Source: an uncultured Bacilli bacterium (lineage in GTDB: Bacteria > Bacillota_I > Bacilli_A > RFN20 > CAG-288). From it: a DNA stretch of 51,492 nucleotides. The translations under genes and the position numbers were made by a program. The notes under the pieces are model-generated. The model was not told the DNA's origin. It saw only the letters and a program-made list of their open reading frames with translations, and did no database searches. The stretch is taken from positions 1-51,492 of the forward strand of contig CALVKB010000005.1 of assembly GCA_944332485.1 (NCBI GenBank), given 5' to 3'. Shown one piece after another: positions 1 through 51,492 of the stretch (within the stretch, counting starts at the first letter, position 1; the number at the start of each line of letters is the position of its first letter).

Positions 1-296
1 GAATTACTAAACTCTTCATTAAATGCACCAAAGATAGATACATTCGCTTTATAAATAGTTTGCCCAAACTTAGTTGTTGTTTTACTAAATGAAACTTCAC
101 AAGATGGTAGATCCATAATTGAACTTTCATCATAGTTATAAAGTGTCGGTATCAACCCATTAATCAATGGAGATACTTCAATAATTGGACAATGCCAATA
201 TTCATTATTAACAGTTTTAACAGTCTTAATAGATACAATTTCTTTGTCTTTTTTCTCAGTAATTTTAATTTCTTCTTTCATAACATTTGTTTCCAT
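1..296 (-). CDS. Hypothetical protein, C-terminus off the left edge
   Basis: The reading frame opens at an ATG (294-296, minus strand) preceded by a good ribosome site, AAGGAG, about nine bases upstream. It runs open for 98 codons to the window edge, so only the N-terminal part is seen. The first 20 residues are Lys/Glu rich (METNVMKEEIKITEKK). Next comes a mixed polar stretch with a WHCP motif near residue 36 and a beta-looking tail. There is no signal peptide or membrane segment. I do not recognise the family. It sits upstream of the integrase element with the 80-aa gene next to it on the same strand, so it probably belongs to the mobile island. Confidence 0.6.
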   Translation of the reverse strand, partial: METNVMKEEIKITEKKDKEIVSIKTVKTVNNEYWHCPIIEVSPLINGLIPTLYNYDESSIMDLPSCEVSFSKTTTKFGQTIYKANVSIFGAFNEEFSN

Positions 297-419
297 AATT
301 TAATACTCCTTAGTTTGTGTATAACGCCCACAATAGCGGTAAAATTAATTATTTAATGCAGTGTTTTTTAAAATAAGCTTGTTTTAAATCCGCAAAGATT
401 TTAAATAAATGAAGCAATA

Positions 420-662
420 CTACTTAATTTTCTTTTTATTAGTAACATGTACCACTGCCACAGGTTGATGTTTTTCATTCCAAAATTTACGAGCTGCAGA
501 AGCTTCATAACGAGCTGCGACATAGCCTTTTCGATAAGATTTCTCAGAATCAGTTAATGGGCCATATTGAGTATCGCGATAAAAACTAAGTTTATTCCCA
601 GCTTTAAGTTCTCTACAATACTTTGTAAATTTCTTACTTGGCGACAAACGTGACTTACTCAT
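420..662 (-). CDS. Small basic hypothetical protein of the mobile island
   Basis: This 80-aa protein starts at an ATG with a strong ribosome site (TAGGAGG, about five bases before the start). It is basic and begins and ends with Lys/Arg clusters (MSKSRLSPSKKF and NKKKIK). The middle part, GYVAARYEASAARKFWNEKH, looks like one amphipathic helix. There is no membrane segment or known motif. The charge and size would suit a nucleic-acid-binding accessory protein of a small phage or plasmid, but this is only inference. It is transcribed away from the repressor gene at 921, with the operator region between them, and lies 123 bases upstream of the partial gene at the left edge, in the same direction. 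Confidence 0.6.
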   Translation of the reverse strand: MSKSRLSPSKKFTKYCRELKAGNKLSFYRDTQYGPLTDSEKSYRKGYVAARYEASAARKFWNEKHQPVAVVHVTNKKKIK

Positions 663-742
663 TTTTTACCTCCTATAAAACAAATATTTCAAATTTTTGT
701 TGAAGATGAAGTTTGACAAACACCACTTGTTTAAATAAAAGA

Positions 743-772
743 GGCTAGGTGTCTCTACTCACTCACCTAGCC
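743..772. other. Perfect 9-bp hairpin
   Basis: GGCTAGGTG (743-751) pairs perfectly with CACCTAGCC (764-772) around a 12-base pyrimidine-rich loop. It is far more GC-rich than its surroundings. It lies between the 80-aa gene (leftward) and the operator/repressor region. It could end a leftward transcript (TCTTTTATTT follows on the minus strand), or be a single-strand replication or packaging hairpin of a small ssDNA-type element. Confidence 0.55.
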
Positions 773-822
773 CCAAAAAGAAATAATACATAGCTACAAA
801 AGTTTAATAGAGTAGAGAAAAA

Positions 823-901
823 TTACAGAAATTCTGTAATGCTTATCAATAGTTTACATAAATATTGTAATAAAGACAAGAAAAAATACAATATTTCTGT
901 A
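823..901. promoter_or_regulatory. Three phased operator dyads for the repressor
   Basis: Three 15-base dyads of form TACA-N7-TGTA occur at 824-838 (a perfect palindrome when extended to 823-839, TTACAGAAATTCTGTAA), 855-869 and 887-901. Their starts are 31 and 32 bases apart, i.e. three turns of the helix each. They lie in the divergent region between the leftward 80-aa gene and the rightward Xre-type gene. The third site overlaps where the -35 region of the repressor promoter would be. The layout resembles the triple operators of lambdoid phages. Binding by the 921-1199 product is inference. Confidence 0.75.
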
Positions 902-920
902 TTTTTGTAAAAATTTAATT

Positions 921-1199
921 ATGGAATACTATGAAAAACTTAGAAAAATTAGAGAAGAACAAAATAAATCAAGATTACAAGTAGAATTAAATACATCAAT
1001 AAAACAAAACAAACTATCAGAAATGGAACACGGAAGACAAAGATTATACTTTACTGATGTTATTGAATTGTGTAATTATTACAATATTAAAATAACAGAT
1101 ATTTTAGATGATGAACAAAATAAAGAAAAATTAACAGAAGAAGAAAAACAATCTATTAAAACAACAATTAAAATACTTAAAAACTTAATTAAAAATTAA
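921..1199 (+). CDS. Xre-family (Cro/CI-like) transcriptional regulator
   Basis: This 92-aa protein begins with a helix-turn-helix domain of Cro/CI type (about residues 5-62): KLRKIREEQNKSRLQVE, then a recognition-helix region QNKLSEMEHGRQ, then LCNYYNIKITDILD, which is typical for the fourth and fifth helices. The last 25 residues are a Lys/Glu-rich helix, perhaps for dimerisation. There is no Shine-Dalgarno. A weak extended -10 (TGT then AAAAAT) ends six bases before the ATG, so the message may be leaderless, as lambda cI is from PRM. Three operator-like dyads lie directly upstream, which suggests autoregulation and control of the leftward genes. It probably keeps the integrated element silent. 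Confidence 0.8.
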   Translation: MEYYEKLRKIREEQNKSRLQVELNTSIKQNKLSEMEHGRQRLYFTDVIELCNYYNIKITDILDDEQNKEKLTEEEKQSIKTTIKILKNLIKN

Positions 1200-1200
1200 A

Positions 1201-1219
1201 TTGATACAAATTTGATACA
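1201..1219. repeat. Direct repeat pair TTGATACA, left of core (candidate integrase arm sites)
   Basis: TTGATACA occurs at 1201-1208 and again at 1212-1219, an 11-base period, directly after the repressor stop codon. The same pair with the same period is found at 1387-1405 on the other side of the tRNA-like core. Paired direct repeats flanking a core are what arm-type binding sites of a tyrosine integrase look like. The binding itself is inference. Confidence 0.6.
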
Positions 1220-1225
1220 ACTTTT

Positions 1226-1257
1226 TTAATTTTTTGTTTTCGTAAACAAAAAATTAA
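1226..1257. terminator. Long AT-rich hairpin, probably bidirectional terminator
   Basis: A perfect 14-bp inverted repeat (1226-1239 with 1244-1257) surrounds the loop TCGT. The stem is mostly T on the left arm and A on the right, with TTTTTTG pairing with CAAAAAA. It follows the repressor gene and faces the integrase gene, so it can end transcripts from both sides. Confidence 0.6.
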
Positions 1258-1318
1258 ACTTAAAAACAATCATTTTCATATAAAAATATATAAAAAAAGG
1301 AATAAAAGGAATCTTTTT

Positions 1319-1339
1319 AATCCCTTTTGCTCCGCCATT
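1319..1339 (+). repeat. tRNA-Ser-like 3' end, attachment core 1
   Basis: The 21 bases read as the end of a T-loop (AAT), a T-stem 3' arm (CCCTT), an acceptor 3' arm (TTGCTCC), discriminator G and CCA. The G discriminator fits tRNA-Ser. No 5' part of a tRNA precedes it, so it is a fragment and not a gene. A close copy lies at 4889-4908, with one base less. It is flanked on both sides by paired TTGATACA repeats. This is the usual signature of an integrase core site in a tRNA 3' end. The intact tRNA must lie outside the window. Confidence 0.7.
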
Positions 1340-1340
1340 C

Positions 1341-1370
1341 TCGCATATTTTGAATATATGCGATTTTTTT
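1341..1370 (+). terminator. Intrinsic terminator after core 1
   Basis: TCGCATAT (1341-1348) pairs with ATATGCGA (1356-1363), followed by seven T. It stands two bases after the tRNA-like CCA, as an end signal for the reconstituted tRNA would. The native copy behind core 2 has a different hairpin in the same place. Confidence 0.8.
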
Positions 1371-1386
1371 ATACCCTTTTTCAGTT

Positions 1387-1405
1387 TTGATACAGATTTG
1401 ATACA
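1387..1405. repeat. Direct repeat pair TTGATACA, right of core
   Basis: TTGATACA at 1387-1394 and 1398-1405, again with 11-base period and in the same orientation as the pair at 1201-1219. It lies just beyond the integrase stop codon, about 50 bases from the core, suiting an arm-type integrase site. Confidence 0.6.
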
Positions 1406-1408
1406 GAT

Positions 1409-2509
1409 TTAAGATAATTTTTCATCAATTTTTGTAATCAAATTTTTAATAACTTCTTGTTGCTCTATCGGTAACGCTAAATAGTATTTATTTGTTGTAT
1501 TAATAGAATCATGACCAAGAATTTTAGCTACAATATTGTCATTTACATTATTAATAATCAAATTTGTAGCAAAAGACTTTCTAAGAGTATGAAATCGAAA
1601 CACTTCAATATGTGCTAAATCGCAATACTTCTTAATCTTGTTTTGAACTGTTGTCTTAATAATATGCTTTCTTCTATTCTTAGAAAAAAACAAATAATGA
1701 TTATTCTTAAGCTTATACTGTTTAATAAATAGTTCAATCTCTGATGCAAGCTCAGTACTTAAATAAACAATACGATTCGAGTTAATTGTCTTTGGTGAAC
1801 TATTAACAAATGAATGTTTAATTGTAATATATTGCGACTGATGATCTATTGTAAGAGTTTTAGATACATTATTGTAATTACAAACCTTCAATGAAACAAT
1901 CTCAGAAAAACGCAAACCAGTTAAATAAGCTGTTTTAAACATTAAGCCATAAATATAATCAGAAGATGGAATCACCACTAAAAACTTCTTAAAATCCTCA
2001 GTTGATATATAAGCAACATTTCTTTTAACCGAATGATCTTTCAACATATCGAACTTAATATAAATATCATTAGATGAAGACAAATAATCTTTCGCATATA
2101 TAAATATTTGTTTTAAATCACTGATAAGTTTATTAATATAATGAACATTCAAATCTTCCTTCAAGTTCAATTCGAAAAAACTTTGAAAATCATTCAATGT
2201 AATTTCATTCACTCTCTTTAATCCAAAATAACTAATCAAATGAAAATGTATTCGCCTATACTTAACATCAAAAGAAGATAATTTACAACGTGTTTTGTAC
2301 TTTTTCAAAAATTGTTCTGATGCAAACTTAAAGGTAACGTTTCTTTTTACAAACTTATTGTTCTGATAATTGTCTATAAAATTAAGCTCATATTCTCTGG
2401 CATCTTTCTTTGAAGCAAAACCACGCTTCATATACTGTTTTCCTTTATATGAAACTTTCAGATAATACATAACTTGACCTTTAGAATTTTTGTACTTATA
2501 TATTGGCAT
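1409..2509 (-). CDS. int: Tyrosine recombinase / phage-type integrase
   Basis: The 366-aa protein has the three-part layout of phage integrases. The N-terminal arm-DNA-binding domain comes first (about residues 1-50: PIYKYKNSKGQVMYYLKV, then KGKQYMKRGFASKKDA). A core-binding SAM-like domain follows (about 60-165), then the catalytic domain (about 170-360). The catalytic residues are visible: Arg in TGLRFSEI (about 200), HTLRKSF (His-x-x-Arg, about 306), LGHDS (about 332) and the nucleophile Tyr in NKYYLAL (about 341). Length is normal for the family. It reads toward the tRNA-like core at 1319-1339, as is common for integrases beside their att site. The start has only a weak ribosome site and lies 13 bases after the stop of the truncated ATPase gene, with which it may be cotranscribed. 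Confidence 0.95.
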   Translation of the reverse strand: MPIYKYKNSKGQVMYYLKVSYKGKQYMKRGFASKKDAREYELNFIDNYQNNKFVKRNVTFKFASEQFLKKYKTRCKLSSFDVKYRRIHFHLISYFGLKRVNEITLNDFQSFFELNLKEDLNVHYINKLISDLKQIFIYAKDYLSSSNDIYIKFDMLKDHSVKRNVAYISTEDFKKFLVVIPSSDYIYGLMFKTAYLTGLRFSEIVSLKVCNYNNVSKTLTIDHQSQYITIKHSFVNSSPKTINSNRIVYLSTELASEIELFIKQYKLKNNHYLFFSKNRRKHIIKTTVQNKIKKYCDLAHIEVFRFHTLRKSFATNLIINNVNDNIVAKILGHDSINTTNKYYLALPIEQQEVIKNLITKIDEKLS

Positions 2510-2522
2510 ATCAAAAACTCAA

Positions 2523-2669
2523 TTAAAAATTATATTCATAGGATTTTTCACACTCCTTTTTAAAATAACCTTTCTTAATTTCATCAAAAACAATTAGTAC
2601 AAGAGCATAAATAAGAATAACACCTATTAAACTTGCGATAACTATTAAAGTAATGTAAATCCAATTCAT
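2523..2669 (-). pseudogene. Truncated N-terminus of the membrane P-loop ATPase (copy A)
   Basis: A 48-codon frame encodes one N-terminal membrane helix (WIYITLIVIASLIGVILIYA) followed by FDEIKKGYFKKECEKSYEYNF. The last part clearly matches residues 28-47 of the ATPase encoded at 3345-4153 (FDEIKKHYFQTKCEQSYAF). The similarity stops just before the P-loop region, and the integrase gene begins 13 bases on. So this is the 5' stub of a second ATPase gene interrupted by the integrase-att module. It keeps a start codon with a ribosome site (AGGAGAG upstream) and could still be translated. Confidence 0.75.
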
Positions 2670-2679
2670 AAACTCTCCT

Positions 2680-2874
2680 TTAGTGTCTATCTCTACGATA
2701 TTCAGCTTCTAAAGTGATGATTGATTTATGTTTTCTTTTTGCAGGACAACATAACCAAACTAGGACATAAATAGGTGTGTAAACTATGTAAAACAAGATA
2801 ATTAATATCCACCTGAAAGGAAGTAAGATTCGTGGACAAAACAAAGGTTTAAAAGACAATTTCTTAAATTCCAT
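2680..2874 (-). CDS. 64-aa membrane protein, module copy A
   Basis: A short cytoplasmic N-terminus (MEFKKLSF) is followed by one or two hydrophobic segments (about residues 18-43, rich in Ile/Leu/Val/Tyr/Trp) and a basic tail ending in AEYRRDRH. It starts behind a good ribosome site (GAAAGGAG). It is 42 of 64 residues identical to the product of 4167-4361, and the upstream leader is conserved too. The preserved ends (MEFKK and EYRRDRH) show purifying selection. Size and topology would suit a minor coat or assembly protein of a filamentous phage. No family is recognised with certainty. Confidence 0.7.
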   Translation of the reverse strand: MEFKKLSFKPLFCPRILLPFRWILIILFYIVYTPIYVLVWLCCPAKRKHKSIITLEAEYRRDRH

Positions 2875-2922
2875 AATTTTTTACTCCTTTCTACTTGACA
2901 ATAAACTAAAAACATATAATAA

Positions 2923-3000
2923 TCTTAGTAAGAGTTAGGACGACTAAGAGTAATGGACAATAACGATCCTGGATTTCGTAGGTTAGCTAGCTCTCTTTTT
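2923..3000. other. Structured intergenic element, module copy A
   Basis: TCTTAGT (2923-2929) can pair with ACTAAGA (2943-2949), and CCT...AGG and a GCTAGC palindrome follow before a six-T run. It sits between the PemK-like gene and the 64-aa gene, the same position as the branched structure at 4418-4485. Both end in six T on the plus strand while the genes run on the minus strand. It may be a replication or packaging signal, or a processing site. Confidence 0.4.
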
Positions 3001-3329
3001 TATTTAATTTTTCTTAAATAAACATTAGAAACAGATCTAATACGATTTTGATCAATTAGATGAAAAACATTAGATTTTTCATAATCAGAAAAAATTTGAT
3101 TATCATAAACTTCTCTAATTTTATTTTCTGATACATAATCGATTCTAGGTAAAACATACATATTTTCAGTAATTTTAAAATTATCTCTACCAAAAGTCTT
3201 ATTTGAATGAGTAATACCTACAATAGGATATACACTAATTTTATCTCCAACTACAAGAGCAGGATGTCTGCTAAATCTATTGAATCGAATATCGCCAGTT
3301 TTTATATTAGTGTCAAAATGTTTTCTCAT
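3000..3329 (-). CDS. PemK/MazF-like protein, module copy A
   Basis: The 109-aa protein has a region reminiscent of PemK/MazF-type folds: KTGDIRF, then RHPALVVGDK, then ITHSNKTFGRDNF (about residues 11-60). MazF-like toxins are mRNA interferases, but small phage and satellite elements also carry such proteins for other uses, and no antitoxin gene is visible. The start is preceded by AAAGGAGGTGAT, a full-strength Shine-Dalgarno, placed right after the stop of the extended ATPase frame. A diverged copy lies at 4581-4829. Function is a guess from the motif pattern. Confidence 0.5.
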   Translation of the reverse strand: MRKHFDTNIKTGDIRFNRFSRHPALVVGDKISVYPIVGITHSNKTFGRDNFKITENMYVLPRIDYVSENKIREVYDNQIFSDYEKSNVFHLIDQNRIRSVSNVYLRKIK

Positions 3330-3344
3330 AATATCACCTCCTTT

Positions 3345-4153
3345 CTATAATTTAAATGGATTCCATACTTTCAATTTAGTATTAGTTCTTTTTGCATGAA
3401 TAGCCTGGAAAGGCAATACTAAAATCAAATAAGGAATAAAAACAATTAATTTCAATACTATCAATGCAATTTTTAATCCGTACTTTAAAATCGTCAATAA
3501 AATAGGCAAAAAGCCTGGAATAAAAATTAAACATAAAACAATAGTTAAAATTACTAAACCAATAACAATAATTGATATTATTAACGATATTTTTGAATCA
3601 TCTGTTTCCTTATTTAAAAAGTCAATATAACCCTGAGAATCAATTAAAACATCAACCGTAATAAATCACGAACAACAGAACCAGCATATTTAAACTTTAA
3701 AGGACCACCAAAAACATCCTCGTAAGTTCGTTTATCTTTATCAGATATTGCTTGACTTAATATATAAGATGAAATGTAAGCTGAATTAGTTATATGTTTA
3801 ATTTCACCATCACCATATTTATACAAATATTCAATCGTTTCATTAATTCTATTAAAATCAACATCTGGATATTTAATTTTAATTTCTTCAATCTTATCTG
3901 ATGCCTGCTGCATTTTGAAGATTGTAAAATAATTAGTAATTCCAGATGCCATTGTAGTCTTACCAGTTCCTATTTCACCAGCAATACAAGTATAAAGACC
4001 TGGATATTTAACTATAAAGGCATAAGATTGTTCACACTTAGTTTGAAAATAATGTTTCTTTATTTCATCAAATACTAAGCGAAAAATACAATAAATAATA
4101 AAAGCCATAATATAAACGCCTAATATAATTAAAGGAATCCATCGATAATCCAT
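3345..4153 (-). pseudogene. Membrane P-loop ATPase, broken by a -1 frame change (copy B)
   Basis: The first frame (4153 down to 3644) gives 169 aa: an N-terminal membrane helix (about 5-27), then a Walker A loop AGEIGTGKTT (about 59-68) and a soluble helical part. It ends ...LLRLMF then TAA. In the -1 frame the protein would go on for about 100 codons to TAG at 3345-3347 with LIDSQGYIDF, a long double membrane segment and a Lys-rich tail ending KVWNPFKL. That second part has no start codon of its own. The change happens at TTTTAA. The whole is similar in plan to the assembly ATPases (Zot/gpI-like, or plectrovirus P-loop proteins) of filamentous phages. It may be a mutation or a programmed -1 shift. 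Confidence 0.6.
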
Positions 4154-4166
4154 AAACCTCTCCTTT

Positions 4167-4361
4167 CTAATGTCGATCTCTTCGATATTCAGCTTGTAAT
4201 GTAATCATTGACTTTTTCTTTCTATTTGAAGGTAACAATAACCAAATGAAAACAAACAAAGGAATATAAAAAATATAAAAAATAATCACTAAAACCCACC
4301 AAAACGGAAGAAAAATTTTAGGACAAAAAATCGGTAAAAAAGATATTTTTTTAAATTCCAT
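4167..4361 (-). CDS. 64-aa membrane protein, module copy B
   Basis: This is a homologue of the product of 2680-2874 (42 of 64 residues identical) with the same ends (MEFKK and AEYRRDRH). The hydrophobic centre (about residues 18-43, FWWVLVIIFYIFYIPLF) spans the membrane once or twice. The leader (GTAGAAAGGAGTAAAAAAAT) is nearly the same as in copy A. It is followed after 13 bases by the membrane ATPase gene, so the two are likely translated from one message. A phage assembly or coat role is inferred only from size, topology and context. Confidence 0.7.
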   Translation of the reverse strand: MEFKKISFLPIFCPKIFLPFWWVLVIIFYIFYIPLFVFIWLLLPSNRKKKSMITLQAEYRRDRH

Positions 4362-4417
4362 AATTTTTTTACTCCTTTCTACTTGACAGCAAATAAATAA
4401 TTATATTTAATAAATCT

Positions 4418-4485
4418 AGATGGTATGCGTATGTACCAGCATGAACTGGGAGTAGCTCGTAAAGCTTGCGATACCATCTTTTTTA
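4418..4485. other. Branched (three-stem) structured element, module copy B
   Basis: An outer 9-bp stem (AGATGGTAT at 4418-4426 with ATACCATCT at 4471-4479) closes over two inner hairpins: CCAG/CTGG (4436-4439 with 4446-4449) and AGCT/AGCT (4454-4457 with 4463-4466). Six T follow on the plus strand. It is placed as in copy A, between the PemK-like and the 64-aa genes. A small three-way junction is possible for an RNA or for single-stranded DNA. A simple rightward terminator would be pointless here, because no rightward gene precedes it. Confidence 0.45.
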
Positions 4486-4829
4486 TTTAATTAAATTTCT
4501 CAAAGCTTTATATTTAATTTCAATATCATGAATTCTATCGTTAATTCTAATTAAATTTTTAATTAAAATTTTATCTTTCTTTAAAAACGATAACTAACAT
4601 AATTACTATTAAGTTTAAGATTATTTAAAGATCTATTAATTTTTTTAGTACTAATAAATGAAGGAGATTCATCTAAACTATTTATATTCGCTTTTAATTT
4701 TATAAATGTTGGAATATGCGTTAACAAAAAACCACTATATGTTTTATTCTTATTATCTATTTGATAAACATAAACTGGATGTCTTGACGATGAAGATTTA
4801 TAAAATTTATTTTCTTTAAAACGATACAT
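4483..4829 (-). pseudogene. PemK/MazF-like protein, module copy B, -1 frame change near the 3' end
   Basis: The first frame (4829 to 4581) gives 82 aa with SSRHPVYVYQIDNK and a LLTHIP segment, matching the RHPALVV and ITHS parts of copy A. It ends ...YVSYRF then TAA at a run of five T. In the -1 frame it would continue about 33 codons (FLKKDKILIKNLIRINDRIH...) to TAA at 4483-4485. This restores a length like that of copy A and a similar C-terminal pattern. That part has no start codon of its own. The ribosome site is poor (AAAGG upstream). Decay or programmed frameshifting are both possible. Confidence 0.5.
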
Positions 4830-4859
4830 AATAAACCTTTTTAAATTAAGCTAATTTTT

Positions 4860-4889
4860 TTAAAACGGATTCCAAATTTTCGATTTATA
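4860..4889 (-). pseudogene. C-terminal scrap of a third ATPase copy
   Basis: On the minus strand these bases read YKSKIWNPF and a stop, matching the C-terminus KLKVWNPFKL of the membrane ATPase encoded at 3345-4153. As in copy A, the PemK-like gene follows directly. The match runs into core 2, so the rest of the gene was lost or lies at another junction. Confidence 0.55.
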
Positions 4890-4908
4890 ATCCTTTTTCT
4901 CCGCCATT
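4889..4908 (+). repeat. tRNA-Ser-like 3' end, attachment core 2 (island boundary)
   Basis: This repeats core 1 (1319-1339) with one base missing in the T-stem/acceptor part: AATCC, a T run, then CTCCGCCATT. Its own terminator follows at 4921-4947 and ordinary chromosomal genes begin at 5023, so it marks the right boundary of the island. No TTGATACA arm repeats are near it. Confidence 0.65.
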
Positions 4909-4920
4909 TACGGAATATCA

Positions 4921-4947
4921 AAATACGTTGACAACAACGTATTTTTT
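4921..4947 (+). terminator. Intrinsic terminator behind core 2
   Basis: AAATACGTTG (4921-4930) pairs perfectly with CAACGTATTT (4935-4944) around ACAA, with the T run to 4947. It is probably the native terminator of the tRNA that served as integration target. Confidence 0.85.
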
Positions 4948-5006
4948 AGTTTAGATTTTCATAGAATATTTAATTTTGAGTACAAATAATAATGAACGTT
5001 ACTCTT

Positions 5007-5015
5007 TGTTATAAT
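5007..5015 (+). promoter_or_regulatory. Extended -10 promoter, leaderless start of the metalloprotease gene
   Basis: TG-T-TATAAT ends at 5015, seven bases before the ATG at 5023, with no Shine-Dalgarno in between. Transcription should begin at or next to the start codon. There is no clear -35 box at the right distance. Confidence 0.65.
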
Positions 5016-5022
5016 AATTTAC

Positions 5023-5736
5023 ATGTTTTTAAAAGAAAATAGAGTTTACTTTGAAGATATCATCAAAGATGAAAAATTCATAATCGAGAATAGCAATATT
5101 GAAGTTAATATTGAATATTCAAATAGAAGAAGTTTTGGAATGATGTGTTTGTATGGAAAATTACTGATAACTATTCCATTATCTGTTTTAAAAATAGGTT
5201 ATATAGGTAGAAGCTTTTATTTGCAACTTTGTAATTCTTTAGAAAAGATTTATATGAAAATTCAACCATTGAATATTGAACCAATAACTTTGAATTATGT
5301 TTATTTGTTCGGTGAGAAATTACAAGTTACAAATTTCAAAGGATATATTAATGAGCCGAAGTATTTTTATGTTAAAAGAATATCACTTACAAGCATTTTA
5401 AAACAATATGACAAAGTTGTTAAAGACAAATTACAGTCTATAATGAATGAAAATTGCAACTTATTAAAGTTAGCAAATGATTTTAAATTAACTATATCTT
5501 TCTATAAAACTCGTTATGGTTCAATCAATACAAAGGAAAGAAGAATCCATCTTGATAGACGTATCTTCGCTTTTAATTATGATGTATTTAATTCTGTCAT
5601 ACTTCATGAATTGTGTCACTGTTATTATCAAAATCACAGTAGGCAGTTTCATAATTTGTTAAATAGCGTATCTAGTAAAAATAAGTTTTATACTTATATT
5701 ATGGCGAAAGGTGATTTTCAGTTTTATGACAAATGA
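5023..5736 (+). CDS. YgjP/M48-type zinc metallopeptidase (DUF45)
   Basis: The 237-aa protein belongs by pattern to the YgjP-like (SprT-type) metallopeptidase group. The zinc motif HELCH (about residues 195-199) and NHSRQFH 10 residues later are the family hallmarks, preceded by the usual RYGSIN...IHLDRRIF. The N-terminal half holds the beta-rich DUF45 part (IEVNIEYSNRRSFG...GKLLITIP). There is no signal peptide or membrane helix, so it is cytoplasmic. Physiological substrates of this family are not known to me. It starts without a ribosome site and is probably read from a leaderless message. Its 3' end overlaps the next gene by about 11-26 bases, so the two are coupled. Confidence 0.85.
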   Translation: MFLKENRVYFEDIIKDEKFIIENSNIEVNIEYSNRRSFGMMCLYGKLLITIPLSVLKIGYIGRSFYLQLCNSLEKIYMKIQPLNIEPITLNYVYLFGEKLQVTNFKGYINEPKYFYVKRISLTSILKQYDKVVKDKLQSIMNENCNLLKLANDFKLTISFYKTRYGSINTKERRIHLDRRIFAFNYDVFNSVILHELCHCYYQNHSRQFHNLLNSVSSKNKFYTYIMAKGDFQFYDK

Positions 5737-6451
5737 TAGTTTGAACATGATTTCAACAAGTTCCAATAAAACATTTAAATATTTGCTTGAAATCAGCAAA
5801 GGAAAAATTGCAAATATGATCCTTTGTGAAGGCGAGGATTTAGTAAGTGAAAGTTATCAATCTGATAATTTGTCAAAAATCATATTTTATGAAGAAAATG
5901 AAATAGTTGATAAATATAAAGATGTTGAAAAAATCAAATTGTCGAAACAATTGTACCGTGAATTATCAAACTATCAATCTTTACCGAAAGTCATGGGAAT
6001 ATCCAAATTAAATTTATCAAGCGACAATTTTGGAAACAAAGTTGTTTATTTGGATAATTTACAGGATGGTGGAAACGTCGGCACTATTATCCGTTCAGCT
6101 TTAGCATTTGACTTTGATAGTGTAATTTTATCTTCTGATTGTATCTCGATTTTTTCCAAAAAAGTTATTCAAGCTAGTAAAGGTGCTATTTTCAAAATGA
6201 AACTTGGTATTCAACCATTGGAAAATTTTATCGATAAATATGATATTTATTCGACAACTTTGGATGGTGAAGATGAGAAAAAATTTGAAAAATTAAAAAA
6301 ACCTTTCGTGTTAGTTTTGGGTAACGAAGGCCATGGTATTAGAAAATCGTATCAAGATATTTCAAAGAAAATTAAAATTGATATTAAAAATATCGATTCT
6401 TTGAATGTCGCTATTGCTGGTTCGATATTCATGTATAGATTCAAAGATTAA
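5726..6451 (+). CDS. TrmH/SpoU-family RNA 2'-O-methyltransferase
   Basis: The SPOUT methyltransferase motifs are visible: motif 1 NLQDGGNVGTIIRSA (about residues 110-124), motif 2 VLGNEGHGI (about 200-208) and motif 3 with SLNVAIAGSIFMY at the end. These make the knotted S-adenosylmethionine site that methylates ribose 2'-OH in rRNA or tRNA. The exact target cannot be told. The N-terminal 100 residues are the usual substrate-binding part, though weakly conserved. I prefer the ATG at 5726 over the GTG at 5711, because AAAGGTG lies better before it. Both overlap the previous gene. The gene ends convergently with the TetR gene, overlapping it by four bases. Confidence 0.88.
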   Translation: MTNDSLNMISTSSNKTFKYLLEISKGKIANMILCEGEDLVSESYQSDNLSKIIFYEENEIVDKYKDVEKIKLSKQLYRELSNYQSLPKVMGISKLNLSSDNFGNKVVYLDNLQDGGNVGTIIRSALAFDFDSVILSSDCISIFSKKVIQASKGAIFKMKLGIQPLENFIDKYDIYSTTLDGEDEKKFEKLKKPFVLVLGNEGHGIRKSYQDISKKIKIDIKNIDSLNVAIAGSIFMYRFKD

Positions 6452-7014
6452 TTCAAAGAATTGAAAATTAGCAAATTGAGTTTTTCAATAGTTGTGATCG
6501 CATCTTCAATTTTCATAGTATCATCGTTATCGATGATATTTTTTATTATTCCTAAAGATCCGATAGTTGAATAAATAAAACTATATTCAATATCAACCAA
6601 GTTGACATTCTGATGAGTTTTTTTGTAGCCTTCGATAAATTTTTGTTTAGCGTAGGTCATAAATCTAGTTAAAAATGAAGAATGAATAATATCGTTAAAA
6701 ATTAATTTGTAAAATGGTTTATTTGAATATACGAGGTATATAATTTCAGCAAAAAATCTTCTATCAATGGTAGTGAGTTCATATTTTGATAATTTGGACA
6801 TCAGTTCATTGAATGCTTGATCCTCAATCGCGTTGTAAAGATCTGTTATTGTTTTATAGTGATGATAAAAAGTAGCACGAGTCATTTTTGCTTTTTCACA
6901 AAGTTCTTTTATAGTCACATTCTCTATATTTTTTTCAAGCAAAATTTCAATGAGAGCTTGTTTTAGTAGTTGATTGGAAACAATGAAACGTTGATCAAAT
7001 TTTTTTTGCTCCAT
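6448..7014 (-). CDS. TetR/AcrR-family transcriptional regulator
   Basis: An N-terminal helix-turn-helix of TetR type (about residues 10-55: LLKQALIEILLEKNIENV, TIKELCEKAKMTRATFYHHY) is followed by an all-helical ligand/dimer domain of the TetR_C type seen in Firmicutes (YSNKPFYKLIFNDI). I choose the second ATG (7014), because the GGAGG ends only one base before the first ATG at 7020 but seven before this one. It is divergent from the ABC exporter genes starting at 7130, so it most likely represses them and itself from the 110-base gap. The inducer is unknown. Confidence 0.88.
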   Translation of the reverse strand: MEQKKFDQRFIVSNQLLKQALIEILLEKNIENVTIKELCEKAKMTRATFYHHYKTITDLYNAIEDQAFNELMSKLSKYELTTIDRRFFAEIIYLVYSNKPFYKLIFNDIIHSSFLTRFMTYAKQKFIEGYKKTHQNVNLVDIEYSFIYSTIGSLGIIKNIIDNDDTMKIEDAITTIEKLNLLIFNSLN

Positions 7015-7065
7015 ATGCATACCTCCACTAAAATTATAATACAGAAAGAATTAAAATTATAGTCT

Positions 7066-7093
7066 TTGAAAAATATTTAAACATATGTATAAT
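7066..7093 (+). promoter_or_regulatory. Promoter of the ABC exporter operon
   Basis: TTGAAA (7066-7071), 16 bases, TATAAT (7088-7093), then a ribosome site GAGGG before the ATG at 7130. A reverse -10 (TATAAT, 7033-7038 read on the minus strand) serves the TetR gene. The regulator's operator probably lies between the two. Confidence 0.7.
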
Positions 7094-7129
7094 TTAATTG
7101 ACAAAATGTATAAGAACCGAGGGTAAGTT

Positions 7130-7834
7130 ATGGGAATTTTAATTGAAGCAAAAAATCTTACTAAAATTTATAAATCCAACCAATTGGAAACTCTAGCTTT
7201 ATCAAATGTGAGTTTTTCAATTAATGAAGGATCATTCACAGTTATATTAGGACCATCTGGTGCTGGTAAAACAACATTGTTGAACTTGCTTGGTGGTATG
7301 GATGATATAACATATGGTTCTTTGACAGTTGATTCGTTGGAACTTTTTGGCATGAAACAAAAACAATTGACTAATTATAGAAGAAATTCAGTTGGCTTTG
7401 TTTTCCAATTCTATAATTTGATGAATAATTTAACCGCTTTGGAAAATGTTGAATTAGCAGTTGAGGTTTGTAAGGATGCATTTTCACCTAAGGAGACCTT
7501 GGAGAAAGTTGGCTTGAAAGATAGAATGAAAAATTTTCCAAGTCAGTTATCTGGTGGTGAACAACAAAGAGTCAGTATTGCAAGAGCTATTGCAAAAAAT
7601 CCTAAACTTCTCCTTTGTGATGAACCAACTGGAGCTTTGGATTATCAAACTGGAAAAAGCATTTTGAAATTGTTGTATGATATGTCGAGAAATGAGAGAA
7701 AAACAGTTGTTTTAGTAACTCACAATGCCGCTTTGAAAGATATTGCTGACCAGGTTATTTATATTAAAAATGGAAAAGCAGAGAAAATTGAATATCAGAG
7801 TAATCCGAAAAAAGTAGAGGAGATTGAGTGGTAG
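7130..7834 (+). CDS. ABC transporter ATP-binding protein, MacB/LolD type
   Basis: The 234-aa ATPase shows all nucleotide-binding motifs in order: Walker A GPSGAGKTT (about 39-47), Q-loop in GFVFQFYNL (about 88-96), signature LSGGEQQRV (about 140-148), Walker B LLLCDEPTGALD (about 160-171) and the H-loop VLVTHN. The motif EPTGALD and the short length are typical of the MacB/LolD/FtsE class, which works with FtsX-like permeases and often exports peptides or lipophilic drugs. The partner is the next gene, whose start lies two bases after this stop. Regulation is probably by the divergent TetR protein. Confidence 0.95.
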   Translation: MGILIEAKNLTKIYKSNQLETLALSNVSFSINEGSFTVILGPSGAGKTTLLNLLGGMDDITYGSLTVDSLELFGMKQKQLTNYRRNSVGFVFQFYNLMNNLTALENVELAVEVCKDAFSPKETLEKVGLKDRMKNFPSQLSGGEQQRVSIARAIAKNPKLLLCDEPTGALDYQTGKSILKLLYDMSRNERKTVVLVTHNAALKDIADQVIYIKNGKAEKIEYQSNPKKVEEIEW

Positions 7835-7835
7835 T

Positions 7836-9680
7836 ATGAAAGCATTTATATTAAGTTGTTTTCGTACCATAAAAGACAACGTTTCAAGGTTCTTTGCGAT
7901 ACTTTTCATAATGTTACTCGGCTCAATGTTCGTCACAGGAGTAGCAGGGATTTCACCACACGTTGAAGCCAGTTACAATGATTTTTATCAGCAAAGACAG
8001 TTATCCGATATACAGATAATGTCAAAAAGTGCAACTGGATTTTCAACTGAACAGTTGGAATACTTAAACAACGATGAGAAAGTAAATTATTATGAAACTT
8101 TATATCAAGTTGATATGGAAGTTGAAACAGAAGAAGAAACACTGAATATTAGATATGCGGCCTATAATTTGCAAAATAGTAAAATCAACACTTTGCAGTT
8201 GATAGAAGGTAGTTTTCCAACACAATTCACTGAGGTTGTTGTTGAACAAGGATCAAATACCATACGTAGCATGAATATAGGTGATATTGTTCCATTTTCA
8301 ATGGGTCCAACAACAATAGATTTAAAAGTTGTCGGTATTGTTACCAATCCTTTATATATGTCCAAAGAGGGTGATTTTAATATGAACACCGATGATGTTT
8401 CATTGGATATAATCTGCTATTTGGATGAAACATACATACCATCATATTTACCATTACCGAAAACTTGTTTATATATGGATTTAAATATGTCTGAAAAATT
8501 CAATTATTTTGATAATAAATACGAAGATGAAGTTAAACAGTATCAAACATCATTGGAAGAGACAGATTTATTTTCCGAAGAGAATGCGGCAGTATTAACT
8601 TTGTTTGAAAATAGAAGCTTCGCTGTTTTACAAAATGTTTGTGACAAAATTAACATCATCGCTTTGATTTTCCCTATATTTTTCGCTTTGGTTGTCAGTT
8701 TAGTTTGTTTGACAACAATGAGTCGTTTGATAGATGATGAAAGAGGTCAGATAGGTTGTTTTAAATCAATCGGTATATCAAATAGAAGAATCATCAACAA
8801 ATATCTATTTTTCTCAATTGTTTGTAGTTCAATAGGTGCAGTTATCGGTTGTTTTATCGGTTATTATTTACTGCCATACGCTGTTTATCCGGCGTTTGAA
8901 AATGTCTTTTTCTTACCGACAGAATTATTTATCTTAGAATTCAATTTAGGATTTGCTTCAACAATCATCATGGTTATATGTATCATTCTTGTGACATTCT
9001 ATGTTGCTTACAAGGAAGTTAAAAATAAGCCGGTTGATTTATTAAGACCGAAAGCTCCTAAGGCCGGAAAGAAGATATTCTTGGAAAGAATACCATTTAT
9101 TTGGAATCATCTTAAATTCAAATATAAATCCACAGCAAGAAATATCTTCCGATATATGGGCAGATTTTTGATGATCGTCATATCAGTAGCTGGATCTAGT
9201 GCTTTAGCTTTGGCAGGTTTTGGTTTGTTGAATGTTTCAAGTGAGAAAGTTCTAATAGGTGAAACCTACATTGATTTGTCGGATACAATGATACCTGTTT
9301 CTACGATCGTTATTATATTCTCACTTTGTTTGTGCATGCTTGTTATTTACAATTTAACCAACATGAACATCGGTGAAAGAAAGCGTGAGATTGCAACATT
9401 GGAAGTTCTAGGATATCATTATAAGGAAGTTTATGGATATATTTTCAGAGAGATTTTTGTGATGAGTGTGATTGGAGTTTTGCTTGGATTGCCTTTTGGA
9501 ATTGCTCTTTTGTATCTGATTTTGACACAACTTGGGTTTGGTGATATCGGTAATGTTAAATATTATTCGTATCTTTTGACAATTGGTTTAACATTGTTAT
9601 TCAGCGTGTTTGTATATGTATTATTAATACCAAAGATTAAGAAAGTTGATATGAATGAATCGCTGAAAAGTATTGAATAG
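7836..9680 (+). CDS. ABC transporter permease, FtsX-like
   Basis: This is about 614 aa from the ATG at 7836. A TTG at 7824 is too close to GAGGAG to be used. An N-terminal membrane helix (about 13-36) is followed by a large extracellular part (about 37-255) of the MacB_PCD type. An FtsX block of three to four helices follows (about 262-390), then a linker with the conserved KPVDLLRPKAPK pattern. A further helix and a second FtsX block end near 600 (NIGERKREIATLEVLGY is the typical coupling motif). It forms the membrane part of the exporter with the preceding ATPase. The substrate is not determinable. No terminator is seen behind it before the riboswitch. Confidence 0.93.
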   Translation: MKAFILSCFRTIKDNVSRFFAILFIMLLGSMFVTGVAGISPHVEASYNDFYQQRQLSDIQIMSKSATGFSTEQLEYLNNDEKVNYYETLYQVDMEVETEEETLNIRYAAYNLQNSKINTLQLIEGSFPTQFTEVVVEQGSNTIRSMNIGDIVPFSMGPTTIDLKVVGIVTNPLYMSKEGDFNMNTDDVSLDIICYLDETYIPSYLPLPKTCLYMDLNMSEKFNYFDNKYEDEVKQYQTSLEETDLFSEENAAVLTLFENRSFAVLQNVCDKINIIALIFPIFFALVVSLVCLTTMSRLIDDERGQIGCFKSIGISNRRIINKYLFFSIVCSSIGAVIGCFIGYYLLPYAVYPAFENVFFLPTELFILEFNLGFASTIIMVICIILVTFYVAYKEVKNKPVDLLRPKAPKAGKKIFLERIPFIWNHLKFKYKSTARNIFRYMGRFLMIVISVAGSSALALAGFGLLNVSSEKVLIGETYIDLSDTMIPVSTIVIIFSLCLCMLVIYNLTNMNIGERKREIATLEVLGYHYKEVYGYIFREIFVMSVIGVLLGLPFGIALLYLILTQLGFGDIGNVKYYSYLLTIGLTLLFSVFVYVLLIPKIKKVDMNESLKSIE

Positions 9681-9776
9681 CAATTTAATTTTATACAAAG
9701 AAGTTGTTTTAATTTAATCTTGAAACTTTTCTGAAAATCTACTAATTATTTTTCATTTGGATTATACTTATTGTTA

Positions 9777-9870
9777 GGAAATGAGGTCTTCCTTGTATTT
9801 TTACTAAACCGCATATTGCTGATGACTTCTACGGAATTTTTTGCTATCCGTAGAAATCATCATTTTTTTA
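9777..9870 (+). promoter_or_regulatory. Fluoride riboswitch (crcB motif) with terminator
   Basis: The sequence has the family core: GGAA-ATGAGGTC-TTCC for the first stem and loop, then AAACCGC, and then GCTGATGACTTCTAC, whose GACTTC can pair with GAGGTC. The last part is shared with a strong terminator: GATGACTTCTACGGA (9821-9835) pairs with TCCGTAGAAATCATC (9847-9861), followed by seven T. Fluoride binding should hold the aptamer and prevent the terminator, so this is an ON switch for the antiporter gene at 9890. Confidence 0.92.
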
Positions 9871-9889
9871 CGGAAGAAAGGAAGAAGAT

Positions 9890-11110
9890 ATGTTTTTAAG
9901 CTTAGGTATCATCTTTGGGGTTGGGATATTAGGTGGAATTTTATTTGAGAAAATTCATCTGCCGAAGATTGTTTTTTATCTTATTCTGGGTATTCTTATG
10001 AGCCCAACAGTTTCCAATATTGTAAGTGAAGATTTGATGAATATATCAAGCTATTTAAGACAGATCGCTCTGGTCATTATATTAACAAGATCCGGTTTGT
10101 CTTTGGATATTGCAACATTGAAAAAAATAGGTGCTTCTGCAATTTTGATGTGCTTTGTACCGGCATGTTTTGAAATACTTGGCATAGCGATTTTCGGACC
10201 TGTTTTATTAAATATCAGTTTGTTTGAAGCTTTGTTAGTCGGAAGTGTTTTAGCAGCAGTATCACCAGCTATTGTTGTTCCAAGGATGTTGAAACTGATG
10301 AGTGAAAACTACGGAAATAAAAATAAAGTTCCACAATTAATTATGGCAGGTTCAAGCTGTGATGATATTTTTGTTATTGTACTTTTCTACAGTTTTAAAA
10401 ATGTCGTTAGTTTAAGTTCGTTCAATTTTGCTATTTTATGGCAAATTCCAACTTCCATCATACTTGGAATTTTGCAAGGAATTATTGTCGGTTTAATATT
10501 GGCGTTTGTTTTTAGAAAGTTCAAATTTAACAGAATTGTTGCTTCAATTTTGACATTGGGTGTGTCGTTGTTGCTTGTTTACTGTGAACAGATTTTGAAA
10601 TCTTACATCTCGATTTCAAGTTTGTTATCAATTATTGTGATTGGGATAGTTCTTTTGAAATTTTCAAAAAATATTGTTTCTAAGATTCAAAAAACATACA
10701 CAAGCCTTTGGAGTGGATTCGAGATTCTTCTTTTTTCATTGATCGGCTGTGCGATTAATGTTAAATATGCCTTTTCAACTGAAGGATTGGTGATTCTAGG
10801 TTTGATTTTTATCGGTTTATTCTTCAGATCTATCGGAGTTTTAGTTTCTATTTCCTTTGGACATTTTACACTTAAGGAATGTTTGTTCATCGTTATAGCT
10901 TATTTACCGAAAGCTACAGTTCAAGCATCAATAGGTGGCATTTGTTTAGCGGAAGGTCTTAGTTGTGGAGAGCTTGTTTTAACTTGTGCTATTATCTCAA
11001 TTTTGGTAACTGCCCCTATTGGTGCGATTTTGATGGATCTTTCATATAAAAAATTGTTGAACAAAGATGAATTGGAGTTCAATCTGAACAATTTAAAACG
11101 CAGAAGTTGA
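9890..11110 (+). CDS. Cation/proton antiporter family protein, fluoride-regulated
   Basis: The 406-aa protein has 11-13 membrane helices and the look of the CPA-type antiporters (Na+/H+ exchanger domain): KIVFYLILGILMSP near the N-terminus, LVGSVLAAVSPAIVVPRML (about 115-135) and a double Asp in AGSSCDDIFVIV (about 155-165), a place where these proteins carry their ion-coupling acids. The gene is directly behind a fluoride riboswitch, and antiporters of this family are known among the genes of that regulon. The probable role is therefore fluoride detoxification, either directly or by ion/pH balance. The start follows AAAGGAAGAAG. Confidence 0.85.
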   Translation: MFLSLGIIFGVGILGGILFEKIHLPKIVFYLILGILMSPTVSNIVSEDLMNISSYLRQIALVIILTRSGLSLDIATLKKIGASAILMCFVPACFEILGIAIFGPVLLNISLFEALLVGSVLAAVSPAIVVPRMLKLMSENYGNKNKVPQLIMAGSSCDDIFVIVLFYSFKNVVSLSSFNFAILWQIPTSIILGILQGIIVGLILAFVFRKFKFNRIVASILTLGVSLLLVYCEQILKSYISISSLLSIIVIGIVLLKFSKNIVSKIQKTYTSLWSGFEILLFSLIGCAINVKYAFSTEGLVILGLIFIGLFFRSIGVLVSISFGHFTLKECLFIVIAYLPKATVQASIGGICLAEGLSCGELVLTCAIISILVTAPIGAILMDLSYKKLLNKDELEFNLNNLKRRS

Positions 11111-11213
11111 GTTTAAATGCAAATTAAGGTCTTATTTAAATTCTCTAAGATGGAAATAAGATATTTTATATATTAAAATAAATTAGTTTTGAATTAAATT
11201 TGGAGGCACGTAT

Positions 11214-13925
11214 ATGGAATTAAAAGAGACTTTGTTAATGCCAAAAGGCAAATTTGAAATGCGAGGTAATCTTACTATTAAAGAACCCATACTTGTCGAA
11301 TATTTTCAAAAGATCCGCCTTTACGAATTGATGTTGAAGAAAAACGAAGGTCATAAATCATTTTATTTACATGATGGCCCTGCTTACGCCAACGGTGATA
11401 TTCACGCTGGTCACGCTTTGAATAAAATTTTGAAGGATATAATTGTTCGTTTTCATACCCTTAATGGTGAATACACCCCTTACCAACCAGGTTGGGATAC
11501 TCACGGTTTGCCAATCGAAGTTATGGTTGTTAAAAGTGGTGTTGATAGAAAGAAAGTGAGCGTGGCTGAATTTAGAAAGAAATGCTACGAATATGCCTTG
11601 ACACAAGTTGAACATCAGAAAAAACAAACACTTCGATTAGGATGTGTTGGTAATTTTGATAATCCTTATTTAACTTTGAGTAAGGAATATGAAACCGCAC
11701 AAATCAAGATATTTTTGAAGTTACTTGAGGACAAATTGATTTACAAAGGTTTGAAACCTGTCAACTGGTCTCCAAGTTCTGAATCAGCCTTAGCTGAAGC
11801 TGAAATTGAATATAAGGATGTCGTAGCCAAGACAATATATGTAAAATTCCCAATTATAAAAGGTAAAGATCAAGCAAAAAGAGGCTACAATTTTGTGATT
11901 TGGACAACAACACCTTGGACTTTACCAGCTAACTTAGCAGTTTGTTTGAATGCCGATATCGAATATGGTTTATATGAAACTGATCAAGGTAAGTTGATCT
12001 TCGCCAGCAATTTGTTGGATGAACTTACTGAAAAATTGAATTTGACAAATGTCAAATTGAAAGGCTTGTTAAAAGGTAAAGAGATGGAGAATATCGTTTG
12101 TTCTCACCCATTCTTGGAAGATAGAACAAGCTTGGTAATATTAGGTGATCACGTCACTGCCGAAGGAACTGGTTGTGTTCACACAGCTCCAGGACATGGT
12201 ATGGAGGACTATTTAGTCGGACAAAAGTACCACTTAAAACCATTTTGTCCAGTCGATTCTAAAGGTTACATGACAAATGAAGCTGGAGCAAGACTTGCTG
12301 GTATGTTTTATGAGGAAGCTAATGATGAAGTTATTAATTTGCTCAAAGAGACTGGCTGTTTATTGAAGCAAATTGATATAACTCACGCTTATCCACATGA
12401 TTGGAGAACACATAAACCACTTATTTTCCGTGCAACTCCACAGTGGTTTTTCGATCAGAAGAGTTTACAAAAACGTTTAGTTGAAGAAGCTTCAAAAGTG
12501 AGTTTTCTTCCTGAATGGGGAAAAGTCCGTCTTATCAACATGCTCAAAGGTCGTGATGAATGGTGTTTGTCCCGTCAAAGAGCCTGGGGTGTTCCAATTC
12601 CTGTTATCTATAAAGATGGGGAACCTTTGGTAAATAAAAAGGTATGCGATCATATCGTGCAGTTATTTGAAAAATATGGTTCCTCTATTTGGTATGAGAA
12701 AGAGGCTAAAGACTTACTCCCAGATGAATATAAAGACGTGAAAGGCAAGTTCACCAAAGAAACAGATATTATGGATGTTTGGTTTGATTCTGGTGTCTCA
12801 TTTTACGCTGCAGGTATTCAAAGAAATATGCCATTCCCGGCTGATATATATTTGGAAGGAAACGATCAATATCGTGGTTGGTACAACTCCTCGATGATTT
12901 TATCAACTGCTTATCTTAATTCAACTCCGTACAAGAAGATAATCACCCATGGTTTTATCTGTGATCAAAATGGTGAAAAATTCTCAAAGAGCAAGAAAAA
13001 CGGTATTGATCCAAATGATATCGTCAAAGAGTATGGAGCCGATATCCTCCGTTTGTGGACAACAACAATCGATTACAACACAGCCGAAATTAAGTTCAGC
13101 CGTGAACTTATGAAGGTTTGTTCAGAATCTTACAGAAAGATAAGAAATGTCTTCAAATTCATGCTGGCAAATCTTTATGATAATGATGAAAAGGTGTTTG
13201 AACATACTAAATTTGATGTTGCAAACTTATCATACGTAGATAGATTATTCTTAAATAAATTTGCAAGTTTGATGAACGTTGTTAAAGAGAAATATGAACA
13301 ATGTGATTTCTTGCAGGTAAACTCACTTATAATGAACTTCATTGTCAATGATTTATCAAGTTTTTATCTTGATTACAACAAGGATAATTTGTATTGCAAC
13401 AAAGTTGATAGTTTACCAAGAAGAAGCTGTCAATATGTTCTTTTTAAGATTTGTTACAGTTTAGCTGTTGCTTTATCTCCAATTTTGCCATTCACAATGG
13501 AGGAAGTTTATAACAATTTAGGCTTGAAAGATAAAAAGCTTTCAGTAGCATTGGAAGATTTTCCACGTTTTGGAAAAGCAGATGAAAAATTGTTGAATGA
13601 ATATGATACTTTGATGTCAATCAGAGATAAAGTTAATATTTCACTTGAGGAAGTTAGAAAGAATCTTGAAATTAAAGGTTCAAATGAAGCCGGTGTTGTG
13701 TTCAATGCTAATTCAGATGAAAAAGTTTTGATTGAAAAAATAGGCTTGAATAAAATCAATGCTATATTCAATGTTTCTAAATTTGAGTTAGGAAGTGAGA
13801 CTAAAGCATATAAGCTTTCAAATTATCATAGATGCGACCGTTGTTGGAATTATTTTGAAAGAGTTGAACAAATCGATTCTTCAAATTTATGTGAACGCTG
13901 TAAGAAGGTGGTGTTAGATGAGTAA
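11214..13925 (+). CDS. ileS: Isoleucyl-tRNA synthetase
   Basis: The class I synthetase charges tRNA-Ile with isoleucine. The 903-aa length is normal for the bacterial type. The HIGH-like motif is GDIHAGHALNK (about residues 60-70), and KMSKS is present as EKFSKSKKNG (about 588-597). The editing domain lies in between (TTPWTLPANLAV, about 232-243). The anticodon-binding helices and a C-terminal zinc knuckle CDRCWNYF...CERCKK (about 873-899) complete it. It begins behind TTGGAGG. No T-box is visible in the 100-base leader. The last bases overlap lspA by eight, so an ileS-lspA-rluD operon is likely. Confidence 0.98.
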   Translation: MELKETLLMPKGKFEMRGNLTIKEPILVEYFQKIRLYELMLKKNEGHKSFYLHDGPAYANGDIHAGHALNKILKDIIVRFHTLNGEYTPYQPGWDTHGLPIEVMVVKSGVDRKKVSVAEFRKKCYEYALTQVEHQKKQTLRLGCVGNFDNPYLTLSKEYETAQIKIFLKLLEDKLIYKGLKPVNWSPSSESALAEAEIEYKDVVAKTIYVKFPIIKGKDQAKRGYNFVIWTTTPWTLPANLAVCLNADIEYGLYETDQGKLIFASNLLDELTEKLNLTNVKLKGLLKGKEMENIVCSHPFLEDRTSLVILGDHVTAEGTGCVHTAPGHGMEDYLVGQKYHLKPFCPVDSKGYMTNEAGARLAGMFYEEANDEVINLLKETGCLLKQIDITHAYPHDWRTHKPLIFRATPQWFFDQKSLQKRLVEEASKVSFLPEWGKVRLINMLKGRDEWCLSRQRAWGVPIPVIYKDGEPLVNKKVCDHIVQLFEKYGSSIWYEKEAKDLLPDEYKDVKGKFTKETDIMDVWFDSGVSFYAAGIQRNMPFPADIYLEGNDQYRGWYNSSMILSTAYLNSTPYKKIITHGFICDQNGEKFSKSKKNGIDPNDIVKEYGADILRLWTTTIDYNTAEIKFSRELMKVCSESYRKIRNVFKFMLANLYDNDEKVFEHTKFDVANLSYVDRLFLNKFASLMNVVKEKYEQCDFLQVNSLIMNFIVNDLSSFYLDYNKDNLYCNKVDSLPRRSCQYVLFKICYSLAVALSPILPFTMEEVYNNLGLKDKKLSVALEDFPRFGKADEKLLNEYDTLMSIRDKVNISLEEVRKNLEIKGSNEAGVVFNANSDEKVLIEKIGLNKINAIFNVSKFELGSETKAYKLSNYHRCDRCWNYFERVEQIDSSNLCERCKKVVLDE

Positions 13926-14733
13926 GAAAGATGATGGTTTGTTTTCTAAATCATCTTTTAGATCTCCTGGTGTTGATATTTTATACAATATAAAAAAGGG
14001 ATTTAAATATATTTTTCAAACTGGAATCTTCACGATTTTCGTGTTCATATTTGTCGATCAGTTATCCAAACAACTAGCACAGTATTATTTAAGTTTCGTC
14101 GATAATAAAAGTGTTGTTATTATTCCTAATTTGTTGAATTTTACTCTAGTCTACAATGATGGTGCTGCTTTTGGATCTATGGCAGGTAACAGGGTATTTT
14201 TGATCGGCAGTTCCCTTATTTTAGGAACGGCTATGATCGTATTTTTATCCTTGTTTTTCAGAAAGATTTCAAGAGTTGGTCGTGCAAGTTTATATATGAT
14301 GATCGGAGGATGCTTGGGTAATTTTATCGATCGTGCATTTTATCCTGGTGGATTAGTTGTCGATTTTATTCAGTTTGAGTGGTTCTTCGGATTTAAAAAT
14401 TTTGCAGTTTTCAATTTAGCTGATACGTTTTTAGTTGTTGGTATTGCAGTATTTATAATCGGTGAAATATGTTTCTTAATTTATGAATTGATAAACAATA
14501 AGAAAAGACTTCACAATATTTATCTAGAGCAGAAAAAAGAGGAAAATTATAAAGTTAAATTGACAAAAAGCGGAATTGTAGTTTTCAGCTTTGACGATGA
14601 TGATTCTAAAAAGGTCAATTTACTCCAGGAATATTCTGATAAAAAACTTGAGGAAATATCATCTGAGACTGTCAATTTGGATTCGGCTCATATCAATAAA
14701 TTAAAAGGAAAATTAAATGGAAAACAAAAGTGA
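13918..14733 (+). CDS. lspA: Lipoprotein signal peptidase (signal peptidase II) with long tails
   Basis: LspA cleaves lipoprotein signal peptides in the membrane. The two catalytic aspartates are seen in GNFIDRAF (about 137) and FNLADTF (about 168), and NDGAAFG and VVDFI are typical. There are four membrane helices. The protein is 271 aa, against about 150-170 usually: about 40 residues precede the first helix, and about 75 hydrophilic residues follow the last (EQKKEENYKVKLTK...). Tails of this kind are seen in Mollicutes relatives. It overlaps ileS by eight bases at the 5' end and rluD by 17 at the 3' end, so translation is coupled. Confidence 0.95.
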   Translation: MSKKDDGLFSKSSFRSPGVDILYNIKKGFKYIFQTGIFTIFVFIFVDQLSKQLAQYYLSFVDNKSVVIIPNLLNFTLVYNDGAAFGSMAGNRVFLIGSSLILGTAMIVFLSLFFRKISRVGRASLYMMIGGCLGNFIDRAFYPGGLVVDFIQFEWFFGFKNFAVFNLADTFLVVGIAVFIIGEICFLIYELINNKKRLHNIYLEQKKEENYKVKLTKSGIVVFSFDDDDSKKVNLLQEYSDKKLEEISSETVNLDSAHINKLKGKLNGKQK

Positions 14734-15667
14734 ATATTTGACTTTAATATGTGATCAAGAACAAAGATTGGATGTCTTTTTAGCATCCAAACTTTCAATA
14801 TCGAGAAATTTAGCTTCTAAAATTGTCGACGAAGGTGTTTTTGTCAATGATAAATTTGTCACTAAACAAGGATATAAGTTAGTTATTAACGATGTTATTA
14901 AATATAAACAACTTATTTTAGATAGTAAAGATTTGAAGAGTACAAATATTCCCTTAAACATCATATACGAGGATGATGATATTTTAGTTATCAACAAACA
15001 AAGAAACGTTGTTGTTCATCCATCATCTGGTCATAACGATGATACAATTGTCAACGCATTGTTATTCAATAATAAATTGACAAATTTTGAAAGTGAAGAT
15101 ATTGTCGATAATCGCCCAGGAATAGTGCATAGAATTGACAAAGATACATCAGGTTTATTGTTGATTGCTAAAACTAAACAAAGTATGGAAATCTTACAAC
15201 AGATGATAAAAGATCATAAAGTTGAAAGAGAGTATTACTGTATTGTTTACGGAAAATGTAAATACAAAAAATTTACAACTAAATTACCTTTATGCAAGCC
15301 ATCAAATTCTGAACAGAAAGCTTATGTTGATGTAAAAAAAGGTAAAGAGAGCATCACTCATTTTGAAAATGTGCATTGTAATGAGAATTACTCTTTGTTA
15401 CATTGTAGTTTAGAAACTGGTCGTACACATCAAATAAGAGTAAGTTTGTTTTATTACGATATGCCAATCTTGAATGACCCAATATATAATACTAGGAAAA
15501 ATATTCAGAATGCAGATAAAAGGGGTCAGGTTTTACACGCGTATAAATTGATTTTCAACCATCCTATCACTGGCGAGAAAATGATTTTACATGCACCATT
15601 TGACGAGTATTTCAAACAATGTTTAGACGAGTGTTTCCCACAAGAAGAAATACAATTAGATTTTTAG
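14717..15667 (+). CDS. rluD: RluA-family ribosomal/tRNA pseudouridine synthase
   Basis: An N-terminal S4 domain (about residues 14-70: RLDVFLASKLSISRNLASK, FVNDKFV) is followed by the catalytic domain. It has the hallmark HRIDKDTSGLLLIAK (about 136-150) with the catalytic Asp, and later LETGRTHQIRV. The 316-aa length is normal. It isomerises uridine in 23S rRNA (RluD-like) or tRNA. The exact target is not given by sequence. It overlaps lspA (ATG inside the 3' end). The stop overlaps that of the convergent acyltransferase gene by four bases, without a terminator between. Confidence 0.95.
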   Translation: MENKSEYLTLICDQEQRLDVFLASKLSISRNLASKIVDEGVFVNDKFVTKQGYKLVINDVIKYKQLILDSKDLKSTNIPLNIIYEDDDILVINKQRNVVVHPSSGHNDDTIVNALLFNNKLTNFESEDIVDNRPGIVHRIDKDTSGLLLIAKTKQSMEILQQMIKDHKVEREYYCIVYGKCKYKKFTTKLPLCKPSNSEQKAYVDVKKGKESITHFENVHCNENYSLLHCSLETGRTHQIRVSLFYYDMPILNDPIYNTRKNIQNADKRGQVLHAYKLIFNHPITGEKMILHAPFDEYFKQCLDECFPQEEIQLDF

Positions 15668-16623
15668 TTTTTATTCAATAACTTTAATTTTTTAGTGTAT
15701 GAATCATATGATTGAAGACATATGGAAAAACCACATTGTTTTCTTATCATATCAAGTTTCAATTTTTCCTGTTGTTTTATGACTTTGTAATATTTTTTCA
15801 AAGAATTTTTCTTGTTTCTTAAAGTTCTAAAATCATCAGTTTTGATATATTTGACATATTCGTAAGACGCATATTTTTCGATAACTTTATTCATCTCATC
15901 TAAACATGCTTTGTATAAATAATCCTTATTTTCCTTCATTGATAGATCTTTCTGTGGATAGATTGGATCACAAACAACGATAACTGGAATCGGTTTAAGA
16001 TCAAATTTTTCGATTATGTTGTTCTTTTTATAAATAGTAACCATCGGAACAATCGGAACGTTGAAATCTGCAGGATAGTGGAAACTCGAATTGTTGAAAG
16101 GTCTTATTCTGGAACAATATGGCCACATTTGCCTCTCAGGAAAGATTATAACTGGTTTATTTTTTTCAACAGTTAATTCCTCTAAAGCTGTGCTGAATTT
16201 TTTCAAACCGCGTATGTTATTTGGTAATGGTAATAATCCGATATGTGGAATAAGTTTTCCAACTACAGGGATATTATATGCATCCGTGTAACCGATGATA
16301 TAGGTTTTTCTAAAAGGTAAAACGGTACTTTGAATGATAAATGGATCACGATCAGAGGTGTGATTCATATAAATAAAAAATCCTTTATGTTTCAATTTTT
16401 TCAATTTTTTTCTATTCTTAACTTTAACTTTCAAAAATAATTTTGAAAAGACAAATAAAAGTTTCGAACCAACAGCATAGATTATATTCCAAAAGAAATT
16501 TGTAAATTTATTTTTGCAGATGTATTCGTAATCGTTAGGAAGATCTTTACGTTCTAAATGGTTGTCTTCAAATTCTTGAGTTTCGTCTAAGTAATATACT
16601 ACTTTAGGCAACTTTCTAGACAT
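15664..16623 (-). CDS. plsC: 1-acyl-glycerol-3-phosphate acyltransferase-like protein (PlsC family)
   Basis: The acyltransferase signature HX4D is present as MNHTSDRDPF, and the second block as VIIFPERQMWPYC (FPE-type motif), with PIVPMVTIY behind. A hydrophobic stretch (about residues 40-65) anchors it to the membrane. 319 aa is somewhat longer than common PlsC (about 240), with a Lys-rich C-terminal extension of about 70 residues. It should add an acyl chain to a lysophospholipid or a glycolipid head. It lies five bases after the membrane glycosyltransferase gene and is probably cotranscribed, so the pair may make a membrane glycolipid or modified lipid. Confidence 0.85.
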   Translation of the reverse strand: MSRKLPKVVYYLDETQEFEDNHLERKDLPNDYEYICKNKFTNFFWNIIYAVGSKLLFVFSKLFLKVKVKNRKKLKKLKHKGFFIYMNHTSDRDPFIIQSTVLPFRKTYIIGYTDAYNIPVVGKLIPHIGLLPLPNNIRGLKKFSTALEELTVEKNKPVIIFPERQMWPYCSRIRPFNNSSFHYPADFNVPIVPMVTIYKKNNIIEKFDLKPIPVIVVCDPIYPQKDLSMKENKDYLYKACLDEMNKVIEKYASYEYVKYIKTDDFRTLRNKKNSLKKYYKVIKQQEKLKLDMIRKQCGFSICLQSYDSYTKKLKLLNKN

Positions 16624-16628
16624 AATTG

Positions 16629-18047
16629 TTATTTTTTATCCTTTTTGATTTTGTCGATTTCTATTGTTGTAGTGTTCTCAAGAGTATTGTTAGCTTGAAC
16701 ACATGTTATTGAACCATGATGTTCGATCTTTTTCCATGTTCTTCGTTTTCTTGGGAAGATTAAACCATCAAAAAATGCTAATGGAAAGTCCATGAAAAAG
16801 TAAAAATACGTCAAACAAACTACAGCTTTTCTTCTTGCACTCCAAGAGATGTTTTGTTTATCTATGGTGAAAATTATCAAAGGAATAACAAGCCATGGCA
16901 ACCATACAAGGAAAATTGCAAAAAGAAAATAGTAGAAAGTCATCAACATCGGTGAACAAGTTAAGTTCATGATGGTCATTTCAACTGAAGGATAATTACC
17001 AAATTGAATGAAACTTGATAACATCAATAATAAAGATGCGATAGCATGAGCTAATGTTGTTACGTTGAAAAATAAGAATGGGAATAAAGTTAAACTTATT
17101 TCAAATTTACCAAGAGTAAAACGCTTCATATGATCTTTGTTGTAAATCAAATTGTTAGTTTTCTTGTTACCAGCATTGATGTATCCCCATACCCATCTGA
17201 TATGTTGTTTGTGTAAGACTTTGAAAGTGGTTGGTTGTTCATCATAATATTTGGCAAATGGATAATAAAAACAGTTGAGATTGTGGAAATAAGCGTAGTT
17301 TGTCAATTGGCTATCCTCACTTAAATCGTTCCAAATCCATCCGCCAGCATCATCAATTATGTTTGAATTTATATAAAAACCAGCTCCCATCAATGTTACT
17401 TTATGGAAGAATTTTGAACGAGATTTACAAGTGACTTTAGACATATAAGCGAACAAAGTAGCAGAACAAGCGGAAACCCAACTTTCTTCTGCATTTGTGA
17501 ATAGTCTATCTCCGACACCTAGGTCGTATCCTAAATTTTTTATATCGTTAAGTTTTGTTATATAACTATTTTCAGCGATGTTGTCAGCATCAAAAACGAT
17601 ATATGCATCATATTTTTTGTTTATCGTTTTCAAATATTTAATGCACTCATCAAGAGCCCAGCCTTTTGTATGTTTATTTTCTAAATCTTTTCTTACGTAA
17701 TAATTAAAACCTTTTTCTCTAACTATCTGACATGTTGGATCTTCTTCACTTTCAACTATGACATAAACATCAAAGTAATTTTTATCATAATCTTGATTGA
17801 GCATTGAATTCAAAGAATTGTTTATAACATCTGATTCGTTTCTAGCCGGTATTAAAACAGCGTATTTATATTTTGTTTCTCCATGTGGTAAAACTTTGGT
17901 ACGCTTATATGAATTTTTAATGTATATAAATAATGGAAGACCAGTTATGATAAATAGACCGATTGAAGACATTATAAATATAAAAAGTACGAGCAAAGTT
18001 TGATAATAAGGAGTAACGCTTGTGCTAAATAAAAAGTGATGTAACAT
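16629..18047 (-). CDS. Membrane family-2 glycosyltransferase
   Basis: The 472-aa protein has an N-terminal helix (about 14-42) and a GT-2 catalytic domain. The latter shows KYAVLIPARNESDV (nucleotide-binding start), YIVFDADNI (DxD), SEDSQLTNYA (ED base region) and QHIRWVWGY (QxxRW, a mark of processive GT-2 enzymes). Three to four membrane helices (about 325-440) form the tail. Such enzymes make beta-linked polysaccharides or glycolipids with UDP-sugars on the inner face. The neighbouring PlsC homologue favours a lipid-linked product. It is the first gene of a two-gene leftward operon starting with TGGAGAAAAATT before the ATG. Confidence 0.88.
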   Translation of the reverse strand: MLHHFLFSTSVTPYYQTLLVLFIFIMSSIGLFIITGLPLFIYIKNSYKRTKVLPHGETKYKYAVLIPARNESDVINNSLNSMLNQDYDKNYFDVYVIVESEEDPTCQIVREKGFNYYVRKDLENKHTKGWALDECIKYLKTINKKYDAYIVFDADNIAENSYITKLNDIKNLGYDLGVGDRLFTNAEESWVSACSATLFAYMSKVTCKSRSKFFHKVTLMGAGFYINSNIIDDAGGWIWNDLSEDSQLTNYAYFHNLNCFYYPFAKYYDEQPTTFKVLHKQHIRWVWGYINAGNKKTNNLIYNKDHMKRFTLGKFEISLTLFPFLFFNVTTLAHAIASLLLMLSSFIQFGNYPSVEMTIMNLTCSPMLMTFYYFLFAIFLVWLPWLVIPLIIFTIDKQNISWSARRKAVVCLTYFYFFMDFPLAFFDGLIFPRKRRTWKKIEHHGSITCVQANNTLENTTTIEIDKIKKDKK

Positions 18048-18156
18048 AATTTTTCTCCACCTAAATATTTTACAAAAGAGATAAATATTAATAAATATAT
18101 ATGTTGCAATGTTAATAAAAAATTGATTTTTTATTAAAACTAAAATGCTTTTTTAA

Positions 18157-19044
18157 CTATTGTTGTTCTTTATAATTGCGAAAATGTTGTTTTACAAATT
18201 TGTCGACTTTATCACTTTTTTTCTTGAGTAGTTGATAAACCTTGTCGACGTCTTTGGATGCACCTTTGGGTATTTGATGGTCCAAAACTTTTTCCATATC
18301 ATCCCAATAAGTTAAAAAATAATATCTTGCTATGACAGAACTTACAGCTATACTTGGGTAGTAAGTTTCACCTTTTGTTTGAAAAACAAGAGGATTATCT
18401 ACTATATTTTGACAGTAATTCATGTAGACTCTAAGAGTATCGAACTGATCAACATAAACCGGAACACTGCTATCGATATGATATTTATTGATCAAATCGA
18501 TATGACATTTATTGTGTAAATTGGTCATTATTTTGTGCATTGACCAAGATTTTTCCTCGAGATCAGAAATTTTTGAAGGATTGCAATAAAGATGTGTATG
18601 CTTGAACATCTTTAATATTTTTGGACCAATTTCTCGAATTTTTTGATCATTCATCTTTTTTGAATCTTTTATTTGATATTTATTTACTAGATCCATATCG
18701 GATTTTGTCAAATAAGTCGCACAAACGACTACTGGACCAAAAAAATCTCCGACCCCAACTTCATCAGATCCGATTTGGCTGGAAGTATCTTTCCAAGCTG
18801 CTTCAGTTGATATTTCAGTAAAATCTGAAGTGAATTTAGAAACTTCAGCAACAATATTATCATAGCCTTTGAACAATATAGTGTACTCGCCATTTTTCTT
18901 TTTATAGGCGATGATTCTTATATTGTTATCAGTTTTGCCATTGAAATATTCAAGATTATTTGAATCTTCATCTGTGTTGAACTTGTAATAATCTTTAATT
19001 GTATCAGCTAGATTTTTACTAGCGTCGAATTTAATTTGTCTCAT
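18157..19044 (-). CDS. rnhC: Ribonuclease HIII
   Basis: RNase HIII removes RNA from RNA-DNA hybrids and is common in Firmicutes. The catalytic domain starts with SQIGSDEVGVGDFFGPVVVC (about residues 90-109), which holds the first two acids. Further acids follow in YVDQFDTL, and PSIAVSSVIARYYFL is typical. The N-terminal TBP-like substrate-binding domain of about 85 residues is what separates HIII from HII. 295 aa is normal. There is no Shine-Dalgarno. A TATAAT box ends eight bases before the ATG, so the transcript is nearly leaderless. It is divergent from mutS2 with 75 bases between start codons. Confidence 0.93.
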   Translation of the reverse strand: MRQIKFDASKNLADTIKDYYKFNTDEDSNNLEYFNGKTDNNIRIIAYKKKNGEYTILFKGYDNIVAEVSKFTSDFTEISTEAAWKDTSSQIGSDEVGVGDFFGPVVVCATYLTKSDMDLVNKYQIKDSKKMNDQKIREIGPKILKMFKHTHLYCNPSKISDLEEKSWSMHKIMTNLHNKCHIDLINKYHIDSSVPVYVDQFDTLRVYMNYCQNIVDNPLVFQTKGETYYPSIAVSSVIARYYFLTYWDDMEKVLDHQIPKGASKDVDKVYQLLKKKSDKVDKFVKQHFRNYKEQQ

Positions 19045-19103
19045 ATTCTAATATTATATTTTAAATTATCAATTCATGAAGTTAAATCACTTCAATTATC
19101 ATT

Positions 19104-19112
19104 TGTTAAAAT
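19104..19112 (+). promoter_or_regulatory. Extended -10 promoter of mutS2 (leaderless)
   Basis: TG-T-TAAAAT ends at 19112, seven bases before the ATG at 19120, and no Shine-Dalgarno follows. The reverse TATAAT for rnhC lies at 19053-19058. Confidence 0.6.
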
Positions 19113-19119
19113 AATAAAT

Positions 19120-21465
19120 ATGAAAACAGTTTTGGAATATTGTAAAAATATCAACCTAAGTGAGACATGCTCTTTAATTAAAAAGTACTTCTATTTTAAA
19201 GAGAATTTTTCCGTTGTTGAAAATCCGACATATTTAAAGAATGAGCGAGAATATATTGCAAATATTGATAATTTAAAAAGGATAAAATTTTTTATTGAAG
19301 ATAAAAAATGCTTCCGTTTATCAACAGTCGATAATCTTCACGACATTTTCAATTTAATTGAGAAAAATATAAGTTTGGATATTGAGGATTTCATAAAGTT
19401 GATTCCATTTTTGGAAAGTACGGAAAATGTTATAAACGATTTTAAAAAAGTTAACTTCGTAAGAGATAATGATGTTGATGAGGCAATTCAAGATCTAAGA
19501 TCATTTGTTCAACTTTTGAATAAGTATCAGAAAACATTCACAGAAGATTTACAAGTAAATTCCGATGCGACACCAACTCTATATTCAATTCGCAAAGAGA
19601 TATCATTTAAAAAAAGCAGTATTGATAAAGTCTATGCCAGTTTAAGAAATAAGTACAAAGATTATTTGTCAAATGAAGAATCATTCAAAGATGGTTATCA
19701 AACATTATCTGTAAAATCAAATTTTTTAAATAAAATAGATGGTATAGTTCTTAAAAGATCCAACACTAAACAAACACTTTATGTTGTTCCAAAAGAGATC
19801 ATCTTAATAGAGAATGAATTGAATGATTTATACGATAGGGAAAAACAAGAAATCGCGGAAATTTTAAATGATTATACTAACGAATTACACACGTTTCACA
19901 AACTACTTTTAAAAAATTATCAAATTTTGCTTTTCTTAGATAAATGCAATGCTTTAGTTCAATTCTCTTTGGATTATGATTTTACAATTCCAAATTATTC
20001 AAAAGAAGAACTCGTATTGAAGAGTATCACTCATCCTTTAATTCCATCAAATATTATTGTGAAAAACGATTTTGAATTATCAAAAAATTTTAAAACGACA
20101 TTTATTTTGTCAGGCCCGAACGCTGGTGGTAAATCTGTTTTATTTAAAGAAATTGGTCTGTGCTGTGTTTTAGCAAAACTTGGTTTTCCAATCAATTGTT
20201 CGAAAGAATCATCCGTCCCATTTTTCAACAATATTTTCCTTGTTTTATCGGATGATGAAAGTATCGCTGATAATCTATCAAAATTCACATCACATTTGAA
20301 AAAATTGAACAACATTTTAAATAAAGTTGACGATAATTCAATAATAATTGTCGATGAAATTTGTTCGGGAACCTCTCCCAAACATGGTGAAGCAATCGCT
20401 ATTTCGTTTTTGAATGAATATATGAAAACAAACTCCTTCGTTCTTCTTTCAACACATTATGATGCTATTAAAAGATACGGAAACGAAAATGAACACATAT
20501 TGAATGGTTCGATGGAATTTGACACAAAAAACTTAACTCCAACATACCGTTTGATATTGAATCAGAGTGGCTCATCTTTCGCTTTGGAAGCTTGTTATAA
20601 AGTGAATGTTGATGAGAATGTTATAAAAAACGCAAGAAAATATTTAATAGCAAATCAATCTAATGAAGAACATTTGGAGTATCTTTTATCTAAGCAGTTG
20701 AATAAATATACAAAATTGAACAATGAACTTGAAGAAAAAATATCAAAATATGATGATTTGTTGAATAAGAAGAATAAGGAGTTGGAAAATTTAAATCAAC
20801 AAAAAGAAAAATTCAATTTGGAATATCAAACAAAATTAGAAAAACTCCTTTCAGATAAAAAAGATGAATTGGAAAAAACATTCAGATTAGGAAAAGAAAA
20901 GTTAGATTTTAAAACCTATTCAGATGTCAAAGGCAAATTGAACAAATTCTCCAATAAAGATATTAAAGAAACTTTAAAACAAGAAGAGGAAATAAAAGAA
21001 CCCACACACAGTTTTAAAATTAATGAATACGTATTTTATAATAACATGCCAAAGTGTAAAATTATTTCAATAAAGAATAAAAACGTTGTTTTGAGTATCA
21101 ACGGATACTCAATTAAAACTACAATAGATAAAATAAAATATGATGCAACCAATTCTAATAAGACAGAAAAAGTTGTTGATACTTATCCAACAGTTGATAG
21201 AGAGATTATCATGAGGAAAAGTTTCAAAAATGAATTGAATATAATAGGTCAAACATCCGATGAAGCTATGAGTAATGTTGAGATGTTTATCTCAGATTGC
21301 CTTTTGAGAAATATCAAAGTTTGCCGTATTATCCATGGTATGGGTAATTTTATATTGCGAAATAGTCTGATAAAATTGCTGAATAAATTACCAGAAGTTG
21401 AATCCTATCGGGATGGAAATGAATATGAAGGTGGAATGGGGGCAACAGTAATTTACTTAAAATGA
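19120..21465 (+). CDS. mutS2: MutS2 endonuclease/ATPase
   Basis: I start the gene at the ATG at 19120 and not at upstream in-frame codons, since the promoter lies just before it and the length (781 aa) is then that of the family. Walker A is LSGPNAGGKSV (about 328-338), and the Walker B/signature area is IIIVDEICSGTSPKHGEA (about 407-424). A long Lys/Glu coiled coil (about 520-620) follows, then the C-terminal Smr nuclease domain with RIIHGMGNFILR (HGxG, about 738-749). In Bacillus, MutS2 works in recombination control and ribosome rescue, not mismatch repair. The stop overlaps the uvrC start (ATGA). Confidence 0.95.
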   Translation: MKTVLEYCKNINLSETCSLIKKYFYFKENFSVVENPTYLKNEREYIANIDNLKRIKFFIEDKKCFRLSTVDNLHDIFNLIEKNISLDIEDFIKLIPFLESTENVINDFKKVNFVRDNDVDEAIQDLRSFVQLLNKYQKTFTEDLQVNSDATPTLYSIRKEISFKKSSIDKVYASLRNKYKDYLSNEESFKDGYQTLSVKSNFLNKIDGIVLKRSNTKQTLYVVPKEIILIENELNDLYDREKQEIAEILNDYTNELHTFHKLLLKNYQILLFLDKCNALVQFSLDYDFTIPNYSKEELVLKSITHPLIPSNIIVKNDFELSKNFKTTFILSGPNAGGKSVLFKEIGLCCVLAKLGFPINCSKESSVPFFNNIFLVLSDDESIADNLSKFTSHLKKLNNILNKVDDNSIIIVDEICSGTSPKHGEAIAISFLNEYMKTNSFVLLSTHYDAIKRYGNENEHILNGSMEFDTKNLTPTYRLILNQSGSSFALEACYKVNVDENVIKNARKYLIANQSNEEHLEYLLSKQLNKYTKLNNELEEKISKYDDLLNKKNKELENLNQQKEKFNLEYQTKLEKLLSDKKDELEKTFRLGKEKLDFKTYSDVKGKLNKFSNKDIKETLKQEEEIKEPTHSFKINEYVFYNNMPKCKIISIKNKNVVLSINGYSIKTTIDKIKYDATNSNKTEKVVDTYPTVDREIIMRKSFKNELNIIGQTSDEAMSNVEMFISDCLLRNIKVCRIIHGMGNFILRNSLIKLLNKLPEVESYRDGNEYEGGMGATVIYLK

Positions 21466-23279
21466 TCAATTTAGAAGAAAATAAAATATTAAAAAATAAG
21501 ATTGATTTACTTCCTGATAAACCTGGATCATATCAGATGCTTGATGCCAATAATCAGGTTATTTACGTTGGAAAAGCAAAGAATCTAAGGAAAAGGGTTA
21601 GCCAATATTTTTACCGACCACAAGAAGGTAAAGTTTTAAGAATGGTTAATGAGATCAATGATTTTAACATCATTGAGACAAGTTCGGAAAAAGAAGCATT
21701 ATTACTTGAGATAAATTTGATTCAAAAATTCTATCCAAAGTACAATGTATTACTTAAAGATGGAAAGATGTATCCGTACATCTCATTAAAAAAAGGCAAG
21801 GATCCATATTTGAAAATTTCAAGAAATGACAAAGATGATAAATATTATCATTTTGGTCCTTTTCCAAATTCAAGTTCATGTTTCACAATCATTAAAATTT
21901 TGAACAAAATTTTCCCAGTGAGAAAATGCAACATCTTACCGAAAAAACCTTGCTTATACTATCATCTTGGACAATGTTTAGGACCTTGTATAAACAGAAT
22001 TGATGAGAAAGTTTTTGAAGATCTTGAAATAAAAATTCGAAATTTTTTAAATGGTGATACAAAATCTGTCATAAATGAATTAACCACAAAAATGCTTAAA
22101 GCCAGTGAAAATTTGGAATTTGAACAAGCTTTGGAATACAAAAAAACAATAGATTCAATCAATCACATCACTGAGAAACAAAATATTATGATGCAAGATC
22201 ACATAAATAGAGATGTAATAGGCATCTCAGTTAGAGAAGGCTTCATCTGCTTTTTGTTTTTGTTATATAGAAAAGGAATCCTTCTTGGTAAAGATGATTA
22301 TGTTGTGCAACTTAATTCCGATATAGAATCAACTTGTTTGGAAGTTATCACTCAATATTATTTAAATCCGAATCATTCAAGACCGAAAGAAGTTTTGATA
22401 CCTTTTGATAATTTAAGTGAAATACTGACGGATAGTTTGCAAATCAAATTTATACAACCGAAAATTGGAACAAAGAAAGATATGTTAAATATCGCACTTG
22501 AAAACGCTAAACAAGCTTTGGATGAACATTTTATGACCAGCCGTTTGGAGGATGATAATTTATCATTGCTCGAGGAATTAGGTGTTTTGCTTGAAATGAA
22601 TAAAACTCCGTTGAACATTGAACTTTATGATAACTCTCATATACAAGGTTATGATGCTGTTGGTGTTATGGTCAAATATATAAATGGTGAACCGAGCAAA
22701 AAGCATTATCGTAAATATATAATTCAACAGGAAAATTCAAAAGATGATTTAAGTTCGATGTATGAAGTGGTTAAAAGAAGATGTCAAAGATTGATTACAA
22801 CTGAATTAGATGATGATAAATCGATGCCAGATTTGATCATCTGTGATGGTGGGGTCAATCAAGTAACAGTAACTAAAAAAGCTTTGGAGCAATTTCCACA
22901 ATTAAATATCAAAGTTTGTGGACTTGTTAAAAATGACAAACACGAAACTGAATCTTTATTTGATGGTGATTATGGAACTTTCATCGAACTTGATAAAAAA
23001 TCACCTCTATTTTATTTGCTTATGAGAATGCAAGATGAAGTTCACAGATTCGCTATTTCTTATTTTAGAAAAAGACATTCAAAAAATGTGTTTGCAACAT
23101 TTTACGATGATATAGATGGCGTCGGCATTAAGAAAAAACGCCAATTGCTGGATAGATTTCCAACCTTGGAATCTTTGAACGAAGCTTCTTATGAAGATAT
23201 AAAAGCATTAGTAGGTGAGAAAGTTGCAAACAACATATATGATAAATTGAAAGAATTAAACAAAGAGAAAAATGTATAA
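21462..23279 (+). CDS. uvrC: Excinuclease ABC subunit C
   Basis: UvrC makes both incisions in nucleotide excision repair. The N-terminal GIY-YIG-type nuclease is seen as PGSYQMLDANNQVIYVGKAK (about residues 20-39), then a cysteine-rich part (CNILPKKPCLYYHLGQCLGPC, about 155-175). A UVR domain for UvrB contact follows (LEFEQALEYKK, about 213-223), then the RNase-H-like nuclease (IELYDNSHIQG, about 386-396) and two C-terminal HhH motifs (DGVGIKKKRQLLDRF, about 554). The 605-aa length is normal. It overlaps mutS2 by four bases (ATGA), so the two are cotranscribed. Confidence 0.97.
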   Translation: MINLEENKILKNKIDLLPDKPGSYQMLDANNQVIYVGKAKNLRKRVSQYFYRPQEGKVLRMVNEINDFNIIETSSEKEALLLEINLIQKFYPKYNVLLKDGKMYPYISLKKGKDPYLKISRNDKDDKYYHFGPFPNSSSCFTIIKILNKIFPVRKCNILPKKPCLYYHLGQCLGPCINRIDEKVFEDLEIKIRNFLNGDTKSVINELTTKMLKASENLEFEQALEYKKTIDSINHITEKQNIMMQDHINRDVIGISVREGFICFLFLLYRKGILLGKDDYVVQLNSDIESTCLEVITQYYLNPNHSRPKEVLIPFDNLSEILTDSLQIKFIQPKIGTKKDMLNIALENAKQALDEHFMTSRLEDDNLSLLEELGVLLEMNKTPLNIELYDNSHIQGYDAVGVMVKYINGEPSKKHYRKYIIQQENSKDDLSSMYEVVKRRCQRLITTELDDDKSMPDLIICDGGVNQVTVTKKALEQFPQLNIKVCGLVKNDKHETESLFDGDYGTFIELDKKSPLFYLLMRMQDEVHRFAISYFRKRHSKNVFATFYDDIDGVGIKKKRQLLDRFPTLESLNEASYEDIKALVGEKVANNIYDKLKELNKEKNV

Positions 23280-23305
23280 TTAAAAAAGTTGGAGGATGAT
23301 CTAAT

Positions 23306-23782
23306 ATGATAGTTAATATAAAAGTTAAAGATTACGGAACAATGAGATTGGAGTTGTATGAAGACAAAGCTCCAATTACAGTAAAAAATTTTGAAAAGTT
23401 AGTTGAACAAAAATTCTATGATAATTTGATTTTTCATAGAATAATTAAAGATTTTATGATTCAAGGTGGAGATCCTGAAGGAACAGGTATGGGTGGTTCT
23501 AAAGAGAACATCAAGGGTGAATTCTTGATGAATGGTGTGAATAATCCAATCTCTCATAAACGTGGTACTATCTCTATGGCAAGAGCACAAAATCCAAACA
23601 GTGCTTCAAGTCAATTCTTCATCTGTCATCGAGATTGCAAATTTTTAGATGGAAATTATGCTGCATTTGGAGATATGATTGATGGTTTTGAAGTTTTAGA
23701 TAAGATCGCAAGTGTTGCAACAGATCATAATGATCGTCCTTTGCAAGATGTTACTATTGAATCAATAAGAATCGAAAAATAG
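23306..23782 (+). CDS. ppiB: Peptidyl-prolyl cis-trans isomerase, cyclophilin type
   Basis: This is a compact 158-aa cyclophilin. The signature FHRIIKDFMIQGGDPEGTG (about residues 44-62) carries the active-site Arg. MARAQNPNSASSQFFI (about 92-107) and FLDGNYAAFG (about 113-122) complete the binding pocket. There is no signal peptide, so it is cytoplasmic and helps proline isomerisation during protein folding. It has a strong ribosome site (TTGGAGGATGA) 26 bases after uvrC, and fmt follows after six bases, so it is part of the mutS2-uvrC-fmt run. Confidence 0.96.
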   Translation: MIVNIKVKDYGTMRLELYEDKAPITVKNFEKLVEQKFYDNLIFHRIIKDFMIQGGDPEGTGMGGSKENIKGEFLMNGVNNPISHKRGTISMARAQNPNSASSQFFICHRDCKFLDGNYAAFGDMIDGFEVLDKIASVATDHNDRPLQDVTIESIRIEK

Positions 23783-23788
23783 AAAATA

Positions 23789-24724
23789 ATGACAAATAAG
23801 AAAATAGTATTTTTAGGAACACCGAAGATGTCTGCTTATTTACTTGAGCAGATGATTTTAAAAGGTTATAACATCGTCGGTGTTGTCACAAAAATGGATA
23901 AAAAAGGTAAAAGAGGGAACGATCTTGTTCCATCTTTTGTCGCACAAGTTTGTGAAAAATATAAAATACCATGTCATAAACCTTTGAAATTAAATACTGA
24001 TTATCAGTTTATCGAAGATTTAAAACCGGATTTGTTACTGACATTCGCATTTGGTCAAATATTATCTGAGAAAGTTTTGAGTTTACCAAAATACCCACCA
24101 CTAAATATTCATACATCATTATTGCCTAAATACCGCGGAGCAAGTCCTATTCAATTTGCTTTACGCGATGGATTGACAAAAACAGGTATCACTTTGATGA
24201 AAATGGTGAAGCAAATGGATCAAGGTGGTGTCTACAATACTATTGATGTTGATATTGATCCTACAGATAATTACACAAGTTTATGTGAGAAAATCAAAGT
24301 TAAAGCTTTTGAATTAGTCGAAAGAAGTTTGGATGATTTCTTTGATAATAAATTACCTTGTATAGAACAAAATGAGGAAGAAGCAACTTTTACACGTATC
24401 ATAAAAGCGGATGAAGAACATTTATCTTTAGAGCTTTCCTGCACTGATTTTATCAATATGATTAGAAGTTTTACAGATGAGATTGGCCCATACTTAATGA
24501 AAGATGATGGAAGTATTTTAAAGATTTACAAAGCATCAAAATATGATGATTCAACAGATCACAAACTTGGTGAAATTTTTTATTGTAAGAAAAAATTAAT
24601 CTTGTTACAGTTGAAAGATGGTGTCGTCAATTTAGATAGATTGCAAAAGCCGGGAAAAAAAGTTCTAACAAGTGTTGAATTTAACAATGGTAATAGAGAT
24701 TTGGAAGGTTGTATCTTACATTAA
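23789..24724 (+). CDS. fmt: Methionyl-tRNA formyltransferase
   Basis: It formylates initiator Met-tRNA with 10-formyl-tetrahydrofolate. The N-terminal domain shows KIVFLGTPKMSAYLLEQ (about residues 4-20). The catalytic Asn-His-Asp area has LNIHTSLLPKYRGASPIQFA (about 108-127) and GITLMKMVKQMDQG (about 134-147). The C-terminal OB-like domain is about 210-305. 311 aa is normal. It lies six bases behind the cyclophilin gene without a real Shine-Dalgarno, and the next ATG follows its stop directly. Confidence 0.96.
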   Translation: MTNKKIVFLGTPKMSAYLLEQMILKGYNIVGVVTKMDKKGKRGNDLVPSFVAQVCEKYKIPCHKPLKLNTDYQFIEDLKPDLLLTFAFGQILSEKVLSLPKYPPLNIHTSLLPKYRGASPIQFALRDGLTKTGITLMKMVKQMDQGGVYNTIDVDIDPTDNYTSLCEKIKVKAFELVERSLDDFFDNKLPCIEQNEEEATFTRIIKADEEHLSLELSCTDFINMIRSFTDEIGPYLMKDDGSILKIYKASKYDDSTDHKLGEIFYCKKKLILLQLKDGVVNLDRLQKPGKKVLTSVEFNNGNRDLEGCILH

Positions 24725-25297
24725 ATGCTGAAGCGTTTTAAAAGAAGAAACAAAAAAATATTCGTTTTATCTTTGTTCTCTTTGTTTGTATCATTGCAGT
24801 TGATTTTGACTATTTTTATCAATGTTCCTATTCCATTTGGACAAGGGTATATCAATCTTTCAGATTGTGTGACTTTTTTGTTAGCTTATTTTGTATCACC
24901 TTTGTTTGGTGGATTATGTGGTGGATTAAGTGGGTTTATAGCAGATATAATTTTAGGTTATTCTGTTTATTGTGTTTTCACCTTTTTCATTAAATTGTCG
25001 ATGGGTGTTCTGTTTGGATATTTATCTGTTTTAATTAAAAAACATGTTAAGAACAGAATTTTGAAAATTTCATTTATAATTCTTTCTATTTTATTTTCAT
25101 CAATTTGGATGAGTTTTTTGTATTTTTTATCGGATTTACTTTTGTTCAATTTATCAATTGGAATTATAAATATTGTTCCAAATATCTTCCAAGGTTTGAT
25201 TTCATCGGCAGTAGCTATTTATTCAATTTTAAATATTGATAGTTTCGTTGAAACTAACAGAGTTGAAACTAAACTTATCTTAAGCCGTTCTTTCTAA
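24725..25297 (+). CDS. Membrane protein, probable ECF-transporter S component
   Basis: The 190-aa protein has five to six membrane helices and almost no soluble part. A basic N-terminus (MLKRFKRRNKK) is followed by a first helix and the segment PIPFGQGYINLSDCVTFLLA (about residues 33-52). That segment, with GGLCGGLSGFIADIILGY (about 62-79), is of the kind seen in substrate-binding S proteins of energy-coupling-factor transporters. These take up vitamins or precursors with a shared EcfAAT module, which is not in the window. The substrate cannot be named. It begins directly after the fmt stop, so it is translated with the operon. Confidence 0.7.
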   Translation: MLKRFKRRNKKIFVLSLFSLFVSLQLILTIFINVPIPFGQGYINLSDCVTFLLAYFVSPLFGGLCGGLSGFIADIILGYSVYCVFTFFIKLSMGVLFGYLSVLIKKHVKNRILKISFIILSILFSSIWMSFLYFLSDLLLFNLSIGIINIVPNIFQGLISSAVAIYSILNIDSFVETNRVETKLILSRSF

Positions 25298-25308
25298 ATT
25301 TAATATTC

Positions 25309-25314
25309 TATAAT
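25309..25314 (+). promoter_or_regulatory. -10 box of holA (leaderless)
   Basis: TATAAT ends six bases before the ATG at 25321 and no ribosome site is present, so the mRNA should begin at the start codon. Confidence 0.6.
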
Positions 25315-25320
25315 TAAAAC

Positions 25321-26307
25321 ATGGTTTACATATACGTTGGTGAAGATCCGTATTACACATATTTGGAATGCAAAAGAAATATCGAAAAGAAATATTCTGA
25401 GAATAAAGATATCGATTTTTACAAATTTGATGGTGTTTTAGATGAAGTTTCCAAAGTCATAGATACTTGTATGACTTATTCTTTTTTTGCTTCAAAAAAA
25501 GTTATTATTTATGATCGTTGTAATTTTTTATCAAGTTCAAAAGATAAACAAGATGCAAAAAAAGAGAAGGATATCGATAGTTTGATCGATTTTGCCATGA
25601 TTGAGGATTATGATGTTGAATTAAATTTGATTGTGACACCTTCTTTGCAAAAAAGTGAAAAGATCAAAACTTTAGTTCAAAATTCAAATTTAGTAAGTGT
25701 ACAAAGTTTATCTGAGGATGATTATTTTCAATTTATCAATAGAAAAGTGAATTCTCAAAACAAAAAAATTTCCACAGATGCTTGTAAAGAAATATTGGCT
25801 CGTTGTAAAAGTGCTGATGGAAAATTTGATTATTTACAAGTGCAGAATAATATCGACAAACTCTGTTTAGCAACTGATAATATAACGATCGATGATGTAG
25901 AAGCTTTGGTTTATAAACCACTTGAAGATAAAATTTTTACTATTTCAGAAAGTTTGTTGAATAAAAATACAGCATATGCATTGAAAGTTTTCAGAGATCT
26001 GTTGAGTTTGGGATATCAAGTTTACAGTATATTGCCTGTTTTATATAACTCATTTTGGTTTTTAGCTCGTGTTAAATATTTGGCAATTCAAGGAAAAAAC
26101 ATCGATGAAATTTGTTCTAACATGAATGAAAAAAGCTTTTATAGAGTCAAATATGCTTTGAAGAATATTCAATATATCACATACAAAAATTTGAATAAAA
26201 TATTATCTGACTTAGGAAAAGAAGAAAATAATTATAAATATGAAAACCGTGATCCAGAAGCCAGTTTAGAAACTTTCATGTGTTTATTTGACAAAAATTA
26301 TCTATAA
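25321..26307 (+). CDS. holA: DNA polymerase III delta subunit
   Basis: The 328-aa protein has the pattern of HolA/YqeN. The start YIYVGEDPYYTYLECKRNI is typical. An AAA-like fold without Walker motifs follows (SFFASKKVIIYDRCNFL, about residues 55-71), then a helical C-terminal domain (about 215-325). In the clamp loader this subunit opens the beta clamp. The classic neighbour, rpsT, follows convergently. Confidence comes from the N-terminal pattern, the length and this synteny. Confidence 0.85.
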   Translation: MVYIYVGEDPYYTYLECKRNIEKKYSENKDIDFYKFDGVLDEVSKVIDTCMTYSFFASKKVIIYDRCNFLSSSKDKQDAKKEKDIDSLIDFAMIEDYDVELNLIVTPSLQKSEKIKTLVQNSNLVSVQSLSEDDYFQFINRKVNSQNKKISTDACKEILARCKSADGKFDYLQVQNNIDKLCLATDNITIDDVEALVYKPLEDKIFTISESLLNKNTAYALKVFRDLLSLGYQVYSILPVLYNSFWFLARVKYLAIQGKNIDEICSNMNEKSFYRVKYALKNIQYITYKNLNKILSDLGKEENNYKYENRDPEASLETFMCLFDKNYL

Positions 26308-26321
26308 AATTTCAATAAAAA

Positions 26322-26356
26322 ACCTCGTGCTTCAAACTACACGAGGTAATTTTTTT
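26322..26356. terminator. Bidirectional terminator between holA and rpsT
   Basis: ACCTCGTG (26322-26329) pairs with CACGAGGT (26340-26347). An A run lies before it and seven T after it, so it can work for both convergent genes. Confidence 0.9.
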
Positions 26357-26364
26357 AACTTGAT

Positions 26365-26643
26365 TTACTTTGCTTGGGATGCTTCTAATGAAGAGACCAT
26401 TTTTGATAAAGCGATTTTTTGACGATTGGCAGTGTTGATGTGTTGAATACCTTTTGAAACACTCTTATCAATCAAACTTGTTGCTAAACTTAAATTAGTT
26501 TTTGCACTTGCTAAATCATTTTCTGCACAGGCCTTAACGACTTTCTTCATTGCAGTTCTCATCATGGACTTATATGAAGAATTAGCTTTGCGTGCCTTTT
26601 CGTTAGTTTTGATTCTTTTCTTTTGTGATTTAATTTGAGCCAT
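26365..26643 (-). CDS. rpsT: 30S ribosomal protein S20
   Basis: The 92-aa, Lys/Ala-rich, all-helical protein is typical of S20: it starts MAQIKSQKKRIKTNEKARKA and has the conserved NTANRQKIALSKMV near the end. It binds 16S rRNA early in 30S assembly. It stands alone, leftward, facing holA, as in many Firmicutes. The ribosome site is AAAGG, eight bases before the ATG. Confidence 0.97.
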   Translation of the reverse strand: MAQIKSQKKRIKTNEKARKANSSYKSMMRTAMKKVVKACAENDLASAKTNLSLATSLIDKSVSKGIQHINTANRQKIALSKMVSSLEASQAK

Positions 26644-26820
26644 ACTAAAAACCTTTCTTTTTCAGACTTATTAAATATACAATATGTATTGCTTAAAATC
26701 AAGTTATCACAAGTTTTTTGTTAGTTAAAATAAATCATATATTTTTTTAAATTTAATTAAACATAATCTTTTTACAATTTGCTGTAGCAATGAATCTATA
26801 GATAGGAGTTTAATATAAAA

Positions 26821-26868
26821 ATGAAAACACATATAATCAAAGTTAAGATATCTAGGAGGTTTCTATGA
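26821..26868 (+). CDS. 15-codon upstream ORF (leader) of the GH3 gene
   Basis: An ATG at 26821 with AGGAG 12 bases before it opens a 15-codon frame (MKTHIIKVKISRRFL). Its stop TGA overlaps the ATG of the glucosidase gene by two bases. The codons AGG AGG at its end are themselves the Shine-Dalgarno of the next gene. Ribosomes translating the leader would cover or deliver that site, so translational coupling is possible. It may also be chance. Confidence 0.4.
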   Translation: MKTHIIKVKISRRFL

Positions 26869-29537
26869 AACATTTATCAGGTAGCACAATTGAGAAAAAT
26901 GTAGCAAAAATATCACGTAAAATTGGACCAGAAGGAATGGTTTTACTGAAAAACGAAGATGAATGCTTACCTTTGAAAAAAGATGATAAAGTTGCAGTGT
27001 TCGGCCGTTGTCAAATAAATTTATACAAGTCTGGAACTGGTTCAGGTGGTATGGTGAATGTACCTTATAACATAAATTTGATTGAAGGTATGAACAATGC
27101 CAAAATCAATTATGATAAAGAACTTTACAAAATATATGAAAAATGGGTCGAAGAAAATCCCTATGATAACGGAATGGGTAAATGGGCTGGTGAACCATGG
27201 AATCAAAAAGAGATGCTTGTTGATGAAAAACTTTGCGAAAGAATATCAAAACGTTGTAATAAAGCTATCATCGTAATTGGAAGAACCGCAGGTGAAGATA
27301 AGGATTATTCAAGCACAAAGGGTAGTTATCTGTTATCCGATGAAGAACAAAAACTTATCGATGTTGTGACAAATTACTTTGAAAATACAATTATCTTGAT
27401 GAATGTCTCAAATATAATCGATATGAAGTTTATAAATAAAAATTATAAACATCCTATTAAATCCGTTTTATACTGTTGGCAATGCGGTATGGAAAATGGA
27501 AATTGTATATGTGATGCATTGAATGGTAAAACACCTCCAAGTGGTAAATTATCAGACACAATCGCATACAATTTGGAAGATTATATAACTAACAAGAATT
27601 TTGGAAATGATAAAGAGGATATTTATCAAGAGGATATTTTCGTCGGTTATCGCTATTTCAACACGTTCGCCAAAGACAGAATAATGTTTCCGTTTGGATA
27701 TGGATTAACATATACAAGTTTCAAAATTGAAGTTTTACATGCTGATTATCGAAATGAGAAATTTAATATAAAAGTTCGTGTTACTAACACAGGTGATAAA
27801 TATTCTTCAAAAGAAGTTGTGCAAATTTACATGAAAGCACCTTTTATAAAACTTTCTCGACCGGAAGTTGAACTTGTTGCATATAAAAAGACAAAATTAT
27901 TGAAGCCATGTGAATCACAAGAATTTGACGTTAAATTCAATTTTAATTATCTAGCAGCTTATGATGATTTAGGTCTTACTGGTTTTGAATCAAGCTACGT
28001 TTTTGAACAAGGTAAATACGAATTTTATATTGGAAATTCTTCAACAAATTTAAATAAGATAAAATTCGAAAATGAATTTATAGTTGAAAACACATTTTGT
28101 TATAAGAAAATGCAACCTTTGATGGTGAATAAAAAAGAATTTGCAAGATTAACAAGAAAGAATGGGGAACAAAATTACGTATTTGAAAATGTCCCAGCAC
28201 AAAAAGAAAATTTACTTGAAAGAATACAATCAAACTTACCAAGACCAATAAAACAGACACCATATAAAAATATCAAATTAAATGATGTATACAATGAAAA
28301 ACAATTGAAAAAATTCATCGCTCAATTTACAGATGAAGAATTAGCAACTTTGGTTAGAGCCGAGGGAATGTCTTCTCCCAAAGTGACTCTTGGTGTTGCA
28401 TCTTGTTTCGGTGGATTAAGTGAAAAGATGCAAATAAAATACAACCTACCAATCGCAAGTTGTTCTGATGGACCTTCTGGAATTCGTATGGATGTTGGAA
28501 CTAAAGCAAGTCAAGTTCCTATTGGAACACTCTTGGCTTGTACATTCAACGATGAATTAGTTGAAAAATTGTTCAAGTATGAAGGCGTAGAATTAAGAAA
28601 CAACGATATTGACTTTCTTCTTGGTCCTGGAGTAAATATTCATCGTCATCCTTTAAATGGAAGAAATTTTGAATATTTTTCAGAAGACCCCTTACTTTCA
28701 GGTAAAATTGCTGCAAGTGTTGTCAGAGGTTTAAATAAACATGCATTAGCTACAGTCAAACATATGGCTTGTAACAACCAAGAGCACAATCGTAATTTTG
28801 TAAATGTCGTTTGTTCTGAAAGATGTTTAAGAGAAATATACTTACGTGTATTTGAAATATGTGTTAAAGAAGGAAAATGCAAAGCGATAATGACTTCATA
28901 TAATCCTATAAACGATCATTATTCAAGTTCAAATTATGATATGTTAACTGAATTATTGCGTAAAGAGTGGAAGTTTAATGGAATTGTTATGACCGACTGG
29001 TGGGCATATGTCAACGATTGTATAAATTGTGGTGAGCCAAATCATCAAGATTTATCCAGCATGATCAAAGCACAGAATGATCTTTATATGGTAGTTGATA
29101 ATTTCGGTGCTGAGATAAATGTTTATCACGATAACATTGTTCAATCACTAAATGAAGGTAAATTGACTCGTGGTGAACTCCAAAGAAGTTGTATGAATAT
29201 ATGTAGAATTTTAAATTACATATTGAAAAATCATGATAAAAAAGTGTGTTCTATGTTATCTCTTGAGCCATGTGAAAGTGGCGATTTTAAACAAAAAGGT
29301 GTCTATTCCATTTATGTAGAATATAAAGTTTCGATACAACCTGGATTCATTGCTGCGACAAATGTTTATTTGAATAATGAAATAATAGGTGCGATTCAAT
29401 CTAATGGAACAGAACAAACTCAAATCAGAAAATTATTAGCGAGAGTCAATTTACTTAATGATGGCTGTTATAATTTGATGCTACTTCCTTTATTAACTGG
29501 AATTGACGTTATCAATATTGAATTTATCAAAGATTAA
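26865..29537 (+). CDS. Beta-glucosidase, glycoside hydrolase family 3 (permuted domain order)
   Basis: The 890-aa protein hydrolyses beta-linked glucosides or similar sugars. The order is the rarer one. The GH3 C-terminal alpha/beta domain comes first (about residues 10-265: GPEGMVLLKNEDECLPL and KVAVFGR). A fibronectin-III-like domain follows (about 300-400: VRVTNTGDKYSSKEVVQIYM). Then comes the TIM-barrel domain (about 460-800) with SCSDGPSGIRM, GPGVNIHRHPLNGRNFEY and VKHMACNNQE. The catalytic nucleophile is Asp in IVMTDWWA (about 710). A short C-terminal beta module (about 815-890) ends it. There is no signal peptide, so it acts inside on imported oligosaccharides. The ribosome site is AGGAGG. 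Confidence 0.93.
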   Translation: MKHLSGSTIEKNVAKISRKIGPEGMVLLKNEDECLPLKKDDKVAVFGRCQINLYKSGTGSGGMVNVPYNINLIEGMNNAKINYDKELYKIYEKWVEENPYDNGMGKWAGEPWNQKEMLVDEKLCERISKRCNKAIIVIGRTAGEDKDYSSTKGSYLLSDEEQKLIDVVTNYFENTIILMNVSNIIDMKFINKNYKHPIKSVLYCWQCGMENGNCICDALNGKTPPSGKLSDTIAYNLEDYITNKNFGNDKEDIYQEDIFVGYRYFNTFAKDRIMFPFGYGLTYTSFKIEVLHADYRNEKFNIKVRVTNTGDKYSSKEVVQIYMKAPFIKLSRPEVELVAYKKTKLLKPCESQEFDVKFNFNYLAAYDDLGLTGFESSYVFEQGKYEFYIGNSSTNLNKIKFENEFIVENTFCYKKMQPLMVNKKEFARLTRKNGEQNYVFENVPAQKENLLERIQSNLPRPIKQTPYKNIKLNDVYNEKQLKKFIAQFTDEELATLVRAEGMSSPKVTLGVASCFGGLSEKMQIKYNLPIASCSDGPSGIRMDVGTKASQVPIGTLLACTFNDELVEKLFKYEGVELRNNDIDFLLGPGVNIHRHPLNGRNFEYFSEDPLLSGKIAASVVRGLNKHALATVKHMACNNQEHNRNFVNVVCSERCLREIYLRVFEICVKEGKCKAIMTSYNPINDHYSSSNYDMLTELLRKEWKFNGIVMTDWWAYVNDCINCGEPNHQDLSSMIKAQNDLYMVVDNFGAEINVYHDNIVQSLNEGKLTRGELQRSCMNICRILNYILKNHDKKVCSMLSLEPCESGDFKQKGVYSIYVEYKVSIQPGFIAATNVYLNNEIIGAIQSNGTEQTQIRKLLARVNLLNDGCYNLMLLPLLTGIDVINIEFIKD

Positions 29538-29589
29538 TATAACTGGTGTTTGAAAATGATAAAATAAAATAGGTTAAAAAGGAGAATAT

Positions 29590-30237
29590 ATGGAATACAA
29601 TAAATACATTGATCACACTTTATTGAAGGCTGAAGCAACATCACAAGACATTGAAAAATTGTGTAAAGAAGCACGCAAATACAAATTCATGTCTGTTTGT
29701 GTCAATCCAAGCTTCATCCCTTTATGTAAGGAACTTTTAAAAGGTAGCGAAGTTAAAATTTGTACAGTTGTAGGTTTCCCATTAGGTATGATGTCCACTG
29801 CTAGTAAAGCTTTTGAAACTAAACAAGCTTTATTGGAAGGTGCTGATGAGATTGATATGGTTATCAACATCGGTAGATTGAAAGAAGGAAATCTTGATTA
29901 TGTCAAACAAGAGATTGCTTCTTTGAAAGCAATTTGTAAAGAGCATGTTTTGAAGGTCATCATTGAAACTTGCTTGTTGACAGATGAAGAAAAAGTTACA
30001 GCTTGTAAACTTGCTAAAGAAGCTGGTGCTGATTTTGTTAAAACATCAACTGGTTTCTCTAAATGGGGTGCTAAGAAGGAAGATATCGAATTGATGAGAA
30101 AAGCCGTCGGTCCTGAGATGGGTGTCAAAGCTTCAGGTGGCATTTCAAATTTTGAAGAAATGAAACAGATGATCGATGCAGGTGCTACAAGAATAGGTAC
30201 TTCTCGTGGTGTCACATTGATGGAAGAAGCAAAGTAA
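29590..30237 (+). CDS. deoC: Deoxyribose-phosphate aldolase
   Basis: It cleaves 2-deoxyribose-5-phosphate to acetaldehyde and glyceraldehyde-3-phosphate in deoxynucleoside breakdown. The catalytic residues are in place: Lys in FVKTSTGF (about residue 150, Schiff base), Lys in GVKASGGI (about 179) and Asp in EIDMVIN (about 89). The 215-aa length is that of the short bacterial type. The start has a strong ribosome site (AAAAAGGAG), and a terminator follows at 30264. It lies 52 bases after the GH3 gene and may be read from the same message. Confidence 0.97.
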
Positions 30238-30263
30238 ATTTAAAATAATTTTATAAATAAAAT

Positions 30264-30290
30264 AAGCTAGTGATTATCACTAGCTTTTTT
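30264..30290. terminator. Terminator behind deoC
   Basis: AAGCTAGTG and CACTAGCTT pair around a five-base loop, followed by six T. It sits between the convergent deoC and RNase J genes, and the A-rich left flank could let it work for both. Confidence 0.88.
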
Positions 30291-30341
30291 CATTTAATTT
30301 AAATTAGCAACTTATAGTATATAAATAAAATTGATTGTTAT

Positions 30342-32030
30342 TTATAATATTTTAACCCTATCTAAATCTATTACACTGACTGATATAATCGGTTCCTTTG
30401 ATAATGTTTTTCTCATGTATTTTCTTATAACTTCATATACTTTCAACTCGATTTCTTCAGCTTTTTTACAAGTTTCAAAGCTATCTTTAACAGTGTTGAC
30501 AAATAATGAAGTTAAAGTATCTATAACATCTTGACTATCTTTCAAATACAAACAACCACGCATTTGGATATCTGTTTGTGTTACTATTTTTTTGTTTGCA
30601 AGTGAAATTGCAATGCCTAACATAACAACACCATCCTCAGCCATTTTTTGTCTTTCTGAAATTATCATGTCTTTGACTTCACCGACACTTAAACCATCGA
30701 CCATGACATCGGCAGTATTGATTTTATTTGTCTTACTACTGACACTACCATCGGTATTGAAAAATATCTGATCACCATTATCTAGAATGAAGATATTCAT
30801 ATAATTCAAACCTATGTTCATCTCCATTGCAATTTTAGCATTATCCATAAGTTTGCGATATTCACCTTTAATCGGTAAATAATAGCGTGGTTTTGTCAAT
30901 GCTAACAGCATTTTTAAATCCTCTTTATGAGCATGCATGCTGTTTAGTTGTTTTCTTGAAATATTGACGACTTTACAGTCGGTCTCATATATTGTATCTA
31001 TGGCTTGAGTGTGATTTAATTCAGTGCCTGGAACGCTTGGAGCAGCAACGATGAATGTATCATTTTCTGTTACTTCAATACCTTTGATTTGATGCTGGCA
31101 AACATTTTTAATTGTATCGAACAATTCTTGACCGCTTCCAGTGAGTATGTAAACAATTTGGTTTTGATTGACACTTAAAGTTTGTTTAAAACGAACCAAA
31201 TTTATGATTGGAAACTTTAAAGTGTCAGAATAATTACCTAAATTTAAGATAAAGTCCTCATAATTTGAATCGATGAAACAAATTTTCTTGTTGTTTTCTA
31301 AACATTGATTGATTATTTCAGTTAAATTGAATAAATTTTGCTCATATAAAGCGACAAATATTTTACCTTCGGCATTTTTGAAATATTGTGAAATATGAGG
31401 GGTTAATTTATGGTTAGGCGAGCAAACACCATTTAAATCTGCACCTTGTGATTCACTTAAAAGTAAAAAAGTCGGCTTTTCTTGAGAAATTAAGGCAACT
31501 TTTCTTAAATTGAAACTGTAGTCATTAATCTCATCGAAATCGGAGATAAAATCACCTGAGTATATAATTGAGCCTAAATCAGTATCGATAGCAAAGCCGA
31601 ATGATTGGGCGACAGAATGTGTGGTAGAGAAGAAAGAGAATTTACGCTTACCTATCATGACATCAGAATTTGTTTCAATTGTTTTGATATTGAATTGGCA
31701 TTGTTTATTAAAAGCTTTTTTATAGTGAAATTTTATCATCTCACTTGCGATTTTAGATGTATAAATGGGAACTTTGACATCTTCAGCAAATTTGTACAAA
31801 GCACCGAATTGATCAAGATGTCCGTGAGAGATAATAAAAGCTTTAACACGATCTTTATTTGTAACAAGATAGTTATCATCGGGTATTATGTAATCAATAC
31901 CTGGCATATTTAATGGTGGATATTTCAATCCAGCTTCGATTACAAATATATCATCGTTGATCTCGATACAATAACAGTTTTTACCATCTTCATCAAGACC
32001 TCCAAGAGCGACAAATTTTATTTTATCCAT
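30342..32030 (-). CDS. rnj: RNase J-type protein with altered metal site
   Basis: The beta-lactamase/beta-CASP fold is clear: KFVALGGLDEDGKNCY (residues 4-19), a beta-CASP part and a C-terminal domain. The start at 32030 has AAAGG before it; the frame is open further upstream but without support. Two of the usual zinc ligands are changed: the HxHxDH motif reads SHGHLDQFG (last His is Gln, about 68-73), and the PVHGEYR motif reads PIKGEYR (about 384). THS (about 137) and SGDF (about 157) remain. Bacillus RNase J2 is likewise a weakly active partner of J1, so this may be the J2-like subunit. It overlaps the DegV gene upstream. Confidence 0.88.
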   Translation of the reverse strand: MDKIKFVALGGLDEDGKNCYCIEINDDIFVIEAGLKYPPLNMPGIDYIIPDDNYLVTNKDRVKAFIISHGHLDQFGALYKFAEDVKVPIYTSKIASEMIKFHYKKAFNKQCQFNIKTIETNSDVMIGKRKFSFFSTTHSVAQSFGFAIDTDLGSIIYSGDFISDFDEINDYSFNLRKVALISQEKPTFLLLSESQGADLNGVCSPNHKLTPHISQYFKNAEGKIFVALYEQNLFNLTEIINQCLENNKKICFIDSNYEDFILNLGNYSDTLKFPIINLVRFKQTLSVNQNQIVYILTGSGQELFDTIKNVCQHQIKGIEVTENDTFIVAAPSVPGTELNHTQAIDTIYETDCKVVNISRKQLNSMHAHKEDLKMLLALTKPRYYLPIKGEYRKLMDNAKIAMEMNIGLNYMNIFILDNGDQIFFNTDGSVSSKTNKINTADVMVDGLSVGEVKDMIISERQKMAEDGVVMLGIAISLANKKIVTQTDIQMRGCLYLKDSQDVIDTLTSLFVNTVKDSFETCKKAEEIELKVYEVIRKYMRKTLSKEPIISVSVIDLDRVKIL

Positions 32031-32904
32031 TTTCTTTTCCTTTCTTTTTGAAACTGACACATAATGAAAGTGGTCCAAGGTAGCAATTGACAATCAAGGA
32101 CATAGTGGCAATGTTTATATTTAAATTTTTATTTATTTCTGATTTTATTCTGTTCGCGAGGTTTATCGCATCCATTTGACAACCACCATGTGTGATGTAA
32201 ACTTCAGTTTCAGAATCAGATATGTTGTTTTTAATATAACTGAACAAAATGCTTAAAGCATCAGTGCGTGTTTTGATTTTTCTATAAATTGAGATTTTTT
32301 GATTCTCATCGAAAGTTAAAATAAGTTTATTTGCAACAATTTTGTCGAAAAATCCCATTTTAAGTTTGAAACGATCATTTGTTTTAAGAAAATTAGGCAT
32401 TTCACAATAAGCGATTGTATCAATATTTTCTATTGTATTGCTAACGATGTTGAAATTTTTTTCAATTGCCATATTGTTGTTTTTATTTGTAATCAATTGT
32501 TGAACGATTACTGACATTTTAGTTGAACAACCTAGAGAATCTAATACGAAAATATTTCGTTTTGTAAATTGTTTTTCCAAAGCACGTTTGGCAATCATCG
32601 CTGACATGTAACAGGCGGATAGATGAGAGGATGTAGTAACAATCAAAATGTCATATTCATCTTTAAGAAATTTCGCAGCAGTATCAACATATAAACTTGC
32701 TGGAATATATGAAGTTTTGATCTCCTTGTTTTCAAGCAATTTTGAATTTAAATTGAATGAGGATAGTTCTCTATCATCAGAAAATCTCAAATACCTTTTG
32801 CCATCAACATTAAATTCGATTGGAATTATTTCAACATCACATGATTCTAATAAATGTTTTGGAAGGTCACTTGTTGCATCAATCAATATTTTATATTTGC
32901 TCAT
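32023..32904 (-). CDS. DegV-family fatty-acid-binding protein
   Basis: The 293-aa protein has the two-domain DegV fold. The N-terminal part has KILIDATSDLPKHLLE (about residues 4-19) and VEIIPIEFNVDG, and KTSYIPA holds the usual Thr/Ser pocket. The C-terminal domain is about 155-293 with YITHGG. DegV proteins bind fatty acids, and FakB members present them to FakA kinase. Whether this one does is not shown. The promoter seems to lie in the 3' end of xth (TATAAT read on the minus strand at 32915-32920), nearly leaderless. The stop overlaps the start of the RNase J gene (8 bases), so the two are coupled. Confidence 0.9.
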   Translation of the reverse strand: MSKYKILIDATSDLPKHLLESCDVEIIPIEFNVDGKRYLRFSDDRELSSFNLNSKLLENKEIKTSYIPASLYVDTAAKFLKDEYDILIVTTSSHLSACYMSAMIAKRALEKQFTKRNIFVLDSLGCSTKMSVIVQQLITNKNNNMAIEKNFNIVSNTIENIDTIAYCEMPNFLKTNDRFKLKMGFFDKIVANKLILTFDENQKISIYRKIKTRTDALSILFSYIKNNISDSETEVYITHGGCQMDAINLANRIKSEINKNLNINIATMSLIVNCYLGPLSLCVSFKKKGKENG

Positions 32905-32915
32905 AACTTCATATA

Positions 32916-33677
32916 TTATAAATTAATATCAATTAAAACTGGACAATGATCACTGCCGAGAATTTCGTTTAAATAACTAATTTGATTAACTTTGTTTTTC
33001 AATATTTCTGAAATTAAAAAGTGATCAATTCTCCAACCGATATTTTTTGTTCTTGCTGAAAATCTGTAACTCCACCATGAATATACAACCTCATCTTTAT
33101 GGAAATAACGGAATATATCAATAGTATTAGATATTTTTAAAATGTTTTTGAATGAATCTCTCTCTTCGATTGTAAAACCGGCGTTTGTCTGATTTGTGTC
33201 CGGATTTTTCAAATCTATTCTTTCAGGGGCAACATTTAAATCACCACCGAGAATAACTGGTTTTGTTCTAGATAATTTTTGCATTGTTTGTGCAAGTGTC
33301 AAATCATAATCCATCCTATATGGAATTCTAGAAAGATCCTCTTTTGAATTGGGCGTATATGAATTTATCAAATAGAAGTTTTCAAATTCCAGTATGATAA
33401 TTCTTCCTTCATCATTGTATTTTCCATCTAAAGAATATGAAACGCTGATAGGTTTTATTCTTGTTGAAATCATGGTACCCGAATATCCTTTTTTAATTTT
33501 AGATACATTGATAAAATTTTCAAAATTTTCAAGATAAAATGGATTATCTTCCTCACTTGAAAACTTAGTTTCTTGGAACATAATGATGTCCGGATTGTAT
33601 TGTTTCAATTGCGCGCTTAAATCAAATTTTTTGCATATTGCTCGCAAAGAATTTACATTGAAAGATATTATTCGCAT
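32916..33677 (-). CDS. xth: Exodeoxyribonuclease III / AP endonuclease
   Basis: The 253-aa enzyme of the ExoIII family cuts at abasic sites in base-excision repair. The motifs are SFNVNSLRA (Asn7), MFQETKF (Glu36), ILGGDLNVAPERID (about 143-156), WRIDHFLIS (about 214-222) and GSDHCPV (catalytic Asp-His near the end). The length is normal for the bacterial short form. It starts behind AAAGGAAAAAAC. It is the first of three leftward genes (xth, degV-like, RNase J) with small gaps, so it may be cotranscribed with them, though degV has its own -10 box. Confidence 0.96.
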   Translation of the reverse strand: MRIISFNVNSLRAICKKFDLSAQLKQYNPDIIMFQETKFSSEEDNPFYLENFENFINVSKIKKGYSGTMISTRIKPISVSYSLDGKYNDEGRIIILEFENFYLINSYTPNSKEDLSRIPYRMDYDLTLAQTMQKLSRTKPVILGGDLNVAPERIDLKNPDTNQTNAGFTIEERDSFKNILKISNTIDIFRYFHKDEVVYSWWSYRFSARTKNIGWRIDHFLISEILKNKVNQISYLNEILGSDHCPVLIDINL

Positions 33678-33790
33678 ATGTTTTTTCCTTTTTGTTATAT
33701 ATTTTATTGTTTTTATTTATTATTCTTCAAAATTTTACTTTTATTAGTTGAAATATGTTGTAAACATGATTTAAAGACTGATTATCTAAT

Positions 33791-33817
33791 AAAAAAAGAG
33801 CGATTTTTATATCACTC
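33791..33817 (-). terminator. Terminator of the tRNA operon
   Basis: On the minus strand GAGTGAT pairs with ATCGCTC (one G-U) around a short loop and is followed by seven T (33797 to 33791). It lies 15 bases after the end of tRNA-Asp. Confidence 0.85.
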
Positions 33818-33832
33818 ATAAACTTCATATAA

Positions 33833-33908
33833 TGGCGGGTCCAGCGAGACTCGAACTCGCGGTCTTCTCCGTGACAGGGAGACGTGATAACCACTACACT
33901 ATGAACCC
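33833..33908 (-). tRNA. tRNA-Asp (GTC)
   Basis: A 76-base cloverleaf with the anticodon GTC in the loop CTGTCAC. The 7-bp acceptor GGGTTCA/TGGACCC has one G-U pair. The T-arm has GTTCGAG, the discriminator is G and the CCA is encoded, as expected for tRNA-Asp. It is three bases behind tRNA-Phe. Confidence 0.97.
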
Positions 33909-33911
33909 AAG

Positions 33912-33987
33912 TGGTGGCCCAGGGGGGAATCGAACCCTCGACACAGGGATTTTCAGTCCCTTGCTCTACCAACTGAGCTACCGGGCC
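33912..33987 (-). tRNA. tRNA-Phe (GAA)
   Basis: A 76-base cloverleaf with anticodon GAA in CTGAAAA. The acceptor stem is GGCCCGG/CTGGGCC, the D-arm AGCTCAGTTGGTAGAGCA, the T-loop TTCGATT, and the CCA is encoded. It is the first gene of a two-tRNA transcript. Confidence 0.97.
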
Positions 33988-33997
33988 AACTTGTTTA

Positions 33998-34026
33998 ATT
34001 ATTGCATAAATTAGATTTATATGCAA
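33998..34026 (-). promoter_or_regulatory. Promoter of tRNA-Phe/tRNA-Asp
   Basis: On the minus strand TTGCAT (34026-34021) is followed after 17 bases by AATAAT (34003-33998), which ends 10 bases before the tRNA-Phe 5' end. Confidence 0.6.
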
Positions 34027-34199
34027 GAAGTATTTTTTTGTGAAAAAAACGAAAATTATCAATAAAAATCGTCTTAATTTCTAATAAAACAGTTGCAAAT
34101 AAACATTCTTATTTGTACTTGTAAAATAGCTTTTTTTGAAATAATTATTCAAAATTGACTAAACTATAAGAGCTATATAGCAAAAAAAGAATAACTTTT

Positions 34200-34215
34200 C
34201 TAAAAAGCTTTTTAG
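34200..34215. repeat. Perfect 16-base palindrome
   Basis: CTAAAAAGCTTTTTAG lies 20 bases before the start of the 380-aa gene, in a 247-base gap that otherwise holds only the tRNA promoter and AT-rich bases. It could be a protein-binding dyad near the -35 region or simply a chance AT palindrome. Confidence 0.4.
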
Positions 34216-34234
34216 TTTTTAGTGGATATAATAT

Positions 34235-35377
34235 ATGAAAAATATAATTAAGCATGCTCAGTTTTTTGAGTGCAATTTTAAAAATTGTGAAAATAAATTG
34301 CAAAATTTGAATTACGTAAATAAATTGTTAGAAAATAACATTTTCGAAGGTAGGATCGAAACAAACGTTCGAATAGCAATATTAAAATTCATCGAAACTA
34401 ACAAAGAAAATTGCAGTTCTAAATTTATCGATACAAAAATTAAGTTTTATTACCTTATCGGTGATTTTAAAAATGCATTGAATCTTATTGAAAAATTCAA
34501 AAATAAGAACAAAGAAATATATGTTCTTGATATTGTTGTAAAACTTATCAAAAATAACGCAAACTTTGATGATATAAGATGTATCAATTTACAAAATTTG
34601 AAAAATTGCCATAATTTTAAATACTTTCAGTTATTAAAATTTAAATTGGCAGTTTGTGATAAGAAAATGAATTATGAACTTACAAAGGAACTATTTGACT
34701 ACTTCAAATTTATCCACGATAGCAATTTTGTTAATATTGTAAAAATATATCTTGCGTTACATTTAAACTTATTTGAAAAGCAAATTAAAATATTTATAAA
34801 AGAACTTATCTCATCAAAATACTCTGTCAATTTGGAATTTTTATGTTTTCTTTATTTAAGATATGGTGCTTTGTATTTTGATGAAAAAGAAGTGAAATAT
34901 TTGAATTTGTTATTTAGATATCTAAACGGTGAGAAACTATCACGTGATAATCAAATTTCAGTATTTCGATATTTCAAAAAATTCGAATGCGATTATGAAT
35001 TAATTTATGGACTTTTAGACTTGAAAAATCTATCAAAAAAATATGATGAGTTTCTTTATTACATATACAAAAAAGATATTTTCAAAATTTATTTGAATAA
35101 TTTGCAATTGAAGAATCAAGGAGAAATCACAAATCAGCATTATTTTCTCAATTTATTAAAAAACAAATTGTTGATTGAAAGTGATGATGGTATTTTGAAA
35201 TTTATATTGGATAAAATATCAATCAATAATGATCAAAAGAACATAAATATGAAAATAGATTATGAGATAAGGGAAGTATTGTCCATTTTGCCTTTATGTT
35301 CTTTGAAAGATGCCTTGTTGAATGAAAATGAAGAAGCTAAAAAATACAAAAAATTATTAATTGAAATTTTGAACTAA
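34235..35377 (+). CDS. Unrecognised 380-aa helical protein
   Basis: I do not recognise this protein. It is rich in Lys, Asn, Leu and Phe, without signal peptide or membrane helix, and appears wholly alpha-helical. Repeating spans such as IKFYYLIGDFKNALNLIEKF (about residues 69-88) look like tetratricopeptide-type helix pairs, so a scaffold role is possible. No catalytic motif is seen. A TATAAT box (34227-34232) lies only two bases before the ATG and there is no Shine-Dalgarno, so the true start of the message is unclear. It precedes the DinG-like helicase gene by 42 bases in the same direction, but that gene has its own promoter. Confidence 0.75.
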   Translation: MKNIIKHAQFFECNFKNCENKLQNLNYVNKLLENNIFEGRIETNVRIAILKFIETNKENCSSKFIDTKIKFYYLIGDFKNALNLIEKFKNKNKEIYVLDIVVKLIKNNANFDDIRCINLQNLKNCHNFKYFQLLKFKLAVCDKKMNYELTKELFDYFKFIHDSNFVNIVKIYLALHLNLFEKQIKIFIKELISSKYSVNLEFLCFLYLRYGALYFDEKEVKYLNLLFRYLNGEKLSRDNQISVFRYFKKFECDYELIYGLLDLKNLSKKYDEFLYYIYKKDIFKIYLNNLQLKNQGEITNQHYFLNLLKNKLLIESDDGILKFILDKISINNDQKNINMKIDYEIREVLSILPLCSLKDALLNENEEAKKYKKLLIEILN

Positions 35378-35404
35378 ATTCAAAAGTATTGTCGTTATAT
35401 AGTT

Positions 35405-35413
35405 TGTTATAAT
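35405..35413 (+). promoter_or_regulatory. Extended -10 promoter of the DinG-like gene (leaderless)
   Basis: TG-T-TATAAT ends six bases before the ATG at 35420. No ribosome site follows. This is the same arrangement as at 5007-5015. Confidence 0.65.
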
Positions 35414-35419
35414 TGAAGC

Positions 35420-37816
35420 ATGTTTAAAACAATATATGCTAGCGTTCATGAAATTATAGATTCCGTTCTTCGTAGTGGAAGTATCAACAATAAAATTTTC
35501 AATTTAGAAACAATGCAAGAAGGAACCAGACTTCATAATGTTTATCAAAATTTATTTAAAGATAATTACAACTGTGAAGAGATATGTGATTTTAAACATG
35601 ATTTTTTGGATTTCACTTTCTATATAAAAGGGAGAGCAGATTTAGTTAGATTTGAAAAAAATTCATTTATTTTAGTTGAATTGAAAACAACAGTTGATGA
35701 TCTTAGTTTATTTCATTTGGAAAATGAAGCATGGCATCTTGGTCAAGCGATATTTTATTCTTATGGTTTATGTTGCAATAGAAATTACACACATTGCAAA
35801 ATCAAACTTGTTTATATCACTCAAAACAAAGATGAGAAAGATGAAGAAAAGAAAAAACTTGAATATGAGTATCAGTTTGATAAAGAAGAGCTAAGATTTC
35901 ATGTTGAAAAAATTCTCTTTGAATTTATAAAACTAATTAAAAAGAAGGAAGAACTAATAGATAAAAGAGATTTAACTTCTGAAAAATTGATTTTTCCGTA
36001 TGAAACAATTCGACCAAAACAACAAGAGATGGTTGATTTTTGTCAAGAGATAATTGATGAAAATAAAGTTGGTTATATAGAAGCATCGACAGGTATTGGA
36101 AAGACATTAGGTTGTTTATATCCATATTTAAAAAATTTGTTCAATAATAAACAAACTGAAAAAATATTTTATTTGACTTCAAAAAATTCCTTAAGAGAAG
36201 TTTGCTTAAACAATTTACTTTTATTTAAAAATCAAGGCGTTTATTTTCGTGTTACAGCTCTAAATTCAAAAGATAAATTATGTATAAATGATAAAAGAAA
36301 ACGATGTAATCCTAACGATTGCAAATATGCGAAAAATTATTATTCAAAAATGCGTAGTATCCTTTGTGAAATTCTTGATAATTATGATTTTTTAACCTAT
36401 GATGCTATCATTGAAATTGCTAATAAATATGAAGTTTGTCCATTTGAATTGCAACTCGATTTGTCTAATTTTTCTGATGTGATAATAGGCGATTATAATT
36501 ATGTGTTCGACGATCATGTTAAATTGCAAAGATTTTTTGAAGATAAAAGTAAGTATGAATATTATCTTTTGATTGATGAAGCACACAATTTGCCTTCGAG
36601 AGTTAGAGACACATATTCGGAAAAAATTTCAAAATTTGATGTACTTTCTTTAATTAAATTATCAAAAGGCAAAAAGTTGACTAAATTGAGGAATAGTTTA
36701 AAAAATCTTTTGAATGAATTTGAACTGTTTGTTTTATCAGATGAAGAAATAAATGAGCCATTTATCAAAAGAAGTGAGCAAAAAGTCGAATATTTCAGTG
36801 ATAGTTTTTTAAAAGCTGTTGAAAAAGTGAAAAAAGTTTATCAAGATTTGATAAAAGATTCTTTTGATTTGAAAGATGAGGATCTTGACTTTTATACAAA
36901 ATTGACACATTTTATTGAACTTCCCAAAAAAGATGATGATAGATATGCTTATTTTTTGAATTTCAATTCTTTAAATGAATGTGTCAGTGCGAATATAAAG
37001 TGTTTAGATTCAAAAGACATGATTGTGAATGAAGTTAATAAATTTCATTCTAGTTTGATGTTCTCTGCAACTTTGCAACCATTTGAATATTATTTAAAAC
37101 TTCTTGGAAAAACAGATGATCAGAAGATGCTTGTTTTAAAATCGGATTTTGAAAAGGATAACTTATTGGTATTGGTAAACAGTTTTATTTCAACAAAATA
37201 CAACGATAGAGAAAGAACTTTGAGTGATATTTATTACATGATTTTGAGTGTAGTACTGACTAAGGTTGGAAATTATTTTGTGTTTTTACCATCCTATGAA
37301 TATTTACAGAAACTCTCAAGTTTCTTCATCAATCGAAACGATATAGATATTGTGATACAAGACAATAATATGAGTGATGAAGCAAGGAATGAATTTTTGG
37401 ATAGATTCAAATCAAATCCTAAGCGTTCCTGTCTAGGCTTTATAGTTTTAGGTGGAGTATTTTCAGAAGGAATAGATCTTATCGATGATCGTTTGATAGG
37501 AGCAATTATAGTTTCTGTAGGATTACCAAAAATAAGTAAGGAAAACGATGCTTTAATCGATTATTACAATAATAACGAAAACAAACTTGAAGGTTACAAA
37601 TACGCGTATGTTTATCCTGGAATAGGAAAAATTTTGCAAGCTGCTGGTAGGGTAATTCGTTCGGAAAATGATAATGGTATAATACTTTTCATAGACAATA
37701 GATACGCTTTAGAACCATACAAGAGTATTTTGAAATCTAATTATAAAAACATCAAAAGTGTCATTACTCCAAATGATGTTGTCAAAGTTGTTAAGAAGTT
37801 TTGGGAGGAAAAATGA
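35420..37816 (+). CDS. dinG: DinG/XPD-type DNA helicase with N-terminal PD-(D/E)XK nuclease domain
   Basis: The 798-aa protein joins two parts. Residues about 1-190 look like a Cas4/RecB-type PD-(D/E)XK nuclease: [10 protein letters not shown], then FILVELKTT, and QAIFYSYGL. Residues about 195-798 are a superfamily-2 XPD/DinG helicase. Walker A is EASTGIGKT (about 221-229). Four cysteines (in [16 protein letters not shown] and EVCPF, about 289-341) are placed to hold a 4Fe-4S cluster. The DEAH box is [12 protein letters not shown] (about 382-393), and the last motif is [12 protein letters not shown]. It likely unwinds and trims 5' overhangs or R-loops in repair. The stop overlaps the lepA start. 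Confidence 0.9.
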
Positions 37817-39633
37817 TGAAAAAATACCCTTTGGATCATATTAGAAATTTTTCAATCATAGCCCATATTGATCACGGCAAATCCACTTTGGCCGATAGAA
37901 TTTTAGAGTTGACTGGTGCTGTCGAAGTGAGAGATTTGAAAGAGCAAATGCTCGATGATCTTGAATTGGAAAGAAAACGTGGAATCACTATAAAACTGAA
38001 TGCGGTCAGCATCAATTACCATGCAGATAATGGTGAGGACTATTTATTCAATTTGATAGATACTCCAGGACATGTTGATTTTACATATGAAGTTAGTAGA
38101 TCATTAGCTGCGTGTGAAGGTGCTTTATTGGTTGTTGATGCAACTCAGGGAGTTGAAGCACAAACTTTAGCAAACGCTTATTTGGCCATTGAAAACGATT
38201 TAACAATTTTGCCAGTTATAAATAAAATGGATTTACCAAGTGCATCATTGGAAAGGACACAAGAGGAAGTGTTCAAAGCTTTAAGTATCGATCCTGATTT
38301 ATGTTTGCCGATTTCTGCTAAGACAGGATTAGGTATTAAAAAAGTTCTTGAGATGATTGTGAAAGAGTTACCTTCACCAAATGGTGATGTTAATAAGCCT
38401 TTACAAGCTTTGATTTTTGATAGTAAATTCGATTCTTACCGTGGAGTAATTGTTTTGATAAGAGTTAAACAAGGCTCCATAAAAGTTGGTGATAAAATTT
38501 TACTGATGGCTAAGAATAAAGTTTATCAAGTTACAGAAGTTGGTATTAGAACTCCAAAAGAAGTTCGAGTTGATTCATTGGATGCTGGAGAAGTTGGATA
38601 CATCGCTGCACAGATAAAGGATATTAAAGATATTAAAGTTGGTGATACAATAACCTTAGTTGATAACAAAGCAAGTGAAGCTTTACCAGGTTACAGAAAA
38701 ATAAATCCCATGGTTTTCTCCGGATTATATCCAACAGATAATGATGATTTTGAACAATTGAGAGATGCTTTGGAAAAATTGGCTTTGAATGATTCATCCT
38801 TAGTTTATGAGCCTGAGACAAGCAGTGCATTAGGCAGTGGTTTTAGATGCGGATTCTTAGGTTTGTTGCACATGGATGTCATACAAGAGAGACTTGAAAA
38901 TGAATATGGCATAGATTTAGTCTGCACTGCACCAAGTGTCGTTTATGAACTTACAATGACAGATGGTACTTTTGTAAGATTGGATAATCCAACATTATTT
39001 CCAACTAATCCAGCTGTCATAAAAAGTATGAAAGAGCCTATGGTGCGAGCATGTATTTTAACGCCATCAGAATACATTGGTAGTTTGATGCAATTAGCAC
39101 AAGATAGAAGAGGACAATATATCGATATGAAATATATCGATGAAAATCGCGTTGAGTTGATATATAAGATGCCTTTAAGTGAAGTTATTTTCTCATTCTT
39201 TGATAAATTGAAATCAATAACAGCTGGATATGCATCTTTTGATTATGAGATTATAGGTTATGAAGAATCTGATCTTGCAAGAATGGATATTATGTTGAAT
39301 GGTGAAGTTGTTGATGCTTTGACAACGATAGTTTTTAAGAAAACTGCCTATTCAAGAGCTAGAAAAATTGTTGACAAACTGAAAGATGAAATTCCACGTC
39401 AACAGTTCCAAATTCCTGTTCAAGCCTGTATAAACAATAAAATCATCGCACGTGCAGATATCAAAGCAGTTAGAAAAGATGTTCTTTCTAAGTGTTATGG
39501 TGGCGACATCTCTCGTAAGAAGAAACTTCTTGAAAAACAGAAAGAAGGTAAAAAACGAATGAAAGAATTCGGAAAAGTGTATGTTCCACAACAAGCTTTC
39601 ATCGCAATTTTATCTATAGATGATGGTGATTAA
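37813..39633 (+). CDS. lepA: Elongation factor 4 (LepA) GTPase
   Basis: LepA acts on ribosomes, helping stalled translation or 30S assembly. The GTPase motifs are AHIDHGKST (G1), [12 protein letters not shown] (G2), DTPGHVDF (G3), NKMDLP (G4) and SAKTG (G5). Domains 2-4 and the LepA-specific C-terminal domain follow, with the typical [18 protein letters not shown] tail. The start is ATG-ATG at 37813 behind GGGAGGAA, inside the 3' end of the helicase gene (four-base overlap). The length, about 606 aa, is normal. The next two genes follow in the same direction. Confidence 0.98.
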
Positions 39634-39761
39634 TATTTTTTAAAAGTAATATATTTTTAAATTTTCATCTTTATTTAATTCACTTTTTTTGTTTATTTTT
39701 TGTTATTGATTTTTCAATTTTTATCGAAAAAATAAAGTAAAATAAATGTAGAGGTTTTTGT

Positions 39762-40112
39762 ATGGTTTTAGTGTTTTTAGTTAATTCTTCATTAGTTTGG
39801 ATATCAATTTTTTTGATTGGCATTGTCATCGCATGTGCAATAATTCTCATATATAAATACGTTCCTGCTTTCAAACATAAAAACAGTGAAAAATCTTCAC
39901 ATGAAAATGCGATGGAAGATGTTCAAACAATTGTACGAGACGATCGTGACATCATAGAAGAGAAAAAATTAACTATGGAAAAAAGAATGCGTACTATATC
40001 TGCAAAAGCTGAGGAAATGGAAGTTGACTTGACTGATGATGATTATTTTTTCTTAGTCATTCAAGAGGAAATTAACGAAATCGATAAAACATTTTACAAA
40101 GGAAGAAAATAA
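39762..40112 (+). CDS. Small single-pass membrane protein, unknown
   Basis: A 116-aa protein with one N-terminal membrane helix (about residues 10-32, WISIFLIGIVIACAIILIY). A charged cytoplasmic helical part follows, with two Glu/Asp-rich stretches (EDVQTIVRDDRDIIEEKK and EEMEVDLTDDDYFF), probably coiled coil. I do not know a family. It starts after TAGAGG, stands between lepA and hemW and ends one base before the hemW start, so it is cotranscribed. It may be a membrane-linked helper of its neighbours, but nothing in it proves that. Confidence 0.75.
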   Translation: MVLVFLVNSSLVWISIFLIGIVIACAIILIYKYVPAFKHKNSEKSSHENAMEDVQTIVRDDRDIIEEKKLTMEKRMRTISAKAEEMEVDLTDDDYFFLVIQEEINEIDKTFYKGRK

Positions 40113-40113
40113 T

Positions 40114-41211
40114 ATGGATTATAAAGGTTTATATGTGCATATACCATTTTGTGATAGTATATGCTCGTATTGTGCCTTTAGCAAAGTATTGAAAAATTAT
40201 TCGAATGTTGAAAATTATCTTCATACTCTTGAGGATGAGATTAAATTTAAGAATGCTGATAAATACACATATGATTCCATATTTATCGGTGGTGGAACGC
40301 CGACATGTCTAAATATTGATAATTTGGAATACCTTCTGCAAATAATTTCAACATTCAATAGAACACCAGATTGTGAATACACTATAGAATCAAATCCGGA
40401 AAATTTGACTTTTGAAAAATGCTTGCTTCTTAAAAAATATGGAGTAAACAGAGTATCGATCGGTGTGCAAAGTTTTGACTTGGAAAAATTGAAGTTTTTG
40501 AATCGAACTCACAATTTTGAGATTGTTTATAACGGTGTGAACAATGTTAAAAAAGTTGGAATACACAATATAAACATGGATTTTATATACGGTTGTGAAA
40601 ATGATTCAATCGAACTTTTGAGAAAAGATATTCAAAAGGCTATCAAATTCGATGTGACTCACATGTCTTTTTACTGTCTTGAAATTGAAAATGGAACAGT
40701 TCTTTATAATAAAAATTGCAAAGTGGATGATGACTTTGCTGCAAGTTTGTATCAAAAATTGTTGTTTGAGTTGCAAAGAAAAAATTTCTACAGATATGAA
40801 ATTAGCAATTTCAGCAAGGAAAATAAATTTTGCTCTAAGCATAATTTGAAATATTGGAAATTCACTGATTATATTGGAATCGGCTTGAGTGCTTGTTCAT
40901 TTGTGGATCATTGTTTTATTGAAAATACGAAAAATTTGACTAAATATTTAAATAAAAATTACATAGCTTTTGAGAATAAATTATCTTTGGATGAAGAAAA
41001 AAACGTGTTTTTACAGCAGAATCTTCGTTTGGAAAAAGGCTTTAAATTAAAAACATATCGTGAGCGTTTTAATTCGGATTTTTTGGAGGACTACAAAGAT
41101 AAAATTGATATAATAAAAAACAGTTTAGTGATATCAAGAACGGAAGATGTGTACATCAAATCATCTATGTTGTACATAATGGATAATATCTTAGTTGACT
41201 TATTACATTGA
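40114..41211 (+). CDS. hemW: Radical SAM heme chaperone HemW
   Basis: The radical SAM cluster motif is CDSICSYC (Cx3Cx2C, about residues 13-20) in the family context YVHIPFC. It is followed by IGGGTPTCL and SIGVQSFDLEKLKFLNRTH, which are typical of HemW (once called HemN-like coproporphyrinogen oxidase). The 365-aa length is normal. HemW members insert heme into respiratory enzymes. No heme genes are in this window, so the role here is open. The start lies one base after the small membrane protein gene. It follows lepA as in many Firmicutes, and its stop overlaps the ribosome site of sdaA. Confidence 0.92.
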   Translation: MDYKGLYVHIPFCDSICSYCAFSKVLKNYSNVENYLHTLEDEIKFKNADKYTYDSIFIGGGTPTCLNIDNLEYLLQIISTFNRTPDCEYTIESNPENLTFEKCLLLKKYGVNRVSIGVQSFDLEKLKFLNRTHNFEIVYNGVNNVKKVGIHNINMDFIYGCENDSIELLRKDIQKAIKFDVTHMSFYCLEIENGTVLYNKNCKVDDDFAASLYQKLLFELQRKNFYRYEISNFSKENKFCSKHNLKYWKFTDYIGIGLSACSFVDHCFIENTKNLTKYLNKNYIAFENKLSLDEEKNVFLQQNLRLEKGFKLKTYRERFNSDFLEDYKDKIDIIKNSLVISRTEDVYIKSSMLYIMDNILVDLLH

Positions 41212-41219
41212 GGAGTTGT

Positions 41220-42431
41220 ATGGAATCGATAAAAGAGATATATAAGATCGGAAATGGCCCAAGTTCATCACATACAATGGGTCCTCTTTATGCAACTAAA
41301 TGTTTTATTGATTTTTTTAAGAAGAACAATATAAAATTCGATAAAATCAGAGTTACTTTGTACTCATCTTTAGCTTGGACTGGAAAAGGGCATCTTACTG
41401 ATAAAATAATCAAAGAAACTTTAAAAGATTACAATTGCGAGATCGTTTTTGATTACAAAACTTTGACAGAACATCCTAACACTTTGAAATTTGATTTATT
41501 GCTTAAAGACAAAATTGTAAGTTCAAAAACTTATATATCAATCGGTGGTGGATATATCAAAGAAAACGGAGTTGAAGAGGATAAAATTCCGGATGTTTAT
41601 CAGTTTTCCAAGTTTGAATTATTTAAGCAATATATTCAAAATAACGATATAGTTGAGTTTATTGATTCGGTTGAGGATGAAAGCTTGAATGATTATCTTT
41701 CAGGTGTTGTTGATGCTATGTGCAATTCCGTTGAAAAAGGTTTGAATGCTTCTGGAACAGTTGCTTTTGAACTTGAAGTTAAAAGAGTTGCTAAAGATAT
41801 TTTTGAAGAAGCACAAAAGGAAAAAGATGAATCAGTAAGAAGAACATTGTTTTTAACAAGCTACGCGTATGCTGCAAGTGAAGAAAATGCAAGTGGTGGT
41901 GTGATAGTCACAGCTCCAACTGCTGGAAGTTGTGGTGTTTTAGCTAGCTTAGTTCATTACTATCTGCATAATTTGAAAATTGATAAAAAAAGAATTATTG
42001 ATGCTTTGAAAGTCAGCGGAATCATAGGATTGATTATAAAAAATGAAGCATCGATAAGTGGATCTGTAGCAGGTTGTCAAGCTGAAATTGGAAGTGCAAG
42101 TTCTATGGGTGCTGCTTTTTTATGTGCTATTGATAATATGAGTTTGAACCAAATCGGTTATGCAAGTGAAGTTGCTTTGGAACATTCATTAGGTTTGACA
42201 TGTGACCCAGTTCATGGTTATGTTGCAATACCTTGCATTGAAAGAAATGCTATGGGAGTGTTAAGGGCATATGATAGTTATTTGTATGCCAAACATATTT
42301 CTAAATATCGTGATGCTTATGTAAAATTCGACGATGTTGTAAAAGTTATGAGAGAAACTGGAATGAAGATGAATGAGGATTTGAAAGAAACTTCTAGAGC
42401 TGGTTTGGCAAAAATAAATAAAGAGGTTTAA
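41220..42431 (+). CDS. sdaA: L-serine dehydratase, iron-sulfur type, single chain
   Basis: It deaminates L-serine to pyruvate and ammonia. The start ATG (41220) lies five bases behind GAGGAG. The beta part comes first (about residues 1-150: IGNGPSSSHTMGPLY). The alpha part follows with VTAPTAGSCGVLA, the cysteines in VAGCQAEIG and LTCDPVHGYVAIPCIERN (these hold the 4Fe-4S cluster), and a C-terminal MKMNEDLKETSRAGLA. It is the fused form, at about 403 aa a little shorter than the E. coli enzyme (about 450). It is coupled to hemW and followed after four bases by addB. Confidence 0.94.
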   Translation: MESIKEIYKIGNGPSSSHTMGPLYATKCFIDFFKKNNIKFDKIRVTLYSSLAWTGKGHLTDKIIKETLKDYNCEIVFDYKTLTEHPNTLKFDLLLKDKIVSSKTYISIGGGYIKENGVEEDKIPDVYQFSKFELFKQYIQNNDIVEFIDSVEDESLNDYLSGVVDAMCNSVEKGLNASGTVAFELEVKRVAKDIFEEAQKEKDESVRRTLFLTSYAYAASEENASGGVIVTAPTAGSCGVLASLVHYYLHNLKIDKKRIIDALKVSGIIGLIIKNEASISGSVAGCQAEIGSASSMGAAFLCAIDNMSLNQIGYASEVALEHSLGLTCDPVHGYVAIPCIERNAMGVLRAYDSYLYAKHISKYRDAYVKFDDVVKVMRETGMKMNEDLKETSRAGLAKINKEV

Positions 42432-42435
42432 TTTT

Positions 42436-44868
42436 GTGAGTAATATTGTAATTGCCCCGAAATTCTTAAAATATAAAATATTATCTGAAAAATATAAAGA
42501 TGAATCAATTCAATTTTTCAGCAAGGAAGAGTTTATAAATAAATTTACTTTTGAAAGTGATATTTATTCGATTTTTGAATGTTATAAAAAATATTGCGAT
42601 TCATTTAAAATGCAAAATTTCAATTTATTTTACAAACAAATTAAGGCTTTAAAGAAAGTATATGACTTTAATTACAATAGTGAACATGTAAATAAATTAT
42701 CCGAAATAAATGATTTTTTAATGAAAAACAATTTATTAGATTACGATAAAGATTTTATTGAATTTGCTAAAAAAGTCAATATAGATATATATTTATATGA
42801 CAAAAGTGTGGATATAGATCTTTATAAACTGTTAAATAATTATCAACTTCGATATAAAGAGTATTCAATAGATCCTATTGAAAAACATAAAATTCATCTA
42901 ACAAAATTTGATAATAACAAAATTGAAATTGGATATGTGCTTAATTCTATATTTGATTTGCTTAAAAGTAAAAATGCAACTCAAAATGATATATGTTTGA
43001 TTTGTCCATCAACATATAATTGTGATTTGTTGGAAGTGTCACAATTATTCAAATTAAATTTGAAAATTGAAAAAGATAATCTTTTTTCAAATTCATATAT
43101 AAGTGAATTTTATAACAATCTTTCTGAGAGTTCTATTGACGAATTCATTCAAAAATATGATGAGAAAAATTCTGACATTTTTGATAATTATCTTTACACA
43201 TTCTTATTGGAAGCAGAACAATTGAAATTGGATATTTTGCAGAAAAAAGATTATTTATACTATCGAATAAAGAACACATCTTTATCAAATAAGAACAATG
43301 TTTATTTTGACATTTTCAACAGTGTTGATGATGTTAACAAAGATTATAAATATATTTTTATGATAGGTTTTAATTCAGATTTTGAAAGTTCATTTAAAGA
43401 TTGCGAATATTTAACTGATGAAGAATTGAATAATGTTTCTTATATGATGTGTTCAACAGAGCGAAAAAAAGAAAGTGACATTAAGATAATAAAATTTATA
43501 CAACATAATAATATTCATCACTTATCGTATTCTGATAATAGTGTTATGGGTGAATGTCATGAAATTTCATTATTAACAAGCTATCCTGAACTTTTTGATC
43601 GTAATATCGAGAATTTGACTAATATTTTTGAAACGGGAGGCACTTTTTATTCAGAAGATTTTATCAGATTTTATGTTGCTGAGAAATTGCATGATTTCGA
43701 TTTATTTGGAACAAAAAGTGATTTTGTTTATCAACTTAAAGATGATCTAAATGTTCGTTATGATTGTTTTGATAATTCTTTCAAATGCAAAACCCAATTT
43801 ATTACAAACGAACAAATATTTTCAACAACAACTATGGATAGTATTGATGAATGTCCATTTAGTTTTTACATTAAAAAATATGTATTGAAGGATTCTTTCA
43901 ATGAAACACTGCAATTGAATAGAGGCAATTATATACATAAACTCTTAGAAACTTTGTATTCATCACAAAATACACCAAAAATAAATGATGTAAATAGTGC
44001 CAACTTTAAAATATTCCAAGAAAATTTTATTGATGATTTATTTGCTAAAGTAGATATAAAGGATTATTATTTATCAAATGATTTGATAAGCAATACTTTT
44101 TTAAATTTAATCAATGATAATATAAGACCGATGCTCCGTTTTCATTTGAAATTGAAAAGTAAATTAGCTGAACTCGGTTTTAAATTTTTAACAGAAAAAG
44201 AAGTAGAATTAAAGATTGATAACATAGATCTTAAAGGAAAAGTTGATCTTGTTATATATAGGAATTCATCGGATGAAAACAGCAACTCACAAAACGATGA
44301 TTTAGGTAATATTGCTTTTATCATCGATTTTAAAACTGGAAATGCCAAGAACATTTATTCAAAAAATGAATTATTAAGTTCTCAGCTTCAAACTTATCAG
44401 TACTTTTTTGAAAAGAAATTAAAGGATGAGTTGAATTGTGAACTGATGACTTGTTCTTTGGATGAAATTTATAAATTGAATAAAACCGTTGCAAATAAGG
44501 ATAACATCTATAAAAATGACACTCTAGATTTTTTTGGATTTGATAAATCCAAAACTTATTTAGAAGGTGATAAAGAAAAATTGGAAAAATTGAATAAACT
44601 TTTAAACATTATGCCTGAGATTCAAGCAAACAAGGATTATTTTGACATTTTTACTGAAGGTAAATTCCATTTCGACAGTATTAACAATTCACTTACAAAT
44701 TTTGAAGATAAGTGCAAAGAATCATATAGGTTAGTTGAAGACAACAGATTTGATGTAGCACCAAAAACCGTACAATCATGTAAGTATTGTCTTTTTAAAG
44801 ATATATGTTTTATGAAACCTTCCAATATAAGAATCAAGGTTGAAGAGGTTGAAGAAGATGGGGAATAG
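42436..44868 (+). CDS. addB: AddB-like nuclease subunit, short form
   Basis: The GTG start follows AAAGAGG. The 810-aa protein is AT-rich and diverged. The C-terminal PD-(D/E)XK nuclease is clear: VELKIDNIDLKGKVDLVIY and IAFIIDFKTGNAKNI, then QLQTYQYFF (about residues 595-655). Four cysteines are placed like the AddB 4Fe-4S cluster: one in DECPFSFY (about 472) and three in SCKYCLFKDIC (about 781-791). The N-terminal 450 residues fit the inactive helicase part, but no Walker A is seen and the whole is about 350 shorter than Bacillus AddB. Together with AddA it should process double-strand breaks. It ends overlapping addA. Confidence 0.82.
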   Translation: MSNIVIAPKFLKYKILSEKYKDESIQFFSKEEFINKFTFESDIYSIFECYKKYCDSFKMQNFNLFYKQIKALKKVYDFNYNSEHVNKLSEINDFLMKNNLLDYDKDFIEFAKKVNIDIYLYDKSVDIDLYKLLNNYQLRYKEYSIDPIEKHKIHLTKFDNNKIEIGYVLNSIFDLLKSKNATQNDICLICPSTYNCDLLEVSQLFKLNLKIEKDNLFSNSYISEFYNNLSESSIDEFIQKYDEKNSDIFDNYLYTFLLEAEQLKLDILQKKDYLYYRIKNTSLSNKNNVYFDIFNSVDDVNKDYKYIFMIGFNSDFESSFKDCEYLTDEELNNVSYMMCSTERKKESDIKIIKFIQHNNIHHLSYSDNSVMGECHEISLLTSYPELFDRNIENLTNIFETGGTFYSEDFIRFYVAEKLHDFDLFGTKSDFVYQLKDDLNVRYDCFDNSFKCKTQFITNEQIFSTTTMDSIDECPFSFYIKKYVLKDSFNETLQLNRGNYIHKLLETLYSSQNTPKINDVNSANFKIFQENFIDDLFAKVDIKDYYLSNDLISNTFLNLINDNIRPMLRFHLKLKSKLAELGFKFLTEKEVELKIDNIDLKGKVDLVIYRNSSDENSNSQNDDLGNIAFIIDFKTGNAKNIYSKNELLSSQLQTYQYFFEKKLKDELNCELMTCSLDEIYKLNKTVANKDNIYKNDTLDFFGFDKSKTYLEGDKEKLEKLNKLLNIMPEIQANKDYFDIFTEGKFHFDSINNSLTNFEDKCKESYRLVEDNRFDVAPKTVQSCKYCLFKDICFMKPSNIRIKVEEVEEDGE

Positions 44869-47800
44869 AGATAATTTAAATAAACAGCAACGTAGTGCAG
44901 TTGAAGCAAAAAATCACAATATTCTTCTTTCAGCAGGAGCAGGAACTGGTAAAACTGAAGTTTTAGGTCAAAGAGTGACATATTTGATGGAAAAAGAAAA
45001 TGCAAATTTAGCGAATTTTTTGATTTTGACTTTCACTAGAGATGCAAGCTTTAATATGAACGCTCGAATTAAAAACTTGATCATTAAAAATAAGTTAGGT
45101 GAGGATATTAGTAAAGGTTTAGCATACGATCCAAATTTATTAACAGCAGTTGATTCGGCAGAGATAAGCACTTTGGATAGTTTTTGTCAAAGATTCGTCC
45201 GTCAATATTCATATTTACTTGATATAAAAGAGGATTTTTCAATTATTAGTGAAAATGAAGTAACTGCTTTTATCACACAGAAAATAAAAGAATCACTAAA
45301 TGAAAAACTTGAAAATCAAGATCCAATATTGATACGTTTTTTTAAAGAATATTGTTTTAAAGATGATCGAGAGTTTGTCAATTTAATTTTGGAAATTATC
45401 AAAGCTGAGAAGAATATCATTTCAAAAGATTACCGTAACAAATATATTGATCAATTAAAAACCGAAAATAAATATTTTGATTTTTTTATCAATGAGTCTA
45501 CAAACAATTTTAAGGAAAGATGCAATTTAATTATTAAAAGAATAGAAGAACTTGAACTATATATTCAAAACAAACGTAATATCATGGAACCAAAAGATGA
45601 AAAGTTTTTTGATTCCTTGATTGATAGTAAAAATAAAATAAAGTCTATTTTGCAATTGAATAGTTTTACTCAAAATGATTTTTCGGATTTAACAAATAAG
45701 AAATTTATAAGTAGAAAACCCAATAATTGCATGGATGACCTTTCAATTTATCAAAAGGCAATCAAAGATTTGAAAGATCTTCTTTTAAATACTGATAAAA
45801 ACATCCTTATTTCTGAAAATTTTGTTGATAAAGATTATTTTAAAAATAACCTTGCTACATTTATTGAATTGGTAAATTTTATTTTTAATTTTGTCGATGA
45901 TTTAAATAATGAAGTTAAAATATTCAAAAATAAGATTAATTCTTACGAATTTTCTGATTTATCATTTTTCACAATTAAAATTCTAGAAGATAATCAAGAT
46001 ATTCAAAATATAGTAAAGAGTAAATACAAATATATTATGGTGGATGAATGTCAAGATAACAATGATATTCAAGAGAAGCTTCTTAATTTAATACAGAATG
46101 ATAATTTATTCTATGTTGGTGATATCAAACAATCAATTTACGCTTTTAGAAATTCAAATGTTCAATTATTTAAAAATCGTTATGAATTGTATCAACAAAA
46201 CAAGGGCATTGTTGATAAAGGTGAATTGATTTCGATGAATCAAAATTATCGTTCGACAAAAGTTGTACTTGATTTAGTCAACCATATCTTCAAACAAATA
46301 ATGACCGAACAATCTTCCGATGTGAATTATATGGATAAATCTCATCAACTTGTTCCAAAACATAGTGGTTATGACATTCATAAAGAGAAACTACCAAATA
46401 AAAATAATATATATTTTTATAAATCGGATTTGAAAAAAGAGGATAGTTTGGTTTATGAGATTGACAAGATCATCAAAGATATCAAAAATAGAGTTGAAAC
46501 AGAGGAAATAATTGATTCTTTTTATAAAGATGAAAAAGGTGATATACAATGCAATGTAAGAAAAGTTCGTTATAAAGATTTTGCAATTATTACAGTTAAT
46601 AAAAAAAATATAAATCTAATTATGAAATATCTCCTTGATGCAGGTATTCCTGTTATTAACAAGGCTAACATTGAAATTTCAGGAAAAGATTTGTTTAGAA
46701 TTTTGTTGAATATTTTTGGCTTGATTTACTATATTGATAAAAAAGATATTAATAATGATGAATATAAACATTGCTTCTATTCTGTTTCAAGAAGTTTGAT
46801 ATTTGAAGATGCTGATGATGAGATTTATAACAATTTAAAACAAAATAATTTGACTAAAACGGATATTTACACAATTATAAATGATGTATTAAATGATGAT
46901 TCACTAATCTCTTTCAGTGATTGTTTCAATGAAGTTTGCTTGAAATTCAATGTTGTTGGAAAACTTTATAAATCATCAGATCCTAACAATAGTTTGATTG
47001 TTTACAATTATTTTTTAAATCAAATTAAAGAGTTGGTTTCGCGAGGTTATTCTCTTCAAACAGCCTATGAATTTTTAAAGAATCTATTTGAAAATACTGA
47101 AACTAAGATCGAAATACCTATTATTACTAATGAAACTGATGCAGTAACAATTATCAACGTTCATAAATCAAAAGGTTTGGAATACAACATAGTTTATTAT
47201 TGTGATTTTTCCTCTAGAATCATAAATAATAATGATAGTTTGAAAATGGTGAGTGGATTTACATCTGAGAATTTTAAAAATATGTATTCCTGTATAAATC
47301 TTCCTATGACATTTAGCGATTATTATAAAAACTATTACAACAGTAAAACCTCACCCATTTATAAAGATAAAACATATTCTCATAATATTATGAGTGATTT
47401 TTGTAAAAGTAAAGTCTTAAAAGAGAAAATTCGCTTGCTTTATGTTGCCTTAACACGTGCTAAATATCAAATAAACATCTTTTTGAAAGTTTCAAAAAAT
47501 GATTATGAGAATATCAGAGATAAAAAATCAAATTTTAAAGACATCATTAATTTTAAAAGTTTTGTCGATTTATTGTCATACATAAATTATGATGGTTTTG
47601 CGGAAGTCAATTTTGATGAATTTACTGAAGAAGATAAAAACAGAATCGATGAAGATATTTTAAATGACAAGAAAAATAAAAACAAAGTAAACAGAACTTC
47701 TAAAAAGATTAAATATAAATTTGAAGATTATGAATTAAAAGCTCGTAAAATTGGAACTAACGCAAGTAAAGGCGGCATAATTCCGGCTTTCGAAAAAATG

Positions 47801-48187
47801 GTTAAATTCGGAACAAAAATTCATAATTTATTCTCTTATATAGATTTTAATAATCCTGATTTTTCAATTATCAAAGATTCAAAAATTAAAAAGAAAATCG
47901 AATCATTCTTCAATTCAAAAATAATGCAAAAATATAAAGGTTCAAAATTTTTCCCAGAATATGAATATTTTGATCCTGAAATTTCTAATTACAATCGTAT
48001 TGATTTGTTGATTGTCAACAAAGATGAAGCAATTATTATAGACTACAAATTGAAAAATATCGATAATGCTGAATATGAAAAACAATTGCAAAAATATAAG
48101 GATAACATCATAAAAATATATCCAGATAGAAAAGTTAGTTGTTATTTGTACTCATTATTTGATGAAGAATTTAAACAAGTTAATTAA
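44858..48187 (+). CDS. addA: AddA helicase-nuclease
   Basis: I start at the ATG at 44858, behind AGAGG and inside the addB 3' end (11-base overlap); in-frame TTG codons upstream are not needed. About 1109 aa. The UvrD-type helicase motifs are Walker A LSAGAGTGKTEVL (about 22-34), ILTFTRDASFNM (motif Ia), YIMVDECQDNNDIQ (about 391-404), YVGDIKQSIYAFR (motif III) and the C-terminal RLLYVALTRAKYQI (motif VI). The RecB-type nuclease closes it: YNRIDLLIVNKDEAIIIDYK (about 1045-1064). It loads recombinase tails at breaks with AddB. It converges with mgtE (8-base overlap of the ends). Confidence 0.92.
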   Translation: MGNRDNLNKQQRSAVEAKNHNILLSAGAGTGKTEVLGQRVTYLMEKENANLANFLILTFTRDASFNMNARIKNLIIKNKLGEDISKGLAYDPNLLTAVDSAEISTLDSFCQRFVRQYSYLLDIKEDFSIISENEVTAFITQKIKESLNEKLENQDPILIRFFKEYCFKDDREFVNLILEIIKAEKNIISKDYRNKYIDQLKTENKYFDFFINESTNNFKERCNLIIKRIEELELYIQNKRNIMEPKDEKFFDSLIDSKNKIKSILQLNSFTQNDFSDLTNKKFISRKPNNCMDDLSIYQKAIKDLKDLLLNTDKNILISENFVDKDYFKNNLATFIELVNFIFNFVDDLNNEVKIFKNKINSYEFSDLSFFTIKILEDNQDIQNIVKSKYKYIMVDECQDNNDIQEKLLNLIQNDNLFYVGDIKQSIYAFRNSNVQLFKNRYELYQQNKGIVDKGELISMNQNYRSTKVVLDLVNHIFKQIMTEQSSDVNYMDKSHQLVPKHSGYDIHKEKLPNKNNIYFYKSDLKKEDSLVYEIDKIIKDIKNRVETEEIIDSFYKDEKGDIQCNVRKVRYKDFAIITVNKKNINLIMKYLLDAGIPVINKANIEISGKDLFRILLNIFGLIYYIDKKDINNDEYKHCFYSVSRSLIFEDADDEIYNNLKQNNLTKTDIYTIINDVLNDDSLISFSDCFNEVCLKFNVVGKLYKSSDPNNSLIVYNYFLNQIKELVSRGYSLQTAYEFLKNLFENTETKIEIPIITNETDAVTIINVHKSKGLEYNIVYYCDFSSRIINNNDSLKMVSGFTSENFKNMYSCINLPMTFSDYYKNYYNSKTSPIYKDKTYSHNIMSDFCKSKVLKEKIRLLYVALTRAKYQINIFLKVSKNDYENIRDKKSNFKDIINFKSFVDLLSYINYDGFAEVNFDEFTEEDKNRIDEDILNDKKNKNKVNRTSKKIKYKFEDYELKARKIGTNASKGGIIPAFEKMVKFGTKIHNLFSYIDFNNPDFSIIKDSKIKKKIESFFNSKIMQKYKGSKFFPEYEYFDPEISNYNRIDLLIVNKDEAIIIDYKLKNIDNAEYEKQLQKYKDNIIKIYPDRKVSCYLYSLFDEEFKQVN

Positions 48188-49748
48188 CTAGCGGTAATAA
48201 TATCGCTTGCGCTAGGCTAAAGTAGATAATCAAAGCAGAACAATCTAAAATTGTTGTGATCAATGGTCCAGCCATAACAGCAGGATCAAGGCGAATTAAT
48301 TTTGCTAACAATGGTAAGATTGCACCGAAGAATCTTGAAAGGACAACAACTATAAATATACATAAACCGACTATCATCGAAAGCACCAATTGTGCTTGAG
48401 TTAAAGTTAAGTGTCCGAAATTTCTATCGGAGATATCAACTATCTTAATCGAAGTTTCAAGCATGACCCATCCGAAAGAGAATAATCCTATTATCAATCC
48501 TATCATCATGCCGGAAAGAACCTCTTTGATGATAACTTTCCACCATTGTTTTGGTTGAATTTCCTTCAATGATAAGGCACGTGTGATAACTGTTGTTGCT
48601 TGGCTTCCTGAATTTCCACCGGTATCCATCAATGTTGGAATAAATACTGAGAGAACAGGTAAGGAAATTAAAACAACATCTTGATATTTATCCAAAATTA
48701 AACTGGTGAAAGTTCCAACAACTAAAAGAATGATCAACCAAGGAAAACATGATAATGTAGTTTTCCAAATTGATGTTTGAAAGTATGGCTTGATTGTTTT
48801 TTGTGCGATACCTGACATTTTATTCATGTCTTCAGTTGTTTCTTCTTCAACGACATCCAAAATATCATCAACGGTGATAATACCAAGCATTCTTTTTTCA
48901 GAATTAGTTACTGGTAAGACAGTTAAATCGTATTTTTTGAACAATTCACTAACCTCCTCTTGGTCGGTTTGAGTGAAAGCAAAAGCGTAATCTGTCTTCA
49001 TAATATCTTCAATTTTTTCATTTGGTTGTGCGAAAATGATATCTTCTAAAGAAACAATTCCAATCAAAATTCTTGAGTTGTCAAGTACGAAAAGTCTAGA
49101 AATTGTTTCGGCTAATTTTCCAACTCTTCTAATTTTGTCAAGTGAGTCTTTAACTGTCATATCACGTTTAAGATGAACATACTCAGTTGTCATAATAGAA
49201 CCGGCAGTTCCATCTTTAAATGCTAAGAATGCATTGATTTTATCGCGGTTTTGTTTTGAGGTTGATTGTAAAACTTTGTCAACTAAATTACTTGGTAATT
49301 CATCAACAAAGTCAACCAAATCGTCAGTAGACATCTGTGAGACAAGTTCTTGAATTTCTTTGTTAGAAAATGCTTCTATAACTTTTCTTTGTTGATCATT
49401 GTCCAAATAGGAAAAAAGTTCTGCGGCTTCATCGGTTCTACTCATTTTGAAAAATAGAACAATTTGAGTATCATCCATGTCTGCTAAATATTCAGCCAAA
49501 AGTGATATTGGAACTTCAGTCATAAGTTGCCTTAGTTCCTTAGCATCTTTTTTATTTATCAAATCTTTGAATGATTGTAATGATAAGTCTTGTTGAATAT
49601 ATGGGTATTCGGAATCCTCCTGTTTATCCATTTCTTCGTTTATTTTGTCAGACAATGAGGAGGTTTCTAGCAAATTCTCGTTGTAATTTTCTTCTTCGTG
49701 AAGCTTAAGGTTTTCATCAACGTTGTTGTTTTTGTTTTTTTCTTCCAT
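48180..49748 (-). CDS. mgtE: Magnesium transporter MgtE
   Basis: The 522-aa protein has the MgtE plan. An acidic N-terminal extension (about 1-60, mostly Glu/Asp/Asn) comes first. The MgtE N domain follows (about 65-185: AEYLADMDDTQIVLFFKM and MSTDDLVDFVDEL), then two CBS domains (about 195-320) that sense Mg2+. Five membrane helices end it (about 330-520), with TGGNSGSQATTVITRAL (about 380-396), the pore signature. It imports Mg2+. The ribosome site is TAGGAGG. No M-box is visible in the upstream 230 bases, so control may be by the protein's own gating. It is divergent from eno. Confidence 0.96.
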   Translation of the reverse strand: MEEKNKNNNVDENLKLHEEENYNENLLETSSLSDKINEEMDKQEDSEYPYIQQDLSLQSFKDLINKKDAKELRQLMTEVPISLLAEYLADMDDTQIVLFFKMSRTDEAAELFSYLDNDQQRKVIEAFSNKEIQELVSQMSTDDLVDFVDELPSNLVDKVLQSTSKQNRDKINAFLAFKDGTAGSIMTTEYVHLKRDMTVKDSLDKIRRVGKLAETISRLFVLDNSRILIGIVSLEDIIFAQPNEKIEDIMKTDYAFAFTQTDQEEVSELFKKYDLTVLPVTNSEKRMLGIITVDDILDVVEEETTEDMNKMSGIAQKTIKPYFQTSIWKTTLSCFPWLIILLVVGTFTSLILDKYQDVVLISLPVLSVFIPTLMDTGGNSGSQATTVITRALSLKEIQPKQWWKVIIKEVLSGMMIGLIIGLFSFGWVMLETSIKIVDISDRNFGHLTLTQAQLVLSMIVGLCIFIVVVLSRFFGAILPLLAKLIRLDPAVMAGPLITTILDCSALIIYFSLAQAILLPLVN

Positions 49749-49966
49749 ATAAAACCTCCTAAATTCACAAATTATTATATTTTTTTGAAAGTTAAATTCA
49801 TCTGTTTTTTATAACAACATCTGAAAAAAATTTTCATTTAAAACTTGAAAAATGAAAAAAAAATGAAAGAAAATATTGTTATTAAAATTTAGCTTTATAA
49901 ATTAATAAAAAAATTTATGAGTTTAATTATAAGTGATAAAATAAAGATGTTATTAAAAGCAATTAA

Positions 49967-51274
<1,308 letters not shown>

Positions 51275-51311
51275 TTAACCAAATAGTTATACATAATTAT
51301 ATTTATTAAAT

Positions 51312-51339
51312 AAGGTCACCAAAAGGTGATCTTTTTTTT
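51312..51339 (+). terminator. Terminator behind enolase
   Basis: AAGGTCACC and GGTGATCTT pair around AAAA with one wobble, followed by a run of eight T. Confidence 0.9.
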
Positions 51340-51442
51340 ATAGATGATTTATCAAATTAAATGCAACACATAAGAAAAGACCCATATTAGATTCTATGTT
51401 AATATGTAAGTGACCAAACAAACATTTAACGGAGGAATCTAT

Positions 51443-51492
51443 ATGAGTCATATACATCTTACCATAGAAGAGCGTTGTTGTATCTATAATTT
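51443..51492 (+). mobile_element. 5' end of an IS30-type transposase gene
   Basis: An ATG behind CGGAGGAAT opens MSHIHLTIEERCCIYNF, which continues off the window. The start MSxxHLTIEER is the usual N-terminus of IS30-family transposases (helix-turn-helix region). Only 16-17 codons are visible, so completeness is unknown. The IS left end should lie between the enolase terminator and 51443. I could not fix the terminal inverted repeat. Confidence 0.75.

Follow-up and report, generated by a model that had tools for sequence, protein, structure and literature searches.

The stretch of DNA analysed here, called the window throughout, comprises 51,492 nucleotides and is the whole of contig C5 of an uncultured Bacilli genome (52 contigs, 1.13 Mb). 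The lineage was read from the relatives of its IleS, the best of which is 56% identical. Near its left end it carries a short fragment of a tRNA-Ser 3' end with direct repeats on both sides. The attP of lambda-type, arm-binding tyrosine integrases has this make-up, with sets of short direct repeats on either side of a core, and the question arises how such a site comes to lie inside a chromosome contig. The preliminary description had offered a junction of two tandem elements or, alternatively, an element that entered by another route. For the latter no support was found, and it is very probable that two related proviruses, A and B, lie integrated in tandem at the 3' end of tRNA-Ser(GGA) and that the site is the hybrid, internal attachment site where they meet. 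The features are as follows, where C and G denote contigs of the same genome and related genomes, respectively.

1-1318, strand not assigned: putative right end of element A, with the leftward small ORFs 3-296 and 420-662, then the rightward xre, then the arms.
921-1199, plus strand: xre-type regulator, 92 aa, last gene of element A (Pfam HTH_19, 8.7e-08; HTH_3; HTH_26).
1201-1219, plus strand: arm pair of the attR side (P arm), TTGATACAAATTTGATACA; the same octamer pair lies 116-127 bp inside attR of G032, and an analogous TGGTGCA pair is found in G015.
1319-1339, plus strand: inner core, 21 bp, AATCCCTTTTGCTCCGCCATT, identical to the 3' end of tRNA-Ser(GGA) on C18; putative A/B crossover region.
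1341-1372, plus strand: element-borne terminator directly 3' of the core (fold z -5.9).
1387-1405, plus strand: arm pair of the attL/integrase side (P' arm), TTGATACAGATTTGATACA; on C18 and C14, too, intact tRNA-Ser genes are directly followed by the pair.
1409-2509, minus strand: tyrosine integrase of element B, 366 aa (Pfam Phage_integrase, 1.5e-25; Arm-DNA-bind_4; Phage_int_SAM_3; phrog_1 integrase, 7.8e-59).
1541-2332, minus strand: 792-bp stretch identical to the C18 integrase copy, while the sequence to either side of it diverges; either gene conversion or a collapsed repeat.
2526-2669, minus strand: remnant of a Zot/pI-like ATPase gene, reduced to its first 48 aa and fused by deletion (E 8.6e-20 over profile positions 1-48).
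2538-3443, minus strand: element B1 module, 96% identical to C45:1584-2488.
3644-4153, minus strand: truncated Zot/pI-like ATPase of the older element B2 (E 1.2e-95 over profile positions 1-162; the C46 protein is 59% identical).
3696-4400, minus strand: element B2 module, 71% identical to the overlapping C45 region.
4845-4890, minus strand: putative terminal codons of a pIII-like gene (..KSKIWNPF stop) that was cut at the outer core; B1 and C47 have ..KLKVWNPFKL.
4889-4908, plus strand: outer core (attR remnant), sharing CTCCGCCATT with the inner core.
4920-4945, plus strand: terminator behind the outer core (z -4.1).
5023-6451, plus strand: chromosomal genes resume with a YgjP-like metallopeptidase and a SpoU methylase (Pfam).

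Two exact pairs of the octamer TTGATACA, each with an 11-base period, stand on either side of the inner core, precisely as the preliminary description had placed them. The left pair lies about 100 bp left of the core (its start 118 bp before it) and is separated from the xre stop codon by one base; the right pair lies 47 bp right of the core (start 48 bp after it), 4 bp from the integrase stop codon. The integrase contains both the catalytic and the arm-binding domain (Pfam). With a core between repeat sets and the integrase gene directly beside them, the site matches the attP of arm-binding (Arm-DNA-bind_4) integrases, the difference being its location in a chromosome contig instead of a circular phage genome. 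We suppose that Int binds these arms and can recombine the site. The terminator directly 3' of the core has counterparts on C18 and C14, and a hairpin resembling it stands behind the tRNA in several relatives; it is an element-supplied replacement for the terminator that was separated from the target tRNA gene. An Rfam scan of positions 1-5200 gave no match. A near-perfect palindrome at 1225-1258, just past xre and the left arm pair, is possibly the xre terminator.

Relatives of the element were sought with an ATPase profile, which found it in 19 of 279 genomes of the order, and five relatives (G012, G015, G024, G031, and G032) are complete with both ends. They follow a common plan: tRNA, core, integrase, ATPase, structural-type genes, small genes, core. 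Variations concern the integrase, which is further from the end in G015, the rolling-circle initiator Rep_trans, present in G012 and G031, and an xre gene, located at or near the right (attR) end in four of the five. In one further genome (locus L131, G272:C4), two divergent ATPase copies (7581-8876 and 16628-17935) lie in opposite orientation about 9 kb apart, and no tRNA was found near them.

Two single-copy relatives reveal what the ends of a lone element look like. In G032 (14,337 bp, tRNA-Gly), which uses the octamer of the window, TTGATACA occurs three times inside attL and twice inside attR; the distance between core and repeat start is 127 bp for the attR pair, which precedes its core, and 72 bp for the attL set, which follows its core, compared with 118 and 48 bp in the window. 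In G015 (16,351 bp, tRNA-Pro), each end carries one TGGTGCA-type pair. Thus, each end holds one arm side, as had been expected of an integrated element in general, and joining such ends gives left pair, core, and right pair, i.e., the layout of the window. By the same scan, arm repeats were no more than weak in G031 and were undetected in G012 and G024. G024, in turn, contains a 10,542-bp element twice, as a perfect direct head-to-tail tandem; it lies in tRNA-Thr(TGT), and its three 41-bp cores are identical.

Further sites of this kind exist in the same genome. The intact tRNA-Ser and additional core that the preliminary description had suggested to look for upstream are present on a separate contig: on C18, tRNA-Ser(GGA) is followed by the identical core, the same terminator, an arm pair, and a 99% identical integrase, and the contig ends soon after. 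The gene beside this integrase differs from the one beside the B integrase, and hence the tRNA-adjacent element on C18, as assembled, is not B. C14 shows the same order behind tRNA-Ser(GCT), with a 94% identical integrase cut by the contig end. On C23 (L034, near 13743-13824), a tRNA-Ser(TGA), its anticodon read by eye, carries core and arm pair; no integrase was seen at this site, which is probably a further decayed insertion. C26 has another tRNA-Ser-like gene with a core and a single octamer. The end of C10 bears a core of the tRNA-Ser(GCT) type together with arms; no integrase adjoins this core. Beyond this core, its last 33 bp match window positions 1285-1318 and not a tRNA (local score 36, reached by none of 5000 random windows), which makes it a second junction of the same kind, at the core of another tRNA gene. 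Because of this junction and of the tandem in G024, we consider a tandem more likely than the attP of a circle.

The tandem would have arisen as follows. Element B, itself a decayed fusion of the remnants of two insertions, would have been the first occupant of the site. A newer element A would then have used its own tyrosine integrase to insert at that att site of B which is proximal to the tRNA. The junction would consist of the right end of A (xre and P arms) and the left end of B (P' arms and integrase) around a regenerated core, and it has the make-up of a full attP because these two ends meet there. The resulting array would read tRNA-Ser(GGA), A, the site, B1/B2, outer core, chromosome. 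We infer both this order of events, B before A, and the link from C18 through A to C5 across an assembly gap. Exact overlaps between the fetched contig ends established no link among C18, C5, C10, and C14. No relative within the family keeps the same neighbours around an empty site (YgjP homologues are 21-31% identical, with tRNA-Ser absent nearby), and the C18-C5 adjacency is therefore unproven by synteny.

The integrase gene is where a different explanation has to be weighed. Between the copies on C5 and C18 there are no differences at all over 1541-2332, while the flanks differ by about 4.5% and 9%. An assembler could swap flanks through this stretch, which is thus a weak point of the assembly. 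The chromosome might then read tRNA-Ser(GGA), integrase, B, outer core, and window positions 1-1540 would represent the attP carried by a circle of A, either excised or replicating, joined on through the 792 bp. This would suit contigs that end inside elements and data that resemble a metagenome bin, with a smallest contig of 2.7 kb. However, the equivalent junction on C10 has no adjoining integrase that could mediate such a swap, the tandem in G024 is real, and the identity can be equally well accounted for by gene conversion between tandem copies. We regard an assembly chimera as rather unlikely. Outside this genome, no close relatives of the integrase were found in the collections genome_contigs and viral_contigs; against phages and plasmids, the best among the matches listed are 25-29% identical.

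With the tandem as the preferred reading, positions 1-1318 would be the right end of A, the upstream element, which extends into C5 from outside the contig. A is nowhere seen whole, as C5 begins inside it and C18 stops 250 bp beyond the integrase. Its right end, left of the core, occurs once in the genome, and neither of its ORFs 3-296 and 420-662 matches a Pfam or PHROG family. These two observations would also fit a different mobile element, or chromosomal DNA, with a similar repeat pair, in which case B would be a lone remnant with its own duplicated arms. Yet in its rightward xre, in the pair of the same period, and in the distance of that pair from the core, this region repeats the right ends of the relatives, and the C10 junction has the same flank, so that we hold this explanation to be very improbable. 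A search for Rep_trans in the organism's own, incomplete genome found none, and hence no replication gene is assigned to A.

Does the repeat itself distinguish att sites? The single octamer TTGATACA is not enriched in the window (8 found versus 4.7 expected, a count reached in 13 of 100 shuffles). The paired motif with at most one mismatch, in contrast, occurs six times in 1.13 Mb (twice on C5, and once each on C18, C14, C10, and C23), and a CTCCGCCATT core is found no further than about 125 bp from each of them. Pairs with exactly two mismatches likewise number six genome-wide, none of them att-associated, and a reversed control pattern gives 6 matches at up to two mismatches. Unlike the octamer alone, the pair is a clean marker of att sites in this genome. 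The preliminary description had stated that commonness of the octamer throughout the genome would speak against its proposal; the single octamer is indeed common, the pair is not. A chance or low-complexity likeness in an AT-rich genome, for which the lacking enrichment of the octamer could be adduced, has next to no probability left and is already refuted by the six pairs adjoining tRNA-Ser-type cores, besides which the motif recurs in a relative of another family (G032). A chance core match on C22 was rejected, as it falls inside serS.

To the right of the site, element B consists of the integrase and pieces of two older copies, decayed, and ends at the outer core. The B1 module contains a small membrane protein, a leader stem-loop, a 109-aa ORF (3000-3329), and the C-terminus of a pIII-like protein. 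Identity to C45 is so much lower for B2 than for B1 that we take B2 to be a separate, older insertion; judging from these alignments, B1 and B2 are remnants of two different insertions, joined by deletion. The outer core matches the inner core imperfectly and, in agreement with the preliminary description, has no arm pair within reach. The short match to the end of the pIII-like gene suggests that this gene was cut at the outer core and that the true right end of B2 was lost together with its arms, which would explain their absence here. The terminator that follows is probably the native one of tRNA-Ser.

What kind of element builds these arrays? The small contigs C45-C47 carry copies of stretches of the window (85-96% identical) and encode a P-loop ATPase (up to 598 aa) whose N-terminus holds a membrane segment, a 109-aa ORF, a 64-aa membrane protein next to the ATPase with a putative coat-type role, and two large proteins, each signal-like at the N-terminus and hydrophobic at the C-terminus. 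The ATPase, the small, and the large proteins have no convincing match in Pfam and PHROGs. A first ATPase model, built from three sequences, was set aside (pLDDT 34.7). The nearest named viral protein to the G012 ATPase model (pLDDT 70.7) is an Inoviridae Zot (E 1.1e-3, prob 1.00); for PDB 2r2a against a relative's ATPase model, prob is 0.98 but E 0.03. The family may be termed inovirus-like, for its putative Zot/pI-type ATPase and for the rolling-circle Rep of relatives, short of a proven inovirus.

Tandem inovirus prophages are on record. The large survey PMC6813254 (Roux et al. 2019) set apart 800 sequences carrying multiple pI genes, i.e., tandem inovirus prophages, for separate processing, and in about 30% of its predicted inovirus species pI contains an N-terminal membrane segment; for CTXphi, tandem copies are frequent (PMC8265649). 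Our elements share with these prophages the small integrated form, a putative FtsK/HerA-like pI/Zot ATPase, that membrane segment, and the direct tandem. They differ in that their ATPase and structural proteins match no PHROG or Pfam family, and in having their own tyrosine integrase, TTGATACA arms at tRNA genes, and an uncultured Bacilli host. Tandem accretion with an internal hybrid site is a known mechanism, described for ICEs, IMEs, and CIMEs with a chimerical internal attI (review PMC5704250) and for SGI1 arrays (PMC2297512). In contrast to these, the internal site here combines both arm sides of one integrase family, and the Pfam matches of the element proteins scanned include no relaxase or conjugation gene, hence no sign of conjugative elements.

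The new part is the element family, which the phage and protein libraries searched do not recognise, together with its layered tRNA-Ser arrays. Our comparison brings out a family whose ATPase, structural, and small proteins are unmatched in those libraries, and traces from sequence how small proviruses build up layers at tRNA genes. One arm side at single ends, as opposed to both at junctions, provides a simple signature of arrays in fragmented assemblies. Tentatively, and with more doubt than confidence, we propose that this inovirus-like family forms self-accreting arrays at serine tRNA genes in uncultured Bacilli: new copies would enter on the tRNA-proximal side while older ones decay, and the internal attP might release genomes without loss of the provirus, similar to tandem CTXphi.

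In the element copies, a stem-loop of about 60-80 nt precedes the small membrane-protein gene (window 2893-3000 and 4395-4490, minus strand), with equivalents on C10, C45, C46, and C47 and a similar hairpin in G024. It could be a packaging signal, a leader, or an opposite-strand terminator. Its stems vary between copies while the flanks are conserved; the copy at 4399-4500 folds far better than shuffled sequences (z -4.4), that at 2905-3010 does not (z 0.0).
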